NCBI RefSeq assembly: GCF_030209575.1
Contig: NZ_JARVRS010000001.1
Span: 2,790,001 to 2,854,000, forward strand
DNA length: 64,000 nt
Direction of reading: 5' to 3'
Origin: Leifsonia sp. fls2-241-R2A-40a
GTDB lineage: Bacteria > Actinomycetota > Actinomycetes > Actinomycetales > Microbacteriaceae
The notes beneath the pieces are model-generated. The model saw only the letters and a program-made list of their open reading frames with translations, searched no databases and was not told the DNA's origin. Positions 1 through 64,000 of the stretch are shown here, in pieces. Both the position numbers and the translations under genes were made by a program. Every line of letters begins with the position of its first letter. Within the stretch, counting starts at the first letter, position 1.

Positions 1-2
1 AG

Positions 3-2972
3 CGCCGCGCACGTCTGCTGTCGGTCATCGCCGAGCACGTGTCCGACCCGGGGCCGGTGGCCTGGGGCGATCCCCGCTTCACTGTGGACGGACGCTGCGA
101 CACCTGCGACGCAGAGGTGCAGGCCACGCGCGACGTGCTGCTCGTCGCCGGGATGCGGGTGACCCAGCGCGAGCATCTCCTCGCGTCGGGAGTCGCCACT
201 ATCGACGCGCTCGCCGCATCGACGGGGCCGATCGACGGCATTCCCGACGGCACCCTTGAGGGGCTGCGCGAGCAGGCGCGACTCCAGCTGCAGGCGGAGC
301 CGGGGAGCCCGCCGCCGGTCCGCGTCTTCAACGCTCCCGTGCTCGCCGTGCTGCCGCACCCGAACCCGGGGGACATCTTCTTCGACTTCGAAGGCGACCC
401 GCTCTACACCGAAGGGGCCGGGGAGCGCTGGAACCTCGACTACCTCTTCGGGCTGGTCGACCAGGAGGAGCGTTTCACCGCGTTCTGGGCCCACGACTTC
501 GCCGCCGAGCGGGTGGCTCTGGAGGCGTTCCTCGCGTTTGTGCGCGATCGTCGCGCGCAGTATCCCGGCATGCACATCTACCACTACGCCGCTTACGAGC
601 AGACGCACCTGCTCGCCCTGGCCGCTCGGCACGGAGTCGGCGAAGAAGAAGTCGACGCCTTGCTGCGCGAGAACGTAATGGTCGATCTCTACCCGCTGGT
701 GCGCAAGGCGGTCCGGGTCGGATCGCGGTCGTACTCGATCAAGAAGCTCGAGCCGCTCTACATGGGCGACGAACTCCGCGAAAGCGACGTCACGAACGGC
801 GCCGACTCCATCACCGAGTACGCGAACGCCCGCGACCTGCTCGCACTCGGCCGGCTCGACGAAGCCCAGCCGCTCCTCGACGACATCGGTGAGTACAACC
901 GCTACGACTGCGTGTCGACACTGCGGTTGCGCGACTGGCTGCTCGCTCGCGCGGCCGAGAACGGCATCCCGGTCGGGTCCGCACCGATGGAGGAGATCGA
1001 GGGCGGCACCGAGGAGTCGCCGCTCCGCGCGGGGCTGCTCGCCTTCGCCGGCGATCCGCTCGACCCGCACCGCACCGCCGACCGTCGGGCCATGGCGCTG
1101 GCGGCCGCCGCCATCGACTTCCACCGGCGTGAACAGAAGAGCTTCTGGCAGTCGCACTTCGCGCGGCTCATCCAGCCGATCGAGGAGTGGGCCGAGACCC
1201 GCGACGTCCTGGTGGTCGAGCGCGCGGTCGTGCTCCGCGACTGGTATCTCGACGAAGGCCAGCGCGTGGAGCGTCGCGAGCTGCTGCTGTCCGGGCCCTG
1301 GGGCGCGGGCAGCGCAGTTCGGGTGAGCGAGCGCACCGGCCCCTACCTGCTGTACGAGTACCCCGGGCCCTTCCGTCAGCCGCGGGCGCAGCCCGGCGCG
1401 CGGGCGGCACGCACAGTCGCCGTGATCGAGGCGCTGCCCGACGGGTCGATCGTCGTGCGGGAGACGCTTCCGCCGGACGTGCCGCCCTACCGCGACCTGC
1501 CGAGCGCGCTCACGCCTGCGGCACCGCCGGACTCCCGCCGACTGGGAGAGGCGATCCGCGAGTGGGGGACGGCGCTGTTGATCGCCCGGCACCACGAGAC
1601 CTGGCCGGTGGACGCAACGATCGACCTGCTGCGGCGGACTCCACCGCGGACGCGTCGCGGCGGGCTGGTGCCGGAAGGGTCGGCATCCTCATCCTCATCC
1701 TCGGATGACGGTGATGGACGGATCGACGCCGTGGTGGCGAGCCTGCTCGATCTCGACCGGTCCTACCTCGCCGTCCAGGGGCCTCCCGGGACGGGCAAGT
1801 CCTACCTCGGCGCCCACGTCATCGCGCGCCTCGTCGCGGAGCACGGCTGGAAGGTCGGCGTGGTCGCGCAGTCGCATGCCGTCGTCGAGAACCTGCTCGA
1901 TCGTGTCGTCGTCGCGGGGCTCGATGCGGCGATGGTCGGGAAGGTCCCGAGCGGGGGTGCGCGAACCGAAGAGGCCGAGGCCGTCGAGGGTGGCGACGCT
2001 CCGCACCGATTCACACCGCTGCCCGCGAACGGTCACCTCGAGTTCGCCGGCATCAACGAGGGCCGCGGCTTCGTGCTGGGCGGTACGGCGTGGGACTTCG
2101 CGAACCCAGCCCGCGTACCGCGCGGAAGTCTCGATCTGCTCGTCGTCGATGAGGCGGGGCAGTTCTCGCTGGCGTCGACCATCGCGGTCGGCGTCGCGGC
2201 GAAGAACCTGCTGCTGCTGGGCGACCCGCAGCAGCTTCCTCAGGTCAGCCAAGGGCGCCATCCCGAGCCCGTCGACGGGTCGGCTCTCGGCTGGGTGAGC
2301 GACGGCCACGACGTCCTGCCTCGCGAATACGGGTACTTCCTCGCGGAGACCCGGCGCATGCATCCCGCGCTCGCCGCGGCCGTGTCGACCCTCTCGTACG
2401 AGGGCAAGCTGCGGGCGCACGAGGGTGCCTCGGAGCGGGAGCTGGGAGGCGTCGCGCCGGGAGTGCATCCCGTGCCCGTGTTGCATGTCGGCAACTCGAC
2501 CGCGTCGCCCGAAGAAGCCGAGGCCGTGGTGACGCTGGTGCGAGACCTCCTCGGCCGCTCCTGGAGCGATCCCGATGCGGGCCGCGACGACGAGCCGCTG
2601 GGTGAGGACGACATCATCGTGGTCACTCCGTACAACGCCCAGCTGGCGGAGGTCCGCGCGCTCCTCGACGCCGACGGTCTCCGGGGCGTGCGGGTGGGGA
2701 CGGTAGACAAGTTCCAGGGACAGGAGGCGGCGATCGCCATCGTCAGCCTCGCGGCGTCCTCAGCGGTCGACGTTCCCCGCGGGATGTCCTTCCTGCTGAT
2801 GAAGAACCGGCTCAACGTCGCCATCTCGCGTGCGAAGTGGGCCGCGTACCTCGTCCACTCACCCGAGTTGACCGAGTTCCTGCCGACCACCCCGGCCGGA
2901 GTCACCGAGCTGAGCGCGTTCATCCGCCTGGTCGAAGACGCGTCGCGGACGGCCGCCGTGGCCGTCGGCTGA
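3..2972 (+). CDS. TM0106-type RecB-like nuclease/superfamily 1 helicase, 5' truncated by the window edge
   Basis: The reading frame is open from the first bases, so the true start lies outside the window; the GTG at 39 is only the first start codon visible. Counting from 39, an RNase H/DEDD-like segment with an FFDFEGD motif lies near residue 112. A Walker A motif GPPGTGKS follows near 580, a VVDEAG Walker B near 700, and UvrD/AAA_12-type motifs (DKFQGQE, NVAISRAK) near 885-930. This matches the family combining an RNase H-like fold with a superfamily 1 helicase, probably acting in DNA repair. A Ser/Asp linker built on an ATCCTC repeat precedes the helicase part. The family is clear; the substrate is unknown. 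Confidence 0.85.
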   Translation, partial: RRARLLSVIAEHVSDPGPVAWGDPRFTVDGRCDTCDAEVQATRDVLLVAGMRVTQREHLLASGVATIDALAASTGPIDGIPDGTLEGLREQARLQLQAEPGSPPPVRVFNAPVLAVLPHPNPGDIFFDFEGDPLYTEGAGERWNLDYLFGLVDQEERFTAFWAHDFAAERVALEAFLAFVRDRRAQYPGMHIYHYAAYEQTHLLALAARHGVGEEEVDALLRENVMVDLYPLVRKAVRVGSRSYSIKKLEPLYMGDELRESDVTNGADSITEYANARDLLALGRLDEAQPLLDDIGEYNRYDCVSTLRLRDWLLARAAENGIPVGSAPMEEIEGGTEESPLRAGLLAFAGDPLDPHRTADRRAMALAAAAIDFHRREQKSFWQSHFARLIQPIEEWAETRDVLVVERAVVLRDWYLDEGQRVERRELLLSGPWGAGSAVRVSERTGPYLLYEYPGPFRQPRAQPGARAARTVAVIEALPDGSIVVRETLPPDVPPYRDLPSALTPAAPPDSRRLGEAIREWGTALLIARHHETWPVDATIDLLRRTPPRTRRGGLVPEGSASSSSSSDDGDGRIDAVVASLLDLDRSYLAVQGPPGTGKSYLGAHVIARLVAEHGWKVGVVAQSHAVVENLLDRVVVAGLDAAMVGKVPSGGARTEEAEAVEGGDAPHRFTPLPANGHLEFAGINEGRGFVLGGTAWDFANPARVPRGSLDLLVVDEAGQFSLASTIAVGVAAKNLLLLGDPQQLPQVSQGRHPEPVDGSALGWVSDGHDVLPREYGYFLAETRRMHPALAAAVSTLSYEGKLRAHEGASERELGGVAPGVHPVPVLHVGNSTASPEEAEAVVTLVRDLLGRSWSDPDAGRDDEPLGEDDIIVVTPYNAQLAEVRALLDADGLRGVRVGTVDKFQGQEAAIAIVSLAASSAVDVPRGMSFLLMKNRLNVAISRAKWAAYLVHSPELTEFLPTTPAGVTELSAFIRLVEDASRTAAVAVG

Positions 2973-3018
2973 CCGGAGACCCTGCTGCGCGGCATCCGCA
3001 CGGTGTTACGCTCTGTGC

Positions 3019-3426
3019 GTGTCACCGGAGGAGCTGCAGACGCTGGCGCACCTGCGCCGGGCCCGGGACCTGATCGACCGCGACTACGCGAAGCCGCTCG
3101 ACGTCCCGACGATGGCCGCCCGCGCCTACATGTCGCCCGCGCACTTCTCCCGCCAATTCCGGGCCGCCTACGGTGAGACCCCCTACAGCTACCTCATGAC
3201 GCGACGCATCGAACGGGCCATGGCGCTGCTGCGCGGCGGGATGAGCGTCACCGACGCCTGCATGGCGGTCGGCTGTACGTCGCTCGGTTCGTTCAGCTCG
3301 AAATTCAGCGACGTCGTCGGCATCACCCCGACGGAGTACCGATCGCGCGAGCACGCGGCCGTCCAGGCCATGCCCGACTGCGTCGCCCGGGAGAGGACGC
3401 GGCCGGTCCGCTCGCGCGCCCGCTGA
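3019..3426 (+). CDS. Short AraC-family transcriptional regulator
   Basis: This 135-residue protein consists almost only of an AraC-type double helix-turn-helix (about residues 12-110), including AHFSRQFRAAYGETP and SLGSFSSKFSDVVG. There is no N-terminal ligand domain. A -10-like TACGCT at 3007-3012 sits 6 nt before the GTG and no Shine-Dalgarno is visible, so leaderless translation is likely. It stands 64 bp upstream of a co-directional VOC-family gene. AraC/VOC pairs of this kind recur in actinobacteria, so regulation of that neighbour is an inference. The effector is unknown. Confidence 0.85.
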   Translation: MSPEELQTLAHLRRARDLIDRDYAKPLDVPTMAARAYMSPAHFSRQFRAAYGETPYSYLMTRRIERAMALLRGGMSVTDACMAVGCTSLGSFSSKFSDVVGITPTEYRSREHAAVQAMPDCVARERTRPVRSRAR

Positions 3427-3490
3427 GCCGCGCATCCAACCGAGCAGTTTTGAAGAAGCAGCGGGACGGCGCCCTTCCTAGAGTCGACCC

Positions 3491-3913
3491 ATGACCGTTT
3501 CACTCCAGTACTCGCAGATCACCGTCCTCGACCCGGAGGAGTCGCTCGCGTTCTACCGGGACGCCCTCGGCCTCGACGTCATCCAGGACGTCACCTCCGG
3601 CGACCACCGCTGGATCACCCTCGGGGTGGCCGGCGACGACAACGCCGCCGTCGTCCTCAGCGACCCGCACGCCGGCCGCTCGCGGGCCGACGGCGACGCC
3701 CTCCAGGAGCTCGTCGTCAAAGGTTCGATGAGCCCGATCGTCTTCCGCACGGACGACCTCGACACTGCCTTCGAGCGGGTGCGAGCTGCGGGCGCCGAAG
3801 TGCTCCAGGAACCGATCGACCAGCCGTGGGGTCCCCGCGACTGCGCCTTCCGCGACCCGTCCGGCAACATGGTCCGCATCCTCCAGTCCGCCCCCGCCAC
3901 GCAGAACGCCTGA
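3491..3913 (+). CDS. VOC-family (glyoxalase/dioxygenase-like) protein
   Basis: This is a 140-residue vicinal-oxygen-chelate protein. The N-terminal module reads SQITVLDPEESLAFYRDALGLDV, and the C-terminal half ends with FRDPSGNMVRILQ, the usual second beta-alpha-beta-beta-beta signature. Such proteins bind a divalent metal and act as glyoxalases, dioxygenases or resistance proteins; the substrate cannot be read from sequence. TAGAGT at 3479-3484, 6 nt before the ATG, suggests a leaderless transcript separate from the upstream AraC gene. It converges with the minus-strand sucrase/ferredoxin-like gene across a hairpin-rich spacer. Confidence 0.85.
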   Translation: MTVSLQYSQITVLDPEESLAFYRDALGLDVIQDVTSGDHRWITLGVAGDDNAAVVLSDPHAGRSRADGDALQELVVKGSMSPIVFRTDDLDTAFERVRAAGAEVLQEPIDQPWGPRDCAFRDPSGNMVRILQSAPATQNA

Positions 3914-3926
3914 CGCCCGGGGCGGA

Positions 3927-3991
3927 GCCGAGATTTGCGCCAATTGTCCGTTATGGCGCACTGATTCCACACATTTGGCACAAATCTCGGC
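3927..3991. terminator. Bidirectional hairpin with alternative inner stem between convergent genes
   Basis: Arms 3927-3943 and 3975-3991 form a 17-bp stem with one mismatch. A perfect 7-bp inner hairpin (TGCGCCA at 3936-3942 with TGGCGCA at 3954-3960) shares bases with the left arm. The two folds therefore exclude each other in part. The position between convergent stop codons suits a bidirectional terminator. Confidence 0.6.
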
Positions 3992-4002
3992 CGGGGCGCG
4001 CG

Positions 4003-5022
4003 TCAGGCGCGCACGACCGACACGGGCACGAACTCGCGCACCGGCTGCGCGATCGTCGCGGCGCAGGTGCTGAGCAGCGGTTGCGAGAGCTCCTCGCCGA
4101 CTTCCACCCGGAGGCGGTCGTCGCCGTGCGCCAACTCGACCGTCCAGCCGTGTGGATGCGCGTGCTCGCTCACGACCTGGAAAGCGTCGATCCGGTCGTC
4201 GCCGGTCGCCTCCCGGGCGAAGGCCTCGGCCGCCTGCGCGACGGTCGTCAGCGAGGTGCGACCGCGCAGGAGTTCCGGCACCACCCGCCCGGCGGAGTGT
4301 CGCTCGACGACGGTGGCCGCATCCTCCGCGCGGACGCGACCGTAGAGCAGACCCTCGGGGAAGACGATCATCGTGGCGGCGAACCGGTCGCCGCCCAGGT
4401 GCGAGCACTCCCAGGTGAGCTCGGGGTGGACGGCGGCCAGAGTCTCCACGACGGGCCGCCCGCGCACAGCGCAGCACTGGTCGTGCCGGGCGTGCGTGCA
4501 GACGGCGTAGAGCGGAGCGGCGCTTGGCTCACCGGCGCTGCCGTCGAGCGGCAGCGTCAGCAGGTCGGCCGGGTCGTCGACCGTGCCCCAGTGGATGCTC
4601 TCCCGGCCGGGTCGCGCATCCACCAGCGCCCATCGCCACGACGACTGCTCTCGGCGCAGCGGTGCGCGCAAGCGCGTGCGGCGGATCGTCAGCGGCCGGA
4701 TTCCGGCGGCTTCGGCGCGCGCGACGAGGGCCGCGCCCAGAGCCGGGTCCAGCGCGGAGTCGAAGAACGCGTGGCGACCCCATCCACTCTCGATCTCGAC
4801 GAGCAACCAGCGCTCGCCGAGTCCCGCCGTCCCGGCCAGCGGATCGCCGCGCTCCAACGCGCGATCGCTGCACGGCAGCCAGTCGATGCCTCCCGACGCG
4901 GTGATCGACCGAGACCCGTGTCCGGGCGCCGACTCCGGCACCGGGCGCTCGCCCCTCGGACGACCCGTGGACGCAGCGGCACCTGCGCCGCCGTCTGCGG
5001 GAGGACGCACGGCGGCGGTCAC
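4003..5022 (-). CDS. Sucrase/ferredoxin-like family protein (thioredoxin-fold Fe-S type)
   Basis: This 339-residue protein carries the family hallmarks CTHARHDQCC (Cys175, Cys183, Cys184) and WECSHLGGDRF (Cys206 onward). These resemble the thioredoxin-like [2Fe-2S] ferredoxin fold of sucrase/ferredoxin-like proteins. Its GTG start overlaps the stop of the upstream cupin gene as GTGA (5019-5022), so the two are translationally coupled. The family is poorly characterised. An electron-transfer or Fe-S role supporting the neighbouring oxygenase is an inference from context. It is the last gene of a three-gene operon that ends at a strong hairpin. Confidence 0.8.
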   Translation of the reverse strand: MTAAVRPPADGGAGAAASTGRPRGERPVPESAPGHGSRSITASGGIDWLPCSDRALERGDPLAGTAGLGERWLLVEIESGWGRHAFFDSALDPALGAALVARAEAAGIRPLTIRRTRLRAPLRREQSSWRWALVDARPGRESIHWGTVDDPADLLTLPLDGSAGEPSAAPLYAVCTHARHDQCCAVRGRPVVETLAAVHPELTWECSHLGGDRFAATMIVFPEGLLYGRVRAEDAATVVERHSAGRVVPELLRGRTSLTTVAQAAEAFAREATGDDRIDAFQVVSEHAHPHGWTVELAHGDDRLRVEVGEELSQPLLSTCAATIAQPVREFVPVSVVRA

Positions 5023-6377
5023 GTCGCCGTCGCGGTCCCGAAGTCCGCGGTTGCGCTGCGCTCGCCGTCGGGGGAGACCCCGGCATCGTCCGCGGGGTCC
5101 ACGTCGGGGAAGTCCGACTCGGATGCGGCAGCCGCGACAACGACGACCCCCTCGCGCAGCAGCCGCCGCACGACGACCACCGCCGACCGTTCGTCGAGCG
5201 GCAGCTCGCCCACCGCGACGTGCCGTCCGTCGAGCAACCGCTCGACCGCATCCCGCGCGGCGATCGGCAGAGCGATCGTCTTGGCTGGCAGCCGCACGGT
5301 CACCGTCTCCACTTCCACCGTCACGTTCGCACGGATGCCCGCCCGTGCCTGCACGCGCGTCGAGGGGACCAGCTCGTCCGCCACCGCAATCGTGGCCAGC
5401 GGTCGCACCGGCGCCGGCGGAGAGTCCGACCGCTGACGGCGCAGCAGGCTCGCGGCCACAGCCTCGGCGACCGCCGAACGGCCCGACGGATCGCTGAGGG
5501 CCGCGATCAGCGCCTCCACCGTCTGCGTGACCACGGGAGCCACGGCATCGGGGTCCGACGCGTCGAACCCGAGCGGCAGCGACGCGCGCAGGTCCGCCGA
5601 GTCGGCCGCCCGCGCGATCGCCTCCCGAACCACATCGTCGCGCGTGTATGCAGCCACCCCGATCGTCAGGTGCACGGAGACGCCGCCGAGAGCCTCCGCC
5701 GAGTGGATCCAGCCCCGCGGAAGATACAGCGCGTCGCCGGGGCGGAACGTCTCATCGATGGCGGGCGTCTCGCGCGCACGCGCGGCGACCGCCTCCCGGT
5801 GGTCGCTCCACGGCTGGTCGCGCAGCGGATCGACATGCACGGGTTCGTGGATGCGCCAGTGCTTCTCGCCCGCGATCTGCAGCACGAACACGTCGTGCAC
5901 GTCGTAGTGAGGGTCGAACCCCCGCGAGGACGCCGGCGTGACGTAGGCATTGACCTGGGCGGGATGCCCGAGCTCGGCCGTCAGCCGCCGCGTGAACTCC
6001 GCGATGGGCGGCCAGGTCTTGTGGAGCCCCTGGAGGACCAGGGTCGCGCCGGCGGCGAATTCCGCCAGAACCTTGGCCGAGTCGACCTGGTCGCCGACCT
6101 CGGCACCGAAACCGCCGGGCCCGGTGAACCGCGAGGCCGGGAGCACCGAACCCTCCTTCGCCATCCGCACGAACGGCGTGCGGAGCGCGCGCGAGGCCAC
6201 CAGCTCATCCACCGCCTCCACGCTGAACAGGTCCGAGAAGTCCTCCCGGAGCCCGGATGCGCGGGTGAAGAGCGGTCGCTTCCCCCAGAACCCGGACGCG
6301 AACTCCGCGCGCCCGATCGGCACGCAACGCGAAAGCGCGGGCCGGTCTCCCGGCCCGCGCTCGTCCGTCGTCATCAA
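5019..6377 (-). CDS. JmjC/cupin-4 oxygenase of the ribosomal-oxygenase (ROX/YcfD-like) type
   Basis: This 452-residue protein has a cupin core with HYD (His157, Asp159) and a later His225 (GWIHSAE), the Fe(II) facial triad of JmjC/ROX 2-oxoglutarate oxygenases. After it comes a roughly 200-residue C-terminal part matching the dimerisation and winged-helix regions of YcfD/MINA53-type enzymes. Characterised relatives hydroxylate Arg or His in ribosomal proteins. The ATG overlaps the stop of the upstream repeat peptide (ATGA at 6374-6377) and the gene overlaps the downstream sucrase/ferredoxin-like gene. The coupling makes the repeat peptide a candidate partner or substrate; ribosomal protein hydroxylation is the conservative alternative. 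Confidence 0.8.
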   Translation of the reverse strand: MMTTDERGPGDRPALSRCVPIGRAEFASGFWGKRPLFTRASGLREDFSDLFSVEAVDELVASRALRTPFVRMAKEGSVLPASRFTGPGGFGAEVGDQVDSAKVLAEFAAGATLVLQGLHKTWPPIAEFTRRLTAELGHPAQVNAYVTPASSRGFDPHYDVHDVFVLQIAGEKHWRIHEPVHVDPLRDQPWSDHREAVAARARETPAIDETFRPGDALYLPRGWIHSAEALGGVSVHLTIGVAAYTRDDVVREAIARAADSADLRASLPLGFDASDPDAVAPVVTQTVEALIAALSDPSGRSAVAEAVAASLLRRQRSDSPPAPVRPLATIAVADELVPSTRVQARAGIRANVTVEVETVTVRLPAKTIALPIAARDAVERLLDGRHVAVGELPLDERSAVVVVRRLLREGVVVVAAAASESDFPDVDPADDAGVSPDGERSATADFGTATAT

Positions 6378-6625
6378 GCGGACCCGTCGGCTCCGCCGTC
6401 GTGGCCGCCGGCGTTGGCGCCGCCGTCGGCCGTGCCCTCACCAGCCGAGCCGTCGGCTCCGCCGTCGTGGCCGCCCGCGTTGGCGCCGCCGTCCGCCGGA
6501 CCTTCGCCCGAGGCGCCGCCGTCGGCTCCGCCGTCGTGGCCGCCGGGGTTGGCGCCGCCGTCGGCGGGCCCCTCGCCGCTGCCGACTGCGTCGGTGCTGA
6601 TGTCGTCGTCGTTGATGTCGCTCAT
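6374..6625 (-). CDS. Small Gly/Asp/His/Asn-rich repeat protein, first gene of oxygenase operon
   Basis: This 83-residue acidic protein has no signal peptide or membrane segment. After a short leader (MSDINDDDISTDAVGS) it consists of three near-identical 22-23-residue repeats around EGPADGGANAGGHDGGADG. Each repeat has one His and several Asp, Ala and Asn residues. A GGAG-containing ribosome site precedes the ATG. Its stop overlaps the cupin oxygenase start by four bases. Similar small low-complexity proteins occur in Microbacteriaceae, but I cannot assign a function. Metal binding or service as a peptide substrate are both possible. Confidence 0.65.
   Translation of the reverse strand: MSDINDDDISTDAVGSGEGPADGGANPGGHDGGADGGASGEGPADGGANAGGHDGGADGSAGEGTADGGANAGGHDGGADGSA
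6386..6589. repeat. Three tandem 66-69 bp units encoding the Gly/Asp repeats
   Basis: Units begin at 6386, 6452 and 6521, each opening with GTCGGCTCCGCCGTCGTGG on the plus strand. They differ by one codon in length and a few substitutions. All lie inside the 83-residue minus-strand gene and keep its frame, so copy-number change would add or remove whole peptide repeats. Confidence 0.85.
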
Positions 6626-6697
6626 TCCGTCTCCACTCCGTCGTCTCGCACGCTTACGTCCGTCACACTACGCGCGGGCCGCGGCCGTCGTAAGAGC

Positions 6698-6717
6698 CGC
6701 CGGATGAACGTCCGGCG
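6698..6717. promoter_or_regulatory. Inverted repeat in the divergent metQ / repeat-peptide intergenic region
   Basis: CGCCGGA (6698-6704) and TCCGGCG (6711-6717) form a perfect 7-bp inverted repeat around a 6-nt centre. It lies 108 bp before the metQ start and 73 bp from the divergent gene. It could be an operator or an RNA hairpin; nothing in the sequence decides between them. Confidence 0.35.
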
Positions 6718-6824
6718 TCACATTTCGCAAGACGTTTTGACCAGTGTCGGAGGCTCGGGGGAGGCTCGTACCAGCCGCCAACCGTCCGTCGGCACATCCC
6801 CCCCTTCACAAGAGAGGCACAGCC

Positions 6825-7772
6825 ATGTCCGACGCCACCCCGCCCACCCCCGCCCTGCCGGAGAAGCCCAAGCGCTCCCGCACCGGCCTGTTCGTCGGCA
6901 TCGGCATCGCCGTGGTCGCCGTCATCGTGGCGGTCGTGCTGGTCGTCGTGAACATCGGCGGATCCGGTGCGGCGACCGCGAAGTCGGTCACCGTCAAGAT
7001 CGGAACGACTGAGGCGTCCTCCCCGTACTGGGCCGTTCTGAAGAAGGAGGCGGCGAAAGAGGGCATCGATATCCAGACCGTCAACTTCCGCGACTACACG
7101 CAGGCGAACCCGGCGCTCGCCGACGGTCAGCTCGATCTGAACCTCTTCCAGCACCTGCAGTTCCTCGCCAACTACGACGTGCAGGCGAAGCAGGACCTGG
7201 TCCCGATCGGCGCGACCCTGGTCGTCCCGCTGCCGCTGTACTCGACGAAGTACAAGAACATCGACGACATCCCCCAGGGCGGCAAGATCGCCATCCCGAA
7301 CGACCCGACGAACCAGGCGCGCGCGCTGCTCGTGCTGCAGAAGGCGGGTCTGCTGAAGCTGAAGAACGGCGGCAGCACCCTGGCGACGCCGGCCGACATC
7401 GACGCCTCGGCCTCCAAGGTCACCGTCATCCCGGTGGATGCGGCCCAGACCGCGCCGGCGCTCAGTTCGGCCGACGGCGCCATTGTCAACAACAACTACG
7501 CGCTCACCGCCGGGATCGACCCCAAGTCGGCCCTGTTCCAGGACGACCCGAAGTCGTCGACCGCCGAGCCGTACATCAACGCCTTCGTCGCCCGCGACAA
7601 GGACAAGAACAACGCGACGTACCTGAAGGTCGCGGAGCTGTACCACACCAAGGCGGTGACGGATGCGGTGCTCGCCGAGTCGAAGAACACGGCCGTCATC
7701 GTGAAGCGCGACCAGTCCGACCTCATCGGCATCCTCGACGGCCTGAAGAAGACCATCAAGGCGGCGCAGTAG
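6825..7772 (+). CDS. metQ: MetQ/NlpA-family methionine-type ABC transporter substrate-binding protein
   Basis: This 315-residue protein has an N-terminal hydrophobic helix (about residues 20-44) followed by an NlpA/MetQ domain, including KIGTTEASSPYW and NNNYALTAGIDP. These proteins capture methionine or derivatives outside the membrane and deliver them to MetNI. The ATG at 6825 follows an AGAG-type ribosome site and removes an unlikely 27-residue leader. No Cys lies near the hydrophobic segment, so unlike classic MetQ it should be membrane-anchored rather than lipidated. The stop overlaps the metN start. Confidence 0.88.
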   Translation: MSDATPPTPALPEKPKRSRTGLFVGIGIAVVAVIVAVVLVVVNIGGSGAATAKSVTVKIGTTEASSPYWAVLKKEAAKEGIDIQTVNFRDYTQANPALADGQLDLNLFQHLQFLANYDVQAKQDLVPIGATLVVPLPLYSTKYKNIDDIPQGGKIAIPNDPTNQARALLVLQKAGLLKLKNGGSTLATPADIDASASKVTVIPVDAAQTAPALSSADGAIVNNNYALTAGIDPKSALFQDDPKSSTAEPYINAFVARDKDKNNATYLKVAELYHTKAVTDAVLAESKNTAVIVKRDQSDLIGILDGLKKTIKAAQ

Positions 7773-8815
7773 TGCCCGAACGCGACACCGCGGGCCCTAT
7801 CATCGAGTTCCGCGGCGTCACCAAGAGCTTCGGCTCGGGCGACGCCGCGGTTCCCGCCGTCGACCGGCTCGACCTGTCGATCGCGCGCGGCGAGATCTTC
7901 GGGATCATCGGCTACTCGGGTGCGGGCAAGAGCACGCTGGTGCGCCTCATCAACGCTCTGGAGCATCCCACCGCCGGTGCCGTGATCGTCGACGGGCGCG
8001 ACCTGACGACGATGAAGGAGCGCGAGCTGCGTCGGGTGCGCGCGGGGATCGGGATGATCTTCCAGCAGTTCAACCTGTTCCGCTCGCGGACGGTCTTCGG
8101 CAACATCGCCTACCCGTTGAAGGTCGCCGGCTGGCCCGCGGACAAGCGCAAGGAGCGCGTGACCGAGTTGCTCGCCTTCGTCGGACTCACCGAGAAGGCG
8201 TGGAGCTACCCCGACCAGCTCTCCGGCGGCCAGAAGCAGCGCGTCGGCATCGCCCGGGCACTGGCGACGAATCCGGACATCCTGCTCGCCGACGAGGCGA
8301 CCAGTGCGCTGGACCCGGAGACGACCTCCGACGTCCTGGCCTTGCTCAAGCGGGTGAACCGCGAGCTCGGCGTCACCATCGTCGTCATCACGCACGAGAT
8401 GGAGGTGGTGCGGTCGATCGCCGACCGCGTCGCCGTGCTCGACGCGGGACGGGTGATCGAGTCGGGGAGCATCTTCGATGTGTTCTCAAACCCGCAGACC
8501 ACTACGGCCCAGCGCTTCGTCGGAACCGTGCTGCGCAACCAGCCGGGGGAGGCGGACATCGAGCGTCTCCGTGGCAAGCACTCCGGCCGGATCGTGTCGG
8601 CGCGCATCCACGATGACGGCCGGCTCGGCTCCGTGCTGTCCGACGCGGTCGGGCGGTACAACGTCCGGTTCGAGATCGTCTACGGCGGCATCTCCGCTCT
8701 GCAGGGCCGTTCGTTCGGCAGCCTCACGCTGGAGCTGCTGGGCGAGCCGGCCGATGTGGATGCGCTCATCGCCGACCTCCGCACGGTCACCGAGGTCGAG
8801 GAGGTGGCCGCATGA
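7772..8815 (+). CDS. metN: Methionine ABC transporter ATP-binding protein MetN
   Basis: This 347-residue ABC ATPase has Walker A GYSGAGKS near residue 48, signature LSGGQKQR near 150, and Walker B ILLADEATSALDP just after. A C-terminal NIL (ferredoxin-like) domain from about residue 270 is the regulatory region through which methionine inhibits transport in MetNI. GTG 7772 shares a base with the metQ TAG stop, and its own stop overlaps metI, so metQNI is one tightly coupled operon. Order and domains make the assignment secure. The actual ligand could be methionine, methionine sulfoxide or a related compound. Confidence 0.93.
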   Translation: MPERDTAGPIIEFRGVTKSFGSGDAAVPAVDRLDLSIARGEIFGIIGYSGAGKSTLVRLINALEHPTAGAVIVDGRDLTTMKERELRRVRAGIGMIFQQFNLFRSRTVFGNIAYPLKVAGWPADKRKERVTELLAFVGLTEKAWSYPDQLSGGQKQRVGIARALATNPDILLADEATSALDPETTSDVLALLKRVNRELGVTIVVITHEMEVVRSIADRVAVLDAGRVIESGSIFDVFSNPQTTTAQRFVGTVLRNQPGEADIERLRGKHSGRIVSARIHDDGRLGSVLSDAVGRYNVRFEIVYGGISALQGRSFGSLTLELLGEPADVDALIADLRTVTEVEEVAA

Positions 8816-9471
8816 CCGACTGGTCGACCCTGTGGCCCGTGTACCTGCAGTCCATCGGTCAGACGCTGTGGATGGTCGTCGCGACCCTGGTGCTCGGCGG
8901 CATCCTGGGCCTCGCGCTCGGCGTGCTGCTGTACACGACGCGGCGCGGCGGCCTGCTCGAGAACCGGGCCCTGTTCACCGTGCTGAACGTCGTCGTGAAC
9001 TTCATCCGGCCCATCCCGTTCATCATCTTCATGACCGCGATCGCGCCGCTGACGCAGCTGGTGCTGGGGACGTTCCTCGGCACGCCCGCCGCGATCTTCC
9101 CGATGACGATCGCCGCGACGTTCGGCATCTCCCGGATCGTGGAGCAGAACCTCGTCACCATCGAGCCGGGCGTGATCGAGGCGGCGCGGGCGATGGGGTC
9201 GAGCCCGTGGAGGATCATCACGACGCTGCTCATCCCGGAGGCGCTCGGTCCCCTCATCCTCGGCTACACGTTCATCTTCGTGGCCATCGTGGACCTGTCG
9301 GCGATCGCCGGGAGCATCGGCGGCGGCGGACTCGGCGACTTCGCGATCTCCTACGGCTACCAGCGCTACAACTGGGCGGTCACCTGGATCGCCGTGATCA
9401 CGATCGTGATTCTGGTGCAGGCCGCGCAGTTCCTGGGCAACTGGCTGGCCCGCAAGGCGCTGCGGCGCTGA
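8812..9471 (+). CDS. metI: Methionine ABC transporter permease MetI
   Basis: This 219-residue inner-membrane permease has about five hydrophobic segments. The EAA loop is seen as IEAARAMGSSPWRIITTLLIPEAL near residues 122-145, with GLGDFAISYGYQRYNW downstream, typical of MetI. It pairs with MetN across the membrane. The ATG overlaps the metN stop (ATGA). A long imperfect hairpin (9479-9541) follows directly and probably terminates the operon. Confidence 0.93.
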   Translation: MTDWSTLWPVYLQSIGQTLWMVVATLVLGGILGLALGVLLYTTRRGGLLENRALFTVLNVVVNFIRPIPFIIFMTAIAPLTQLVLGTFLGTPAAIFPMTIAATFGISRIVEQNLVTIEPGVIEAARAMGSSPWRIITTLLIPEALGPLILGYTFIFVAIVDLSAIAGSIGGGGLGDFAISYGYQRYNWAVTWIAVITIVILVQAAQFLGNWLARKALRR

Positions 9472-9478
9472 CGCCGGG

Positions 9479-9541
9479 CATCGAGTTGACGCAACACGCC
9501 GCTCCGCCACCGGTCCGACGGCGTGTCGCGTCAACTCGATG
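9479..9541. terminator. Long hairpin terminator, family B (shared with 52937-52984)
   Basis: Arms 9479-9501 and 9519-9541 pair over 23 bp with one mismatch, between the convergent metI and HTH-citrate-synthase genes. The arm contains TGACGCAACACGCCGC, which recurs exactly in the hairpin after the DAHP synthase gene 43 kb away. Confidence 0.7.
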
Positions 9542-9552
9542 GGCCGGCGGGG

Positions 9553-10764
9553 TCACGGGCCGACGTAGCGCCCCACGGGGCGCAGGCGGAGCGGGGGCTG
9601 CGCGTACTCGTCGAGGGCGTGCACGATCCAGCCGACAGTGCGTGCCGTCGCGAAGACGACCTCTCCGGCGTCGTCGCGCATCCCGGCCGCGAGCGCCAGC
9701 GCGCCGAGGGCGAGGTCGACGTTGGGATGGGCGCCCGTGCGGTCGCGAATGACCTCCGACACGGCTTTCGCGGCCGCCGCGACGGCGGAGTGCCGCTCGT
9801 CGGCTCGGAGCATCCCGAACAGGATGCGCGCCCGCGGGTCGCCGTCGGGATAGAGCGGCTGGCCGAAACCGGGGACCGGGCCGTGTGTGGCCACCACCGC
9901 ATCCGCCACCGCGCGCGCCGGATCCTCGCCCGAGACGACCCGGTCGAGCAGCCGGTACGCGGCGCGGCTGGCGTTGCCGTGCAGCGGCGAGTCCAGCGCA
10001 CCGAGCCCGGCGACGACGACGCCGTACGGGGTCGCGCGAGCGGATGCTGCTGCGCGCGCGGCGAGGGTCGAGATGGCGATGTCGTGGTCGAGGAGCAGCA
10101 CGAGGGCCGCGTTGAGGAGCGCGACGTCCGCGGGGGAGGGTGTTCCGTGGGAGAGGCGCCGGAACAGGCGCTCCGCGAGGTCGGGATCGGCTCCGGACGC
10201 CCCGCCGCCGAGCTCGGGCAGCACCTCCACCATCCCGGCGACCAGCCGCTCCGCTGCCGTGGCGACGACGGCCGGATCGAGGGACGCGCGCAACGGGTCC
10301 GCCGCGGCGAATGCGGTGACCGCGGCCAATTGCCGGTCGCGGTCACCGGCCGAAGCGGGAAGCACCTGGCTCACATCCCGCGCCGCGTCGAGACCGGCGC
10401 CGGACCGGAAGCGCGCCGCCGCATCCCACTCGCCGGTGAGCGCCCAGCGGGCGACGGTCTCGAACGGTTCGCGGGCCAGCTCGTCGACCGGCCGTCCCCG
10501 ATAGGTCAGTTCGCCGTCGTCGATCAGCGCGAACCGCGTCTCGATGACCATGAGCGGTCGGCCGTCCGAGTGCCCGGGCGCAGCAGTGGACTGGCGGCGC
10601 CTGCTCGCGGCGAACCGCTCGACCTCGAGCGGGTCGAAGCTGGATCCGTCGGCTGTCCGCACCCGACCGAGCCGCCCGCGCGCCACATAGGCGTACAGCG
10701 TCTCGAGCTTCACGCCGAGCCGCTCGGCGGTCTGTTCGGCCGTGAGGCGCGGGAGGGAGTCCAT
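9553..10764 (-). CDS. HTH-fused citrate synthase-like protein lacking a catalytic His
   Basis: This 403-residue protein begins with a MerR/excisionase-type helix-turn-helix (residues 7-54, LTAEQTAERLGV onward). A citrate synthase fold fills the rest. The first active-site His is kept (PLHGN, His262) and an Asp sits in the third motif (NVD, Asp350). The second His, normally in GFGHxVY, is Gln302 (GFGQPLY). Loss of that residue argues against normal turnover, so a metabolite-sensing DNA-binding role is inferred. It is divergent from a true citrate synthase paralogue, with a perfect palindrome 2 bp before its ATG. A start at 10797 would add 11 residues. Confidence 0.82.
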   Translation of the reverse strand: MDSLPRLTAEQTAERLGVKLETLYAYVARGRLGRVRTADGSSFDPLEVERFAASRRRQSTAAPGHSDGRPLMVIETRFALIDDGELTYRGRPVDELAREPFETVARWALTGEWDAAARFRSGAGLDAARDVSQVLPASAGDRDRQLAAVTAFAAADPLRASLDPAVVATAAERLVAGMVEVLPELGGGASGADPDLAERLFRRLSHGTPSPADVALLNAALVLLLDHDIAISTLAARAAASARATPYGVVVAGLGALDSPLHGNASRAAYRLLDRVVSGEDPARAVADAVVATHGPVPGFGQPLYPDGDPRARILFGMLRADERHSAVAAAAKAVSEVIRDRTGAHPNVDLALGALALAAGMRDDAGEVVFATARTVGWIVHALDEYAQPPLRLRPVGRYVGP

Positions 10765-10765
10765 A

Positions 10766-10778
10766 TTGATCCGATCAA
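10766..10778. promoter_or_regulatory. Operator-like palindrome TTGATCCGATCAA between divergent citrate synthases
   Basis: A perfect 6-bp inverted repeat with a one-base centre lies 2 bp upstream of the HTH-citrate synthase ATG. It adjoins a second palindrome CAACGTTG (10776-10783), which overlaps the -35 of the opposite gene. The placement would let one bound protein control both promoters. The HTH-fused neighbour is the obvious candidate. Confidence 0.6.
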
Positions 10779-10780
10779 CG

Positions 10781-10809
10781 TTGACTGCTACTTGCATCCA
10801 GTTCACACT
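10781..10809 (+). promoter_or_regulatory. Promoter of the plus-strand citrate synthase, apparently leaderless
   Basis: A -35 TTGACT (10781-10786), 17-bp spacer and -10 CACACT (10804-10809) leave only 6 nt to the ATG at 10816, so transcription probably starts at or next to the start codon. Confidence 0.55.
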
Positions 10810-10815
10810 ACCGGT

Positions 10816-11988
10816 ATGGACAGGATGGACGACACCCTCATCGACGTTCCCCGCGGCCTGACCAATGTGGTCGCGGCCCGCACGGAGCTGGGGGACGTGC
10901 GCGGGCACGAAGGCTTCTACCACTATCGGCAGTACTCGGCGGTGGACCTGGCGCGCGATCGGACGTTCGAGGAGGCGTGGCATCTTCTCCTCTTCGGTTC
11001 GTTGCCGACGACGGCAGAGCTGGAGGCTTTCCGCGCCCGCATCGCAGCGTCTCGAGCGCTTCCGGACGAGGTGCGCGAGATCCTTCCCGCGATCGCGCGA
11101 CTCACCACGGGCGGGGATGCGCTGGCCGGATTGCGGATGGCGCTCGCCGCGATCGCCGCCGCCGACGGCACTCGGCCGCTTTACGACGAGGACGCCGACG
11201 CGCGCGTCGAGGACGCCATCCGCACCGCCGCCGTCACGCCTGTCCTCCTCGCTGCGCTGCACGCACTCGCCGAAGGCCGGGAACCGCTCGAGCCGCGCGA
11301 CGATGTCGGTCACGTGGCCGGCTACCTCTGCCTCGTCACCGGGAGGATCCCGACGGAGCAGCAGGAGCGAGCGCTGAGCGCCTACATGACGGCAGCGATC
11401 GACCACGGTTTCAATGCCTCTACCTTCACCGCACGGGTGATCGCCTCGACGGGCGCGGATCTGCCGTCGGCCGTCGGGGGCGCGCTGGGCGCGCTCTCGG
11501 GACCGCTGCACGGCGGCGCACCGAGCCGCGCTCTCGACACCCTGGACGAGATCGGGACACCCGACCGCACCGACGAATGGGTGCGCCGCACCCTGGAGGA
11601 GGGCGGCCGGGTGATGGGCTTCGGCCACGCGGTGTACCGGACCGAGGACCCGCGCTCCCGGATGCTGCGCGAGTTCGCCGAGGGCTTCGGCGGTCCGCGG
11701 GTCGATTTCGCCGTGCAGGTGGAGCGACGGGTGCAGGAGCTGCTCGCCGAGCTGAAGCCCGGACGCGAGCTGCACACGAACGTCGAGTTCTACGCGGGGA
11801 TCGTGATGGAACTCTGCGGCATCCCGCGGTCGATGTTCACGCCGACGTTCGCCGCCGCCCGCGTGGTCGGCTGGACGGCCCACATCCTCGAGCAGGCCGC
11901 GGACGGCAAGATCGTCCGGCCGTCGTCGCGCTACGTCGGCCCGGCCGCGCCCGTGCCGCTGCCGGCGCGGGTACCCGCGTCGTCCTGA
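10816..11988 (+). CDS. Citrate synthase/2-methylcitrate synthase-family enzyme
   Basis: This 390-residue citrate synthase fold condenses acetyl- or propionyl-CoA with oxaloacetate in characterised relatives. Both catalytic His motifs are present: SGPLHGG (His232) and MGFGHAVYR (His271). The third motif reads NVEFYAG with Glu323 where classical enzymes have Asp; several actinobacterial citrate synthase 2 proteins share this as far as I recall. ATG 10816 was chosen for its position 6 nt after the -10; a second ATG follows at 10825. The divergent neighbour is its HTH-fused paralogue. Citrate versus methylcitrate specificity cannot be read here. Confidence 0.85.
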   Translation: MDRMDDTLIDVPRGLTNVVAARTELGDVRGHEGFYHYRQYSAVDLARDRTFEEAWHLLLFGSLPTTAELEAFRARIAASRALPDEVREILPAIARLTTGGDALAGLRMALAAIAAADGTRPLYDEDADARVEDAIRTAAVTPVLLAALHALAEGREPLEPRDDVGHVAGYLCLVTGRIPTEQQERALSAYMTAAIDHGFNASTFTARVIASTGADLPSAVGGALGALSGPLHGGAPSRALDTLDEIGTPDRTDEWVRRTLEEGGRVMGFGHAVYRTEDPRSRMLREFAEGFGGPRVDFAVQVERRVQELLAELKPGRELHTNVEFYAGIVMELCGIPRSMFTPTFAAARVVGWTAHILEQAADGKIVRPSSRYVGPAAPVPLPARVPASS

Positions 11989-12249
11989 GCGGGGCGCATT
12001 TCGTGTGACGGATGCATCGGGGTCGCGGTGACCACTCGCCGAGCGCGCCCCGAATACTTGCGTCGGAGAACGGACGGCAAATCTCCGACGTAACGTGGTG
12101 CAGCAGGAGATTGGCGGCCGATCCACCCGAATCTCCGCCGAGGGCGACCAGATCCCGACCGAGTCAAAGCCATCCACCCAGCCGGCCGAGTTACCGGCTC
12201 GACTCAGGCGGTCGCCGCGCCAAGCGCAGCGCAGCGCCGCCCCGCCCCC
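11989..12249. other. Spacer between convergent genes with two hairpins
   Basis: This 261-bp non-coding spacer has a perfect 9-bp hairpin CGTCGGAGA/TCTCCGACG (12061-12069 with 12082-12090). A second stem, GGAGATT/AATCTCC, follows about 20 bp later. Either could terminate transcription from both sides. I see no open frame with gene-like features. Confidence 0.4.
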
Positions 12250-13800
12250 TCACGCCTCCGGCGAGTACACCCGCAGCGCACCCGGCCTGATGGCGATCGC
12301 GATCCGCTTCGGGTTCCCCGGCGTCTCCGCGGACGCCTCCCCGTCGTGCGCGTATCCCGGATCGTCGCCGACCGCCTCGACGCTGATCTCCTCGACCACG
12401 CGCGCGTCCAAAGCGGGCGGCCCCTGGAGGAACGGCATGCGCGCCGCGAAGGCGTCCGTGCGGCCGCCGAAGGCGAGCGCGACGGCACCGCGGGTGCGCG
12501 GGCGCCCGCCGGCGAAGAGGATGCGCACGTCGAGCAGGTGGTCGTCCAGCCGTCGGCGCTCGATCGGCGCGACGCTGACGGGGTAGTACCGGTCGACGCC
12601 GACGAACACCGACCACACCTGGCGCCGCTTCCCGTCGATCTCGACCTCGAGCGGGTTGCCGCGCCGAACCACCCGGATCGCCGCGATGAGCGCGGCGATC
12701 GGCTTGCCCAGCCGCTTCTCGTGCTTCTCGCGCTCTTCGACGAAGGCGGGATAGATCCCGACTGACGCCGTATTGAGCACCGTGATGGTCTCGCCGTCGG
12801 CGAAGGACAGCTCGGCCACGTCGACCTCCCGGCCGCTGCCCGACGCGAGCGCGCCGAGGGTCGCGTCGACGGAGTCGAGCAGCGCCGCCTTGGCGAAGTG
12901 GTTGAACGTCCCGCCGGGGAAGACGACCAGCGGGAGGTCCGCCGCGCGCGCCCGCTGGGCGACCGCCGCGACCGTGCCGTCGCCGCCGTACGCGCCGAGG
13001 ACGCGCGGCGGGGCATCCGACCGCAGCGCCTGCTCGATCAGGTCGCCGATGTCGTCGCCGTCGGCCAGTTCGTGGACGTGCGCCTTCGGCAGCCGTTCCC
13101 GCAGCAGCGGAATCGGCGACGGGCGCCCCAGCCCGCGGCCGGAACCCGGATTGACGATGACGAACACGCCCTCGCCGGTCTCGGTCGCGGGCAGCTCGAT
13201 CATGCGCGCGGTCGGCGGGTCGCGGCGCACCACGGGCTTCACCGCGGGCACGACCACCTTGAGCGCCACGGCGGCAGCGACCCCGATCGCAGCGCCGCCC
13301 GCCACATCGGAGAGCCAGTGCGCCCCGGTGTGCAGCCGCGAGTACCCGACGCCCGCCGCCACGGGCGCCAGCGCGGCGCCGGCCGCCGGCCACTCCAGGG
13401 CGGCGCCGGTGGCGAACGCGGCGGCGCTCGCCGTGTGCCCCGAGGGGAACGACGGAGACGTCGGCGACCGTTCGAGGCGACGTGCGAGCGGGATGGATGT
13501 GAGGGCCGGGCGCTCGCCGCCGACCAGGCGTTTGCCGACCAGGTTGGCCACGAGGCTGGCCAGCCCCAGCGAGGCGAGGCCGCGGGCCGCCGCGCGCGGC
13601 CGGCCCAAGGCCAGCAGCACGGCCGCGGCCGCGAACCACAGCTTCCCGTGGTTGGCGGCCCGGGTGAGCCCGACCCAGAAGCCGTCGGACAGCGCTCCGG
13701 TCGTGCGCGCGTTGATGCGCTCGGCGACCCGCGCGTCGGCGCGCTTGACGCGAGCGGGGAGGGGGATGCGCCGATGCGGGCGACGACGGGATGCTGCCAT
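12250..13800 (-). CDS. Bifunctional PAP2 phosphatase / diacylglycerol kinase-family protein
   Basis: This 516-residue fusion has an N-terminal membrane PAP2 domain with GERP, SFPSGHT and SRLHTGAHWLSDV motifs (about residues 80-175). The cytosolic half is a diacylglycerol/sphingosine kinase-type catalytic domain (about 200-510) with NPGSGRG, GGDGTV and FPGGTFNHFA. PAP2 domains dephosphorylate lipid phosphates; the kinase domain phosphorylates lipids such as diacylglycerol. The fusion is known in actinobacteria and suggests membrane-lipid recycling. ATG 13800 gives the basic leader MAASRRRPHRR before the first helix. It is divergent from a small membrane protein gene. Confidence 0.87.
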   Translation of the reverse strand: MAASRRRPHRRIPLPARVKRADARVAERINARTTGALSDGFWVGLTRAANHGKLWFAAAAVLLALGRPRAAARGLASLGLASLVANLVGKRLVGGERPALTSIPLARRLERSPTSPSFPSGHTASAAAFATGAALEWPAAGAALAPVAAGVGYSRLHTGAHWLSDVAGGAAIGVAAAVALKVVVPAVKPVVRRDPPTARMIELPATETGEGVFVIVNPGSGRGLGRPSPIPLLRERLPKAHVHELADGDDIGDLIEQALRSDAPPRVLGAYGGDGTVAAVAQRARAADLPLVVFPGGTFNHFAKAALLDSVDATLGALASGSGREVDVAELSFADGETITVLNTASVGIYPAFVEEREKHEKRLGKPIAALIAAIRVVRRGNPLEVEIDGKRRQVWSVFVGVDRYYPVSVAPIERRRLDDHLLDVRILFAGGRPRTRGAVALAFGGRTDAFAARMPFLQGPPALDARVVEEISVEAVGDDPGYAHDGEASAETPGNPKRIAIAIRPGALRVYSPEA

Positions 13801-13957
13801 GCCCGCCAATGTACGCGGCGCAGACGGCGGGTCGCGGATCGTCGCCGGGTCTGTGCGCCAACCCGGGTTGTGGAGAATCGCCCCCGTCCAGAACCCCCGC
13901 GCAGAACCCTGTGCAGAACGCCGCGCGCGGCTCCGGCCGGGCGGTAGGATCGACGAC

Positions 13958-14401
13958 GTGAGCACGCACGTCATCTCCCAGCCCAACGAACACCAGCGCG
14001 AGGTCGTCGGCAGCGACGAGCAGGGCACGCTCGTCCGCAGCCTCAGCACGACGCTGCCCAGCGCCCTCGGCAACCTCCTCGCCACTCTCGTGGTGCTGGT
14101 CTCGGTGGTCATCGGCATCTGGAGCCTCGTAGCGACCTGGACCGGCAACGCCGATGACTTCCTCCCGTTCTTCCAGGTGACCGTCGCGGCGACCGTCGTG
14201 TCGCTCAACGCCCTGTATGCGCGCCGTACCTTCAGCTACGTGATCACGCTCATCGGCGCCATCCTCTGGCTCTGGGTGTCGGTCACGCCGTTCTCGCCGT
14301 TCTTCCAGGTGCTGCTGCAGGCGGTCACCGTGGTGATCATGCTCGCCGGCGTGGTGCTCTCGACGGCGGCTGTCCGCCTCAGCAAGCAGCCCCGCTTCTG
14401 A
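13958..14401 (+). CDS. Small four-helix membrane protein of unknown function
   Basis: This 147-residue protein has a polar N-terminus of about 30 residues and four hydrophobic helices (roughly 35-60, 70-92, 96-116, 120-142). I do not recognise a family. TAGGAT at 13945-13950 is 7 nt before the GTG, pointing to a leaderless transcript. The TGA stop overlaps the CTG proposed as start of the downstream MFS protein, so the two may be translationally coupled. Confidence 0.7.
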   Translation: MSTHVISQPNEHQREVVGSDEQGTLVRSLSTTLPSALGNLLATLVVLVSVVIGIWSLVATWTGNADDFLPFFQVTVAATVVSLNALYARRTFSYVITLIGAILWLWVSVTPFSPFFQVLLQAVTVVIMLAGVVLSTAAVRLSKQPRF

Positions 14402-15834
14402 GCGGGGAGCCGACGCCCCGGCCCGGCTCCGCACCAGCGGGAGATCCGACCGCTCCGGCGGATCCGTCGATCCCGCCCGGAGAACTCGCTCCCGACGAGC
14501 TCCCGCACGGCCGCCTGCCCGGCGACGAGACCCTGTCCCGCCGTCGGCACTTCGTCGACCTCTCGCCGCTGCGCGAGTCGCCGGCGTTCGCGCGCCTCTG
14601 GCTGGGCGGCGCGATCTCCGGCATCGGCTCGCAGATGACCATCGTCGCCGTCGGACTGCACATCTTCGACCTGACGCATTCGACTCTCGCCGTCTCCCTG
14701 GTGGCGCTGTTCGCGCTGGTGCCGATGATCGTCTTCGGGCTCTACGGCGGTGTGCTCGCCGACGCCTTCGACCGCCGCAAGGTCGCCCTGGTGACGGCGA
14801 TCGTCGCGTGGACCTCCACGGCTGCGCTGGCCCTCCTCGCGTGGATGCACATCCCGGTCGTCTGGCCCCTCTACGTGATCACGACCATCAACGCGGTGGC
14901 GAGCGTGATGATCGGTGCAACGCGGCAGGCGATCACGCCGCGGCTCCTCCCGGTGCGGCTGCTTCCCGCAGCCAGCGCGCTGGGCGGGATCAGCATGGGC
15001 GTCATGGTGACCGTCGGTCCCGCGCTCGCCGGCCTGCTGGTCGCGACCGTCGGCGTCCCGTGGACCTACACGGTGGATGCGGTGCTCTTCACCGCCGCAT
15101 TCCTCGGCATCTTCACCCTTCCGTCGATCGTCCCGGAGGGGGAGCGGCAGGGCGCGGGACTCGCATCGGTCCTGGAGGGGCTGCGGTTCCTCCGCACCGC
15201 ACCCAACCTCAGCATGACGTTCGTGCTCGACGTCATCGCCATGACCTTCGGCCAGCCGCGCGCGCTGTTCCCCGCGGTCGGTGCCCTGCTCATCGGCGGC
15301 GGACCGATCACCGTCGGCATCCTCACCGCCGCGGGCGCGGTGGGAACGCTGGTGTCGAGCGTGTTCTCGGGACGCCTCGGCAGCGTGCGGTGGCAGGGGC
15401 GTGCGGTCGAGCGCGCGATCATCGTCTACGGCGCCAGCATCCTGGGCTTCGGCATCGTGCTGGCTGTCGTCGCCGTCACCGGGACGAACGGCGGGGGCGC
15501 CTCCCTGCTGCAGGCGAACATGCCGGCGCTGGTCCTGGCGACCATCCTGCTCGCGGCGTCCGGCGCCGCGGACAACGTGAGCTCCATCTTCCGCATGACG
15601 ATCCTGCAGGCGTCCGCTCCGGATGCGATGCGCGGTCGGTTGCAGGGCGTCTTCACCGTCGTTGTCACCGGCGGCCCGCGCCTGGGCGACCTCTACATCG
15701 GTGTCCTGGCGCTCACCGGAGCGCTCTGGTTCCCGCCGTTGCTCGGCGGACTGCTGATCGTGGTGCTCGTCGCGGTCGTCGTGCGCATCCAGCGCTCGTT
15801 CCTCCGGTACGACGCGCTCGCGCCCACACCCTGA
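14398..15834 (+). CDS. MFS exporter (EntS/DUF-type) with non-canonical or misplaced start
   Basis: This is a 12-helix major-facilitator protein resembling multidrug or siderophore exporters. The loop after helix 2 shows YGGVLADAFDRRKV. The first ATG (14635) falls in the middle of helix 1. Upstream codons encode a typical approach (SPLRESPAFARLWLGGAISG) and the frame stays open, but it contains no ATG, GTG or TTG back to the previous gene. CTG at 14398 overlaps that gene's TGA as CTGA and is my best guess; initiation elsewhere or frameshifting is possible. Full length would be 478 residues, of which the first 50 or so are Pro-rich. Confidence 0.75.
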   Translation: MSGEPTPRPGSAPAGDPTAPADPSIPPGELAPDELPHGRLPGDETLSRRRHFVDLSPLRESPAFARLWLGGAISGIGSQMTIVAVGLHIFDLTHSTLAVSLVALFALVPMIVFGLYGGVLADAFDRRKVALVTAIVAWTSTAALALLAWMHIPVVWPLYVITTINAVASVMIGATRQAITPRLLPVRLLPAASALGGISMGVMVTVGPALAGLLVATVGVPWTYTVDAVLFTAAFLGIFTLPSIVPEGERQGAGLASVLEGLRFLRTAPNLSMTFVLDVIAMTFGQPRALFPAVGALLIGGGPITVGILTAAGAVGTLVSSVFSGRLGSVRWQGRAVERAIIVYGASILGFGIVLAVVAVTGTNGGGASLLQANMPALVLATILLAASGAADNVSSIFRMTILQASAPDAMRGRLQGVFTVVVTGGPRLGDLYIGVLALTGALWFPPLLGGLLIVVLVAVVVRIQRSFLRYDALAPTP

Positions 15835-15856
15835 CTGCGGTCCGCAGGGACGCGGC

Positions 15857-18337
15857 TCAGCTCTCGCGGACCACCTGATCCGGACGCTTGTCCGGCCGGA
15901 GCCCCCGCCACGACGGCTGCCGCAGCCGGCCCGGTCCCGTCCATTCGGCGAACTCCACCTCGCCGACGAGCTCGGGACGCACCCAGTGAGCTCCGCGCGC
16001 GTCGGCCGTCGGCACCCCCTCGATCGGGCTCGTCTTGCGTTCGTGCGCGCTCAGTTTCTCCGTCAGGTCGTCGAGCGCGCGGTCGCTGAAACCGGTGCCG
16101 ACCTTTCCGACGTAGCGGAGGGTGTCACCGTCGGGGATGCCGAGCAGGAGAGCGCCGATGGTGTCGGCACGGCGCCCGTTGCCGGGCGTCCATCCGCCGA
16201 TCACGACCTCCTGGGTCAGGTGGTGCTTGATCTTGATCCACGAGCGGGAGCGGCGCCCGGCGGAGTAGGTGCTGTCGCGCCGCTTCGCCATCACGCCCTC
16301 GAGTCCGAGCTCCTTGCTTGAGGCGATGGCATGCGCCAGGTCCCCATCGAAGGCGGGCGGCACCTGCACCGGATCGTTCGGCTTCGGTCGCAGGACCTCG
16401 CCGAGCAGCTCGCGGCGATCGTCGTAGGTGTCCCGGGTGTGCTTCGTGCCGTCCACCGCCAGCACGTCGAACACCATGTAGTGCGCGGGGGCGCGCTTCA
16501 GGGCCGATTGGACATCGCCGGGGCGCGTGAGCCCCATGCGCGTCTGCAGCAACCCGAAGTCCGGGCGCCCCTGCGGGTTGAGCGTCACGATCTCGCCGTC
16601 GAGCACCAGTTCGTGGTCGCCGGCCAGGTCGACGAGTCCGGCGAGATCCGGGTACGTGACCGTGACGTCGTTGCCGTTGCGGGTGGTCAGCCGCAGGCGC
16701 CCGTCGCGGATCTCCGCCACGGCGCGGATGCCGTCCCACTTCATCTCGAACGCCCACTCGTCCTCGTCGCTGATGTCGGCCGCCGAGCCGAGCGTCGCGA
16801 GCATGGGGGAGACCGGGTCGCCGGTGATCGGCGCGCCGGCCGTGCGTGGCGCAGCGGCCGCCGCAGTCGTCTTGGTCGGCTTCGCAGCCTTCCCACGACG
16901 GGACGGAGCCGCCTCGTGCTCGCCGTCCGATGCGTCCGTCTTCATCAGGTGGATCAGCCAGTTCTTCTCGTCCCCGCCCTGCGCCGTGCGGATCAGCGCG
17001 TACTTCCGCGGCTCGCCCCCGAGTCCGCCGTCCGGCTGGCCGTGCAGGGTGGCGATCACCTCGTCGTCGCGCCACTTCTCGAGCTCGTAGTCGCCATGGT
17101 CCCAGATGTCGACGTGCCCAGCGCCGTACTCGCCGTGCGGGATGTCGCCGGCGAAGCCGCCGTACTCGAGCGGATGGTCCTCGGTGTGCACCGCCAGGTG
17201 GTTCTGCTTGGCGTCGGTCGGCGTGCCCTTCGGGAGCGCCCAGCTGACCAGCACGCCGTCGTTCTCGAGACGGAAGTCCCAGTGGAGCCGCCGCGCATGA
17301 TGCTCCTGGATGACGAACGATCGCCCCTCCCGCGCCTCCGGCCGATCGACGGGCACCGGTTCGGGCGTCTTGTCCGCATCACGCATCGAGCGGTACGTGG
17401 ACAGCCGGTCCGGCTCGGACGGATGGCCGCCCGTCCCGTCGCCCGCAGTGGAGAGCTCGGCGAGCGGGTCGCCGCGCCGCTTCAGCCGCTGCATCACCTC
17501 CCGGTAGTCGAGGTGCTGGAGGCCCTTGGAGGCCAGTTCGCGCCAGGTCCGCGGTGCGGCGACGGTGGGGTGGAAGCGCCCGCGCAGCGAGTACGGCGCG
17601 ATCGTGGTCTTCGCGCCGTTGTTCTGGCTCCAGTCGACGAGCACCTTGCCATCACGCAGCGACTTCTTCATGTCGCTGACCACCAGGTCCGGATGGTCCG
17701 CCTCCAGCACCCGTGCCAGCTCGTGCGCGACCGCCGAGATCTGCTCGCTGGTCTGCGAGCCGTCGAGCGCCGCGTAGAGGTGGATGCCCTTGGAGCCCGA
17801 GGTGACCGGCATCGGGTCCAGTCCCATGTCCTGGAGGATCGCGCGCGCCAGGCGGGCGACCTCGGCGCAGTCGGCGAGGGTCACGCCGTCGCCCGGGTCG
17901 AGGTCGAGCACCAGTCGGTCGGGATTCTGCCGCTCGCCGCCGCGTCCCACCCGCCACTGCGGCACGTGGATCTCGAGGGAGGCGATCTGGGCCAGCCAGA
18001 TCAGCGTGGCCCGGTCGTTGACCAGCGGGTAGGTGTTCGTGCTGGTCTTGTGGGTGATCGAGGCCTGCTTCACCCAGTCCGGTGTGGATGCGGGGTCCAG
18101 GTTCTTCTGGAAGAACACCTCGGCCGGGTGGTCCGGCGTCCCGACGCCGTGCACCCAGCGCTTGCGGGTCGCGATGCGGTCGCGCACGTGCGGGATCATG
18201 ACCTCGGCCACGGCGTTGTAGTAGCCGAAGATGTCGGCCTTGGTGGTCCCGGTCTCGGGATACATCACCTTGTCGAGGTTGGTCAGCTTGAGGCGGTGGC
18301 CGTCGATGTCGACGACCTCGGTGTCCTGGGCGGCCAT
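15857..18337 (-). CDS. ligD: LigD: NHEJ polymerase-phosphoesterase-ATP-dependent DNA ligase
   Basis: This 826-residue enzyme of bacterial non-homologous end joining has domains in the mycobacterial order. The primase-like polymerase comes first (about 10-290, with LVLDLDPGDG metal site), then 3'-phosphoesterase (about 330-480, FVIQEHHARRLHWDFRLE), then ligase (about 530-820, with adenylation lysine in EMKWDGIR). It fills, trims and seals double-strand breaks held by Ku, whose gene lies 0.7 kb away on the other strand. The ATG at 18337 was preferred to the GTG at 18343 because TACGGT (18344-18349) sits 6 nt before it, a leaderless arrangement. Confidence 0.95.
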   Translation of the reverse strand: MAAQDTEVVDIDGHRLKLTNLDKVMYPETGTTKADIFGYYNAVAEVMIPHVRDRIATRKRWVHGVGTPDHPAEVFFQKNLDPASTPDWVKQASITHKTSTNTYPLVNDRATLIWLAQIASLEIHVPQWRVGRGGERQNPDRLVLDLDPGDGVTLADCAEVARLARAILQDMGLDPMPVTSGSKGIHLYAALDGSQTSEQISAVAHELARVLEADHPDLVVSDMKKSLRDGKVLVDWSQNNGAKTTIAPYSLRGRFHPTVAAPRTWRELASKGLQHLDYREVMQRLKRRGDPLAELSTAGDGTGGHPSEPDRLSTYRSMRDADKTPEPVPVDRPEAREGRSFVIQEHHARRLHWDFRLENDGVLVSWALPKGTPTDAKQNHLAVHTEDHPLEYGGFAGDIPHGEYGAGHVDIWDHGDYELEKWRDDEVIATLHGQPDGGLGGEPRKYALIRTAQGGDEKNWLIHLMKTDASDGEHEAAPSRRGKAAKPTKTTAAAAAPRTAGAPITGDPVSPMLATLGSAADISDEDEWAFEMKWDGIRAVAEIRDGRLRLTTRNGNDVTVTYPDLAGLVDLAGDHELVLDGEIVTLNPQGRPDFGLLQTRMGLTRPGDVQSALKRAPAHYMVFDVLAVDGTKHTRDTYDDRRELLGEVLRPKPNDPVQVPPAFDGDLAHAIASSKELGLEGVMAKRRDSTYSAGRRSRSWIKIKHHLTQEVVIGGWTPGNGRRADTIGALLLGIPDGDTLRYVGKVGTGFSDRALDDLTEKLSAHERKTSPIEGVPTADARGAHWVRPELVGEVEFAEWTGPGRLRQPSWRGLRPDKRPDQVVRES

Positions 18338-18401
18338 AGGCACACCGTACGCCCGGCGCGGCGCCCGTCACCACGCCCCGGGGCCGGCCGCGCGATCGGA
18401 C

Positions 18402-18890
18402 TCACTTCTCCGTGACGGTGTTGGCTGCGCCGAGCAGCTCGGGCGCACTCGCCGTCGACGTATAGGTGACGGTGTTGTCGGCGCCGACGAGCTTCATCGA
18501 CTGGACGTCGCCGGTGGTGATGGTGTTGCCCGCGCCGGTCACGGAGAGGGCCTGGAGCGACCCGGTCGTGATGGTCTGGTCGGCACTGGTCACCGAGACG
18601 TCGCCGCAGGACCCGACGAGGTCGACCGTCCCGTGGGCTCCGACGACAGTGACGTCCTCCCCGCCGCTGCAGGAGACGGTGACCTTCGCCCTGTTCACCT
18701 GGACCTCGATCGGCTTGCCGGTTCCCGTGACGGTGTAGCCGCTGCTCTCGACCGTCACCGCACCGCTGCCGATCCGCACCTGGACGGTGCCCGCGGCGAC
18801 CGTGTCGACGCTGCACGCGGAGAGGACGGCGGTGGCGGCGACGGCGAGAGCGGCGACCGCGAAGCCGCGGCGGATGATGCTGGTGCGCAT
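18402..18890 (-). CDS. DUF3060 lipoprotein
   Basis: This 162-residue secreted lipoprotein has a signal peptide (RRGFAVAALAVAATAVLSAC) with lipobox LSAC at Cys26. The mature part consists of beta-strand repeats of the type GAGNTITTGDVQ and GADNTVTYTST. That is the DUF3060 pattern, probably a small right-handed beta-helix on the outer face of the membrane. No function is known. It is divergent from ku and sits between ligD and ku without an obvious link to repair. Confidence 0.85.
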   Translation of the reverse strand: MRTSIIRRGFAVAALAVAATAVLSACSVDTVAAGTVQVRIGSGAVTVESSGYTVTGTGKPIEVQVNRAKVTVSCSGGEDVTVVGAHGTVDLVGSCGDVSVTSADQTITTGSLQALSVTGAGNTITTGDVQSMKLVGADNTVTYTSTASAPELLGAANTVTEK

Positions 18891-19032
18891 GGGGAGGTGC
18901 TTCCTTTGCTGTGGGAGGGAGGGGCCGATCGCCCCAGAATGCAGACGAAAACACGAGCGCGATCGTGACGCGATCGGTGGGAACTCGCCCCCGAGGGTTG
19001 AGGAGCGCGGTGTTTCTGGTCAACATGGGCAC

Positions 19033-19968
19033 ATGAGGGCCATTTGGACGGGCGCCATCACCTTCGGACTGGTCAATGTGCCGGTGAAGGTCTACAGCGC
19101 AACCGAGGATCACGACGTCCCGCTGCACCAGGTGCACGACGCGGACGGCGGCCGCATCCGCTATCAGCGCCGCTGCGAGATCGACGGCAAGGTGATCCCG
19201 TACGAGCACATCGTGAAGGCCTACGACGACGGTGAGCGCACGGTCATCCTGACCGCGGAGGACCTGGCGTCGCTGCCGGCGGAACGCAGCCGCGAGATCG
19301 ACGTCGTGGAGTTCGTCCCGAACGACCAGCTGGACCCGCTGATGTTCGACCGCAGCTACTACCTCGAACCCGACTCGAAGTCGCTGAAGGCGTACGCCCT
19401 GCTGCGCAAGACCCTGGAGGACGAGGAGCGCACGGCCATCGTAGAGTTCGCCCTGCGGCAGAAGACCCGGCTCGGCGCGCTCCGCGTGCGCGGCAACCTG
19501 CTCGTTCTGCAGACCCTGCTCTGGCACGACGAGATCCGCGAGGCGGACTTCCCGGCGCTCGACCAGACACCGCGCATCACCGACCGCGAGCTGCAGCTGT
19601 CGAGCGCGCTGATGGAGAGCTTCGCGGGCGACTTCGAGCCGGAGAAGTTCAGCGACGACTATCAGGAGGAGCTCCGCAAGCTCATCGACGCCAAGCTCGA
19701 GCAGGGCGAGAGCGTCGACACCGCTGCGACCTTCGGCGAGGAGGAGGAGACGAAGAAGGGCGGCGGCGAGGTCATCGACCTGATGGAGGCGCTGCAGCGC
19801 AGTGTGGAGCGCAGCCGGTCGACCAAGTCGTCCTCGAAGGCGTCGTCCTCGAAGTCGTCGTCCTCGGCGGAGAAGAAGCCGGCCGCCAAGTCCACGGCGT
19901 CGAAGTCCACCGCATCCACTTCCACACGGAAGACCGCGCCCAAGAAGTCTGCGAAGAAGCCCGCGTGA
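19033..19968 (+). CDS. ku: Ku homodimeric DNA end-binding protein
   Basis: This 311-residue Ku begins with RAIWTGAITFGLVNVPVKVYSA. The core beta-barrel runs to about residue 240, followed by a helical minimal C-terminus. A long Lys/Ser/Ala-rich tail (about 255-311, KKPAAKS and TRKTAPKKSAKKPA) resembles the extended basic tails of mycobacterial and Streptomyces Ku that aid DNA binding. Ku threads onto broken ends and recruits LigD. The start is at ATG 19033, where family homology begins. Its TGA overlaps the topoisomerase IB GTG (GTGA), coupling the two genes. Confidence 0.95.
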   Translation: MRAIWTGAITFGLVNVPVKVYSATEDHDVPLHQVHDADGGRIRYQRRCEIDGKVIPYEHIVKAYDDGERTVILTAEDLASLPAERSREIDVVEFVPNDQLDPLMFDRSYYLEPDSKSLKAYALLRKTLEDEERTAIVEFALRQKTRLGALRVRGNLLVLQTLLWHDEIREADFPALDQTPRITDRELQLSSALMESFAGDFEPEKFSDDYQEELRKLIDAKLEQGESVDTAATFGEEEETKKGGGEVIDLMEALQRSVERSRSTKSSSKASSSKSSSSAEKKPAAKSTASKSTASTSTRKTAPKKSAKKPA

Positions 19969-20930
19969 CGCGCCTCAAGCGCAGCAACCCGTCCGGCCCC
20001 GGCTACCACCGGACGATGACCGACAAGGGCCCGGTGTATGAAGACGAAGCAGGCAACAGGATCGTGGATGAGCGCGAGCTGGAGCGCATCCGCTCGCTCG
20101 TCCTCCCGCCCGCCTGGCAGGACGTCTGGATCTCGCCGGACGCCCGCGGGCACATCCAGGCGGTCGGCACCGACCAGGCCGGGCGTCGTCAGTACCGCTA
20201 CCACGACGCGTGGAGGCTCAACCAGGACCGCGTGAAGTTCGAGCGCGCGGCGCTCCTGGCGGAGACCCTGCCGTCCGCCCGGCGCAAGGTGACGATGGAC
20301 CTGCGGCAGGAGGGCTTCGAGCGCGACCGCATCCTCGCGGCCGCGTTCCGGATCATCGACCTGGGCAGCGTGCGGATCGGCAGCGAGGAGTACCTGCACG
20401 CCAACGGCAGCCGCGGGCTCACGACGCTGCTGTGCCGCCATGCGCGGATCGAGGACGACGACATCACGCTGACCTTCCCGGCGAAGTCGGCGCAGAAGTG
20501 GACGAGCACCATCACGGACGCCGACCTCGCGGAGTTGCTCCGGCAGATCCAGGCCCTGCGCGGCCAGCGGTCGCGGCTGCTGTCGTGGAAGGACCGCACC
20601 TGGCACACGATCCGCCCGGCGTCGCTGAACGAGTACATCCGCCGGCAGACGCGGGGGGAGTTCACCGCGAAGGACTTCCGGACGCTGCACGGCACCATCG
20701 TGGCGGCGGAGGCGCTCGCCGCCCTCGGCGTCTCCGGTTCGGACTCGCAGCGGAAGAAGCGGATCAGCGCCGCGGTCAACGAGGCTGCCGCCGCACTCGG
20801 CAACACGCCCGCGATCGCGCGCAACAGCTACATCGACCCGCGCATCTTCGACCGCTACCGCAGCGGAGAGGTCATCGACACCTCCGGCGGTCGCACCCCC
20901 GAGCCAGCCCTCCTCGACCTCCTCAGCTGA
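19965..20930 (+). CDS. Type IB DNA topoisomerase
   Basis: This 321-residue poxvirus/bacterial-type topoisomerase IB has an N-terminal domain starting TRLKRSNPSGPGYHR. The catalytic core includes LLCRHARIEDDDI and the Arg/Lys-rich FRTLHGTIVAAEAL region. The probable active-site Tyr is in RNSYIDPRIF near residue 288. It relaxes supercoils through a 3'-phosphotyrosine link. GTG 19965 overlaps the ku stop. Co-translation with Ku suggests a link between topology and end joining, though bacterial topoisomerase IB is usually accessory. A perfect 27-bp hairpin follows the stop. Confidence 0.9.
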   Translation: MTRLKRSNPSGPGYHRTMTDKGPVYEDEAGNRIVDERELERIRSLVLPPAWQDVWISPDARGHIQAVGTDQAGRRQYRYHDAWRLNQDRVKFERAALLAETLPSARRKVTMDLRQEGFERDRILAAAFRIIDLGSVRIGSEEYLHANGSRGLTTLLCRHARIEDDDITLTFPAKSAQKWTSTITDADLAELLRQIQALRGQRSRLLSWKDRTWHTIRPASLNEYIRRQTRGEFTAKDFRTLHGTIVAAEALAALGVSGSDSQRKKRISAAVNEAAAALGNTPAIARNSYIDPRIFDRYRSGEVIDTSGGRTPEPALLDLLS

Positions 20931-20998
20931 GCCGCCGAGCACAGGAAGAACGTCGCGATCCTGAGTGGATGCGCGACGTTCTTCCTGTGCTCGGCGGC
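20931..20998. terminator. Perfect 27-bp hairpin terminator, family A
   Basis: Arms 20931-20957 and 20972-20998 are perfectly complementary over 27 bp around a 14-nt loop. It lies between convergent topoisomerase IB and MFS genes. The right arm plus following bases (CTGTGCTCGGCGGCCAAG) recurs in the terminator after the sigma factor gene at about 23700. Confidence 0.8.
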
Positions 20999-21013
20999 CA
21001 AGCGGCCGCCGGG

Positions 21014-22498
21014 TCAGCGGGTGGGGACTTGCGCCTTGGTGGACGCGGAGAGCGGCGCAGCGATCTCCTCGAGCGACTTGCCCTCGGCATCCACGCCGAG
21101 GAACAGCTCGACGAGCCCGGCCCCGATCATGAGGCCCGCGCCGATGTAGTACCCGATCACGACGTCGTGGATGCCGCCCTCGATCAGGTGCCCGAACAGG
21201 ATCGGCCCGATGATGCCGCCGATGCCGGTGCCGACCGCGTAGAAGAACGCGATCGCCATGGCCCGGGTCTCCATCGGGAAGATCTCGCTGACGGTCAGGT
21301 AGGCGGCGCTCGCGCCGGCCGACGCGAAGAAGAACACGACCATCCAGCAGGCGGTGAGCCAGAAGGCGTCGAGCACGCCTGCGTCGAACAGGATGCCCGT
21401 GCCGACCAGCAGGACGCCGCTGCCGATGTACGACAGCGTGATCATGAACCGCCGTCCGACGGTGTCGAACAGATGCCCGAGCAGGAACGGCCCCAGGAAG
21501 TTGCCGATGGCGATGGGCACGAGCGCCCACGGCGCCACGTCGTCGGGCACGTGGAGCAGCTTGGTCAGCACCAGCGAGTAGGTGAAGAACACGGCGTTGT
21601 ACAGGAATGCCTGCCCGATGAACAGCGACAGCCCGAGCACGAACCGCTTGGGATACTGCCCCAGCGCGACCCGGACGATCTCCCCGAACCCGGTCGAGCG
21701 CCGCTGGTGGATCTCGATCGCGCGATCGTCGGGCACCTTCTCCAACTTCTGGTGGGTGTTCTCCTCGACGCCCTCCTCGATCTCGCCGACCAGCTTCTCG
21801 GCTTCTTCGTCCTGGCCGTGGATGAACATCCACCGCGGCGACTCCGGCACGTTCCGGCGGACCAGCAGGATGACGAGGCCGAGCACGGCACCGAGGCCGA
21901 ACGCGATGCGCCAGCCGATGTTCGCCGGGAAGAGCGAGGTGTTCAGCAGGAAGACGGTGAGCACGGCGCCGAACGCGGTGCCGAGCCAGTACGACCCGTT
22001 GATCGCCAGATCGACCAGTCCGCGGCGGCGGGCCGGGATGAGCTCGTCGATCGCGGAGTTGATCGCCGCGTACTCGCCGCCGATTCCCGCACCGGTGAAG
22101 AACCGGAACAGGAAGAACATCCACGGCGTGAACGAGAAGGCGGTCAGCACGGTCGCGACCAGGTAGAGGCCGAGCGTGAGGATGAACAGCTTCTTCCGGC
22201 CGAACCGGTCGGTCAGATAGCCGAACACGAGCGCTCCGACACAGGCTCCGGCGACGTAGATCGCGGCGGCGAGTCCGACCTGCGCGGTGGTGAGGCCGAG
22301 GCCGCTGCTGGGCTCGGTGAGCCGGCTGCCGATGGCGCCGACGATGGTCACCTCGAGACCGTCGAGGATCCACACGGTGCCGAGGCCGACGACGACCAGC
22401 CAATGGAAGCGGGACCAGGGAAGCCGGTCCATGCGCGCGGGAATCGTGGTGCGGATCGTCTTCAGCGACGCCGCCTTGTCCGTTGTGTGAGCAGTCAC
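21014..22498 (-). CDS. MFS transporter, sugar/metabolite-proton symporter type
   Basis: This 494-residue major-facilitator protein has 12 hydrophobic segments. [14 protein letters not shown] between helices 2 and 3 and SPRWM after helix 6 are signatures of sugar-porter and aromatic-acid/H+ symporter families. A charged loop of about 60 residues ([16 protein letters not shown]) separates the halves. The substrate is not evident. GTG 22498 is chosen because TAGATT (22506-22511) lies 7 nt before it, implying a leaderless transcript. It is divergent from the sigma factor gene across 235 bp. Confidence 0.87.
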
Positions 22499-22733
22499 AG
22501 GCGTGAATCTACGACGCCTGAAAGTCTCCCGGCAGCGCCTTGACAAACGCCCCTGAGCAGGGTTTCCGACCGGCTAGCGTACCCGTGGCTGCGATGTCAA
22601 CCCCTTGTTGTGGGATGGGGTGCATTGCTTATCGTGGCTAACGAACCACTCGTCCACAAGACGCGGTGGGACACCCGAACTGAGAGCACCAACGGCAGTG
22701 CCCGTGCGTACACGGGCTGAATGGGATGACACG
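22499..22733. promoter_or_regulatory. Long divergent leader upstream of the sigma factor gene
   Basis: This 235-bp region holds the MFS -10 (22506-22511, minus strand), a TTGACA at 22540-22545 and a TAGCGT at 22575-22580. It also has a 6-bp hairpin CCCGTG-CGTA-CACGGG (22701-22716) just upstream of the weak ribosome site of the sigma gene. The TTGACA and TAGCGT are 29 bp apart and cannot be one promoter. The leader of over 100 nt could carry post-transcriptional control. Confidence 0.35.
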
Positions 22734-23645
22734 ATGACCACGCTCGAAGTTACCAGCGATCCGGTACGGGATTACCTCAACTCCATCGGCCGCACCCGCC
22801 TCCTGACCGCCGACGAGGAAGTCGCTCTCGCGAAGCGGATCGAGGTGGGAGTGCTGGCCGGAGAGCGGCTGGCGATCCGCCCGAACCTGACCCCGCGAGA
22901 GAAGCGCGAACTGCAGTACCTGGCCGACGACGGCAAGCGTGCGTTCGAGCGTTTCATCGAGGCGAATCTCCGCCTGGTGGTCAGCATCGCGAAGCGGTAC
23001 GCCGGCCGTGGCCTGCCCGTCATGGACCTCATCCAGGAGGGCAACCTCGGTCTCGTCCGGGCGGTGGAGAAGTTCGACTACCGCACCGGCAACAAGTTCT
23101 CGACCTACGCCACCTGGTGGATCCGCCAGTCCATCCTCCGCGGCATCGCGGACACGGCCCGCCTGATCCGCATCCCGGTGCACACCGTGGAAAAGATCGA
23201 CAAGCTCGACCGCATCCGCCGCGACCTGGGCGGAGAGCTCGGCCGCACGCCCACCCTCGAGGAGATGGCCGAGGCGTCGAACCTCGACCCGGCCGAGGTG
23301 CACAAGCTGCAGATGAGCGACTCCGAGACCGTCTCCCTGGCCGTTCCGGTCGGCGAGAACGAGGGCGCCGAACTCGGCGACCTGATCGAGGACGGCGACT
23401 TCGCCGGACCGCCCGAGGCCGTCGAGGTGGAGTTCCGCCACCGCGACCTCGAGGAGCGCCTCCGCGAGCTGCCGCCCCGTGACGCCAAGGTGGTGCGCAT
23501 GCGCTTCGGCCTGGACGGCCAGAAGCCGATGACCCTCGACGAGGTCGGCGAGGTCTACGGCATCACGCGCGAGCGCGTCCGCCAGCTCGAGACCCGCAGC
23601 CTCAAGCGCCTCCGCAGCCCCGAGCTCCTCGAGTACCTCCGCTGA
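22734..23645 (+). CDS. sigB: Principal-like (group 2) RNA polymerase sigma factor, SigB type
   Basis: This 303-residue sigma-70 protein has region 1.2 (DPVRDYLNSIGRTRLLTADEEVALAKRIE), core region 2 (NLRLVVSIAKRYAGRGLPVMDLIQEGNLGL and KFSTYATWWIRQ), region 3, and region 4 helix-turn-helix (LDEVGEVYGITRERVRQLE). It lacks the long acidic N-terminus of a housekeeping SigA, so it fits the SigB/HrdB-paralogue class that serves stress or stationary phase in actinobacteria. ATG 22734 starts where family homology begins. Upstream lies an unusually long leader with a hairpin; downstream a strong terminator. Confidence 0.88.
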   Translation: MTTLEVTSDPVRDYLNSIGRTRLLTADEEVALAKRIEVGVLAGERLAIRPNLTPREKRELQYLADDGKRAFERFIEANLRLVVSIAKRYAGRGLPVMDLIQEGNLGLVRAVEKFDYRTGNKFSTYATWWIRQSILRGIADTARLIRIPVHTVEKIDKLDRIRRDLGGELGRTPTLEEMAEASNLDPAEVHKLQMSDSETVSLAVPVGENEGAELGDLIEDGDFAGPPEAVEVEFRHRDLEERLRELPPRDAKVVRMRFGLDGQKPMTLDEVGEVYGITRERVRQLETRSLKRLRSPELLEYLR

Positions 23646-23654
23646 GCCCCCGGC

Positions 23655-23704
23655 CACAGGAAAAAGGTCGCTGATCCGGAAGGATCGGCGACCTTTTTGC
23701 TGTG
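23655..23704. terminator. Intrinsic terminator after the sigma factor gene, family A
   Basis: The stem CCACAG/CTGTGG-like base continues into AAAAAGGTCGC/GCGACCTTTTT (23661-23671 with 23688-23698). An inner hairpin GATCC-GGAA-GGATC occupies the loop. The T run and position between convergent genes indicate bidirectional termination. It shares the CACAGGAA and CTGTGCTCGGCGGCCAAG elements with the hairpin at 20931-20998. Confidence 0.85.
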
Positions 23705-23748
23705 CTCGGCGGCCAAGACGGCCAGACGGCCAGACGGCCAGGCGGGGC

Positions 23749-24090
23749 TCAGCGGCCGGGCGAAGAGTCGGCGTCGACCTCGTCGGCGCCGAGGGCGCCG
23801 ATCTCCTCGGTCAGCTGCAGGCCCTGCGCGCTGTTGGAGGAGAGGGTGAGCTGTTCGAGCCAGCTCTTGTTGATGCGCGGGTGGCGTCCGCCGCTGTAAC
23901 GGAACAGCAGCGGGATGGCCGGGTCGACCCAGATGGCGCTGCGGCCGTCGCCGACGCTCTGCTCGTCGCGCCAGGAGAAGAAGAAGCCCTCTTTGCGTCG
24001 CAGTTTCAGCCCGATCACGATCTGCAGGTGCGCCAGGACCCGGTCGTCGAAACCGATCTCGGTCGTCCCGCCATAGATGAGCTTGCCCAT
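23749..24090 (-). CDS. DUF7882-type small conserved protein of Microbacteriaceae
   Basis: This 113-residue protein begins MGKLIYGGTTEIGFDDRVLAHLQ and contains FFFSWRDEQSVGDGRSAIW. That pattern is conserved in small Microbacteriaceae proteins, now DUF7882 as I recall, often mislabelled ATP-dependent DNA ligase. There is no adenylation KxDG motif, so ligase activity is not supported. TACGTT (24097-24102) sits 6 nt before the ATG, a leaderless start. The function is unknown. The C-terminal 20 residues are acidic and poorly conserved in character. Confidence 0.75.
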   Translation of the reverse strand: MGKLIYGGTTEIGFDDRVLAHLQIVIGLKLRRKEGFFFSWRDEQSVGDGRSAIWVDPAIPLLFRYSGGRHPRINKSWLEQLTLSSNSAQGLQLTEEIGALGADEVDADSSPGR

Positions 24091-24182
24091 GGAAAAAACG
24101 TACAGGACGTTACGTTGTTTCCCGGAATCGTCCGGCGCCCGCTCGCAGGCGGATCTTCGCTGCGGGGCGTACCCTTCGGCCC

Positions 24183-25751
24183 ATGACTGCCTCCCGAGTC
24201 CTGGTCACCGGCGCCACCGGCTACATCGGCGGACGCCTCGTCCCGCGGCTGCTGGCCCGCGGCTACACCGTCCGCGTGCTGGCGCGCTCGCCGCAGAAGC
24301 TCACCGACGTCCCCTGGGCCGGTGATGTGGAGGTCGTCCAGGGCGACCTCCACGACCCGGAGGCGGTCGCTCGGGCGGTTCAGGATGTGGATGTCGTCTA
24401 CTACCTCGTGCACTCGATGCGCGCCCGAGGCGATTTCGACGAGGAGGAGTCGTCGGCGGCGCGCACCGTCGCCGAGGCGGCTGAAGCGGCAGACGTCGGC
24501 CGCATCGTGTACCTCGGCGCGCTCCACCCGGACGGCGAGCTCTCCCGTCACCTGCGCTCGCGGGTCGCGGTCGGACGCATCCTGCTCGACTCCGGGGTGC
24601 CGACCGTTGTGCTGCAGGCCGGGGTGGTGATCGGGTCGGGTTCGGCGTCGTTCGAGATGATCCGCCACCTGACCGAGGTGCTCCCGTACATGCCGGCGCC
24701 GCGCTGGGTGCGCAACCGCATCCAGCCGATCGCCATCCGGGATGTGCTGCACTACCTGCTGGCCGCGGCGGAGTTGCCGCCGGAGGTCTCGCGCGCCTTC
24801 GACATCGGCGGCCCGGACATCCTCCGCTACGGGCAGATGATGAACGCCTACGCCCTCGAGGCGGGGCTGCGGCAGCGTCCCATCGCGTCCCTCCCGGTGT
24901 TCACGCCGTGGCTCGCGTCGCAGTGGGTGAACCTGGTGACGCCGATCCCGCGCAGCCTCGCCGTCCCGATCATCGAGTCGCTGCAGTACGACTGCGTGAT
25001 GCGCGAGCACGACATCGACGCGGTCATCCCGCCGCCTCCCGAGGGCTTGACGGGGTATCGCCGCTCGGTGCGGCTGGCGCTGGCGCGGGAGCGGGCCGGC
25101 GAGGTCGAGACGAGCTGGCAGGATGCGTCGGTCGCGGGTGCTCCGAGCGATCCGCTGCCCAGCGACCCCGAGTGGTCCGGGCACACCGTCTACACGGATG
25201 TCCGCGAGCGCGAGTCGACCGCCGACCCGGAGCTGCTGTGGCGCGTCGTGGAGGGCATCGGCGGGGAGCGCGGCTGGTACTCGTTCCCGCTCGCGTGGGC
25301 GCTGCGCGGCTGGGCCGACAAGCTCGTCGGGGGAGTGGGCCTCCGCCGGGGGCGCCGGGATGCCGACCACCTCAACACCGGCGACGCCCTCGACTGGTGG
25401 CGGGTGGAGCGGATCGAGCGGGGCCGGAGCCTGCGGCTGCGCGCCGAGATGCTGGTGCCCGGCAGGGCGTGGCTGGAGCTTTCCGTCCGCCCACGGGACG
25501 GCGGCGGTTCGCAGTACTACCAGCGCGCGGTGTTCTTCCCGCTCGGGCTCAGCGGCCGGCTCTACTGGTTCGCGATCCTGCCGTTCCACGGCGTGATCTT
25601 CAACGGGATGGCGAACCGGATCGTCTACGAGGCGGAGCACCCGAAGGCGGCTAGCCGCGTGGCGCGTCCGCTCGCGGAGCCGGATCCGTCTCGGGAGCAG
25701 CATCGGGATCGGCCGGGGCAGCAGGAACCGCGGCGAGCGTCGTCGCGCTGA
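24183..25751 (+). CDS. SDR/NmrA-like NAD(P)-binding protein with C-terminal DUF2867 domain
   Basis: This 522-residue protein has an N-terminal Rossmann domain with VTGATGYIGGRLVPRLLARG (NAD(P)-binding GxxGxxG) up to about residue 300. A DUF2867 domain follows (about 325-500, with GERGWYSFPLAWALRGWADKLVGG). Such atypical SDR proteins bind dinucleotide but lack a clear YxxxK site, and their substrates are unknown. TACCCT (24170-24175) lies 7 nt before the ATG, a leaderless start. The last 101 bp overlap the 3' end of the convergent MarR gene. Confidence 0.85.
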   Translation: MTASRVLVTGATGYIGGRLVPRLLARGYTVRVLARSPQKLTDVPWAGDVEVVQGDLHDPEAVARAVQDVDVVYYLVHSMRARGDFDEEESSAARTVAEAAEAADVGRIVYLGALHPDGELSRHLRSRVAVGRILLDSGVPTVVLQAGVVIGSGSASFEMIRHLTEVLPYMPAPRWVRNRIQPIAIRDVLHYLLAAAELPPEVSRAFDIGGPDILRYGQMMNAYALEAGLRQRPIASLPVFTPWLASQWVNLVTPIPRSLAVPIIESLQYDCVMREHDIDAVIPPPPEGLTGYRRSVRLALARERAGEVETSWQDASVAGAPSDPLPSDPEWSGHTVYTDVRERESTADPELLWRVVEGIGGERGWYSFPLAWALRGWADKLVGGVGLRRGRRDADHLNTGDALDWWRVERIERGRSLRLRAEMLVPGRAWLELSVRPRDGGGSQYYQRAVFFPLGLSGRLYWFAILPFHGVIFNGMANRIVYEAEHPKAASRVARPLAEPDPSREQHRDRPGQQEPRRASSR

Positions 25752-26286
25752 GGTCCTGCAGGAACCGCGTGACCGTGTCGCGGTCCGCGGTACTCAGCGC
25801 CCGCGCCACCTCGAACCGGCGCGCGTGCTGGAGGCCCATGGTGCGGCGCACCTCGCGGTGCGTCTCGGGCGTGATCTCGACCGTGACCGCGCGGCGGTCG
25901 GTGGGATGCGGGCGGCGCACGACGTGTCCCGCGCGCTCCAGCCGGTCGAGGAGCTTGGTGGTGGATGCGGTGGAGATGCGCAGATGGTCCGAGAGCGCAC
26001 CCGCGGTGACCGGTACCTGCGCGTTCATCGACGCGATGATGTACCGCAGGGCGCGCATGTCCGTCTCGTTGAGCTTCATGTGCGTGCGGGACTCGAAGCT
26101 GAGCCGCTGGTCGGCGTCCCGCCACTCGCGCATGGCCGCCAGCAGCCGCACGATCTGAGCCAGTTCCTCTTCGGACAGGTCGTCGTGCCGGACCAGTTCC
26201 TGGCGCGGATCGATGATCCGAGGGTCCGTGAGCGATGCCGAAATGCGGTGAGCGTCGCGTCGCGCGTCGTCCCGTCCCGGTGTCAT
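25651..26286 (-). CDS. MarR-family regulator, probable CrtR-like repressor of the crt operon
   Basis: This 211-residue MarR protein has a winged helix at about residues 85-150 (LSDHLRISTASTTKLLDRLERAGHVVRRPHPTDRRAV). It is divergent from crtE, the arrangement of crtR in Corynebacterium glutamicum, where CrtR is a MarR repressor responding to geranylgeranyl diphosphate. Function here is inferred from that context. TAGGAT (26293-26298) is 6 nt before the ATG, so the transcript is leaderless. The Ala/Pro/Asp-rich C-terminus overlaps the convergent SDR gene by 101 bp. Confidence 0.83.
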   Translation of the reverse strand: MTPGRDDARRDAHRISASLTDPRIIDPRQELVRHDDLSEEELAQIVRLLAAMREWRDADQRLSFESRTHMKLNETDMRALRYIIASMNAQVPVTAGALSDHLRISTASTTKLLDRLERAGHVVRRPHPTDRRAVTVEITPETHREVRRTMGLQHARRFEVARALSTADRDTVTRFLQDLSATTLAAVPAAPADPDAAPETDPAPRADAPRG

Positions 26287-26361
26287 GCGACCATCCTATT
26301 CCCATATGTAAGAAGCGTGCTAAGTTATTTGCTAACCAAGCTAGACAAGGGAGCGCCGGGC
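26287..26361. promoter_or_regulatory. AT-rich divergent promoter/operator of the crt operon and MarR gene
   Basis: This 75-bp region is conspicuously AT-rich. It carries a direct repeat TGCTAA (26318-26323 and 26330-26335, 12-bp period) and an inverted repeat GTTA-N5-TAAC (26324-26336), a plausible MarR operator. The MarR -10 (26293-26298, minus) is close by. A possible crtE -10 TAGACA (26342-26347) and an AAGGGAG ribosome site precede crtE. Confidence 0.55.
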
Positions 26362-27465
26362 ATGACACAGCTGCACCCCGAGACACGGACTCCTGTCGAG
26401 CAGCGCACCGACGACACGGCGCGCGACCTCGCCGAGGTGGAGGAGCGCCTCGCGCAGTTCTTCTCCGACCGGATCGCCGCATCCTCGGCCTTCGATGACT
26501 CCTACCGCCGGCTCTGGGAGAGCGCACGCGACGCCGCGGAGGGCGGCAAGCGCATCCGTCCGCGCTTCATCCTCACCGCCTACCGCGGGCTCGGCGGCAC
26601 CGAGCCGGGCGTCGCCGTGACCGCCTCGGTCGCCTACGAACTCCTGCACACCGCCTTCCTGCTGCACGACGACGTCCTCGACGGCGACACTGTGCGCCGG
26701 GGCCGTCCCAACGTCGCGGGCGGGTTCGCCGCTGACGCCGTCGCCCGCGGCGCCGACTCGGCCCGCGCCCGGCGCTGGGGCGAGGCGGGGGCCATCCTCG
26801 CCGGCGACCTCCTGCTGCTCGCCGCATCCACGGCACTGGCCCGCATCGACACCGACGAGTGGACGCGCGAGCGGCTTCTCGACATCCTCGACCACGGCGT
26901 CTTCGTCACCGCGGCGGGCGAACTCGCCGACGTCGCGCTCGCCGAGGGCCTCGGCGCCGACCGGCCGGCGCTCGAGCACGTGCTCGCGATGACCGAGCAC
27001 AAGACGGCGGCCTACTCCGTCTCCGGCCCGCTCATGACCGGCGCGCTCCTCGCCGGGGGCGGAGAGGATGTGCTGGCGCCGCTGGCCGAGTACGGCCGGC
27101 TGGTCGGCATCGCGTTCCAGCTCGGCGACGACCTGCTCGGCATCTTCGGATCCGAGGACATCACCGGGAAGAGCATCGTCAGCGACCTCCGGCAGGGCAA
27201 GGAGACGTCGCTGATCGCCTACGCGCGCAGCACCGCCCGCTGGGAGGAGGTGGCTCCGTCGCTCGGACGCAGCGACCTCGTCGCAGCCGAAGCCGGCCGC
27301 CTCGCGGCCGTGCTGGAGGAGTGCGGCGCGCGTCGATTCGTCGAGCGCCTGCTCGCCGACCACGTCGACCGCGCCATCGCGCTGCTCGACACCCCGTCCA
27401 TCCCGCCGGCCCTAGCCGCACCCCTGGCCGACGTGGCACGCTCGTGCATCGGGAGGATCTCATGA
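26362..27465 (+). CDS. crtE: Geranylgeranyl diphosphate synthase (polyprenyl synthetase)
   Basis: This 367-residue trans-isoprenyl diphosphate synthase has a first Asp-rich motif HDDVLDGD near residue 105 and a second, GDDLLGIFGSEDITGK, near 258. It elongates with isopentenyl diphosphate to the C20 precursor used by CrtB. The ATG follows AAGGGAG by 8 nt. It is the first gene of a six-gene operon whose members overlap by 1-4 bases. A second polyprenyl synthetase at 57.3-58.4 kb probably serves other isoprenoids. Chain length is inferred from context. Confidence 0.92.
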   Translation: MTQLHPETRTPVEQRTDDTARDLAEVEERLAQFFSDRIAASSAFDDSYRRLWESARDAAEGGKRIRPRFILTAYRGLGGTEPGVAVTASVAYELLHTAFLLHDDVLDGDTVRRGRPNVAGGFAADAVARGADSARARRWGEAGAILAGDLLLLAASTALARIDTDEWTRERLLDILDHGVFVTAAGELADVALAEGLGADRPALEHVLAMTEHKTAAYSVSGPLMTGALLAGGGEDVLAPLAEYGRLVGIAFQLGDDLLGIFGSEDITGKSIVSDLRQGKETSLIAYARSTARWEEVAPSLGRSDLVAAEAGRLAAVLEECGARRFVERLLADHVDRAIALLDTPSIPPALAAPLADVARSCIGRIS

Positions 27466-28397
27466 CCCGCGCAGCCGAGGCCCCGGCCGGAACCGTTCCG
27501 ACCGACCTCGCCACCTACACCGACGCGGCGCATGCCGGCGCCGCCACGATCATCCACGCGTACTCGACCTCGTTCGGCATGGCCACCCGGCTCCTCGCGC
27601 CGCAGATCCGGCCGCGGGTCGAGGACGTCTACGCCCTCGTCCGCGTCGCCGACGAGATCGTGGACGGGGCCGCGGCCGAGGCCGGACTCGACATCGACGA
27701 CCAGCGCGAGCTGCTCGATGCCCTCGAAGCCGACACCGAACGCGCCATGCGCACCGGGTACAGTGCCAACGTGGTCGTCCACTCCTTCGCGGTCACCGCC
27801 CGCGCCACCGGGATCGGCACCGAGCTGACCCGCCCGTTCTTCGCCTCCATGCGCAGGGACCTGAGCCCGGTCGACTTCACCGCGGACGAGCTCCGCGACT
27901 ACGTCTACGGGTCTGCGGAGGTCATCGGCTTGATGTGCCTCCGCGTCTTCTTGGCCGACCGTCCGGCACCGGACGAGGTGCGGCTGCGGCTGGAGGCGGG
28001 CGCCCGCCGGCTCGGAGCGGCGTTCCAGAAGATCAACTTCCTCCGCGACCTCGCCGTCGACTGGACCGAGCTTCATCGCAGCTATTTCCCGGGGATCGAC
28101 CCGGCACGGCTCACGGAGAGGCAGAAGCTCGCCCTCGTCGTCGACATCGACTGCGACCTGGGAGCGGCGGCCGACGTCATCCCGGACCTGCCCGACAACT
28201 GCCGCCGCGCGATCATCGCGGCGCACGGGCTGTTCGCCGAGCTCAGCGACCGCATCCGCGCCACCCCCGCGAGCGAGCTGCTGAGCCGGCGGATCAGCGT
28301 GCCGACGCGCGTCAAGGTCGGCATCCTCGCGCGGGCGACCGTCTCGGCCGCGCTGCCGCGGTCCGCGGGCGCGCTCGCGACCACCGGAGCCCGGTGA
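27462..28397 (+). CDS. crtB: Phytoene synthase
   Basis: This 311-residue squalene/phytoene synthase has Asp-rich motifs RVADEIVDG near residue 60 and FLRDLAVDWTE near 195. It joins two geranylgeranyl diphosphates head-to-head to give C40 phytoene. The ATG overlaps the crtE stop (ATGA). Length and motifs are normal for the family. Confidence 0.93.
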   Translation: MTRAAEAPAGTVPTDLATYTDAAHAGAATIIHAYSTSFGMATRLLAPQIRPRVEDVYALVRVADEIVDGAAAEAGLDIDDQRELLDALEADTERAMRTGYSANVVVHSFAVTARATGIGTELTRPFFASMRRDLSPVDFTADELRDYVYGSAEVIGLMCLRVFLADRPAPDEVRLRLEAGARRLGAAFQKINFLRDLAVDWTELHRSYFPGIDPARLTERQKLALVVDIDCDLGAAADVIPDLPDNCRRAIIAAHGLFAELSDRIRATPASELLSRRISVPTRVKVGILARATVSAALPRSAGALATTGAR

Positions 28398-29989
28398 TGA
28401 CCGGCCGTCGCGTGGCCGTGATCGGCGGCGGCATCGCGGGCCTGGCGACCGCGGCGCTGCTGGCCCGGGAGGGGTACGCGGTCACGCTGCTCGAGCAGCG
28501 GCCGACCCTCGGCGGACGCGCCGGGTCGTGGGAGCACGACGGGTTCCGCTTCGACACCGGTCCGTCGTGGTACCTGATGCCCGAGGTCTTCGACCACTTC
28601 TTCCGGCTGATGGGCACCTCCACCGCCGAGCAGCTCGACCTGGTGACACTAGATCCGGGGTACCGGGTGTTCTCGGAGGACCGCCGGCCGCCGCTGGACA
28701 TCCGCGCCGACGGTGCGCTGAACCGCGCGGCATTCGAGCGGGAGGAGCCGGGCGCCGGCGCCGCGCTCGACCGGTACCTGAAGGGATCGGCGGAGACCTA
28801 CCGCATGGCCGTCGACCGTTTCCTCTACAGCACGTTCGCTGATCTGCGACCGATGCTGGCGGCGGACCTGCTGCGACGGCTTCCCCGGCTCGCGCGCCTC
28901 CTGCTGGAGCCGCTCGACCGCTACGCCGCCGGTTTCGTGCGGGATGTGCGCCTGCGCCAGGTGCTCGGCTATCCCGCCGTGTTCCTCGGCACCTCGCCGG
29001 ATCGCGCACCGAGCATGTACCACCTGATGAGCCACCTCGACCTCGATGACGGCGTGCGGTATCCGCTCGGCGGCTTCTCCGTGCTCATCGACCGTGTCGC
29101 CGCGCTCGCCGCGGGCGCAGGAGCACGACTGATCACCGGCGCGCGCGTGACGGGTATCCGGACCGCCGACGGCTCCCCTCGCGATCGTGCCACCGGCGTC
29201 GACTACCGGGATGCGGCGGGCCGCCCCCATACGCTCGACGCGGACATCGTCGTCTCCGGTGCGGACCTGCACCACACCGAGACGGCCTTGCTGCCCGAGC
29301 GGCTGCGCACGCATCCCGAGAAGAAGTGGGAGCACCGCGACCCGGGTCCCGGCGTCGTGCTCGCGATGCTCGGGGTGCGCGGCCGGCTGCCGCAGCTGAC
29401 CCACCACAACCTCTTCTTCACGACCGACTGGGATGCCAACTTCCAGACCATCTACGGACCGAACCCTGGCATCCCGGACCCTGCGTCTCTGTACGTGTGC
29501 ATGCCGAGCGCCACCGATCCGGACGTGGCGCCCGAGGGCTACGAGAACCTGTTCGTCCTCATTCCCGTGCCCGCCGACACCTCCCTCGGCGCCGGCGGGA
29601 TCGACGGCGCGGGCGACCGGGCCATCGAACGGGCGGCCGACGCCGCCATCGCGCAGATCTCGTCGTGGGCGGGCATCCCGGACCTCGCAGACCGGATCGT
29701 CGTGCGTCGCACGGTCGGCCCCGAGGACTTCGCCACCGATCTGAACGCGTGGAGCGGCGGCGCGCTCGGACCGGCGCACACGCTGCGTCAGAGCGCGTTC
29801 TTCCGTCCGGGCAACGCGTCGAAGAAGGTCGACGGACTCCTCTACGCCGGCTCGTCCACGATCCCCGGGATCGGCCTGCCGATGTGCCTGATCAGCGCCG
29901 AGCTCGTACTGAAGCGCCTCCGCGGCGACGGCGGCGCCGGACCCCTCCCCGAACCGCTGCCCGCCCCGCAGGCGGAGCGGGTGACGTGA
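28397..29989 (+). CDS. crtI: Phytoene desaturase
   Basis: This 530-residue CrtI-type FAD-dependent desaturase begins with the dinucleotide-binding GGGIAGLATAALLAREG. It has FDTGPSWYLMP near residue 50 and ends with the bacterial-type signature YAGSSTIPGIGLPMCLISAELV. It converts phytoene to lycopene, the substrate of the elongase and cyclases encoded downstream. ATG 28397 overlaps the crtB TGA by one base (TGATG). GTG 28394 is an alternative start. Confidence 0.93.
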   Translation: MTGRRVAVIGGGIAGLATAALLAREGYAVTLLEQRPTLGGRAGSWEHDGFRFDTGPSWYLMPEVFDHFFRLMGTSTAEQLDLVTLDPGYRVFSEDRRPPLDIRADGALNRAAFEREEPGAGAALDRYLKGSAETYRMAVDRFLYSTFADLRPMLAADLLRRLPRLARLLLEPLDRYAAGFVRDVRLRQVLGYPAVFLGTSPDRAPSMYHLMSHLDLDDGVRYPLGGFSVLIDRVAALAAGAGARLITGARVTGIRTADGSPRDRATGVDYRDAAGRPHTLDADIVVSGADLHHTETALLPERLRTHPEKKWEHRDPGPGVVLAMLGVRGRLPQLTHHNLFFTTDWDANFQTIYGPNPGIPDPASLYVCMPSATDPDVAPEGYENLFVLIPVPADTSLGAGGIDGAGDRAIERAADAAIAQISSWAGIPDLADRIVVRRTVGPEDFATDLNAWSGGALGPAHTLRQSAFFRPGNASKKVDGLLYAGSSTIPGIGLPMCLISAELVLKRLRGDGGAGPLPEPLPAPQAERVT

Positions 29990-30327
29990 CGTTCGTCTAC
30001 CTGGCCTGCCTGCTGCTCTCGCTCGGGGCGATGGTGCTGCTGGATGCCCGGTTCCGGCTGGTCTTCTGGCGGGACGCGCGGCGCGCGGCGATCGTGCTCG
30101 CGCTCGGCCTGGCGTTCTTCCTCGCCTGGGATGCTGCGGGCATCGCGCTCGGAGTGTTCGCACGCGGGGAGTCCCGGTACATGACCGGCATCGAACTCGC
30201 GCCGGAGCTGCCCCTGGAAGAGGCCTTCTTCCTCCTCTTCCTCTGCTACCTGATCCTGGTGCTCGTCTTCGGCGCGCGTGCGCTGCTGGATCGGCGCGAG
30301 CGGGGTCGCCGGGAGGGGGAGGGATGA
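29986..30327 (+). CDS. crtYe: Lycopene cyclase subunit CrtYe (heterodimeric C50 epsilon-type)
   Basis: This 113-residue membrane protein has three hydrophobic segments and the conserved ELPLEEAFFLLFLCYLI signature of small lycopene-cyclase-domain proteins. In C50-carotenoid producers two such subunits act together on the elongated carotenoid. GTG 29986 overlaps the crtI stop (GTGA). Whether the ring is epsilon (decaprenoxanthin) or gamma (sarcinaxanthin) cannot be told from sequence here. Confidence 0.88.
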   Translation: MTFVYLACLLLSLGAMVLLDARFRLVFWRDARRAAIVLALGLAFFLAWDAAGIALGVFARGESRYMTGIELAPELPLEEAFFLLFLCYLILVLVFGARALLDRRERGRREGEG

Positions 30328-30647
30328 CGTACGCACTGCTGAGCGTCGTCTTCCTCGCGATCGCCGCACTGGTGCTCGCCGTGGCGCTGGCGACCGCTCC
30401 CGACCGCTCGCGTCTGCTGCGGCGGTGGTGGGCTCCGGTCCTGATCGCCGGCGTGGTGGTGCTCGTCCTGACCGCGGTGTTCGACAATCTGATGATCGGC
30501 GTCGGGTTCATGACGTACGACTCGGCCCGGATCAGCGGAGTCCGATTGGGGCTCGTCCCCCTGGAGGACTTCGCGTATCCGCTCGCGGGACTGCTGCTCC
30601 TGCCTGCACTATGGATGCTGACCAGACGGAGGGGGAGGAGGCTGTGA
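30324..30647 (+). CDS. crtYf: Lycopene cyclase subunit CrtYf
   Basis: This 107-residue partner subunit has three hydrophobic helices and a cyclase-domain tail with RLGLVPLEDFAYPLAGLLLLPALW. Its ATG overlaps the crtYe stop and its own stop overlaps the elongase start. The pair forms the heterodimeric C50 cyclase in relatives. Confidence 0.88.
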   Translation: MTYALLSVVFLAIAALVLAVALATAPDRSRLLRRWWAPVLIAGVVVLVLTAVFDNLMIGVGFMTYDSARISGVRLGLVPLEDFAYPLAGLLLLPALWMLTRRRGRRL

Positions 30648-31522
30648 CCACCGTGGCGCCCGCTCCGTTCCGCCAGCTCGTGCTGGTCTCGCGCCCGCTC
30701 AGCTGGATCAACACCGCGTTCCCGTTCGCGGCCGCGTACCTGCTCACCACCGGTCGCATCGATGCGACGTTCGTCATCGGGACGCTGTTCTTCCTCATCC
30801 CGTACAACCTCGCCATGTACGGCATCAACGACGTCTTCGACTACGAGTCCGATCTCCGCAATCCGCGGAAGGGCGGCGCCGAGGGCGCTCTGCTCGACCG
30901 CTCCGCCCACCGGCGGACGCTGATCGCCGCGGTGGTGACCACCGTCCCGTTCATCGTGTACCTGGTGATCGTGGGGTCGCCGCTGTCGTGGCTGGTGCTG
31001 GCGATCTCCCTGTTCGCCGTGGTGGCCTACTCGGCGAAGGGTCTGCGGTTCAAGGAGATCCCGTTCCTCGATTCGGTGACGTCGAGCGTCCACTTCGTGA
31101 GCCCCGCCGTCTACGGTCTGGTGCTGGCGGGAGCGGCGTTCACGCCGGGGCTCTGGCTGGTCCTGCTGGCGTTCTTCCTGTGGGGCGTCGGCAGCCACGC
31201 GTTCGGAGCGGTTCAGGATGTGGTGCCCGACCGCGAAGGCGGCATCTCGTCGATCGCCACCGCGATCGGGGCGGCCGCGACCGTCCGTCTGGCGATCGGC
31301 GCCTGGGCGCTCGCGGGCGTCGCCATGCTGTTCACACCGTGGCCCGGACCGCTCGCCGCTGTCCTCGCCCTGCCCTACATCGCGGCCGCCGCGCCGTTCT
31401 GGTCGGTCGCCGACGAACAGACGAGCGGCGCCAACCGGGGCTGGCGCCGCTTCCTCTGGATCAACTACGCCTGCGGATTCCTGCTGACGATGCTGCTCAT
31501 CCTCTGGGCGCAGGTGCGCTAG
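30644..31522 (+). CDS. crtEb: Lycopene elongase (UbiA-family prenyltransferase)
   Basis: This 292-residue UbiA-type membrane prenyltransferase has motif NDVFDYESDLRNPRK near residue 58 and about eight hydrophobic segments. It adds C5 units to lycopene ends to give C50 flavuxanthin-like intermediates, which CrtYe/CrtYf cyclise. GTG 30644 overlaps the crtYf TGA and follows a strong GGGGGAGGAG site. It closes the operon. The C. glutamicum cluster has an extra transporter-type gene between crtE and crtB that is absent here. Confidence 0.9.
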   Translation: MTTVAPAPFRQLVLVSRPLSWINTAFPFAAAYLLTTGRIDATFVIGTLFFLIPYNLAMYGINDVFDYESDLRNPRKGGAEGALLDRSAHRRTLIAAVVTTVPFIVYLVIVGSPLSWLVLAISLFAVVAYSAKGLRFKEIPFLDSVTSSVHFVSPAVYGLVLAGAAFTPGLWLVLLAFFLWGVGSHAFGAVQDVVPDREGGISSIATAIGAAATVRLAIGAWALAGVAMLFTPWPGPLAAVLALPYIAAAAPFWSVADEQTSGANRGWRRFLWINYACGFLLTMLLILWAQVR

Positions 31523-31535
31523 CCGCCGCCGGCCG

Positions 31536-31916
31536 TTAGGGACGGGGCGGCAGCTCCTGCAGCGTCCACGCGTTGCCGTCCGGGTCGGTGAAGTCCACGA
31601 AACGGCCCCAGGCGAGGTCGTTCACCCCGCGGGCGTCGACGCCCTGCTCGGTGAGGTGCGCGAGCGCCGCATCGGCGTCGGGCACGACGATCTGCAGGCC
31701 TTTCATCGTGCCGGGCGCCATGTCGGTGAGGCCCTGGCCGAACGCGATCGAGCACGCGGATCCGGGAGGCGTCACCTGCACGAACCGCAGTTCGGGGGAG
31801 ACGCGCTGGTCGTGGTCCGCGTTCCAGCCGAGCGCATCCACGTAGAAGGCCTTGGCCCGGTCGACGTCGGTGACGGGAACGATGATGAGCTCGATGCGCC
31901 AGTCGCTGATGGTCAT
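31536..31916 (-). CDS. VOC-family protein (glyoxalase-like)
   Basis: This 126-residue single VOC protein begins ISDWRIELIIVPVTDVDRAKAFYVDALGW and ends with WGRFVDFTDPDGNAWTLQELPP. Its metal ligands and substrate are not defined. ATG 31916 is preferred to the upstream in-frame ATGs because GGAAGGG lies 8 nt before it and homology starts there. It converges on the crt operon with only 13 bp between stops. Confidence 0.85.
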   Translation of the reverse strand: MTISDWRIELIIVPVTDVDRAKAFYVDALGWNADHDQRVSPELRFVQVTPPGSACSIAFGQGLTDMAPGTMKGLQIVVPDADAALAHLTEQGVDARGVNDLAWGRFVDFTDPDGNAWTLQELPPRP

Positions 31917-32062
31917 GATGACTGCCCTTCCGGTTGGTTTTCCTCCAGGGTAGGACCGCATGCGGTCACTTTCCGGCCGCAATTAGGATTCGGCGATTTC
32001 GCGGATCCGCGCGATATCGTCGGAGTCCCACGCACGCGAGAACCGAAAGCGAACACTGAGCG

Positions 32063-33010
32063 ATGAGCGACTCACCGGCCGCCCCGAGCCCGTACGAAGT
32101 GCTGGGCGTGCGCCGGGACGCGAGTCACGATGAGCTGCGCCGGGCGTACCGCCGGCTGCTCCGCGAGACGCACCCCGACACGGGCGGCACCGCGGCCGCG
32201 TTCCAGGCGGTGCAGCAGGCGTGGGAGCTCGTCGGAGACCCCGAGGACCGCGCGCGCTACGACCGCGGGGAGAGCGCGGGAGTGGATGACGTGCTGGGCG
32301 AGTCGGCGGGCGGCGGCTTCAGCGCAACCTTCCACGCGACCCACGGCTCGTCCCGCGGCGCCACCGTCCGGGCCCGCAGCTACGGCCATCCCGGCGGGCG
32401 GTCCCGCGAGCGCTTCCTCGGTCTGATGCGCGAGTGGATGGGCCGGGGCACCGACGACCGCGACCCCTACGACCCTGCGCTGGTCCGTTCGGCGCCGCGC
32501 GAGATCCGCCAGCTGCTCGCGGTGGCGCTCGCCGAGGAGGCGACGGCCCGCGCGGTCACCGGCCTCGGGATCGGCTTCACCATCTGGAACGACGTGGCCG
32601 TCCATCCGTCGACCGACGCCAAGATCGACCACATCGTGCTCGGCCCCGCCGGCCTGTTCGCCATCCGGTCCGCCGACTGGGGCGGCCCGGTGAAACTCGC
32701 CAAGGGCGAGGTCGTCGGCGCGTCGATCGACCCGGACGAAGAGCCGTTCCACGACCTGTACCACGCCGCTAAGAGCTTCGGCCGGCAGGCCGGCGTCCGG
32801 TTCACCGGATACATCATCGTGGTGCCCGATGCCGACCTCGACGTGCCGTTCGACGTGGTGCGCCGCGGACGGCTGACCGGCTCGATGCTGGTCCGCCGGT
32901 CGCTGCTCCCGCGCGTTCTGCGCGACGGCGCGAACGCCGCCGGACGCGAGAGCGTCGACCGGGCGTTCGAGCTGCGGACCCGGCTGCAGGAGGCCGTGCG
33001 CTTCGTCTGA
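32063..33010 (+). CDS. J-domain protein fused to a NERD-like domain
   Basis: This 315-residue protein has an N-terminal DnaJ domain (residues 8-70, SPYEVLGVRRDASHDELRRAY) with intact HPD motif (THPDTGG). A middle low-complexity part follows. Residues from about 160 match nuclease-related NERD domains (IDHIVLGPAGLFAI). The usual NERD Lys after the strand is not obvious here (RSADWGG), so nuclease activity is doubtful. J-domains recruit Hsp70/DnaK, so this may direct DnaK to a nucleic-acid-related task. It is a stand-alone gene. Confidence 0.8.
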   Translation: MSDSPAAPSPYEVLGVRRDASHDELRRAYRRLLRETHPDTGGTAAAFQAVQQAWELVGDPEDRARYDRGESAGVDDVLGESAGGGFSATFHATHGSSRGATVRARSYGHPGGRSRERFLGLMREWMGRGTDDRDPYDPALVRSAPREIRQLLAVALAEEATARAVTGLGIGFTIWNDVAVHPSTDAKIDHIVLGPAGLFAIRSADWGGPVKLAKGEVVGASIDPDEEPFHDLYHAAKSFGRQAGVRFTGYIIVVPDADLDVPFDVVRRGRLTGSMLVRRSLLPRVLRDGANAAGRESVDRAFELRTRLQEAVRFV

Positions 33011-33079
33011 GCGCCGCGGTCGCTCGGGCGAGGGACGCCCTATAGACACCGGGCGCCCGACGCGAGCAGAGTGGACGCC

Positions 33080-33469
33080 ATGGTCACCCCTCTCGAAATC
33101 TTCAGCGGCTTCAGCGTGAACGACATCCCCGCGGCGAAGGCCTTCTACGGCGAGACGCTCGGGCTCGCGGTCTCCGACGGCGCCATGGGCAACCTCGACC
33201 TCGAGCTGCCCTCCGGCGGTCACGTCTTCATCTACCCGAAGGCCGATCACACGCCCGCGACGTTCACCGTCCTGAACCTCGTCGTGGACGACATCGATGC
33301 GGCCGTCGACGAGCTCAACGCGAAGGGCGTCGCCACGGCGATCTACGACGACCCGGAGCTGCCGACCGACGAGAAGGGCGTGCTGCGCGGCCGAGCGGCG
33401 GACCGCGGGCCGGACATCGCCTGGTTCCGCGACCCGGCCGGGAACGTGGTCTCCGTCCTGCAGAACTGA
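33080..33469 (+). CDS. VOC-family protein
   Basis: This 129-residue glyoxalase/dioxygenase-fold protein has FSVNDIPAAKAFYGETLGLAVS at the N-terminus and IAWFRDPAGNVVSVLQN at the C-terminus. ATG 33080 is used rather than GTG 33071 because a -10-like CAGAGT ends 6 nt before it. It is the third VOC protein in the window. The substrate is unknown. Confidence 0.85.
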   Translation: MVTPLEIFSGFSVNDIPAAKAFYGETLGLAVSDGAMGNLDLELPSGGHVFIYPKADHTPATFTVLNLVVDDIDAAVDELNAKGVATAIYDDPELPTDEKGVLRGRAADRGPDIAWFRDPAGNVVSVLQN

Positions 33470-33476
33470 CGGCGGG

Positions 33477-33773
33477 TCAGACCGGCTCGTCGTCGCTGTC
33501 GAGATCGTCCGCCTCGTGGCGGTCCCGGTCCGACGGCAGATCGTCGGTGGAGCGCGGCACGGTCGACGTCAACTGGAAGGTGGCCTCCTCCGGCCAGCCG
33601 CGGTCATCCACCAGTTCGAAGACGTCGAAGGCCGACGCGCCGGCGAATTCGGACGGCACCCGGATGCGACTCGGCGGCACATCCACGTCGGTGGGCAGGG
33701 TCAACGTCTCGGGGATCTCCCCGTCATCGCGGAGAAGGACCGCCCGAAAGGTCCTCGGCGTTGAAAACGGCAC
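33477..33773 (-). CDS. Hypothetical 98-residue acidic protein
   Basis: I do not recognise the family. The protein starts MPFSTPRTFRAVLLRDDGEIPE, has a mixed alpha/beta central part (FDVFELVDDRGWPEEATFQL) and ends in a very acidic tail (DRDRHEADDLDSDDEPV). GTG 33773 is chosen because TAACCT (33781-33786) lies 7 nt upstream, as in other leaderless genes nearby. It has no signal peptide or membrane segment. Confidence 0.6.
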   Translation of the reverse strand: MPFSTPRTFRAVLLRDDGEIPETLTLPTDVDVPPSRIRVPSEFAGASAFDVFELVDDRGWPEEATFQLTSTVPRSTDDLPSDRDRHEADDLDSDDEPV

Positions 33774-33877
33774 GCCGGAAAGGTTAGGCGCGCATCGCGG
33801 AGAGCGCGACCCCCCCAACGGTGGATGCACCGCATGCCGACGAACCCGCCGGCGCCCCCGGGTCCTAGGATGTGCTC

Positions 33878-34711
33878 GTGGAGCCCATCGTCGTCTGTCT
33901 CTGGATCCTGGTCGTCGCGTGCGCTGCGACCTGGGTGCTCTCGCTGGTCACCAAGGAGCACTCCTGGGTCGACCGCATCTGGTCCCTCGTGCCGGTGGTC
34001 TACGTCTGGGTCTTCGCCGGCGCCGCGGGCCTCGCCGACCCGCGCCTCGACCTGATGGCGGTGCTCGTCACCCTGTGGGGTGCGCGGCTGACCTTCAACT
34101 TCGCGCGCAAAGGCGGCTACCGGCCGGGCGGCGAGGACTACCGCTGGGAGGTCCTGCGCGGGCGCATGCGCCCCGCGGCATTCGCTCTGTTCAACCTGTT
34201 CTTCATCGTGATCTACCAGAACATCCTGCTGCTGCTCATCGCGCTGCCCGCGTGGACGGCCTACCAGCACCAGACCCCGCTCAGCCCGCTCGACGTCATC
34301 CTGGCCGCGCTCTTCGTCGCCTTCCTGACCGGTGAGACGATCGCCGACCAGCAGCAGTGGCGGTTCCACCAGTGGAAGAAGTGGGAGACGGATGCGGGGC
34401 GTCAGCCGTCGCCGCGCTTCCTGCAGACAGGGCTGTTCCGCTTCTCCCGCCACCCCAACTTCTTCTTCGAGCAGGCGCAGTGGTGGGTCGTGTTCCTGTT
34501 CGGGTGCGTCGCCGCCGGCTCGATCCTGCAGTGGACGGTGATCGGACCGCTCCTGCTGACCGGCCTCTTCATCGGCTCGACCGTGTTCACTGAGAGCATC
34601 ACGCGCTCCCGCTACCCGGAGTACGCCGCGTATCAGGCGCGGACGTCGCCGGTGGTGCCCTGGTTCCCGGGGCGCGGGAACACGGCGCGCATGTGGTCGG
34701 AGTCCAGGTAG
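33878..34711 (+). CDS. DUF1295/steroid 5-alpha-reductase-like membrane protein
   Basis: This 277-residue multi-pass membrane protein has about six helices. The C-terminal signature RFSRHPNFFFEQAQWW and RYPEYAAYQARTSPVVPWFP is typical of DUF1295 and related isoprenylcysteine/steroid reductase folds, probably an NAD(P)H-dependent reductase or methyltransferase-like enzyme. GTG 33878 is used because TAGGAT (33866-33871) is 6 nt before it; GTG 33872 overlaps that hexamer. The last 79 bp overlap a convergent gene. Confidence 0.83.
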   Translation: MEPIVVCLWILVVACAATWVLSLVTKEHSWVDRIWSLVPVVYVWVFAGAAGLADPRLDLMAVLVTLWGARLTFNFARKGGYRPGGEDYRWEVLRGRMRPAAFALFNLFFIVIYQNILLLLIALPAWTAYQHQTPLSPLDVILAALFVAFLTGETIADQQQWRFHQWKKWETDAGRQPSPRFLQTGLFRFSRHPNFFFEQAQWWVVFLFGCVAAGSILQWTVIGPLLLTGLFIGSTVFTESITRSRYPEYAAYQARTSPVVPWFPGRGNTARMWSESR

Positions 34712-35139
34712 TCCGCGACTCCGATGAGGATGAGGCTGAACACGATCTGCTCGGTCACCATCCAGAGCGGGTAGAGCCCCGGGATCGCCGCGATCACCAG
34801 CGTGATCACCGGGAAGATCTTCGCGAACAGCCGGAGGCGCGAGTACGCCCAGTAGTAGCCCTTGCGCGCCCGCCAGGCGAAGTAGAACAGTGTGACCGTC
34901 ATCCCGAGGACGATGACCGAGCGCATCCACACCGGGAAGGCGATGCGGACGCCGTGCAGCGTCAGCACCAGCGCGACGACCACGGCGGTCAGGCCGATCA
35001 CCAGCTCCGCGGCGAGCAGCCAGCCGACCACGGTGAACGCCCGGCGGGTCCGGGGATGCTCGCGGCCGCTCTCGGGGACCGTGTAGCCGGCGTGGCGCCC
35101 GCCGGCGATCCGGTCGAGCCGCGCGAGCAGAGTTTCCAT
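34633..35139 (-). CDS. Hypothetical four-helix membrane protein
   Basis: This 168-residue protein has a polar N-terminus (METLLARLDRIAGGRHAGYTV) and four hydrophobic segments (about residues 35-62, 68-86, 103-120, 124-145). I do not assign a family. Its C-terminal 26 codons overlap the 3' end of the convergent DUF1295 gene, which is unusual, but both frames look gene-like in the unique parts. Confidence 0.65.
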   Translation of the reverse strand: METLLARLDRIAGGRHAGYTVPESGREHPRTRRAFTVVGWLLAAELVIGLTAVVVALVLTLHGVRIAFPVWMRSVIVLGMTVTLFYFAWRARKGYYWAYSRLRLFAKIFPVITLVIAAIPGLYPLWMVTEQIVFSLILIGVADYLDSDHMRAVFPRPGNQGTTGDVRA

Positions 35140-35171
35140 GAGAACACGGTAACCCGGGCTACGGTGGGAGC

Positions 35172-35636
35172 ATGTCGTGCATCCGGTTCAACACCCCCGC
35201 ACAGCGTGCGGCCATGCGTGACCACCGGCCGGCGATGCTCACCGCCGAACAGGCGGCAGCACTGCATCCCGCGCCGGAGGTGACCGAGAGCAAGATCCGT
35301 CGGCTGCGCCTGCTCGCGACGGACCCGAACCCGAAGATCCGGGAGGCGGTCGCCAGCAGCTACCACGCCCCAGCCGACGTCATCGAAGCCCTCGCGAAGG
35401 ATCCGGACGCCGGCGTCCGCGGCTGTGTAGCGAAGAACGAGGCGACCCCCTGCGACCTCCTGCGGGAGCTCGCGGACGACCGGTCCGAGACCGTGCGCGG
35501 CTGGGTCGCCGTCAACTACTTCGTCCCCGCCGACGTGATGGAGAAGCTCGCCGCAGATCGCAGCCGCACCGTCCGCGGCCTGGTGAAGTGGAAGGCGTCG
35601 CTGGCGGACGAGAGCCCGCAGCCCGCCGCGGTGTGA
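35172..35636 (+). CDS. LRV/HEAT-like repeat protein
   Basis: This 154-residue helical-repeat protein has four or so units of about 24 residues, such as RLLATDPNPKIREAVASSYHAPADVIEALAKDPDAGVRGCVA. They match leucine-rich-repeat-variant (LRV) repeats that form a protein-binding solenoid. TACGGT (35160-35165) is 6 nt before the ATG (leaderless). The next gene, an S4-domain protein, begins 2 bp after its stop. No function is known. Confidence 0.75.
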   Translation: MSCIRFNTPAQRAAMRDHRPAMLTAEQAAALHPAPEVTESKIRRLRLLATDPNPKIREAVASSYHAPADVIEALAKDPDAGVRGCVAKNEATPCDLLRELADDRSETVRGWVAVNYFVPADVMEKLAADRSRTVRGLVKWKASLADESPQPAAV

Positions 35637-35637
35637 C

Positions 35638-36039
35638 ATGCCCGGCACCTCCCCGCACACCGGCTCGACGGGTGGCCCGTCCAGCGTCCGCGTCGACTCG
35701 TGGGCGTGGGCCGTCCGTCTGTTCAAGACCCGCTCCGCCGCATCGGACGCCTGCAAGGCCGGGCACCTCAAGGTGAACGGCGACCGGGCGAAGCCGGCGC
35801 AGCCGGTCAAGGTGGGGGATGAGGTGCGCGCCTTCGTCGGCGACACCGAGCGCATCTACATCGCCCGGCGCCTGATCACCAAGCGCGTCAGCGCTGCGAT
35901 GGCGGCCGACTGCTTCGAGGACCGCACCCCGCCGTCCCCTCCGCGCACCGAGACGCCCGCGGCCGTGCTGCGGGAGCGCGGCGCCGGCCGGCCGACCAAG
36001 AGGGAGCGCCGCCTGCTGGAACAGCTCCGGGGCCGTTGA
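35638..36039 (+). CDS. S4-domain RNA-binding protein (Hsp15/RqcP-like)
   Basis: This 133-residue protein has an S4 domain at about 16-75 (SVRVDSWAWAVRLFKTRSAASDACKAGHLKVNG), followed by a basic tail (GRPTKRERRLLEQLRGR). Hsp15/RqcP proteins bind tRNA-charged 50S subunits and help rescue stalled ribosomes. This is the likely role here but is an inference. Its stop overlaps the next ATG by one base. Confidence 0.82.
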   Translation: MPGTSPHTGSTGGPSSVRVDSWAWAVRLFKTRSAASDACKAGHLKVNGDRAKPAQPVKVGDEVRAFVGDTERIYIARRLITKRVSAAMAADCFEDRTPPSPPRTETPAAVLRERGAGRPTKRERRLLEQLRGR

Positions 36040-36869
36040 TGGCGCTGGCGCGCATCGGCATCTCCGGGTGGACCTACGCGCCCTGGCGCGGGGTCTTCTA
36101 CCCGCCCAAGATGCCGCACCGCCTCGAGCTGGAGTACGCGTCGGAGCGCCTGGACTCGATCGAGATCAACGGCAGCTTCTACTCGCTGCAGCGGCCGACG
36201 AGCTACCGGACCTGGGCCGAGCACACCCCCGACCAGTTCGTCTTCTCGGTCAAAGGCGGCCGCTACATCACGCACATCCTGAGGCTCAAGAACGCGCGCA
36301 CGGCGGTCGCCAACTTCTTCGCATCCGGCGTCCTCGCGCTCGGCCACAAGCTCGGCCCGCTGCTGTGGCAGCTCCCGCCGACGCTGCAGTTCGAGCCGGA
36401 CGAGGTGGATGCGTTCCTCGCGCTGCTGCCCAGGACCACCGCCCAGGCTGCGGCGCTCGCGGGCGAGACGACCCTCGACGAGGACAGGACGCACACCGCG
36501 GTGAGCGAGGATCGCCCGCTGCGGCACGCGGTCGAGGTGCGGCACGCCTCCTTCGACGTGCCCGCCTTCACCGAGCTGGCACGGGCGCACGGGGTCGCGA
36601 TCGTGCTGGCCGACACCGCAGGCCGGTACCCGGTCATCCGCGACCTCACCGCCGATTTCGCCTACGTGCGCCTCCACGGCGACGAGGAGCTGTACACGAG
36701 CGGCTACACCGATGAGTCGCTCGACCGCTGGGCGGCCGAACTCGGCGGATGGCTGCAGCGCGGCATGGACGTGTACGCCTACTTCGACAACGACGTGAAG
36801 GTGCGCGCGCCCTACGACGCGATGGGGCTGCGCGACCGGCTCGCCGAGTGGACGCCGCGCCATCACTAG
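36039..36869 (+). CDS. DUF72 family protein (YecE-like TIM-barrel)
   Basis: This 276-residue DUF72 protein starts ARIGISGWTYAPWRGVFYPP and contains SIEINGSFYSLQRPTSYRTWAEHTPDQFVFSVKG, hallmarks of the YecE/DUF72 TIM-barrel. The biochemical function is not established. ATG 36039 overlaps the previous TGA (TGATG), so it is the third gene of a short operon with the LRV and S4 proteins. Confidence 0.88.
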   Translation: MALARIGISGWTYAPWRGVFYPPKMPHRLELEYASERLDSIEINGSFYSLQRPTSYRTWAEHTPDQFVFSVKGGRYITHILRLKNARTAVANFFASGVLALGHKLGPLLWQLPPTLQFEPDEVDAFLALLPRTTAQAAALAGETTLDEDRTHTAVSEDRPLRHAVEVRHASFDVPAFTELARAHGVAIVLADTAGRYPVIRDLTADFAYVRLHGDEELYTSGYTDESLDRWAAELGGWLQRGMDVYAYFDNDVKVRAPYDAMGLRDRLAEWTPRHH

Positions 36870-36879
36870 ACTCGAAGAC

Positions 36880-37512
36880 GTGGAGGGTGACAGCACCGCC
36901 GTGAGTTCACGGGTCTGGACGGTCCCGAACGTGCTGAGCTTTCTCCGGCTCGCTTTCGTGCCCGTCTTCCTCTGGCTGGTCATCACCGGCCAGGACGGCC
37001 TCGCCCTGCTGGTGCTCGTCTTCTCCAGCATCACCGACTTCCTCGACGGCTACCTGGCCAGGCGCCTGAACCAGATCTCCCGGCTGGGCCAGCTGCTCGA
37101 CCCCGCCGCCGACCGGCTGTACATCTTCGCCGCGCTCATCGGGCTGTGCTGGCGCGAGGTCATCCCTTGGTGGCTGTTCGGGGTGATCATCGCGCGGGAT
37201 GTGATGCTCGCGATCCTCGGCGTCATCCTCGCCAACCACGGATTCGGCCCGCTCCCGGTGCACCACCTCGGAAAAGCGGCCACGTTCTGCCTGTTCTGCG
37301 CGCTCCCGCTGCTCATGCTGGGGGAGGCGTTCGCACCGCTCGCACCCTTCTCCCTGCCGCTCGGCTGGGCCTTCGCGCTGTGGGGCGCGTTCCTGTACTG
37401 GTGGGCCGGAATCGTGTACATCAGGGAGACGGCCCGGGTAATCCGCCTTCCGGCCGATGACACCGGCGCGCGATCGGATACGCTGGACCGCAAGGAGGTA
37501 GACGGTGCCTGA
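36880..37512 (+). CDS. CDP-alcohol phosphatidyltransferase (PgsA-like)
   Basis: This 210-residue membrane enzyme has the complete family motif DGYLARRLNQISRLGQLLDP followed by AAD near residues 52-74, which binds CDP-diacylglycerol. It makes phospholipids such as phosphatidylglycerol phosphate or cardiolipin; the acceptor is not evident. TAGACT (36867-36872) lies 7 nt before the GTG (leaderless). It overlaps the following FHA gene by 8 bp, echoing the PgsA2-GarA neighbourhood of mycobacteria. Confidence 0.87.
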   Translation: MEGDSTAVSSRVWTVPNVLSFLRLAFVPVFLWLVITGQDGLALLVLVFSSITDFLDGYLARRLNQISRLGQLLDPAADRLYIFAALIGLCWREVIPWWLFGVIIARDVMLAILGVILANHGFGPLPVHHLGKAATFCLFCALPLLMLGEAFAPLAPFSLPLGWAFALWGAFLYWWAGIVYIRETARVIRLPADDTGARSDTLDRKEVDGA

Positions 37513-38011
37513 AGACATTAACCCGAACGGCCCAGCCGGCGGAGCCGACGACGCCGCCCGGGGCCCCCTCCGGGACGCGGCGGGCAATGAGGACACGACC
37601 GCGCGTTTCGGCGAGGAGTTCATCTCGAAGATGTACCCCTCAGGTGAGGTTTCGCCGGAGGAGCAGGAGGCGATCGCGGCCCTGCCGTCCGGCTCCGCGC
37701 TGCTGATCGTGCGGCGAGGGCCGAATGCGGGCGCCCGCTTCCTCCTCGACGCCGACGTCACCACGGCGGGCCGCCACCCGAACGCCGACATCTTCCTCGA
37801 CGATGTGACCGTGTCGCGTCGCCACGCGGAGTTCACGCGCCGCGGCACCTCGTTCGAGGTCCGCGACCTGGGCTCGCTCAACGGCACGTACTACGACGGC
37901 GTCCGCATCGAGAGCGCGCTGCTCGCCGACTCCGCCGAGGTCCAGATCGGGAAGTTCCGCCTCACGTTCTACGCGTCGCGTCACGACCTCGCCGCAGCGG
38001 CGAACGGCTAG
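37505..38011 (+). CDS. garA: GarA/OdhI-like FHA-domain regulator
   Basis: This 168-residue protein has an FHA domain at about 65-150 (TTAGRHPNADIFLDDVTVSRRHAEF and SLNGTYYDGVRI). An N-terminal acidic segment contains NEDTTARF, the position of the kinase-phosphorylated Thr in GarA and OdhI. In those proteins phosphorylation causes self-binding and relieves inhibition of 2-oxoglutarate dehydrogenase and glutamate metabolism. A perfect AAGGAGGT site precedes the GTG. The PASTA kinase at 53.6-55.5 kb is a candidate upstream kinase. Confidence 0.88.
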   Translation: MPEDINPNGPAGGADDAARGPLRDAAGNEDTTARFGEEFISKMYPSGEVSPEEQEAIAALPSGSALLIVRRGPNAGARFLLDADVTTAGRHPNADIFLDDVTVSRRHAEFTRRGTSFEVRDLGSLNGTYYDGVRIESALLADSAEVQIGKFRLTFYASRHDLAAAANG

Positions 38012-38703
38012 TGGCCCGGCCGGCCACCAGGGCCGCCGATGGTGCTCCGGCCCTGCTCAGCATCGGCCAGGTCCTCGCTCGGCTCACACCCGAGTTCCCC
38101 GACCTGTCGTCGTCGAAGCTGCGCTTCCTGGAGGAACGCGGGCTGGTCTCGCCGTCCCGTACCGCCTCCGGCTACCGCAAGTTCTCGCCCGACGATGTGG
38201 AGCGGCTGCGGGCGGTGCTCGCCATGCAGCGCGACCACTACCTGCCGCTGAAGGTCATCAAGAAGTACTTCGCCGACGTGGATGCGGGGCTCGACCCCGC
38301 ATTCCCCGGCACCGCTCCCGCGGGCTCCATCCTCGCCGGCTCCCGCCGGTACCGCCGCGACGAACTGCTGCGCGAGGCCGGCGCTGACGCCGAGCTCCTG
38401 CAGGAGGCGATCAGCACGTCGCTCATCGCCGCTTCGGACGTCTACGGCGACGAGGCTCTCACGGTGCTGCGGGCACTGGCCGAGCTGCGTCGCAGCGGCA
38501 TCGAGCCGCGGCACCTGCGCGGTTTCCGTGCGGCCGCCGAGCGCGAGATCGGCCTGATCGAGACGGCGCTGGTGCCCATCGCCCGCCGCAACGACGTCAG
38601 CAGCAAAGCCCGGACGGCCGAGCTGGCGCGCGAGATCGCGGCGCAGCTCGACGTGGTCCGAGGCAGCATCATCCGCTCGTCCATCGCGCGTCTGCGGCCA
38701 TGA
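38011..38703 (+). CDS. ftsR: MerR-family regulator, FtsR-like
   Basis: This 230-residue MerR protein has a DNA-binding head at about 15-85 (LSIGQVLARLTPEFPDLSSSKLRFLEERGLVSPSRT onward) and a helical C-terminal dimerisation part. It matches the Rv1828/FtsR type that sits next to garA and activates ftsZ in corynebacteria. GTG 38011 shares a base with the garA stop (TAGTG). The target here is not visible in the window. Confidence 0.82.
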   Translation: MARPATRAADGAPALLSIGQVLARLTPEFPDLSSSKLRFLEERGLVSPSRTASGYRKFSPDDVERLRAVLAMQRDHYLPLKVIKKYFADVDAGLDPAFPGTAPAGSILAGSRRYRRDELLREAGADAELLQEAISTSLIAASDVYGDEALTVLRALAELRRSGIEPRHLRGFRAAAEREIGLIETALVPIARRNDVSSKARTAELAREIAAQLDVVRGSIIRSSIARLRP

Positions 38704-38836
38704 AACGGTCGCGCCCACTCGACACGCCGGAGCCGAAACAGCGGATGTCGTTGCCCGGCGACCCCCGCATGAGTACCGTGGATGAAGCGACGCGGATGCG
38801 ACGCGAGATCCGCAACCCGGGCGAGAGGCGAACACC

Positions 38837-39385
38837 ATGAGCGAACTGAGTCGTGAAGACGGCGCTCGGTACGACCTCGGACTCCTGTTCACCGACGGTC
38901 TCCCCGAGATGGACGACGTGAACGGCTACCGCGGTGCGGTCGCCGCCCGCGCAGCCGGCATCTCCTACCGTCAGCTGGACTACTGGGCGCGCACGGGACT
39001 GGTCGAGCCGACCGTCCGCGGCGCCGCCGGTTCCGGCTCGCAGCGCCTGTACGGCTTCCGCGACATCCTCGTCCTCAAGCTCGTGAAGCGCCTGCTCGAC
39101 ACCGGCATCTCGCTCCAGCAGATCCGCACCGCCGTCAACCAGCTCCGTGAGTCGGGGGTCAGCGACCTGGCCCAGACGACGCTGATGAGCGACGGCGCGA
39201 GCGTCTACCTCTGCACCTCGAACGACGAGGTCATCGACCTGGTCAGCCGCGGCCAGGGCGTCTTCGGCATCGCGGTCGGCAAGGTCCTCCGCGAGGTGGA
39301 GTCGAGCCTCGTCGAGCTCGACACGCAGGCCGAGGCCATGGACGAGCTCGCCGCTCGCCGCGCCGCCCGCACCCGCGCCTCCTAG
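38837..39385 (+). CDS. MerR-family regulator, second of the GarA-linked pair (Rv1830-like)
   Basis: This 182-residue MerR protein contains GISYRQLDYWARTGLVEPTVRGAAGSGSQRLYGFRDILVLKLVKRLLDTG. It corresponds in position to Rv1830 of the mycobacterial garA locus. The DUF151 nuclease gene (Rv1829) normally between the two MerR genes is absent here. GAGAGGCG precedes the ATG. Downstream, after the stop, begins a palindrome array. Confidence 0.85.
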   Translation: MSELSREDGARYDLGLLFTDGLPEMDDVNGYRGAVAARAAGISYRQLDYWARTGLVEPTVRGAAGSGSQRLYGFRDILVLKLVKRLLDTGISLQQIRTAVNQLRESGVSDLAQTTLMSDGASVYLCTSNDEVIDLVSRGQGVFGIAVGKVLREVESSLVELDTQAEAMDELAARRAARTRAS

Positions 39386-39407
39386 GCCCCCACGCGCCGC
39401 CCCTTCC

Positions 39408-39538
39408 GCGCATTCGTGACGAATGCGCGCCGTTCGTCACGAATGGCCGCCATTCGTCACGAATCCCAGCGCGAGCCTCGTACCCATTCGTCACGAATGA
39501 GCGCCATTCGTCACGAAAGGCCGCCATTCGTGACGAAT
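39408..39538. repeat. Array 1: six 13-bp palindromes ATTCGT(C/G)ACGAAT in 20-bp phase
   Basis: Copies start at 39412, 39432, 39452, 39486, 39506 and 39526. Four are perfect; 39432 (first base G) and 39506 (last base A) have one change each. Spacing is exactly 20 bp within each triplet, with a 34-bp step between triplets. The 7-bp spacers are G/C-rich (GCGCGCC, GGCCGCC, GAGCGCC). The array fills the gap between the convergent second MerR gene and parA. The same motif and period recur at 46721 and 47749. Confidence 0.9.
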
Positions 39539-39556
39539 GACGGCCATGTCGGCGGC

Positions 39557-40366
39557 TCAGGACTGGGCGGTCGCGTACTCGCCGATGCGGGCGGTGCGCA
39601 GCACGCGCTCCAGCAGCATGTCGAAGTTGTGCGCCATCTCCTGCGCGCTCTCGCCCGGCCAGACGTGGAGGGGCTTGGCCGCGCCCTGCGCCTGCTGCAG
39701 CGAGGTGCGCTCCGGAAGCTGAGGGGAGAGCACGAGCGGCCCGAACATGTCGCGCAGCTCCTTGATCCGGAACTGGTGCTCGAGCGACTGGACGCGCGCG
39801 CGGTTGACGATGATGCCGAGCGGCTGGAGGCGCGGCGAGAGTCCGCGGCGGATCTCCTCGATCGCGCGCAGTGCACGGTCCGCGGCGGCCACCGAGAACA
39901 GGCCCGGCTCGGTCACCACGGCGACGCGGTCGCTCGCGGCCCACGCCGTGCGGGTGAGTGCGTTCAGCGACGGAGCGCAGTCGATCAGCACGAGCTCGTA
40001 GTCGTGCTCGACGTTCGCGAGCGCCTCCTCGAGCTTCCAGATGTCGCGGATGCTCGGGTGCGGACCGTCGAAGTTGATCGCCGACGGGCTTCCGATCATC
40101 ACATCGATCGTGCCGGAGCGGCCCTTGGTCCAGCCGGACGGCGCGATCGCCGCGCGCACGATCTTCTCCTTGGGGGAGGCGAGCACGTCGGCCACATTGA
40201 GGTGCCCGGCGACCTGGATGTCCATCCCGGTGGACACGTCCGACTGCGGGTCGAGGTCCACGACCAGCGTGCGAAGTCCCTTCGCGAACGCCGCCGACGC
40301 CAGTCCGAGCGTCACCGTGGTCTTTCCGACACCGCCCTTGAGGGAGCTAACGCTGAGTACGTGCAC
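39557..40366 (-). CDS. ParA/Soj-family ATPase
   Basis: This 269-residue Walker-type ATPase begins [27 protein letters not shown], a deviant Walker A with signature Lys. It also has VVDLDPQSDVSTG and LVLIDCAPSLNALT. ParA proteins position DNA or protein complexes on the nucleoid. No parB or canonical parS lies nearby, so it is an orphan. GTG 40366 is preferred because TAACGT (40374-40379) is 7 nt upstream (leaderless). Its stop is 18 bp from the palindrome array. Confidence 0.87.
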   Translation of the reverse strand: MHVLSVSSLKGGVGKTTVTLGLASAAFAKGLRTLVVDLDPQSDVSTGMDIQVAGHLNVADVLASPKEKIVRAAIAPSGWTKGRSGTIDVMIGSPSAINFDGPHPSIRDIWKLEEALANVEHDYELVLIDCAPSLNALTRTAWAASDRVAVVTEPGLFSVAAADRALRAIEEIRRGLSPRLQPLGIIVNRARVQSLEHQFRIKELRDMFGPLVLSPQLPERTSLQQAQGAAKPLHVWPGESAQEMAHNFDMLLERVLRTARIGEYATAQS

Positions 40367-40445
40367 GACAGCCACGTTACCTTTACTAGTGTTAGAGAAC
40401 CTAACCGTTTGCTGTGTGGTGTCGACCCCTGCTCGAAAGGTCCCC

Positions 40446-43400
40446 ATGTTCCGAAAGATCCTCGTTGCCAACCGCGGTGAAATCGCCATCCGAGCCTTCC
40501 GCGCCGCTTACGAGCTGGGCGCCGAGACCGTCGCCGTTTTCCCGTACGAGGACCGCAACTCCATGCACCGGCTGAAGGCCGACGAGGCGTATCAGATCGG
40601 CGAGCCCGGTCACCCCGTGCGCGCCTACCTCGACGTGCAGGAGATCATCCGCGTCGCGAAGGAGTCCGGCGCCGACGCGATCTACCCGGGCTACGGCTTC
40701 CTCTCCGAGAACCCCGAGCTGGCCGAGGCCGCTCGCGCCGCCGGCATCACCTTCATCGGTCCGCGCGCCGAAGTGCTCGAGATGGCCGGCAACAAGGTCA
40801 CGGCCAAGGAGCACGCGATCGCCGCGGGCGTCCCCGTTCTGAAGTCGTCGAAGCCGTCGAAGGACCTCGACGAGCTCCTCGCCGCCGCGGACGAGATCGG
40901 GTTCCCGATCTTCGCCAAGGCGGTCGCGGGGGGCGGCGGGCGCGGCATGCGCCGCGTCAACGCGAAGGAGGACCTGCGTCCGGCTCTGGAGGAGGCGATG
41001 CGGGAGGCGGACAGCGCCTTCGGCGACGCCACCATGTTCCTCGAGCAGGCCGTGCTGCGTCCGCGTCACATCGAGGTGCAGATCCTCGCCGACGCGACCG
41101 GCGACACGATGCACCTGTTCGAGCGCGACTGCTCCGTGCAGCGCCGCCACCAGAAGGTGGTCGAGATCGCGCCGGCGCCCAACCTGTCGGACGACATCCG
41201 CCAGTCGCTGTACCGCGACGCGGTCGCCTTCGCCCGCTCGATCGGCTACGAGAACGCGGGCACCGTGGAGTTCCTGCTCGACACCGCGGGGGAGCGCGCC
41301 GGTCAGCACGTCTTCATCGAGATGAACCCGCGCATCCAGGTCGAGCACACGGTCACCGAGGAGATCACCGACGTCGACCTCGTGCAGTCGCAGATCCGGA
41401 TCGCCGCGGGCGAGACCCTCGCCGACCTCGGCCTCAGCCAGGACACCGTGCAGATCCGGGGCGCGGCGCTGCAGTGCCGCATCACAACGGAGGACCCGAC
41501 CGCGGGCTTCCGTCCCGACACCGGCAAGATCACCACCTACCGCTCCCCGGGCGGCGCGGGCATCCGTCTCGACGGCGGCACGATCAACCCGGGCGCCCAG
41601 ATCAGCCCGCACTTCGACTCCATGCTGGCGAAGCTCATCACGCGCGGCCGCGACTTCCCGGCCGCCGTCCTGCGCGCCCGCCGCGCCCTCGCCGAATTCC
41701 GCGTGCGCGGTGTCTCCACGAACATCCCGTTCCTGCAGGCGGTCCTCGAAGACCCCGACTTCATCGCCGGGAACGTGTCCACCTCGTTCATCGAGGAGCG
41801 CCCGGAGCTGTTCAAGGGCCGCGAGTCGAAGGACCGCGGCACGAAGGTGCTCAACTGGCTGGCCGACGTCACGGTCAACCAGCCGAATGGCCCCCGTCCG
41901 CTGAGCATCGAGCCGGCGGACAAGCTCCCGAAGATCGACCTCAACGCGCCGGCACCGGCGGGCTCGCGCCAGCGGCTGCTCGAGCTCGGCCCGGCGGGCT
42001 TCGCCGAGGCGCTCCGCGCGCAGAAGGCGCTGGCGGTCACCGAGACGACGTTCCGTGACGCGCACCAGTCGCTGCTCGCGACCCGCGTGCGCACCCGCGA
42101 CCTGCTCGCCGTCGCTCCGTACGTCGCACGCATGACGCCCGAGCTGCTGTCGGTCGAGGCGTGGGGAGGGGCGACCTACGACGTGGCGCTCCGCTTCCTC
42201 GGCGAGGACCCGTGGGAGCGCCTGGCCACCCTCCGCGAGGCACTGCCGAACATCAACATCCAGATGCTGCTGCGCGGCCGCAACACCGTGGGCTACACGC
42301 CGTACCCGACGCAGGTCACCGACGCCTTCGTGCGGGAGGCGGCAGCTACCGGTGTCGACATCTTCCGCATCTTCGACGCGCTCAACGACGTTTCGCAGAT
42401 GCGTCCGGCGATCGAGTCGGTCCTCGCGACCGGTTCGGCGATCGCCGAGGTCGCCGTCTGCTACACCGGCGACCTGCTCGACCCGGCGGAGGACCTCTAC
42501 ACCCTCGATTACTACCTGCGTCTCGCCGAGCAGATCGTCGAGTCGGGTGCGCACATCCTCGCCATCAAGGACATGGCCGGTCTCCTTCGTCCGTCGGCCG
42601 CCGAGAAGCTGGTGGCCGCGTTCCGCGAGCGGTTCGACCTGCCCGTCCACGTGCACACGCACGACACCCCGGGTGGCCAGCTGGCCACGCTGCTCGCGGC
42701 ATCCCGTGCCGGAGCGGACGCGGTGGATGTGGCGAGCGCGCCCATGGCCGGCACCACCAGCCAGCCGAGCGCCTCCGCCCTCGTCGCCGCGCTCGCGCAC
42801 ACCGAGCGCGACACCGGCATCTCGCTGAGCGCCGTCGAAGACCTCGAGCCGTACTGGGAGGCCGTCCGTCAGGTCTACCGCCCCTTCGAGTCCGGACTTC
42901 CGGGCCCCACCGGCCGCGTGTACAAGCACGAGATCCCGGGCGGCCAGCTGTCCAACCTGCGTCAGCAGGCGAAGGCGCTCGGCCTCGCCGAGGACTTCGA
43001 GCTCGTGGAGGACATGTACGCCGCCGCGAACCGCATCCTCGGCCGCATCCCCAAGGTGACGCCGTCCTCGAAGGTCGTCGGCGATCTCGCGCTGCACCTC
43101 GCAGCCGTGAAGGCCGACCCGGACGACTTCGCCGAGAACCCGCAGAACTACGACATCCCGGACTCCGTGGTCGGCTTCATGGCTGGCGAGCTCGGGGAGC
43201 TGCCGGGTGGATGGCCGGAGCCGTTCCGCACGAAGGTGCTGGCCGGCAAGACGGTCAAGGTCGGCGTGGAGGACCTCTCGTCCGACGACGCGTCCGCGCT
43301 CGAGGGCTCCAGCGAGGAGCGCCGCGCGACCCTCAACCGGCTGCTCTTCCCGGCGCCGACCCGCATCTACGAGCAGATGAAAGAACTGTTCGGCGACCTC

Positions 43401-43850
43401 TCGGTGGTCGACTCGCTCGACTACCTGTACGGCCTCAAGCAGGGCTCGGAGCACGTGGTGGAGTTCAGCCGCGGCGTCCGCCTGTACGTCGGGCTCGAGG
43501 CGATCGGCGAGGCCGACGAGAAGGGCATGCGCACGGTCATGACCACGCTCAACGGCCAGTTGCGGCCGGTGTTCGTACGCGACCGTAGCATCGTCGTCGA
43601 GTCGAAGGCGGCCGAGAAGGCCGACACGGCCCGGCCGGGCCAGGTGGCCGCCCCGTTCTCGGGCGTCGTGACCCTCCAGGTCGCCGTCGGAGACGTCGTC
43701 GCGCCCGGGCAGGCGGTCGCGTCGATCGAGGCCATGAAGATGGAGGCGGCGATCACCGCCCCCGTCGGCGGAACCATCGAGCGGCTCGCCATCCCGAAGA
43801 CCCAGCAGGTCGACGCGGGCGATCTGCTGGTGGTCATCCAGCCCTCCTGA
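40446..43850 (+). CDS. pyc: Pyruvate carboxylase
   Basis: This 1134-residue single-chain enzyme carboxylates pyruvate to oxaloacetate, replenishing the TCA cycle. The N-terminal biotin carboxylase (FRKILVANRGEIAIRAF, GGGGRGMR ATP-grasp) runs to about residue 460. The carboxyltransferase (TTFRDAHQSLLATRVRTRDLL, metal-site HVHTHDT) covers about 530-1000. The biotin-carrier domain at the C-terminus has EAMKMEA with the biotinylated Lys. ATG 40446 follows GAAAGG. A short inverted repeat GTTAG/CTAAC lies at 40391-40405 in the intergenic region with parA. Confidence 0.96.
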   Translation: MFRKILVANRGEIAIRAFRAAYELGAETVAVFPYEDRNSMHRLKADEAYQIGEPGHPVRAYLDVQEIIRVAKESGADAIYPGYGFLSENPELAEAARAAGITFIGPRAEVLEMAGNKVTAKEHAIAAGVPVLKSSKPSKDLDELLAAADEIGFPIFAKAVAGGGGRGMRRVNAKEDLRPALEEAMREADSAFGDATMFLEQAVLRPRHIEVQILADATGDTMHLFERDCSVQRRHQKVVEIAPAPNLSDDIRQSLYRDAVAFARSIGYENAGTVEFLLDTAGERAGQHVFIEMNPRIQVEHTVTEEITDVDLVQSQIRIAAGETLADLGLSQDTVQIRGAALQCRITTEDPTAGFRPDTGKITTYRSPGGAGIRLDGGTINPGAQISPHFDSMLAKLITRGRDFPAAVLRARRALAEFRVRGVSTNIPFLQAVLEDPDFIAGNVSTSFIEERPELFKGRESKDRGTKVLNWLADVTVNQPNGPRPLSIEPADKLPKIDLNAPAPAGSRQRLLELGPAGFAEALRAQKALAVTETTFRDAHQSLLATRVRTRDLLAVAPYVARMTPELLSVEAWGGATYDVALRFLGEDPWERLATLREALPNINIQMLLRGRNTVGYTPYPTQVTDAFVREAAATGVDIFRIFDALNDVSQMRPAIESVLATGSAIAEVAVCYTGDLLDPAEDLYTLDYYLRLAEQIVESGAHILAIKDMAGLLRPSAAEKLVAAFRERFDLPVHVHTHDTPGGQLATLLAASRAGADAVDVASAPMAGTTSQPSASALVAALAHTERDTGISLSAVEDLEPYWEAVRQVYRPFESGLPGPTGRVYKHEIPGGQLSNLRQQAKALGLAEDFELVEDMYAAANRILGRIPKVTPSSKVVGDLALHLAAVKADPDDFAENPQNYDIPDSVVGFMAGELGELPGGWPEPFRTKVLAGKTVKVGVEDLSSDDASALEGSSEERRATLNRLLFPAPTRIYEQMKELFGDLSVVDSLDYLYGLKQGSEHVVEFSRGVRLYVGLEAIGEADEKGMRTVMTTLNGQLRPVFVRDRSIVVESKAAEKADTARPGQVAAPFSGVVTLQVAVGDVVAPGQAVASIEAMKMEAAITAPVGGTIERLAIPKTQQVDAGDLLVVIQPS

Positions 43851-43863
43851 CCGGAGCCGAACG

Positions 43864-43885
43864 GGCGCCCCGCCGGCGGGGCGCC
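43864..43885. terminator. GC-rich 9-bp hairpin after pyc, abutting the next promoter
   Basis: GGCGCCCCG (43864-43872) and CGGGGCGCC (43877-43885) pair around CCGG. The stem ends directly at TACAAT (43886-43891), a near-consensus -10 for the MinD-like gene. Confidence 0.6.
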
Positions 43886-43891
43886 TACAAT
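43886..43891 (+). promoter_or_regulatory. -10 element TACAAT of the MinD-like gene
   Basis: This near-consensus -10 lies just after the pyc hairpin, 44 bp before the GTG at 43936. An AAGGAG ribosome site lies in between, so this gene has an ordinary leader, unlike many neighbours. No clear -35 is seen because the upstream position is occupied by the hairpin. Confidence 0.5.
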
Positions 43892-43935
43892 GACGAGTCG
43901 CGGGAGGTTCCTGCGGAAGAAGGAGAACGCACGAC

Positions 43936-45294
43936 GTGGCAGACAGGCCCGACGCCGAAACGCCCGAGGGGCGCGAACCGCGCGACCTCGTGCCGGCCGA
44001 CGACGAGCTGACGCCTGCGCGTTCGTTCGAGCCGGCATCATCGCTGGATGTGGACTCGACGCTGAGCATCGCCGTCGACCTCCCGCCCGCGCCCGCGCCC
44101 CAGGTGCCGGAGGACGAGGAAGCGGTGGCGATCGACGACGTCCCGGTCGACCCCGGTTTCGTCGCTTCTCCCGCCGAGCCGACCACGGTGTCGGTGGCGA
44201 TCGTCGCCTCCCGGCTCGCAACCGGCCCGACGGAGACGGCCACGGCCGCCGCAGCCGCCGGGGAGTCCGCGGACGCGGCCACCCCGTTGCCGCCGGCGGA
44301 TGCGTACGCCGGCTCGCGCCGCGACCGCCTCCGCGGAGAGCACTCAACGCAGCCGGAGCCGGCCGCCATGCTCACCGCCGACCGCCTGCTCGAGGTCAAC
44401 CGCAAGACGCGTCCGGGCCCGGAGGGGCCCTGGCAGCGGTTCGTGTACAACGTCACGTTCCGCACCGTCAACCTGGGCGACTCCGCGAAGGTGCGCGCCC
44501 GCAAGGAGCTCGACCACCGCATCCAGAAGCAGTTGGAGGGCGGCGCGCGCTTCGTGCCGGTGCTCACCCGCAAGGGCGGCGTCGGCAAGACCACCGTCAC
44601 GACCCTGCTCGGGATGGCGCTGGCCTCCGCGCGCGAGGACCGCATCATCGCCATCGACGCCAACCCGGACCGTGGCACGCTGTCCGAGCGGGTGCCTCGG
44701 CAGACCCGCTCGACGGTCCGGGATGTCGTGCACAAGGCCGCGAGCATCGGCGGCTTCACCGACTTCTCGACTCTCGTTTCGCGCGACGAGACGCGCCTCG
44801 ACATCCTCGCGTCGGACACCGACCCCATGCTCTCGGAGGCGTTCGACGAGAACGACTACAACGTCGTCGCCGACCTCTCCGCCCGGTACTACTCGATCGT
44901 GCTGACCGACTGCGGCACCGGCATCGTCCACTCGGTGATGCGGGCGACCTTGCAGCGCGCCGACTCCCTCGTGATCGTGTCCGGCGGCAGCGTGGATGAG
45001 GCGCGTCTCGCCTCGGAGACGCTCACCTGGCTGGAGGCGAACGGCTACGGCGAGCTCGTCCGCAACGCGGTCGTGGCGCTCAACACCGCCACCCACGCCA
45101 CCAACCTGGTCAAGCTGGACGAGATCGAGGCGCACTTCCGCTCGCGCGTGCGCGAGATCGTCCGCGTCCCGTACGACCCGCAGCTGGCCGCCGGCTCGGT
45201 GGTGTCGTGGAAGGACCTCAAGCCGCTGACCCGCCTCTCGGCGCGCACCCTGGCCGCCCTCGTCGTCGAGGGCCTCCCGGCCGAGCGCGACTGA
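43936..45294 (+). CDS. MinD/ParA-like ATPase with long acidic disordered N-terminus
   Basis: This 452-residue protein has about 150 residues of Pro/Ala/Glu/Thr-rich disordered N-terminus. A basic stretch follows, then a MinD/ParA ATPase domain from about residue 210 ([44 protein letters not shown]). Similar proteins in actinobacteria occur near secretion systems or as orphans; no such partner is visible here. AAGGAG lies 10 nt before the GTG. Role in cell organisation is likely but unspecified. Confidence 0.8.
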
Positions 45295-45329
45295 GGCGCC
45301 CGACCGACCCCGTTCCTCGAGGAGTACCT

Positions 45330-45821
45330 GTGACCGAACGTCAGATCCGCCTGTTCGGCGACCCCGTGCTGAAGACGCCGTCCGACCCGATCGGTGAGAT
45401 CGACGAGGGCGTGCGCGGGCTCGTCGAGGACCTGGTGGACAGCGTCCTCCCGCCCGGCCGGGCCGGTGTAGCCGCGCCGCAGATCGGCGTCAACGAGCGC
45501 GCGTTCAGCTACAACGTCGACGGCCAGGTCGGCTATGTCATCAACCCCGTGCTGGTCGAGGTGTCGGGGGAGCCGGAGCTCATGGACGAGGGCTGCCTCT
45601 CGGTCCCCGGCCTCTGGTTCAAGACGTTGCGCTACCCGTTCGCGCGGGTGACGGGTATCGACCTGGACGGCAACGAGATCGAGGTCTCCGGAACGGGCGT
45701 GCTGGCGCAGGCGCTGCAGCACGAGACGGACCACCTCGACGGGAAGCTCTACCTCGACCGTCTCGACAAGGAGTCCCGCCGCGAGGCGATGAAGCAGGTT
45801 CGCGAGTCGAACTGGTTCTGA
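45330..45821 (+). CDS. def: Peptide deformylase
   Basis: This 163-residue metalloenzyme removes formyl groups from nascent proteins. All three motifs are present: GVAAPQIG near residue 48, DEGCLSVPG near 88 (Cys metal ligand) and QHETDHLDG near 132 (HExxH). GTG 45330 follows GAGGAG. The stop codon lies in an 11-bp tandem duplication. Confidence 0.93.
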
Positions 45822-45856
45822 ACGGGTTCTGAACGGCCCCGCCTAGACTGGACCGC

Positions 45857-46702
45857 ATGCGAATCGCGGTCACTGGAGGGTCGGGCAAGCTCGGGCGCAC
45901 GGTCGTGCGCGAGCTGCGGAAATCGGGGGACGTCGTCGTCTCCCTCGACGCAGTGGGGGAGCGTGGTCCGGGCTTCGTCCGCGTGGACCTGACCGACTAC
46001 GGCCAGACGGTGGATGCGATCTTCGGCGTCAACGACCAGCACGACGGCTTCGACGCGATCGTGCATCTGGCCGCGATCCCGGCGCCGGGCATCCTCCCCG
46101 ATGTCGCCACCTTCCACAACAACATCCGCGTCACCTACAACGTTTTCCAGGCTGCTCGCCGAGCGGGCATCCGGAACATCGTCTACGCGTCCAGCGAGAC
46201 CGTGCTGGGCCTGCCGTTCGACGTGCCTCCGCCGTACATCCCCGTAGACGAGGACTACCCGGCGCGTCCCGAGAGCACGTACTCGCTGGTGAAGCACCTC
46301 GAGGAGCAGATGGCGATCGAGCTGGTCCGCTGGGACCCGGCGCTCAAGATCGTCGCACTCCGGTTCTCGAACGTGATGGACCCGGAGGACTACGCCGCGT
46401 TCCCCGCCTTCGACGACGACCCGTGGGCGCGCAAGTGGAACCTGTGGGGCTACATCGACGCCCGCGACGGCGCGCAGGCCATCCGCCGCGCGCTGGAGTG
46501 GGATACGACCGGCTTCGACCGCTTCATCATCGCCGCCGCCGACACGGTGATGAGCCGCCCCAACGACGAGCTCGTGGCCGAGGTCTTCCCCGGCGTGCCG
46601 CTCAAGCGCGACCTCGGCGTCAACGACACGCTGCTGTCGATCGACAAGGCTCGCCGCATCCTCGGCTACGCCCCCACCCACTCCTGGCGCGACGAGGTCT
46701 GA
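45857..46702 (+). CDS. NAD(P)-dependent epimerase/dehydratase (extended SDR)
   Basis: This 281-residue protein has a Rossmann motif VTGGSGKLGRTVVREL at the N-terminus and a catalytic pair YSLVK near residue 140. An upstream Ser lies in YASSETVLG. It resembles sugar-nucleotide epimerase/dehydratases; the substrate is unknown. TAGACT (45844-45849) is 7 nt before the ATG (leaderless). Palindrome array 2 starts 18 bp after its stop. Confidence 0.87.
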   Translation: MRIAVTGGSGKLGRTVVRELRKSGDVVVSLDAVGERGPGFVRVDLTDYGQTVDAIFGVNDQHDGFDAIVHLAAIPAPGILPDVATFHNNIRVTYNVFQAARRAGIRNIVYASSETVLGLPFDVPPPYIPVDEDYPARPESTYSLVKHLEEQMAIELVRWDPALKIVALRFSNVMDPEDYAAFPAFDDDPWARKWNLWGYIDARDGAQAIRRALEWDTTGFDRFIIAAADTVMSRPNDELVAEVFPGVPLKRDLGVNDTLLSIDKARRILGYAPTHSWRDEV

Positions 46703-46720
46703 GCCGCCCTCCCTGGGGTG

Positions 46721-46773
46721 ATTCGTCACGAATGTGCAAGATTCGTCACGAATGTGCGAGATTCGTCACGAAT
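46721..46773. repeat. Array 2: three perfect ATTCGTCACGAAT palindromes at 20-bp period
   Basis: Copies start at 46721, 46741 and 46761, all with central C, separated by 7-bp spacers GTGCAAG and GTGCGAG. They lie between the epimerase stop and the nuclease-like gene. The phase is identical to arrays 1 and 3. Confidence 0.92.
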
Positions 46774-46873
46774 TCGCGCGGGGAGAGGTGCGTGGTGGAT
46801 CTGTGCATGGGGGAGTTATTCACAGAAGCGCCGGGCTCCTCCTCGGGAGACTGCCGCCACGGGAGCCTGAAGC

Positions 46874-47857
46874 ATGCGAAGCTCTCGAATCGTTACAGCG
46901 CCTACCTCTTTTGCGCCTCCGCCGACCGGCGAATCCGCAAGTGGGCGCGGGGCTCCCCGCGTGCCTGCCGTGGATCCGCTGCGTCCGTTCCACGGTGTCC
47001 ACCTCCTGACCGCCCCGGGCACTGTCGGCGCGCTCTGCCGCGCGTATCTGCCTCTGATGCCGGAGGACGCGTTTTTCAGCCATCAGACGGCGGCGGCATT
47101 GCTCGGCATCCCACTGCCCGCGGACGTCGCTCACGCTGCCCTGCACGTATCGGTCGCCTTTCCGCGTACTCCTCCGCGAGGTCGCGGTGTGGTCGGACAC
47201 AGCCTCGGAACGGTACTCGGCGGAGCGTTCAACGGCCTGCCGGTCTGCACGCCGGAGCAGGTCTGGTGCCAGCTGTCCGGCGTATTCGCACCGGCGGACC
47301 TCGTTGCGGCGGGGGATCACCTCGTAGGGTCGCGATCCCGTCCCCCGCTCGTCGAACTCGCGCGGCTTGCGGACGCTGCCGGGCATATGCGTCGCACGAA
47401 AGGCGCGATGGCTCGCACCTGGGCGCTGTCGCGCATCCGGTTCGGTGCGGACTCGCGACCCGAGACGCTTCTCCGATTGCTTCTGGAAGAGTTGGGCTTC
47501 GACGACATCGAAGTCAATCGACCCGTGGTCGTCGACGGCGGTCGATTGACGCTGCACCCCGACCTGATCATCCGTGAGGCGCAGCTCGCGTTCGAGTACG
47601 AGGGTGACGGTCATCGTGTGGACCGTCGGCAGTGGAGTGCCGACATCCGGCGCCGTGAACTGCTCGAGGCCCGAGGTTGGCGAGTCGTCCGAGTGACCGC
47701 GGACGATCTCTTCCACAATCGGGACGCGTTCGTCAGCCGCCTCGACGGATTCGTGACGAACGTCGCCGATTCGTCACGAATGCTCAGGATTCGTGACGAA
47801 TGGTCAGCCGCTCAGTGGGCGAGCGAGAAGCCCTGCGTGCTCGGGTTGTCGCTGTAG
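46874..47857 (+). CDS. AbiEi-like/PD-(D/E)XK (DUF559-type) protein bracketed by palindrome arrays
   Basis: This 327-residue protein's middle resembles AbiEi-type proteins (FFSHQTAAALLGIPLP). The C-terminal region is a Vsr/DUF559-like PD-(D/E)XK fold (LHPDLIIREAQLAFEYEGDGHR, then LEARGWRVVRVTADDL). Such genes are common orphans in actinobacteria; true toxin-antitoxin function is unproved. The last 35 or so codons are mostly translation of palindrome array 3, so the natural C-terminus was probably just after FVSRLDG. The 3' end also overlaps the convergent acyl-CoA ligase gene by 46 bp. Confidence 0.72.
   Translation: MRSSRIVTAPTSFAPPPTGESASGRGAPRVPAVDPLRPFHGVHLLTAPGTVGALCRAYLPLMPEDAFFSHQTAAALLGIPLPADVAHAALHVSVAFPRTPPRGRGVVGHSLGTVLGGAFNGLPVCTPEQVWCQLSGVFAPADLVAAGDHLVGSRSRPPLVELARLADAAGHMRRTKGAMARTWALSRIRFGADSRPETLLRLLLEELGFDDIEVNRPVVVDGGRLTLHPDLIIREAQLAFEYEGDGHRVDRRQWSADIRRRELLEARGWRVVRVTADDLFHNRDAFVSRLDGFVTNVADSSRMLRIRDEWSAAQWASEKPCVLGLSL
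47749..47801. repeat. Array 3: three ATTCGT(C/G)ACGAAT palindromes at 20-bp period inside a 3' coding end
   Basis: Copies start at 47749 (last base C), 47769 and 47789, centres G, C, G. They fall in the 3' end of the nuclease-like gene and stop 10 bp before the end of the convergent ligase gene. Confidence 0.92.
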
Positions 47858-49641
47858 AGGCCGTCGATCACGTCGGCGAAGTCGGCGAGGATGACGTTGC
47901 GCTTGATGCTGAGCTTCGGCGTGAGGTGCCCGCTCGCCTCGCTCAGCTCCGTCGCGAGAACGACGAACTTGCGGACGCTCTCGGCGCGCGAGACTCCCGC
48001 GTTCGCGTGGTCGATCGCACGCTGGATCTCGGCGTGCACCGCCGGGTTCACGGACGCCTCGGCGAGGGTCATGTCCTTGTCCTCGCCGTTGTTCGCGAGC
48101 CAGGTCGGCAGCATCTCGGTGTCGAGGGTGACCAGCGCCGAGATGAACGGCTTCTGGTCGCCGACCACGATCACCTGGCCGACCAGCGGGTTGGAGCGGA
48201 TGGGGTCCTCGAGCGCAGCAGGGGAGACATTCTTGCCGCCCGCCGTGACGATGATCTCCTTCTTCCGGCCGGTGATGGTGAGGAACCCGTCCTCGTCGAA
48301 CGACCCGAGATCGCCCGTGCGGAACCAGCCGTCGTCGAACGCCGCAGCGGTCGCCTCCGGGTTCTTCCAGTACTCCTTGAAGACGTTGATGCCGCGCACC
48401 TGGATCTCGCCGTCCGCCGCGAGGCGCAGGTCCACACCGGGGAGGGCGGGGCCGACGGTGCCGATCTTGAACCGGTCGGGTCGGCTGACCGTGGCCGGTG
48501 CTGTCGTCTCGGTGAGGCCGTAGCCCTCCAGCACCTTGATGCCGAGGCTGTGGAAGAAGTGTCCGAGGTGCGAGCCGAGCGGAGCGGAACCCGAGACGGC
48601 GAACTTCACGCGGCCACCCATGGCGGCGCGGAGCTTCGAGAAGACCAGCCGGTCGTACAGCGCGAACTTCAGCTTCAGCGCGAACGGCACCGCACCGGTC
48701 TCGAGGGCCTTCGAGTGCGCGACCGCGACCTCGGCGGCGGCGCGGAAGATCTTGCCGCGGCCGCCCGACTCCGCCTTCTGCTCGGCCGAGTTGTAGACCT
48801 TCTCGAACACGCGCGGCACGGCCAGGAGGAACGTCGGCTTGAAGCTCGCCAGCGCGGGCAGCAGCTGCTTCGTGTCGGCCTGGTGCCCGACCTTCACGCC
48901 GCCCGTGACGCTCAGGACGGAGATGAAGCGCGCGAACACGTGCGCGGCGGTGATGAAGAGCAGCGTGGATGCGCCTCCCGGCTGCTGCACGACCTCTTTC
49001 AGCGCCTCGGCGGAGTTGCGCGACAGCTCGACGAAGTTCGCGTGCGTGAGGACGCATCCCTTCGGCCGCCCAGTCGAGCCGGAGGTGTAGATGAGGGTTC
49101 CGATGTCGGAGCCCTTGGCCAGCTTCCGCCGGCGCTCGATCTCGCCGTCGGGAACGTCCACGCCCGCGGCGACGAGCTTGTCGAGGTCGCCCAGGTGCAG
49201 CTGCCAGACAGTGCGGATGAGGGGGAGCTCCGGGTGCACCTCGTCGAAGCGGGCGTGCATCTCGGCCGTCTCCAGGAAGACCGCGATGGCCCCGGAGTCG
49301 GACATGTTCCACTGCACCTGCGAGGGGGAGGAGGTCTCGTAGATCGGCACCAGCACGGCGCCGGCGAACCACACGGCGAAATCGATGAGGGTCCACTCGT
49401 AGCGGGTCTTCGACATGAGGCCGATCTTGTCGCCGGGCTCGATGCCTGCGGCCACGAGGCCCTTGGCGAGCGCGATGACCTGGCGGTGGAACTCCGCTGC
49501 CGTGACGTCTTTCCAACCGCCGCCGTCCGGCAGGCTGAACAGGGGCAGATCGGGCGTCTGAGTCACTCGGTCGACCAGCAGGTCGGTGGTGTTGGCCTCC
49601 GGGTCGAGCGGGACGACGACGGGGGTTTCGATCACATTCAC
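47812..49641 (-). CDS. Long-chain fatty acid-CoA ligase (FadD15-like)
   Basis: This 609-residue AMP-binding enzyme has the P-loop TLIYTSGSTGRPKGCVLTH near residue 190, YGLTETTAP near 375, and TGDLGSFDEDGFLTITGRKKEII near 445. It activates fatty acids to acyl-CoA via acyl-AMP at the membrane. Order with glucokinase, PlsC and DAHP synthase matches the block containing fadD15 (Rv2187) in M. tuberculosis. GTG 49641 follows GGGAGC. It overlaps the convergent nuclease-like gene at its 3' end. Confidence 0.9.
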   Translation of the reverse strand: MNVIETPVVVPLDPEANTTDLLVDRVTQTPDLPLFSLPDGGGWKDVTAAEFHRQVIALAKGLVAAGIEPGDKIGLMSKTRYEWTLIDFAVWFAGAVLVPIYETSSPSQVQWNMSDSGAIAVFLETAEMHARFDEVHPELPLIRTVWQLHLGDLDKLVAAGVDVPDGEIERRRKLAKGSDIGTLIYTSGSTGRPKGCVLTHANFVELSRNSAEALKEVVQQPGGASTLLFITAAHVFARFISVLSVTGGVKVGHQADTKQLLPALASFKPTFLLAVPRVFEKVYNSAEQKAESGGRGKIFRAAAEVAVAHSKALETGAVPFALKLKFALYDRLVFSKLRAAMGGRVKFAVSGSAPLGSHLGHFFHSLGIKVLEGYGLTETTAPATVSRPDRFKIGTVGPALPGVDLRLAADGEIQVRGINVFKEYWKNPEATAAAFDDGWFRTGDLGSFDEDGFLTITGRKKEIIVTAGGKNVSPAALEDPIRSNPLVGQVIVVGDQKPFISALVTLDTEMLPTWLANNGEDKDMTLAEASVNPAVHAEIQRAIDHANAGVSRAESVRKFVVLATELSEASGHLTPKLSIKRNVILADFADVIDGLYSDNPSTQGFSLAH

Positions 49642-49788
49642 GGTAGCTCCCTCGATACCGGCGGGCGGGCGTTCGACCGAATGGCTTACGCCGATCCGGT
49701 TGATTACACTCTAGATGGTCCTGCTGCGGGTCTCCTGACGCGCCCTGTGGGCCACTCCTCACTCCTTCATCCCGCGGGAAGGCCACAC

Positions 49789-50739
49789 GTGCACGCCATC
49801 GGCATCGACATCGGAGGCACCAAGATCGCGGGAGCCGTCGTCGACGAGCTCGGCGTGATCGTCCGCGAGGACAGGGTGCCGACCGACGCGACCCGGCCGG
49901 TCGAGATCGAGAACGCCGTCGTCGCGATGATCGAGCGGCTGTCGGACGGCCCGGAGGAGATCGCGGGAGCCGGAGTCGCGGCGGCCGGCTTCATCGATGC
50001 CGCGCAGTCGACCGTCTACTACGCGCCGAACATCAACTGGCGCCACGAACCCTTCCGGGAGAAGCTCGAGGCGCGCCTCGACATCCCCGTCATCATCGAG
50101 AACGACGCGAACGCGGCCGGCTGGGCCGAGTTCCGCTACGGCGCCGGGCGGCTGGTGTCGGACATGGTGGTCCTCACCATCGGCACGGGTGTCGGCGGCG
50201 CGATCGTGAGCAACGACCGGCTGTTCCGCGGCGGCTTCGGGGCCGGCGCAGAGATCGGGCACATGCGCGTCGTCCCCGGCGGTCTGCCGTGTGGATGCGG
50301 AGCGCACGGCTGCATCGAGCAGTACGGCTCGGGACGCGCCCTGCAGCGGATGGCGAACGAGCTGGCCGACGCCGGCGGCATCGGTCAGGCGCTCGCGGAT
50401 GCGCGTTCGCGCGCCGGGACCCTCACGGGCGTCGACATCAGCGCGCTGATCAGCGCGGGCGACCCCGGCGCGCTCGCCGCCCTCCGGCAGCTCGGCGACT
50501 GGCTGGGCCAGGCCTGCGCGAGCCTCGGCGCCATCCTCGACCCGCAGCTCTTCGTCTTCGGCGGCGGGGTCGCGCAGGCCGGCGAACTGCTGCTCGAGCC
50601 CATCCGTCTCGCGTATCTGGAAAACCTCCCCGCGCGCGGCTTCCACCCCGAGCCGGAGTTCACGATCGCCGAGCTCGTGAACGACGCCGGAGTGGTCGGC
50701 GCCGCCGACCTGGCTCGACTGCACGCCTCCTCGCTCTAG
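49789..50739 (+). CDS. glk: ROK-family glucokinase
   Basis: This 316-residue ROK kinase has phosphate-binding GIDIGGTKIAGAVVDELG at the N-terminus, catalytic IENDANAAGWAE near residue 105, and the zinc motif GGLPCGCGAHGCIEQYGSG near 160. It phosphorylates glucose with ATP (or polyphosphate in some relatives). GTG 49789 follows GGAAGG and coincides with the start of homology. It is divergent from the acyl-CoA ligase. Confidence 0.9.
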   Translation: MHAIGIDIGGTKIAGAVVDELGVIVREDRVPTDATRPVEIENAVVAMIERLSDGPEEIAGAGVAAAGFIDAAQSTVYYAPNINWRHEPFREKLEARLDIPVIIENDANAAGWAEFRYGAGRLVSDMVVLTIGTGVGGAIVSNDRLFRGGFGAGAEIGHMRVVPGGLPCGCGAHGCIEQYGSGRALQRMANELADAGGIGQALADARSRAGTLTGVDISALISAGDPGALAALRQLGDWLGQACASLGAILDPQLFVFGGGVAQAGELLLEPIRLAYLENLPARGFHPEPEFTIAELVNDAGVVGAADLARLHASSL

Positions 50740-50767
50740 GCACAACGCGGGGATAGGCTTCGGTTCG

Positions 50768-51457
50768 ATGTTCTATTGGCTGATGAAGTACGTGGTCGTG
50801 GGGCCGATCCTGCGCGGGATCTTCCGGCCGTGGGTCGTCGGGCTCGACAACATCCCCTCCGACGGCGCCGTGATCCTCGCCAGCAACCACCTGTCCTTCA
50901 TCGACTCGATCTTCCTGCCGCTGGAAGTCGAACGGCACGTGTCCTTCCTCGCCAAGAGCGACTACTTCACGCGCAGGGGCTTGAAGGGATGGGCGACCAA
51001 AGCGTTCATGAACGCCACCGGCCAGCTGCCGATCGACCGCTCCGGCGGCAAGGCGTCGGAGGCGTCGCTGAACACCGGCCTCGCGGTCCTCGCCCGCGGC
51101 GAGATCCTCGGGATCTACCCCGAGGGCACGCGCAGCCCCGACGGCAAGCTGTACCGGGGCCGTACGGGCGTCGCACGGATGATCTTGGAGGCGGGCGTGC
51201 CCGTCGTTCCGGTCGCCATGGTCGACACCGCGAAGATCATGCCGATCGGCAAGCGACTCCCCAAGATCGGCCGCATCGGCATCATCGTGGGGGAGCCGCT
51301 GGACTTCTCCCGCTTCGACGGCATGGAGGGCGACCGCTTCATCCTGCGCTCGGTCACGGACGAGATCATGTACGAGCTGCAGCGCCTGGGCGCGCAGGAG
51401 TACATGGACGTGTACGCGACGACCGTCAAGGAGAAGCGGGCGACGCTGTCACGTTAA
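50768..51457 (+). CDS. plsC: 1-acyl-sn-glycerol-3-phosphate acyltransferase (PlsC family)
   Basis: This 229-residue acyltransferase has catalytic SNHLSFIDS (HX4D) near residue 41 and acceptor-binding YPEGTRSPDG near 117. It transfers acyl groups to lysophosphatidate to make phosphatidate. TAGGCT (50754-50759) is 8 nt before the ATG, so a leaderless or nearly leaderless transcript is likely. It corresponds to Rv2182c in gene order. Confidence 0.9.
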   Translation: MFYWLMKYVVVGPILRGIFRPWVVGLDNIPSDGAVILASNHLSFIDSIFLPLEVERHVSFLAKSDYFTRRGLKGWATKAFMNATGQLPIDRSGGKASEASLNTGLAVLARGEILGIYPEGTRSPDGKLYRGRTGVARMILEAGVPVVPVAMVDTAKIMPIGKRLPKIGRIGIIVGEPLDFSRFDGMEGDRFILRSVTDEIMYELQRLGAQEYMDVYATTVKEKRATLSR

Positions 51458-51542
51458 GTCCTTCGGCGCTGTACCTGGCGTCCGGCGCGATAGGCTCGGT
51501 TATCCACCCATCCACCGAATGATCAGAGTGAGCGGAAGACCA

Positions 51543-52913
51543 GTGCTGCAGACCACAGAGCCCGTCGTGCGACCAGACGAGTCCGTGATCGAGGGCCTGG
51601 AGTATTGGCGCACCCTCCCGATCAAGCAGCAGCCGGCGTGGCCGGACCCGGAGGCGGCCGCGGCCGCATCCGCGGAGATCGCGACGCTGCCGCCGCTGGT
51701 GTTCGCCGGTGAGGTGGACCAGCTGCGCACGCGTCTGGCCCGCGCCGCCGAGGGGAACGCGTTCCTGCTGCAGGGCGGCGACTGCGCCGAGACCTTCGCC
51801 GGGGCAACTGCCGACCAGATTCGCAACCGGGTCAAGACCGTCCTCCAGATGGCGGTGGTCCTGACGTACGGCGCCTCGGTTCCCGTCATCAAGATGGGCC
51901 GGATGGCCGGTCAGTTCGCCAAGCCGCGCTCCAGCGACACCGAGACGCGCAACGGCGTGACGCTTCCGGCGTACCGCGGCGACATCGTCAACGGTTACGA
52001 CTTCACCCCCGAGTCGCGTCAGGCCGACCCGCGCCGGCTGGTGCAGGGGTACCACACCGCCGCATCCACGCTGAATCTGATCCGCGCCTTCACTCAGGGT
52101 GGTTTCGCCGACCTGCGCCAGGTGCACAGCTGGAACCGCGGCTTCGCGGCGAACCCGGCGAACCAGCGCTACGAGGGCCTGGCCCGCGAGATCGACCGCG
52201 CCATCAAGTTCATGGAGGCGGCGGGCGCCGACTTCGACGAGCTGACGCGTGTGGAGTTCTACTCCAGCCACGAGGCTCTGCTGATGGACTACGAGCGGCC
52301 GATGACGCGGATCGACTCCCGCACCGGCACGCCGTACAACACGTCGGCCCACTTCGTCTGGATCGGCGAGCGGACCCGCGAGCTCGACGGCGCGCACGTC
52401 GACTTCCTGTCGCGCGTGCGCAACCCGATCGGTGTCAAGCTCGGCCCGACGACCTCCCGCGACGACATGCTGCGCCTGATCGACAAGCTCGATCCGGAGC
52501 GCGAGCCCGGCCGCTTGACGTTCATCACGCGGATGGGCGCCGGCAAGGTGCGGGATGCGCTCCCGCCGCTGCTCGAGGCGATCAAGCGGTCCGACGCCAA
52601 GCCGCTCTGGGTCACCGACCCGATGCACGGCAACGGCCTGACCACGCCGAACGGCTACAAGACGCGCCGCTTCGACGACGTCGTGGACGAGGTCAAGGGC
52701 TTCTTCGAGGCGCACCGCGCCGCCGGGACCAACCCGGGCGGCATCCACGTCGAGCTCACCGGCGACGACGTGACCGAGTGCCTGGGCGGTTCCGAGCACA
52801 TCGACGAGGAGACCCTCGCGACGCGCTACGAGTCGCTGTGCGACCCGCGCCTCAACCACATGCAGTCGCTCGAGCTGGCCTTCCTGGTCGCCGAGGAGCT
52901 CTCGCAGGCCTGA
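51543..52913 (+). CDS. aroG: Class II 3-deoxy-D-arabino-heptulosonate 7-phosphate synthase
   Basis: This 456-residue plant-type (class II) DAHP synthase, first enzyme of the shikimate pathway, shows QGGDCAETFAG near residue 75, MGRMAGQFAKPRS near 118, RGDIVNGYDFTPESR and VTDPMHGNG. The GTG at 51543 is chosen because GGAAGA precedes it. ATG 51519 would add eight residues but has no ribosome site. A -10-like TAGGCT lies at 51491. Family B terminator follows. Confidence 0.93.
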   Translation: MLQTTEPVVRPDESVIEGLEYWRTLPIKQQPAWPDPEAAAAASAEIATLPPLVFAGEVDQLRTRLARAAEGNAFLLQGGDCAETFAGATADQIRNRVKTVLQMAVVLTYGASVPVIKMGRMAGQFAKPRSSDTETRNGVTLPAYRGDIVNGYDFTPESRQADPRRLVQGYHTAASTLNLIRAFTQGGFADLRQVHSWNRGFAANPANQRYEGLAREIDRAIKFMEAAGADFDELTRVEFYSSHEALLMDYERPMTRIDSRTGTPYNTSAHFVWIGERTRELDGAHVDFLSRVRNPIGVKLGPTTSRDDMLRLIDKLDPEREPGRLTFITRMGAGKVRDALPPLLEAIKRSDAKPLWVTDPMHGNGLTTPNGYKTRRFDDVVDEVKGFFEAHRAAGTNPGGIHVELTGDDVTECLGGSEHIDEETLATRYESLCDPRLNHMQSLELAFLVAEELSQA

Positions 52914-52936
52914 CCCGCTCGCGCGCTGCACCTACC

Positions 52937-52984
52937 TGACGCAACACGCCGCCCCGGCCTCGGCCGGGGCGGCGTGTTGCGTCA
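52937..52984. terminator. 23-bp perfect hairpin terminator, family B
   Basis: Arms 52937-52959 and 52962-52984 are perfectly complementary. The left arm contains TGACGCAACACGCCGC, identical to the metI terminator at 9479-9541. It isolates the DAHP synthase gene from the AT-rich promoter of the next gene. Confidence 0.8.
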
Positions 52985-53080
52985 ACCAGGCGTCGCGACT
53001 TCCGGGACACATTCCGGGCGGAGCTAGGATGTCTCATGTAAATAGCGATACGATATTTTATGGCTATCGAAAGGACCGTC
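52985..53080. promoter_or_regulatory. AT-rich promoter region of the small secreted protein gene
   Basis: The segment 53036-53065 (GTAAATAGCGATACGATATT onward) is far more AT-rich than its surroundings. GAAAGGA at 53069-53075 is a good ribosome site for ATG 53081. TAGGAT at about 53025 is a possible -10 followed by an ATG-TAA minimal frame. The base composition suggests recently acquired or specially regulated DNA. Confidence 0.4.
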
Positions 53081-53500
53081 ATGCCTATGCCCCTCACGTT
53101 CCAGCAGCGACGAGCTCGCATCATTTCCACCGCCTGCGTCGCGCTTATCTCCGTCGCGACGGCGATCGTCGGCGCAGCGCCGGCCGAGGCGGCGTCGACG
53201 CCGGCCTTCGAAATCTTCTACTCTCCGAACTGCAACGCCGGCGTCTCAGCGTCTCGGGTCTACACGGGACTCAACTCGGGCGAGCATTGGATCAGCGACA
53301 CCTTCAACAGCAAGCAGTGGGGAGCGGCGGGATACGGGCAGTTGATCCGAAACAACGCCGCCTCCATCTGGGTCTCCAGCGCGACGGTCAACATCTTCCC
53401 GTCGTCTGCCACCTACGCGACCTATCGAAGTGCCGGGCAGTGCTTCAACCTGAACGAGTTGAGGAATCGCAACGTGGTGTGGAGCGTGACGGGTCTTTAG
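53081..53500 (+). CDS. Small secreted protein, beta/gamma-crystallin-like
   Basis: This 139-residue preprotein has a signal peptide (RRARIISTACVALISVATAIVGAAPAEA) with probable cleavage after AEA. The mature part of about 100 residues has two Cys and two similar halves. QLIRNNAASIWVSSATVNIF resembles the conserved (N)DxxSS motif of beta/gamma-crystallin and peptidase-inhibitor I36 folds. The assignment is tentative. It stands alone in an otherwise conserved envelope gene block with an AT-rich promoter and its own terminator, so it looks like an accessory insertion. Confidence 0.65.
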   Translation: MPMPLTFQQRRARIISTACVALISVATAIVGAAPAEAASTPAFEIFYSPNCNAGVSASRVYTGLNSGEHWISDTFNSKQWGAAGYGQLIRNNAASIWVSSATVNIFPSSATYATYRSAGQCFNLNELRNRNVVWSVTGL

Positions 53501-53513
53501 CAGCGAAACAACT

Positions 53514-53546
53514 AGGGCCGCTTCCTCAGAAGTGAGTAGCGGCCCT
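53514..53546 (+). terminator. Intrinsic terminator after the small secreted protein gene
   Basis: AGGGCCGCT (53514-53522) pairs with AGCGGCCCT (53538-53546), an inner CTCA/TGAG stem closes the loop, and TCTTCG follows. Confidence 0.75.
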
Positions 53547-53605
53547 TCTTCGTCCTCGCGCGAGCGCAGGGCACCCTGCCTAAGCCTGTGCGGCGACCCG
53601 CCGGG

Positions 53606-55513
53606 TCAGAAGCCGGCGAAGTTGACCGTGATCGTGGAGCCTTTCGGCTGCTGCGTCCCGGCTCCGGGGGAGATCTTGGAGACCTGCACCGAGTTCGAAA
53701 CGCCGGGCAGATCGGCCAGGCCGCTGTACTTCAGCTTGAAGCCCGCATCCGTGAGCGCCTTCTTCGCGACGTCCCAGGTCTTTCCGACCACGTCCGGCAC
53801 CGTCACGGGCTCGGGGCCCTTCGACGTCTCCAGCAGAAGCGTGTCGCCGGGCTTGACCGGGTCGTGCTGGGGCTGGGCCGAGATGACGTCGCCCTCTGCG
53901 ATCGTGTCGCTGTAGCTCTGCGGACCGGCCGAGGTGAGCAGTCCGACCTTGCTGAGGGCGGCGGAGGCGTCCGCCACCGACTTGCCGGACACGTCGGGGA
54001 TGGCGCCGGCCGAGACCACCATGTTGACCGCCGCGGCCTCGAAGTACGGACCGCCGCCGGAGATGTCGGCGCCGTTGTCGGCGCGCGTGGCGGAGAGAAC
54101 GGTGTTCGCCGGGACCTTCGCGTCGAACTGGGTCGCCACGTCGCCGACCTTCGCGCCCGCGCCGGTGATGGCGCTCTTCGCGGCGTCGATGCTCTGACCG
54201 GCGAGAGCAGGGATGGTGATCGGCTTCGGGCCCTGCGAGACGCGAAGCGTCACTGTGCTGCCCCGCGCGGCGGGGAAGCCGGCCTTGGGGTCGGTGCTCG
54301 ACACCATCCCCTTGGCCACGGTCGTGCTGTACTCAGGGGCCTGTGCCGCCGTGAAGCCGAGCTTCACGAGCTGAGCGGTCGCCGCATCCGGTGTCGCGTT
54401 GACCAGGTTGGGCACGTCGACCAGTGAGCCGGGGCCCGAGCCGAAGTACCAGCCGGTGCCTCCCGCCACGCCCGCGAGCACGAGGACCAGCGCGAACAGC
54501 CACCAGCCCTTCGAGCGGCGCTTGGCGGCCGCCTTCGTGAGCGTCGCCGTGGCGGCCGGAATCGCCGAGGCGACCTGCTGGCGGATGGCCGGGTTGATGA
54601 TCTGGGTGTCGCCCGCATCCACGTCGAAAGCAGGAGGGAGCACCATCGTCGGCTGCAGCACGGCCTCACCGCGCAGCGCCTTCTCGGCTTCGAGCAGCCG
54701 ATCGAGCATCTCCCGCGCGTCGCGCGGACGGCGGTCCGGGTCCTTCTCCGTCGCCCACAGCACCAGCTCGTCGAGCTCGGCGGGGACCGCCGGGTTCTTG
54801 CTGCTCGGGGAGGGGACCGCGTCGTTGGCGTGCTGGTACGCGATCTGCATCGGCTGCTCGCCCTGGAACGGCTGCTGCCCGGTGAGCATCTCGTACATCA
54901 TGATGCCGAGCGCGTAGATGTCGCTGCGGGCATCCGCCACGCCGCGGGTGACGAGTTCGGGGGAGAGGTACGCGATCGTCCCGAGCAGCGCCTGGCCGGT
55001 CGCGGTGTTCGCGCTGGCCGCGCGCGCGAGTCCGAAGTCGCCGATCTTGATGCGGCCGTCGTCGGCGAGCAGGACGTTCTCGGGTTTCAGGTCGCGGTGG
55101 ACGATGCCCGCCTTGTGCGCGGCGGCGAGCCCGGAGAGGACCGCCTCCATGATGTCGATCGTCTGCTCGGGGGTGAGCTTCCCGTAGTCCTTGAGCAGGT
55201 CGCGCAGTGTGATTCCGGGCAGGTACTCCATGACGAGGTACGCCATGTCCGAGTCCTGCCCCTGGTCGAAGACGTTGACGACATTGGGATGCGCCAGGCG
55301 CGCCGCCGAGCGGGCCTCCTGGACGAACCGGCTCTTGAACGTGGAGTCGTCGGCCAGATGACCGTGCATGATCTTGATGGCGACGCGGCGTTCGAGCCGC
55401 AGATCGGTGGCCAGATAGACGGTCGCCATGCCGCCTCGGGCGATCCGCGAGCGCACCTGATACCGGCCGTCGATGAGACGGCCGATCATCGGGTCGGTCT
55501 GGCTCGTGGTCAC
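53606..55513 (-). CDS. pknL: Ser/Thr protein kinase with four PASTA domains (PknL/PknB-like)
   Basis: This 635-residue transmembrane kinase has a kinase domain at about 9-275 with VAIKIM (Lys), IVHRDLKPENV and IGDFGLARA. A juxtamembrane linker and one helix follow near residue 345 (WWLFALVLVLAGVAGG). Four extracellular PASTA repeats (from VPNLVNATPD to the end) bind peptidoglycan fragments or lipid II in relatives. Position next to an Rv2175c homologue and DAHP synthase indicates PknL. GTG 55513 has TAGACT (55520-55525) 6 nt upstream (leaderless). Confidence 0.92.
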   Translation of the reverse strand: MTTSQTDPMIGRLIDGRYQVRSRIARGGMATVYLATDLRLERRVAIKIMHGHLADDSTFKSRFVQEARSAARLAHPNVVNVFDQGQDSDMAYLVMEYLPGITLRDLLKDYGKLTPEQTIDIMEAVLSGLAAAHKAGIVHRDLKPENVLLADDGRIKIGDFGLARAASANTATGQALLGTIAYLSPELVTRGVADARSDIYALGIMMYEMLTGQQPFQGEQPMQIAYQHANDAVPSPSSKNPAVPAELDELVLWATEKDPDRRPRDAREMLDRLLEAEKALRGEAVLQPTMVLPPAFDVDAGDTQIINPAIRQQVASAIPAATATLTKAAAKRRSKGWWLFALVLVLAGVAGGTGWYFGSGPGSLVDVPNLVNATPDAATAQLVKLGFTAAQAPEYSTTVAKGMVSSTDPKAGFPAARGSTVTLRVSQGPKPITIPALAGQSIDAAKSAITGAGAKVGDVATQFDAKVPANTVLSATRADNGADISGGGPYFEAAAVNMVVSAGAIPDVSGKSVADASAALSKVGLLTSAGPQSYSDTIAEGDVISAQPQHDPVKPGDTLLLETSKGPEPVTVPDVVGKTWDVAKKALTDAGFKLKYSGLADLPGVSNSVQVSKISPGAGTQQPKGSTITVNFAGF

Positions 55514-55599
55514 GATTCGAGTCTAGGGAACGACCCGTCCGGGAACCCTGCAAAACACCGGTGGACGCGGTGGCTGTGACCGGGCTGTGACATTCGGAC

Positions 55600-56721
55600 T
55601 CAGCCGAGCTGGGCGAGCCAGGCGCGGGCCGAGGTCTCCCACTTCGCGTAGGCGACGGGGTAGGCCGAGATCTGCACGGATTGCGCGGCCTGCGTGACGC
55701 TCATCGCGGTCCATCCGGGGATGTCGAGCAGTCCGCGGGTCCGGCCCTTGTTGGGGTTGCCCGCACCCCCGTAGAACGCGAGCGTCGCCCGGGCCGGGTC
55801 GAGCACCTGCTCCGGCGTGCCCCATCCGGTGCTCGGCCGCTGCTGGAAGAGGCCGAGCGAGTCGCGGTCACCATAACGGACATTCCGGAGGCCGGATTCC
55901 TGGGCAGCGGCAGCGAGGGCCACGACGATCCCCTGGTTCGGGACGCCCTGCTGCCGGCCGATCCGGATGATGAGCTGGGCGTTCGCGCGCATCTCGTCGG
56001 TGAGAGCGAAGACCTGGCCGGCGGCGACCGCGGGCAGGGGAGCGGGGGCGGCGACCGGAGCGGGTGCAGGGGCGGCCGTCGGGGTGTTGAGTGCGGCGGT
56101 GGTCATGCCCGGGATGCGGATCTTCTGGCCCGGGAAGATGAGACTCGAGCCGCTCAGACCGTTGGCCGCGAGGACGGCCCGGGTGGAGACGCCGAAGCGG
56201 CCGGCGATCCCGCTGACCGTGTCGCCCTTCGCCACCACGTATGTCGTCGCGGATGCGGGGGCGGGTGCCGCGGGTGCGGCGGGGGCAGGCGCTGGTGCGG
56301 CGTGAGCGGCCGGGGCGGGAGCTGCGGCGGCGGGCCCCGCGAGGGCGAGGACCTGACCGGGGAAGATGAGGCTCTTCCAGCTCAGCCCGTTCATGGCGAG
56401 GACGGCGGCGGTCGACAGCCCGAAGCGTGCTGCGATCCCCGACACGGTGTCCCCGGACTGCACCCGGTAGGAGGCGGGTGCAGCGGCGACGGCGGTGCGT
56501 GCCGCCGAGGTCTCGGCGGAGGAGCCGATGGTGCTGACGAGCGTCGCCCGCTCCAGCGGCGTGACTTCTCCGGTGTCGCCGGAGTGGTCGGTCGAGTGCT
56601 CTTCGCGCGGTGCGGCCTGCGCCGGAGTGACCAGGTTCAGCGTGACGGCGATGGAGCTCGCGACAGCGATCGGGACCGTGCCCAGGACGCTGCGAACCTT
56701 GCCGGTGTCTGCCAGAGCCAT
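55600..56721 (-). CDS. Secreted LysM protein with lysozyme-like C-terminal domain
   Basis: This 373-residue exported protein has a signal peptide-like start (VRSVLGTVPIAVASSIAVTLNLVTPAQA). Two LysM peptidoglycan-binding domains follow (YRVQSGDTVSGIAARFG near 82 and YVVAKGDTVSGIAGRFG near 165). A C-terminal region has ALAAAAQESGLRNVRYGDRDSLGLFQQRPSTGWG, typical of a transglycosylase-like fold with Glu in QESG. Pro/Ala linkers separate the parts. It probably remodels the wall. ATG 56721 follows GAGGGGG. It lies between the PASTA kinase and the Rv2175c homologue. Confidence 0.83.
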   Translation of the reverse strand: MALADTGKVRSVLGTVPIAVASSIAVTLNLVTPAQAAPREEHSTDHSGDTGEVTPLERATLVSTIGSSAETSAARTAVAAAPASYRVQSGDTVSGIAARFGLSTAAVLAMNGLSWKSLIFPGQVLALAGPAAAAPAPAAHAAPAPAPAAPAAPAPASATTYVVAKGDTVSGIAGRFGVSTRAVLAANGLSGSSLIFPGQKIRIPGMTTAALNTPTAAPAPAPVAAPAPLPAVAAGQVFALTDEMRANAQLIIRIGRQQGVPNQGIVVALAAAAQESGLRNVRYGDRDSLGLFQQRPSTGWGTPEQVLDPARATLAFYGGAGNPNKGRTRGLLDIPGWTAMSVTQAAQSVQISAYPVAYAKWETSARAWLAQLG

Positions 56722-56872
56722 AGGACCCCCCTCTTCGAGTGACACGTCGACACCCCACGCTGACACAAGAGATAAGAGGAGTCAACAGGAGTGACAGATG
56801 TGAAAGCAGTTTACATGATCGTAACAATTACCCCGGCTCTCACCCGGCTGCAATCCATGGCACGCTGGAAGG
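56722..56872. promoter_or_regulatory. Divergent intergenic region of the LysM and Rv2175c-type genes
   Basis: This 151-bp region has lower G+C around 56780-56840, containing GTGACAGATGTGAAAGC and TTACATGATCGTAAC. On the minus strand TTGACT lies about 60 bp before the LysM start. A c-di-AMP riboswitch, known before wall hydrolases in actinobacteria, was looked for and not recognised. Confidence 0.3.
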
Positions 56873-57214
56873 GTGACCGAGCACGTGCAGACCACCGAGT
56901 GGTTGACCGTACCCGACCTCGTCGAGACGCTGGGCCTGAGCGTGAGCCGGGTTCGCCGATTGATCGAGGACCGCCACCTGGGCGCCAAGCGGATCGACGG
57001 CGTCCTCAAGGTGCCCGCGTCGTTCCTGAAGGACGGCGAGCCGCTGAGCGAATTGCACGGCACGCTCATCGTCCTCGCCGACGACGGCTTCAGCGACGAC
57101 GAGGCGGTGGACTGGCTGCTGTCCGAGGAGGAGAGCCTCGGGACCTCGCCGATCGAGGCCCTGCGCGCCGGCCGCAAGGCCGAGGTGCGCCGCGTGGCCC
57201 AGGCGCTCGCCTGA
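56873..57214 (+). CDS. Rv2175c-family DNA-binding protein
   Basis: This 113-residue protein has an N-terminal winged helix-turn-helix (WLTVPDLVETLGLSVSRVRRLIEDRHLGAKRIDG) and the C-terminal extension of the Rv2175c family (GFSDDEAVDWLLSEEESL). In M. tuberculosis Rv2175c is a substrate of PknL that loses DNA binding when phosphorylated. The neighbouring PASTA kinase makes that link likely here. The GTG start is 6 nt after a -10-like CACGCT. Confidence 0.88.
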   Translation: MTEHVQTTEWLTVPDLVETLGLSVSRVRRLIEDRHLGAKRIDGVLKVPASFLKDGEPLSELHGTLIVLADDGFSDDEAVDWLLSEEESLGTSPIEALRAGRKAEVRRVAQALA

Positions 57215-57262
57215 TCCGGGACGCCCGGCCTCCGCGCGTGGCCTGGATTCAGGACGCGCGAC

Positions 57263-58393
57263 TCACGCGCTGCGGCGTGTGACCGTGATCGCGAGATCGC
57301 GCAGCTGAGCTTTCGCGCCCGCTCCGAGCGGCGCCGCGTCGAGCGCCGAGATCGCCCGCGCGACGTTCTCGGCGATCATGCGCTCCACGGTGTCCACCGC
57401 ACCCGATTCCCGGATGGTGAGCTGCAGCGTCCGCACCTGCTCCGGCGTCAGGTCGGGGTCGCCGAGCAATTCGTCCAGCGTCGCCCGCGCCCCGGAGGGG
57501 ACCGCCTGGCGCGTGAGCGCGATGAGGACGGTCCGCTTGCCTTCGCGGAGGTCGTCCCCGCTCGGCTTCCCGGTCACATCCGCGTCGCCGAAGACACCCA
57601 GCAGGTCGTCGCGCAGCTGGTACGCGATCCCGAGGGGGAGCCCGAACGAGCGCAGCGCATCCAGCTGGCCGACGGTCGCGCCCGCGAGACTCGCGCCGAT
57701 CAGCAGGGGCGACTCGATGGAGTACTTGGCCGACTTGTAGACGATGACGCGCTCGGCGCGGGCCAACTGGTCCGCGTCGGGCCGGCCGGCCCAGCCGATC
57801 TCCTCGAAGATGTCGAGATACTGTCCGGCGGTCACGTCGATCCGCATCCGGTTGAACTCGGCCCGCGCCGCCCGTCGCGCCGGTGCGCTGACCAGCTGGG
57901 TGAGCCCCTCATCGAAGAGCTCGTCGCTGAGGATGAGGAGCAGGTCGCCCAGGAGGGTCGCGGCGCCGGTCCCGAACGTCGCGCCGGAACCGCCCCAGCC
58001 TTCGGCGTCGTGGAGGCGCTCGAACCGCTTGTGCGCGGCGGGCGCACCGCGGCGGGTGTCGGAGTTGTCGATCAGGTCGTCATGCACGAGGGCGGCGGCG
58101 TGGAACAGCTCGAGCGCGCTCGACACCGAGACCACCGCGTCGAGCGCTCCGCCCGCGGGGATCGCGCTCACATCGGAGGCGTCGGCGTCGTCGTCCCCCG
58201 CGGTCCGGACCGCCTGCCATCCCCAGAAGCAGAACAGCGCACGGAACCGCTTGCCGCCGCTGAGAAAATCCCTTGAGAACGCTGCCACCGGAGAGAGCTC
58301 GTCGGCGATGGAGACGAGAATGGAGGCACGCGCATCGAAGAATCCATCGATTCTTGACTGGATGAGGTCGACGAATCGGATGCTTTCAGACAC
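57263..58393 (-). CDS. Polyprenyl diphosphate synthase (second isoprenyl synthase)
   Basis: This 376-residue trans-prenyltransferase has HDDLIDNSDTRRG near residue 103 and RDDLLGVFGDADVTGKPSGDD near 262. It probably makes geranylgeranyl or longer diphosphates for quinones or carriers, as IdsA2-type genes do at this position in mycobacteria. The Asp/Ala insert near residue 70 is unlike the crtE copy. TAGGCT (58400-58405) lies 6 nt before the GTG (leaderless). Confidence 0.88.
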   Translation of the reverse strand: MSESIRFVDLIQSRIDGFFDARASILVSIADELSPVAAFSRDFLSGGKRFRALFCFWGWQAVRTAGDDDADASDVSAIPAGGALDAVVSVSSALELFHAAALVHDDLIDNSDTRRGAPAAHKRFERLHDAEGWGGSGATFGTGAATLLGDLLLILSDELFDEGLTQLVSAPARRAARAEFNRMRIDVTAGQYLDIFEEIGWAGRPDADQLARAERVIVYKSAKYSIESPLLIGASLAGATVGQLDALRSFGLPLGIAYQLRDDLLGVFGDADVTGKPSGDDLREGKRTVLIALTRQAVPSGARATLDELLGDPDLTPEQVRTLQLTIRESGAVDTVERMIAENVARAISALDAAPLGAGAKAQLRDLAITVTRRSA

Positions 58394-58474
58394 ACGCCTA
58401 GCCTAGCCAGACACGTGAGGTCTAGAATCAGCCTCACTGAAGCTCTCGAACCCGCGAGAAAGAGGGGGAATCGG

Positions 58475-58855
58475 ATGCCGCTTTCGGAACACGAGCAGCG
58501 CCTCCTCGAAGAGATGGAACGCAGTCTCTATCAGAACGATGCAGACTTCGTCGCGAAGGTCGGAGGCAAGCGGGCCAGACCCGCGTACCGTTCGATCGTT
58601 CTGGGCATTCTGCTCGCCGTCGTCGGCGTGGGCGTGCTCATCGCCGGCGTCTACTACCAGCAGCCGATCATCGGGATCCTGGGCTTCGTGATCATGTTCG
58701 CCGGGGTGCTGGTCGCCATCGCACCCGGCAAGCGCATCGCCGTCGAGCCCGGCGCAGCCGAGCCGAAGCGTGCAAAGGCACGTGGAGGCCAGACCGGGTT
58801 CATGGACCGCATGAACGACCGCTGGGACAAGCGAAACGACGGCAACGAGGGGTAG
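58475..58855 (+). CDS. DUF3040 membrane protein
   Basis: This 126-residue protein begins PLSEHEQRLLEEMERSLYQNDADFVAKV, the DUF3040 signature. Two transmembrane helices (about 45-63 and 68-86) and a basic tail follow. Members sit upstream of mraZ in many actinobacteria (Rv2169c). The function is unknown; a link to division is inferred from synteny. AGAGGGGGA lies 6 nt before the ATG. Confidence 0.87.
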   Translation: MPLSEHEQRLLEEMERSLYQNDADFVAKVGGKRARPAYRSIVLGILLAVVGVGVLIAGVYYQQPIIGILGFVIMFAGVLVAIAPGKRIAVEPGAAEPKRAKARGGQTGFMDRMNDRWDKRNDGNEG

Positions 58856-58884
58856 ACCCCTCCACAACGCTCCACCGAGTTCTT

Positions 58885-58922
58885 CGAAAAAGGGCCGATC
58901 CATACGGATCGGCCCTTTTTCG
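58885..58922 (+). terminator. Strong intrinsic terminator before mraZ
   Basis: CGAAAAAGGGCCGATCC (58885-58901) pairs perfectly over 17 bp with GGATCGGCCCTTTTTCG (58906-58922) around ATAC. It insulates the dcw cluster promoter from the DUF3040 gene. Confidence 0.88.
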
Positions 58923-58944
58923 TGTCCGATCGCGGTCACATCCA

Positions 58945-59058
58945 CTCCACTTCCCTCCACTGGGTTCTCCCGCGGAATCCCGGGTCTTTGCGTACCCATT
59001 TCGGGGCAATTTGCGTTCCGTATCCTGATTTGTGGATGAAAGTGGAGTAAAGTGGAGG
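58945..59058. promoter_or_regulatory. mraZ promoter flanked by paired AGTGGAG repeats (candidate MraZ boxes)
   Basis: AAAGTGGAGT and AAAGTGGAGG stand in direct tandem at 59039-59058 with a 10-bp period. Upstream, the inverse CTCCACT occurs at 58945 and 58955, also 10 bp apart. A -10-like TATCCT lies at 59021-59026 between the pairs. MraZ is known to bind short direct repeats upstream of its own gene, so autoregulation is likely. Confidence 0.6.
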
Positions 59059-59097
59059 CACACCGCAACCTGGGCCGGAGAGTGGGGGTGGCAGCCG

Positions 59098-59529
59098 ATG
59101 TTCCTCGGTACGCATGCCCCGAAGCTCGACGAGAAGGGGCGCATCATCCTCCCGGCCAAGTTCCGGGACGAGCTCGAGTCGGGCCTCGTCCTGACCCGCG
59201 GCCAGGAGCACTGCGTCTACGTCTTCTCCAAGGCGGAGTTCGAATCGCTCCACGAGAAGATCCGCCAGGCGCCGGTGACCAGCAAGCAGGCCCGCGACTA
59301 CCTCCGCGTCTTCCTCTCGGGGGCGAGCGCAGAGGTGCCGGACAAGCAGAACCGGGTGACCATCCCGGCCTCGCTCCGGACGTACGCGGGACTGGATCGC
59401 GACCTCGTCGTGATCGGTGCGGGCAGCCGCGCCGAGATCTGGGACGCCCAGGCGTGGGAGACCTACCTGGCCGAGCAGGAAGCAGCGTTCGCGAACACGG
59501 AGGAGGAGGTGATCCCGGGACTCTTCTGA
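59098..59529 (+). CDS. mraZ: MraZ transcriptional regulator of the dcw cluster
   Basis: This 143-residue protein has two AbrB-like half-domains: [25 protein letters not shown] at the N-terminus and [23 protein letters not shown] in the middle. MraZ forms rings that bind repeat operators and controls division genes. ATG 59098, after a GGGGG-rich segment, matches the conserved MFLG start. It opens the dcw cluster. Confidence 0.95.
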
Positions 59530-59644
59530 GCCGTGCGTCCCTGACGCCGGACTCCCAGCCATACGCCCTGACACCACTTCCCCGGTGTCAGGTCGGGATG
59601 GATGGGGATCCGGAACCAGGGGCGGCGGACCGTCCCGATCGACC

Positions 59645-60634
59645 ATGAGCGACTCCGACAACTCCCGCATCCACACCCCGGTCCTCCTCGAGCGCGTGAT
59701 CGAGCTGCTCGCCCCTGCGCTGACGAAGCCGGGCGCCGTCTTCGTCGACGCGACGCTCGGGATGGGCGGCCACTCGGCCGGGATCCTGGAGCGCTTCCCT
59801 GAGGCGATCCTGGTCGGTCTCGACCGCGACCCCGAGGCCCTGGGGATCGCGGGGCAGCGCCTGGAGCGCTTCGGCGACCGCGTCCACCTCGTCCACACGG
59901 TGTACGACGGCATCCGCGAGGCGATCGAGGGCCTGGGCTTCCACGAGATCGACGGGGTGCTGTTCGACCTCGGCGTCTCATCCCTGCAGCTCGACCGGGT
60001 CGAGCGCGGCTTCTCGTACTCCAAGGACGCACCGCTCGACATGCGGATGGACTCCACCAGCGAGCTGACCGCCGAGACCGTGCTGGCCGAGTACTCGGAA
60101 GCGGACCTGCGCCGTATCTTCCGCGACTACGGCGAGGAGAAGCTCGCCGGACGCTATGCCGCCCGGATCGTCGAGGCGCGCGAGCACGCGCCGCTCGTGC
60201 GCTCGGGCCAGCTGGTCGACCTGATCACCAAGGCGACGCCCGTCGCGGTCCAGCGTCAGGGCCACCCTGCGAAGCGTGTGTTCCAGGCGCTCCGCATCGA
60301 GGTGAACCAGGAGCTCTCGGTGCTGCAACGGGCCATCCCCGCGGCGGTGGATGCGCTGGCGGTCGGCGGCCGCATCGTCGTGGAGGCGTACCAGTCGCTC
60401 GAGGACCGCATCGTGAAGCGCGAGCTGCAGGCCCGCTCGGTGTCGAGCGCTCCCGCCGGGCTTCCGGTAGAGCTGCCCGAGCACCGGCCCGAGCTCAAGC
60501 TGCTGATCCGCGGCGCCGAGCTGGCGGATGAGGACGAGAAGGCCGCGAACCCGAGGGCCACTCCGGTGCGCCTGCGGGCGGCGGAGCGGGTGCGTCCCGC
60601 GACCGGACGAGACGACACGAGGAGGCGCCCGTGA
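59645..60634 (+). CDS. rsmH: 16S rRNA (cytosine1402-N4)-methyltransferase RsmH
   Basis: This 329-residue S-adenosylmethionine methyltransferase has [13 protein letters not shown] at the start, SAM-binding [11 protein letters not shown], and [30 protein letters not shown]. It methylates C1402 of 16S rRNA in the P site. ATG 59645 lies 115 bp after mraZ, and its stop overlaps the ftsL GTG. Confidence 0.95.
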
Positions 60635-61287
60635 GCACCAACCTGGCAGAGGCGATCCCGGCTCCGGCGCGCAAGCGCCCGGCGGCACTGTGGCGCGGAG
60701 GTGCGATGCCGGCTCCCGTCGAGGAGCCGACGCGCACCCACCTCGAGGTCGTCCCCACCCGGTCGCAGCGCCGGGCCCGGCCGCGCGCCCTCTACGCGGG
60801 CGTCGCCGTCGCCACGCTGCTGGCCGTCGTGGTCGCGCAGCTGCTCCTGAGCATCGGCATCTCGCAGGGTGCATACCAGCTGCAGACCCTCGAGTCGAAG
60901 CAGACGCAGCTCCAGCGCTCCTACCAGTCGGTCTCCGAAGACCTGAACCGGGTGTCGTCTCCGCAGAACCTGGCCGCGAACGCGAACGCGCTCGGGATGG
61001 TCAGCAACAGCAGTCCCGCCTACCTGCGGCTCTCCGACGGCGCCGTCCTCGGTGCGCCGCAGCCTGCCAACGGTGCGGCCGGGACGGTGACGGGCAACCT
61101 GGGAAACCTCGTCCCGAACTCGCTGCTCGCGGGCGTCCCGCTGGTGACCCAGCCGCAGGGCGCGGCGAACTCTGCACAGACGACGTCGCCTGCTGTGAAT
61201 TCCACAACTCCGGGAGCGGCTACCGCAGCCGGGACCGCCCCGACCGTACCGTTGCAGGGAGCGTTGCCGACCCCGGTGACGCACTGA
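60631..61287 (+). CDS. ftsL: FtsL-like septal protein
   Basis: This 218-residue bitopic membrane protein has a cytosolic N-terminus of about 50 residues and one helix at about 52-76 ([21 protein letters not shown]). A coiled-coil segment [23 protein letters not shown] follows. The Gly/Ala/Thr/Pro-rich tail of over 90 residues is much longer than in E. coli FtsL. Position between rsmH and ftsI identifies it despite weak sequence conservation. GTG overlaps the rsmH stop. Confidence 0.82.
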
Positions 61288-61306
61288 CGACGGGACGGGC
61301 GCTGGC

Positions 61307-63049
61307 ATGGTCGACAGGAAGATGCTGCGGCGGAGAACCGCGGTGACGGTGCTCGCCGTCGCGGCGACCGTCGGCATCCTCGGCGCCAAGCTCGTCGACA
61401 TCCAGGTGGTCCGCGCGGATGCGCTGCAGCGGCAGTCGGTGCAGGCCAAGGAGGTGTCGACGCCCCTCCTCGGCAATCGCGGCGACATCGTCGACACCGA
61501 CGGCACCGTGCTCGCGACCACGATCTACACGTACACGGCGGCCGCCTCACCGAAGGATGCCATCGCCGGAGGCCGCGAGAAGATGGTGCAGGCCGCCGCG
61601 AAGATCGGCGGGATCACCGGCCAGGGCGGGGACGCCGTTGTGGCTCTCATCGACGCGGCGCTGAAGAACAACCCGAAGTCGCAATACGTCCTTATCAAGT
61701 CCGGGATGGACGTCGCCGCCTTCGACAAGCTCGACAAGCTGCCGTACCCGTGGCTGACCTTCACCAAGAAGCAGGCACGCAGCTACCCGAACGGGGCGGT
61801 CGCGGGCAACCTGCTCGGGTACCTGTCCGCCGGCGGCGACGCCGGACTCGAGAAGAGCGAGAACGGCTGCCTCGCGGGGGAGAACGGCGACGAGACCTAC
61901 CAGCGCGGGGCCGACGGCGTCGCCATCCCCGGCAGCACGGTGGTGCAGAAGCAGGCCAAGGACGGCGGAACCCTGAAGCTCACGATCGACGGCGACCTGC
62001 AGTGGTTCGCCGAGCAGACGCTGGCTCAGCAGGTGGGCGCGACCGGATCGAAGTTCGGTTTCGTGACCGTGGCGGAGGCCAAGACCGGGAAGGTCAAGGC
62101 GATCGCGCAGTGGCCGGCCCTCGATCCGAACAACATCGACGCGACGGACCCGTCCTACTGGCGGCTGCTGCCGTTCACCGACCCGTACGAGCCCGGTTCC
62201 ACCTTCAAGGCGCTGACCGCCTCCATGCTGATCGACCAGGGGAAGGCGACGCCGACGACTCCGGTGCTCGCCCCCTATTCGTGGAAGTCGGGCAACGGGG
62301 CCGACCTGCACGACTCCGGCTACCACGATCCGCTGCGGCTCACCCTCACCGGTGTGCTGATGATGTCGTCGAACACGGGCATGTCGCAGCTGGGCAGGGC
62401 GCTGACGGACCAGACCCGCTACGACTACCTCAAGAAGTTCGGCATCGGCGACTCCACAGGCCTCCCGTACCCGAACCAGTCGGACGGCATCCTGAACCCC
62501 GTCAAGGACTGGGACGACCAGACCAAGTACGCGACCATGTTCGGGCAGGGCGTCTCGGCCACCCAGCTGCAGATGGTGGATGCGTACCAGGCGCTCGCGA
62601 ACGGGGGCACCCGCATCCCCCTGTCGATGGTGGAGGGATGCGAGCACCCGGACGGGTCGGTCACCGACGTCCCGAACAGCAAGCCGACTTCCGTCGTGTC
62701 CCCGCAGGCGGCCGCGACGACGCTCGGGATGATGGAGTCCATCGTCACCTCGGGCGAGCTCAAGAAGCAGCTGCAGATCCCGGGCTACCGCATCGCCGCC
62801 AAGACCGGAACGGCCCAGCAACCGGACGGCAAGGGCGGGTACCTGCCGTCGTACTACGTGTCCGTGATGGGCGTCGCTCCGGTGGACGATCCGCAGTACG
62901 TCGTTTCGGTCAACCTCGGATACCCGACTACCATTACTTCGTCGGCAGCCGCCGCTCCGCTGTTCCACACGATCATGAGTCAGGTGCTGAAGACCTACCG
63001 GGTGAAGCCCTCGACGTCGAGCCCGGCCGACTACCCTCCGTACTACTGA
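61307..63049 (+). CDS. ftsI: Septal peptidoglycan transpeptidase FtsI (PBP3)
   Basis: This 580-residue class B penicillin-binding protein has a short cytosolic start, a helix near 12-30, a dimerisation domain, and a transpeptidase domain with STFK near residue 300 (catalytic Ser), SSN near 350 and KTGTAQQ near 500. It cross-links septal peptidoglycan with FtsW. ATG 61307 lies 19 bp after ftsL. All active-site motifs are intact. Confidence 0.94.
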   Translation: MVDRKMLRRRTAVTVLAVAATVGILGAKLVDIQVVRADALQRQSVQAKEVSTPLLGNRGDIVDTDGTVLATTIYTYTAAASPKDAIAGGREKMVQAAAKIGGITGQGGDAVVALIDAALKNNPKSQYVLIKSGMDVAAFDKLDKLPYPWLTFTKKQARSYPNGAVAGNLLGYLSAGGDAGLEKSENGCLAGENGDETYQRGADGVAIPGSTVVQKQAKDGGTLKLTIDGDLQWFAEQTLAQQVGATGSKFGFVTVAEAKTGKVKAIAQWPALDPNNIDATDPSYWRLLPFTDPYEPGSTFKALTASMLIDQGKATPTTPVLAPYSWKSGNGADLHDSGYHDPLRLTLTGVLMMSSNTGMSQLGRALTDQTRYDYLKKFGIGDSTGLPYPNQSDGILNPVKDWDDQTKYATMFGQGVSATQLQMVDAYQALANGGTRIPLSMVEGCEHPDGSVTDVPNSKPTSVVSPQAAATTLGMMESIVTSGELKKQLQIPGYRIAAKTGTAQQPDGKGGYLPSYYVSVMGVAPVDDPQYVVSVNLGYPTTITSSAAAAPLFHTIMSQVLKTYRVKPSTSSPADYPPYY

Positions 63050-63060
63050 AAGTGAGCCCC

Positions 63061-64000
63061 GTGACAGGACCGGCGCCCATCTCTCTGCGCCCCGAGCATC
63101 CCGTCGCCCGCCCGCTCGCCCAGCTGGTAGCGGAGTTCGGGCTGGACAGCCGCGGCGACCTCGACGGCGTCGAGGTCACGGGCGCAGCCCTGGCGAGCTC
63201 CGCCGTGGAACCCGGCGATCTCTACGTCGGCGTGCCCGGCCGCAACGCGCACGGCGCGAGCTATGCGACCGCTGCCGCCGAGGCGGGGGCGATCGCCGTG
63301 CTCACCGACGAGGACGGCGCGGCTCTCGCGGCCGCCTCCGGACTGCCGGTCATCGTCACGCCCGACCCGCGCGGCGCCCTCGGCGCCGTCTCGGCCTGGA
63401 TCTACCGCACCGACGAGAACTCGGCGACGCTGTTCGGCGTCACGGGGACCAACGGCAAGACCAGCGTCGTCTACCTGCTGAACGCGATCCTCGGCCAGCT
63501 GGGAGTCGTGTCCGGCCTCAGTTCGACGGCCGAGCGCCGGATCGGCGACACCGCCATCACGAGCAAGCTCACGACGCCGGAGGCGAGCGAGCTGCACGCC
63601 CTGCTGGCCCGGATGCGCGAGGAGGGTGTGCGCGCCGTCGCCATCGAGGTCTCCGCGCAGGCGCTCACGCGCCGCCGCGTCGACGGCATCGTCTTCGACG
63701 TGGTCGGATTCACCAACCTCAGCCACGACCACCTCGACGACTACGCCCACATGGACGAGTACTTCGCCGCGAAGCTCGAGCTGTTCCAGCCCGACCGCGC
63801 GCGACGCGGTGTCGTCACGGTCGACTCCGACTGGGGCCGCGGCGTGGTCGAGCAGTCGCGCATCCCCGTCGCGACGCTGACCAGCTCGCCCGGCACGGAC
63901 GCCGAGTGGAGGCTCACGGTGCTCGAGGAGTCCCTCACGCACACGTCCTTCGCGCTGGAGGGCCCGGACGGCCGCCGGCTCGAGACGCGCGTTCCGCTGC
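63061..64000 (+). CDS. murE: UDP-N-acetylmuramyl tripeptide synthase MurE, 3' truncated by window edge
   Basis: About 313 residues are present, and the frame is open at the window end. The N-terminal UDP-binding domain leads into the central ATPase motif VTGTNGKTSVVYLL near residue 128, then FTNLSHDHLDDYA near 220. MurE adds the third residue of the stem peptide. The amino acid used cannot be judged because the specificity region is missing. GTG 63061 is preferred over 63052 because AAAGTGAG stands just before it. Confidence 0.92.
   Translation, partial: MTGPAPISLRPEHPVARPLAQLVAEFGLDSRGDLDGVEVTGAALASSAVEPGDLYVGVPGRNAHGASYATAAAEAGAIAVLTDEDGAALAAASGLPVIVTPDPRGALGAVSAWIYRTDENSATLFGVTGTNGKTSVVYLLNAILGQLGVVSGLSSTAERRIGDTAITSKLTTPEASELHALLARMREEGVRAVAIEVSAQALTRRRVDGIVFDVVGFTNLSHDHLDDYAHMDEYFAAKLELFQPDRARRGVVTVDSDWGRGVVEQSRIPVATLTSSPGTDAEWRLTVLEESLTHTSFALEGPDGRRLETRVPL

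Follow-up and report, generated by a model that had tools for sequence, protein, structure and literature searches.

Uptake sequences of the DUS and USS kind are short conserved words that occur as inverted pairs at the ends of genes. REP elements and their composites, BIMEs and REPINs, carry GTAG and CGTC tags and are described, in the portion of PMC3733652 available, as extragenic palindromes that are present in many copies and have a sequence bound to the species. The same portion places REP-type elements mostly in convergent or co-directional gaps, downstream of coding regions, where inverted pairs of them build a larger dyad. Here, we describe a palindrome array between a MerR-family gene and a convergent ParA-like gene in a 64,000-nt window of a Leifsonia chromosome (the window being the whole stretch of DNA that was analysed). 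It represents a genus-wide 53-bp gene-end element in the variant with three palindromes, and each of the two converging genes has a triplet of its own (Table 1). The literature that we searched, which leaves most subscription journals outside its coverage, contained no report of these Leifsonia elements; matches to the string ATTCGTCACGAAT were judged unrelated from their titles and the opening of their abstracts, and the available portions of PMC3733652 and PMC12306157 do not name Leifsonia.

A sequence-only reading of this DNA had placed six palindromes in the gap, and all six are there, as two triplets with successive steps of 20, 20, 34, 20 and 20 bp. The word ATTCGT(C/G)ACGAAT that it gave for all of them is exact in four copies; the copies at 39432 and 39506 each differ by one outermost mismatch, G at position 1 and A at position 13 respectively. 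The four spacers have the constant 7-bp length and G/C composition claimed for them, with G or C at 27/28 bases. Across the window, 12 matches were found at up to 2 mismatches, against 0.69 expected, and none of 100 shuffles reached 12; the six matches outside the merR-parA gap form two further triplets. The two flanking genes converge, as the reading had it. The ParA-like protein gene is 99% identical over its best segment to a gene of Leifsonia virtsii, and its ten best matches are from Leifsonia or other Microbacteriaceae.

Table 1. Coordinates of the elements and neighbouring genes in the 64,000-nt window.
Feature	Position	Strand	Remarks
13-27-13 skeleton, other dialect (ATTTGCGCCAATT ... 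ATTTGGCACAAAT)	3933..3985	.	one mismatch; 89-bp convergent gap
MerR-family gene	38837..39385	+	PF13411, E 3e-15; ends before triplet 1
Triplet 1	39412..39464	.	palindromes at 39412, 39432 and 39452, 7-bp spacers; 26 bp past merR stop
Triplet 2	39486..39538	.	palindromes at 39486, 39506 and 39526; 18 bp past parA stop
ParA-like ATPase gene	39557..40375	-	ends before triplet 2; match in 28/28 Leifsonia genomes
Triplet	46721..46773	.	three exact copies; 18 bp past stop of epimerase-family gene 45857-46702
Stop-to-stop frame with DUF559 domain	46871..47857	+	above Pfam cut-off; related REase_MTES_1575 below its own cut-off
Triplet	47749..47801	.	first copy with one mismatch; 10 bp past stop of AMP-binding (acyl-CoA synthetase-like) gene 47812-49641

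The geometry seen in the window holds throughout the source genome (Leifsonia, 3,753,110 bases). The exact 13-mer occurs 49 times, against 0 for the reversed pattern, and a search for the pair pattern at up to 3 mismatches returned 44 pairs that resolve without remainder into 22 triplets. Each of the 49 exact copies sits inside one of them, and the genome has neither a lone exact copy nor a doublet. The sequence-only reading had named unphased, isolated copies at chance level, or arrays missing from close relatives, as evidence against it, and neither was seen. Among 28 Leifsonia genomes, exact pairs are present in 5, and with spacers of 6 to 8 bp allowed the spacer is 7 bp long in every one of the 47 pairs. 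Arm-to-arm offsets between 20 and 80 bp in the source-genome stretches gave 35 matches at 20 bp, 21 at 40 bp and 6 at all other offsets combined. In the stretches fetched from five genomes, 13-mers with at most 1 mismatch that have no partner at 20 or 40 bp number 2/335 (one of the two in a stretch of genome G024) and 0/65 in the source genome. A longer array with the same geometry occurs at L145 (genome G017, about 4266-4475), where ATTCGTGACGAAT and TTCGTGGCACGAA alternate at 20-bp steps. The 20-bp phase that was first noted is exact, and the helical phase runs deeper than that: A/T triplets recur in the element triplets with a period of exactly 10 bp.

The triplet is a variant of a 53-bp skeleton that reads ATTYGnnnCRAAT-27-ATTYGnnnCRAAT. 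Searched as ATTYGNNNCRAAT-N27-ATTYGNNNCRAAT with at most 1 mismatch and with overlapping matches tallied separately, the skeleton was found in 24/28 Leifsonia genomes, at 1 to 348 matches per genome and 42 in the source genome, and a reversed skeleton gave 0 in each of the 28. The highest count, 348 in G022, corresponds to about one match per 11 kb with overlaps not separated. Four genomes (G003, G012, G014 and G027) have no match at this stringency, and the element is therefore nothing essential to the genus. Positions 20-22 and 32-34, which the pattern does not set, are 92-99% A/T in 75 elements from G001 and G002, and these inner tracts are 85-89% A/T in a wider sample of 77 elements. Because the inner tracts are A/T-rich, A/T triplets recur along the skeleton at about 2, 12, 21, 33, 42 and 52. 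The gap after the AMP-binding gene carries a 13 + 27 + 13 unit with at most 3 mismatches in 23/28 genomes, 22 of them within 1; its arms are mostly reverse-complementary, each is nearly palindromic, and the middle is either free or occupied by a third palindrome. The length of this particular element is partly coding matter, since it also codes for the C-terminal end of the DUF559 protein; the remaining source-genome triplets likewise span 53 bases. Beyond these genomes, the two-copy pattern, with no more than 2 mismatches allowed, matched only the source genome among 398 Microbacteriaceae genomes (388 from other genera), and an offset-40 scan of 80 loci around parA found the skeleton in L. 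virtsii only. Viral contigs held no match to the 13-mer pair, and plasmid and phage collections none to the array. Rfam, run on the window arrays and five further loci, returned no match on the arrays; elsewhere in the window, 59533-59631 is an mraW RNA motif (RF01746).

These elements lie at gene ends. In the source genome, 15/22 triplets are in gaps called convergent and 21/22 have a neighbouring gene that ends 9 to 132 bp away. Genes were called by a codon-usage script that missed the DUF559 ORF, and the triplet at 46721, although tallied as convergent, is for this reason truly in a tandem gap. Two gaps carry one triplet per converging gene, the merR-parA gap and that of a XerD-like recombinase (21 and 22 bp from the stops). 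The neighbouring genes look like diverse metabolic and housekeeping genes by reading of their translations, few of them Pfam-checked. For a larger set we used the source genome and four relatives (12, 31, 20 and 20 stretches around their arrays) with a search pattern that demands three copies. Of 128 places, 126 were used, the two omitted being G016 C4:1-53, which lies at a contig end, and G026 C1:1179929; eight overlapping pairs were merged. The resulting 118 arrays comprise 81 in convergent gaps, 32 in tandem gaps (26 closer to the 3' end) and 5 in divergent gaps, and 59 independent loci comprise 42 convergent and 2 divergent. Gaps of the window served as the baseline, because gaps taken from array-centred stretches are biased. 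Window gaps of any length (n=58) include 12 convergent and 12 divergent (Fisher p 3e-8 and 0.004 against the loci), and those of at least 60 bp (n=34) include 8 and 12 (p 9e-6 and 7e-5). The median distance from an array to the nearest stop is 16 bp, with 93/113 within 50 bp and 6 overlapping a called gene. Elements of the classical form are placed similarly: of 79, from 64 stretches of which 5 come from array genomes, 41 lie in convergent gaps, 26 in tandem gaps (20 closer to the 3' end) and 7 in divergent gaps, with 5 at an edge. The main divergent-gap case has arrays in three species, and in the source genome its array is placed between an NrtR-like Nudix gene and the tandem glycine riboswitch upstream of gcvT (L097 3129-3328).

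Within the window, the 3' end of the DUF559 ORF overlaps the triplet at 47749 in frame, its last codons reaching into the triplet. The corresponding neighbour ORF of several other Leifsonia likewise ends in such an element, and G012 and G014 have neither the ORF nor an element at the AMP-binding gene locus. The two triplets flanking this ORF suggested the DUF559 nuclease as a mobilising enzyme, a candidate that we rejected: elements lie within 1.5 kb of 4/11 DUF559 matches (in four genomes), all of them copies of this one locus, and none lies within 1.5 kb of the remaining 7 (3 in the source genome). Triplets occupy 2 of the window's eight convergent gaps of at least 60 bp, an ATTTG-dialect element occupies 1 and other long hairpins 3 (a T-tract accompanies one of them); the remaining 2 have none of these. 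Long hairpins without a T-tract in convergent gaps of the window include 20931-20998 (a 28-bp stem with one mismatch) and 52937-52984 (a 22-bp perfect stem). Triplets, ATTTG-dialect elements and other hairpins thus seem interchangeable in a common task, to mark where converging genes end.

Both position and phase are conserved between species. Of the 22 source-genome arrays, 19 have a counterpart array in the orthologous gap of one or more of the four relatives. Across 45 ortholog pairs, the palindromes are 92% identical and the spacers 70%, compared with 53% for the spacers of random pairs. The 13-mers are thus conserved as sequence while the spacers drift; the protein binding proposed by the earlier reading, with a putative binder, is also the reading that we favor. 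Three copies make up 110/118 arrays and four copies 8/118 (the pattern required three). The arrays fall into two types. In type A (30/118), the outer arms are ATTCGTGCCGAAT ... ATTCGGCACGAAT and the spacers are complementary, with 15 compensatory cells (7.0 in shuffles, of which 0/200 reach 15). Type B (88/118) consists of three copies of ATTCGTSACGAAT with C or G about 50:50 at each centre. Its 88 arrays show no covariation above shuffles for P1:P2, P2:P3 or P1:P3, and their spacers have a weak excess of complementarity (0.54 vs 0.49; 0/200 shuffles). The two types swap at one and the same site, for example in L085 vs L195 and in L097 vs L234.

We favor, at somewhat under an even chance, a model in which the array is two gene-end elements whose 13-mers are held by a putative dimeric protein, and in which the occupied DNA forms a boundary against converging polymerases, stopping or insulating them. 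The 13-bp dyads and the A/T triplets, spaced about every helical turn, would come to lie on roughly one face of the DNA. The element would then work mainly as DNA, a REP-like boundary at gene ends, on which putative dimers could sit side by side and bind cooperatively, three per triplet and two on the classical form. So bound, the boundary would stop or insulate the converging RNA polymerases together with their supercoils. Action as DNA is favored because the elements retain their sequence, phase and number without retaining inter-copy pairing in type B, and because the inner tracts stay A/T although 62/182 opposing A/T cells in the classical sample cannot pair (120/182 can). The sense strands of 59 tandem-gap elements point the same way: G-U (32) is no commoner than A-C (39; p 0.48), which counts for DNA action since selection for RNA pairing should favor G-U. 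It is less likely that the phased dyads bind one dedicated putative protein that serves as roadblock terminator or supercoil insulator between convergent genes throughout the genus, the word drifting into dialects along with the protein. The element itself is well supported, with its phase, its position past genes, its conservation and its changes of form among species, whereas the protein, the cooperativity of its binding and the effect on transcription are inferred. The elements probably set a boundary between adjacent genes.

The main rival is that the transcribed palindromes act as an RNA hairpin, which terminates transcription without a U-tract or shields mRNA 3' ends as REP hairpins do. 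We consider this doubtful, though it accounts for the gene-end position and draws on several signs of pairing. In classical elements (n=75), arms pair across the dyad at 0.919 against 0.854 in shuffles (0/500) and inner tracts at 0.579 against 0.498 (1/500); with pairing above shuffles here and in the spacers of type A, a hairpin or whole-element dyad is therefore also kept. The 70-nt stretches holding the source triplets form stable hairpins of -39.5 and -35.0 kcal/mol, folds computed without a shuffle control. Near relatives carry other strong folds, likewise without a shuffle control, in the merR-parA gap (G009, G010, G019 and G021) and in the xerD-like gap (G009, with the ATTTG dialect in G019 and G021). 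Against an RNA hairpin, a U-tract (at least 4 T in 10 nt) adjoins the arrays at 0/236 flanks and classical elements at 8/160, the copies of type B do not covary, and G-U does not exceed A-C. An RNA hairpin also leaves the exact 7-bp spacers and the 10-bp A/T triplets, a third of which cannot pair, without explanation.

That the elements are selfish, MITE- or REPIN-like repeats, spread by an unknown enzyme, best tolerated past stops and without host function, is in our estimate quite improbable. The range from 0 to 348 matches among species of one genus, the several dialects and the tandem copies at some loci all suit such a repeat, but the place shared by source and relatives for most arrays despite diverged spacers does not, nor does the exchange of type A and type B at one site or the lack of matches in plasmid, phage and viral collections. 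A RAYT-driven REP was rejected on a result that also speaks against a selfish repeat: the Y1 transposase family PF01797 was matched in 0/28 genomes, and in 5/14 controls. We give hardly any credence to the array being an operator array in the regulon of some transcription factor, or a partition site that belongs with the adjoining ParA. Palindromes in helical phase and the triplet pair beside parA would fit either, yet divergent gaps account for only 2/59 loci, unlike the promoter-region sites of related genes that a regulon would have, and the neighbours seem functionally unrelated as far as their translations (few Pfam-checked) tell. The special tie to parA falls away, as the merR-parA gap is one of about 20 places dispersed over the chromosome, at which the 22 triplets lie rather than in one or a few clusters. 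The sequence-only reading was right that the array is no canonical parS, CRISPR or simple terminator, given its many loci in place of a single partition site and its lack of a U-tract.

The strict geometry of the elements, their many natural variants, the changes of form at orthologous sites and the existence of element-free genomes offer a way to tell DNA phase from RNA pairing. If the boundary model is true, convergent transcription units can be kept apart without U-tracts. Bidirectional intrinsic terminators resemble the Leifsonia elements in being dyads that lie in convergent gaps right past the stops, and the window has hairpins with T-tracts that resemble such terminators at 23655 and 58885. 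Unlike them, the Leifsonia arrays have no U-tract, and in type B the pairing between copies is not conserved. With DUS and USS the elements share a short conserved word that is set in inverted pairs where genes end; in contrast to these they are not scattered singly, every exact copy in the source genome belonging to a triplet. The likeness to REP, BIME and REPIN elements goes furthest: as the available portion of PMC3733652 describes for those, the Leifsonia elements are high-copy extragenic palindromes past genes and between converging genes. However, neither a RAYT match nor a REP foot accompanies them: GTAG and CGTC are absent from the 8 nt outside the elements, where the ends are G/C-rich (arrays) or AC (classical), and CGTC does arise within the palindrome itself, in C-centred copies. 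They differ further in their fixed length of 53 bp, their quanta of 20 and 40 bp and their A/T triplets every 10 bp. We therefore regard the Leifsonia element as REP- or BIME-like in position and do not file it as a REP family; should it prove to be a boundary, it would show that a RAYT transposase is not needed for REP-like elements to arise and persist.
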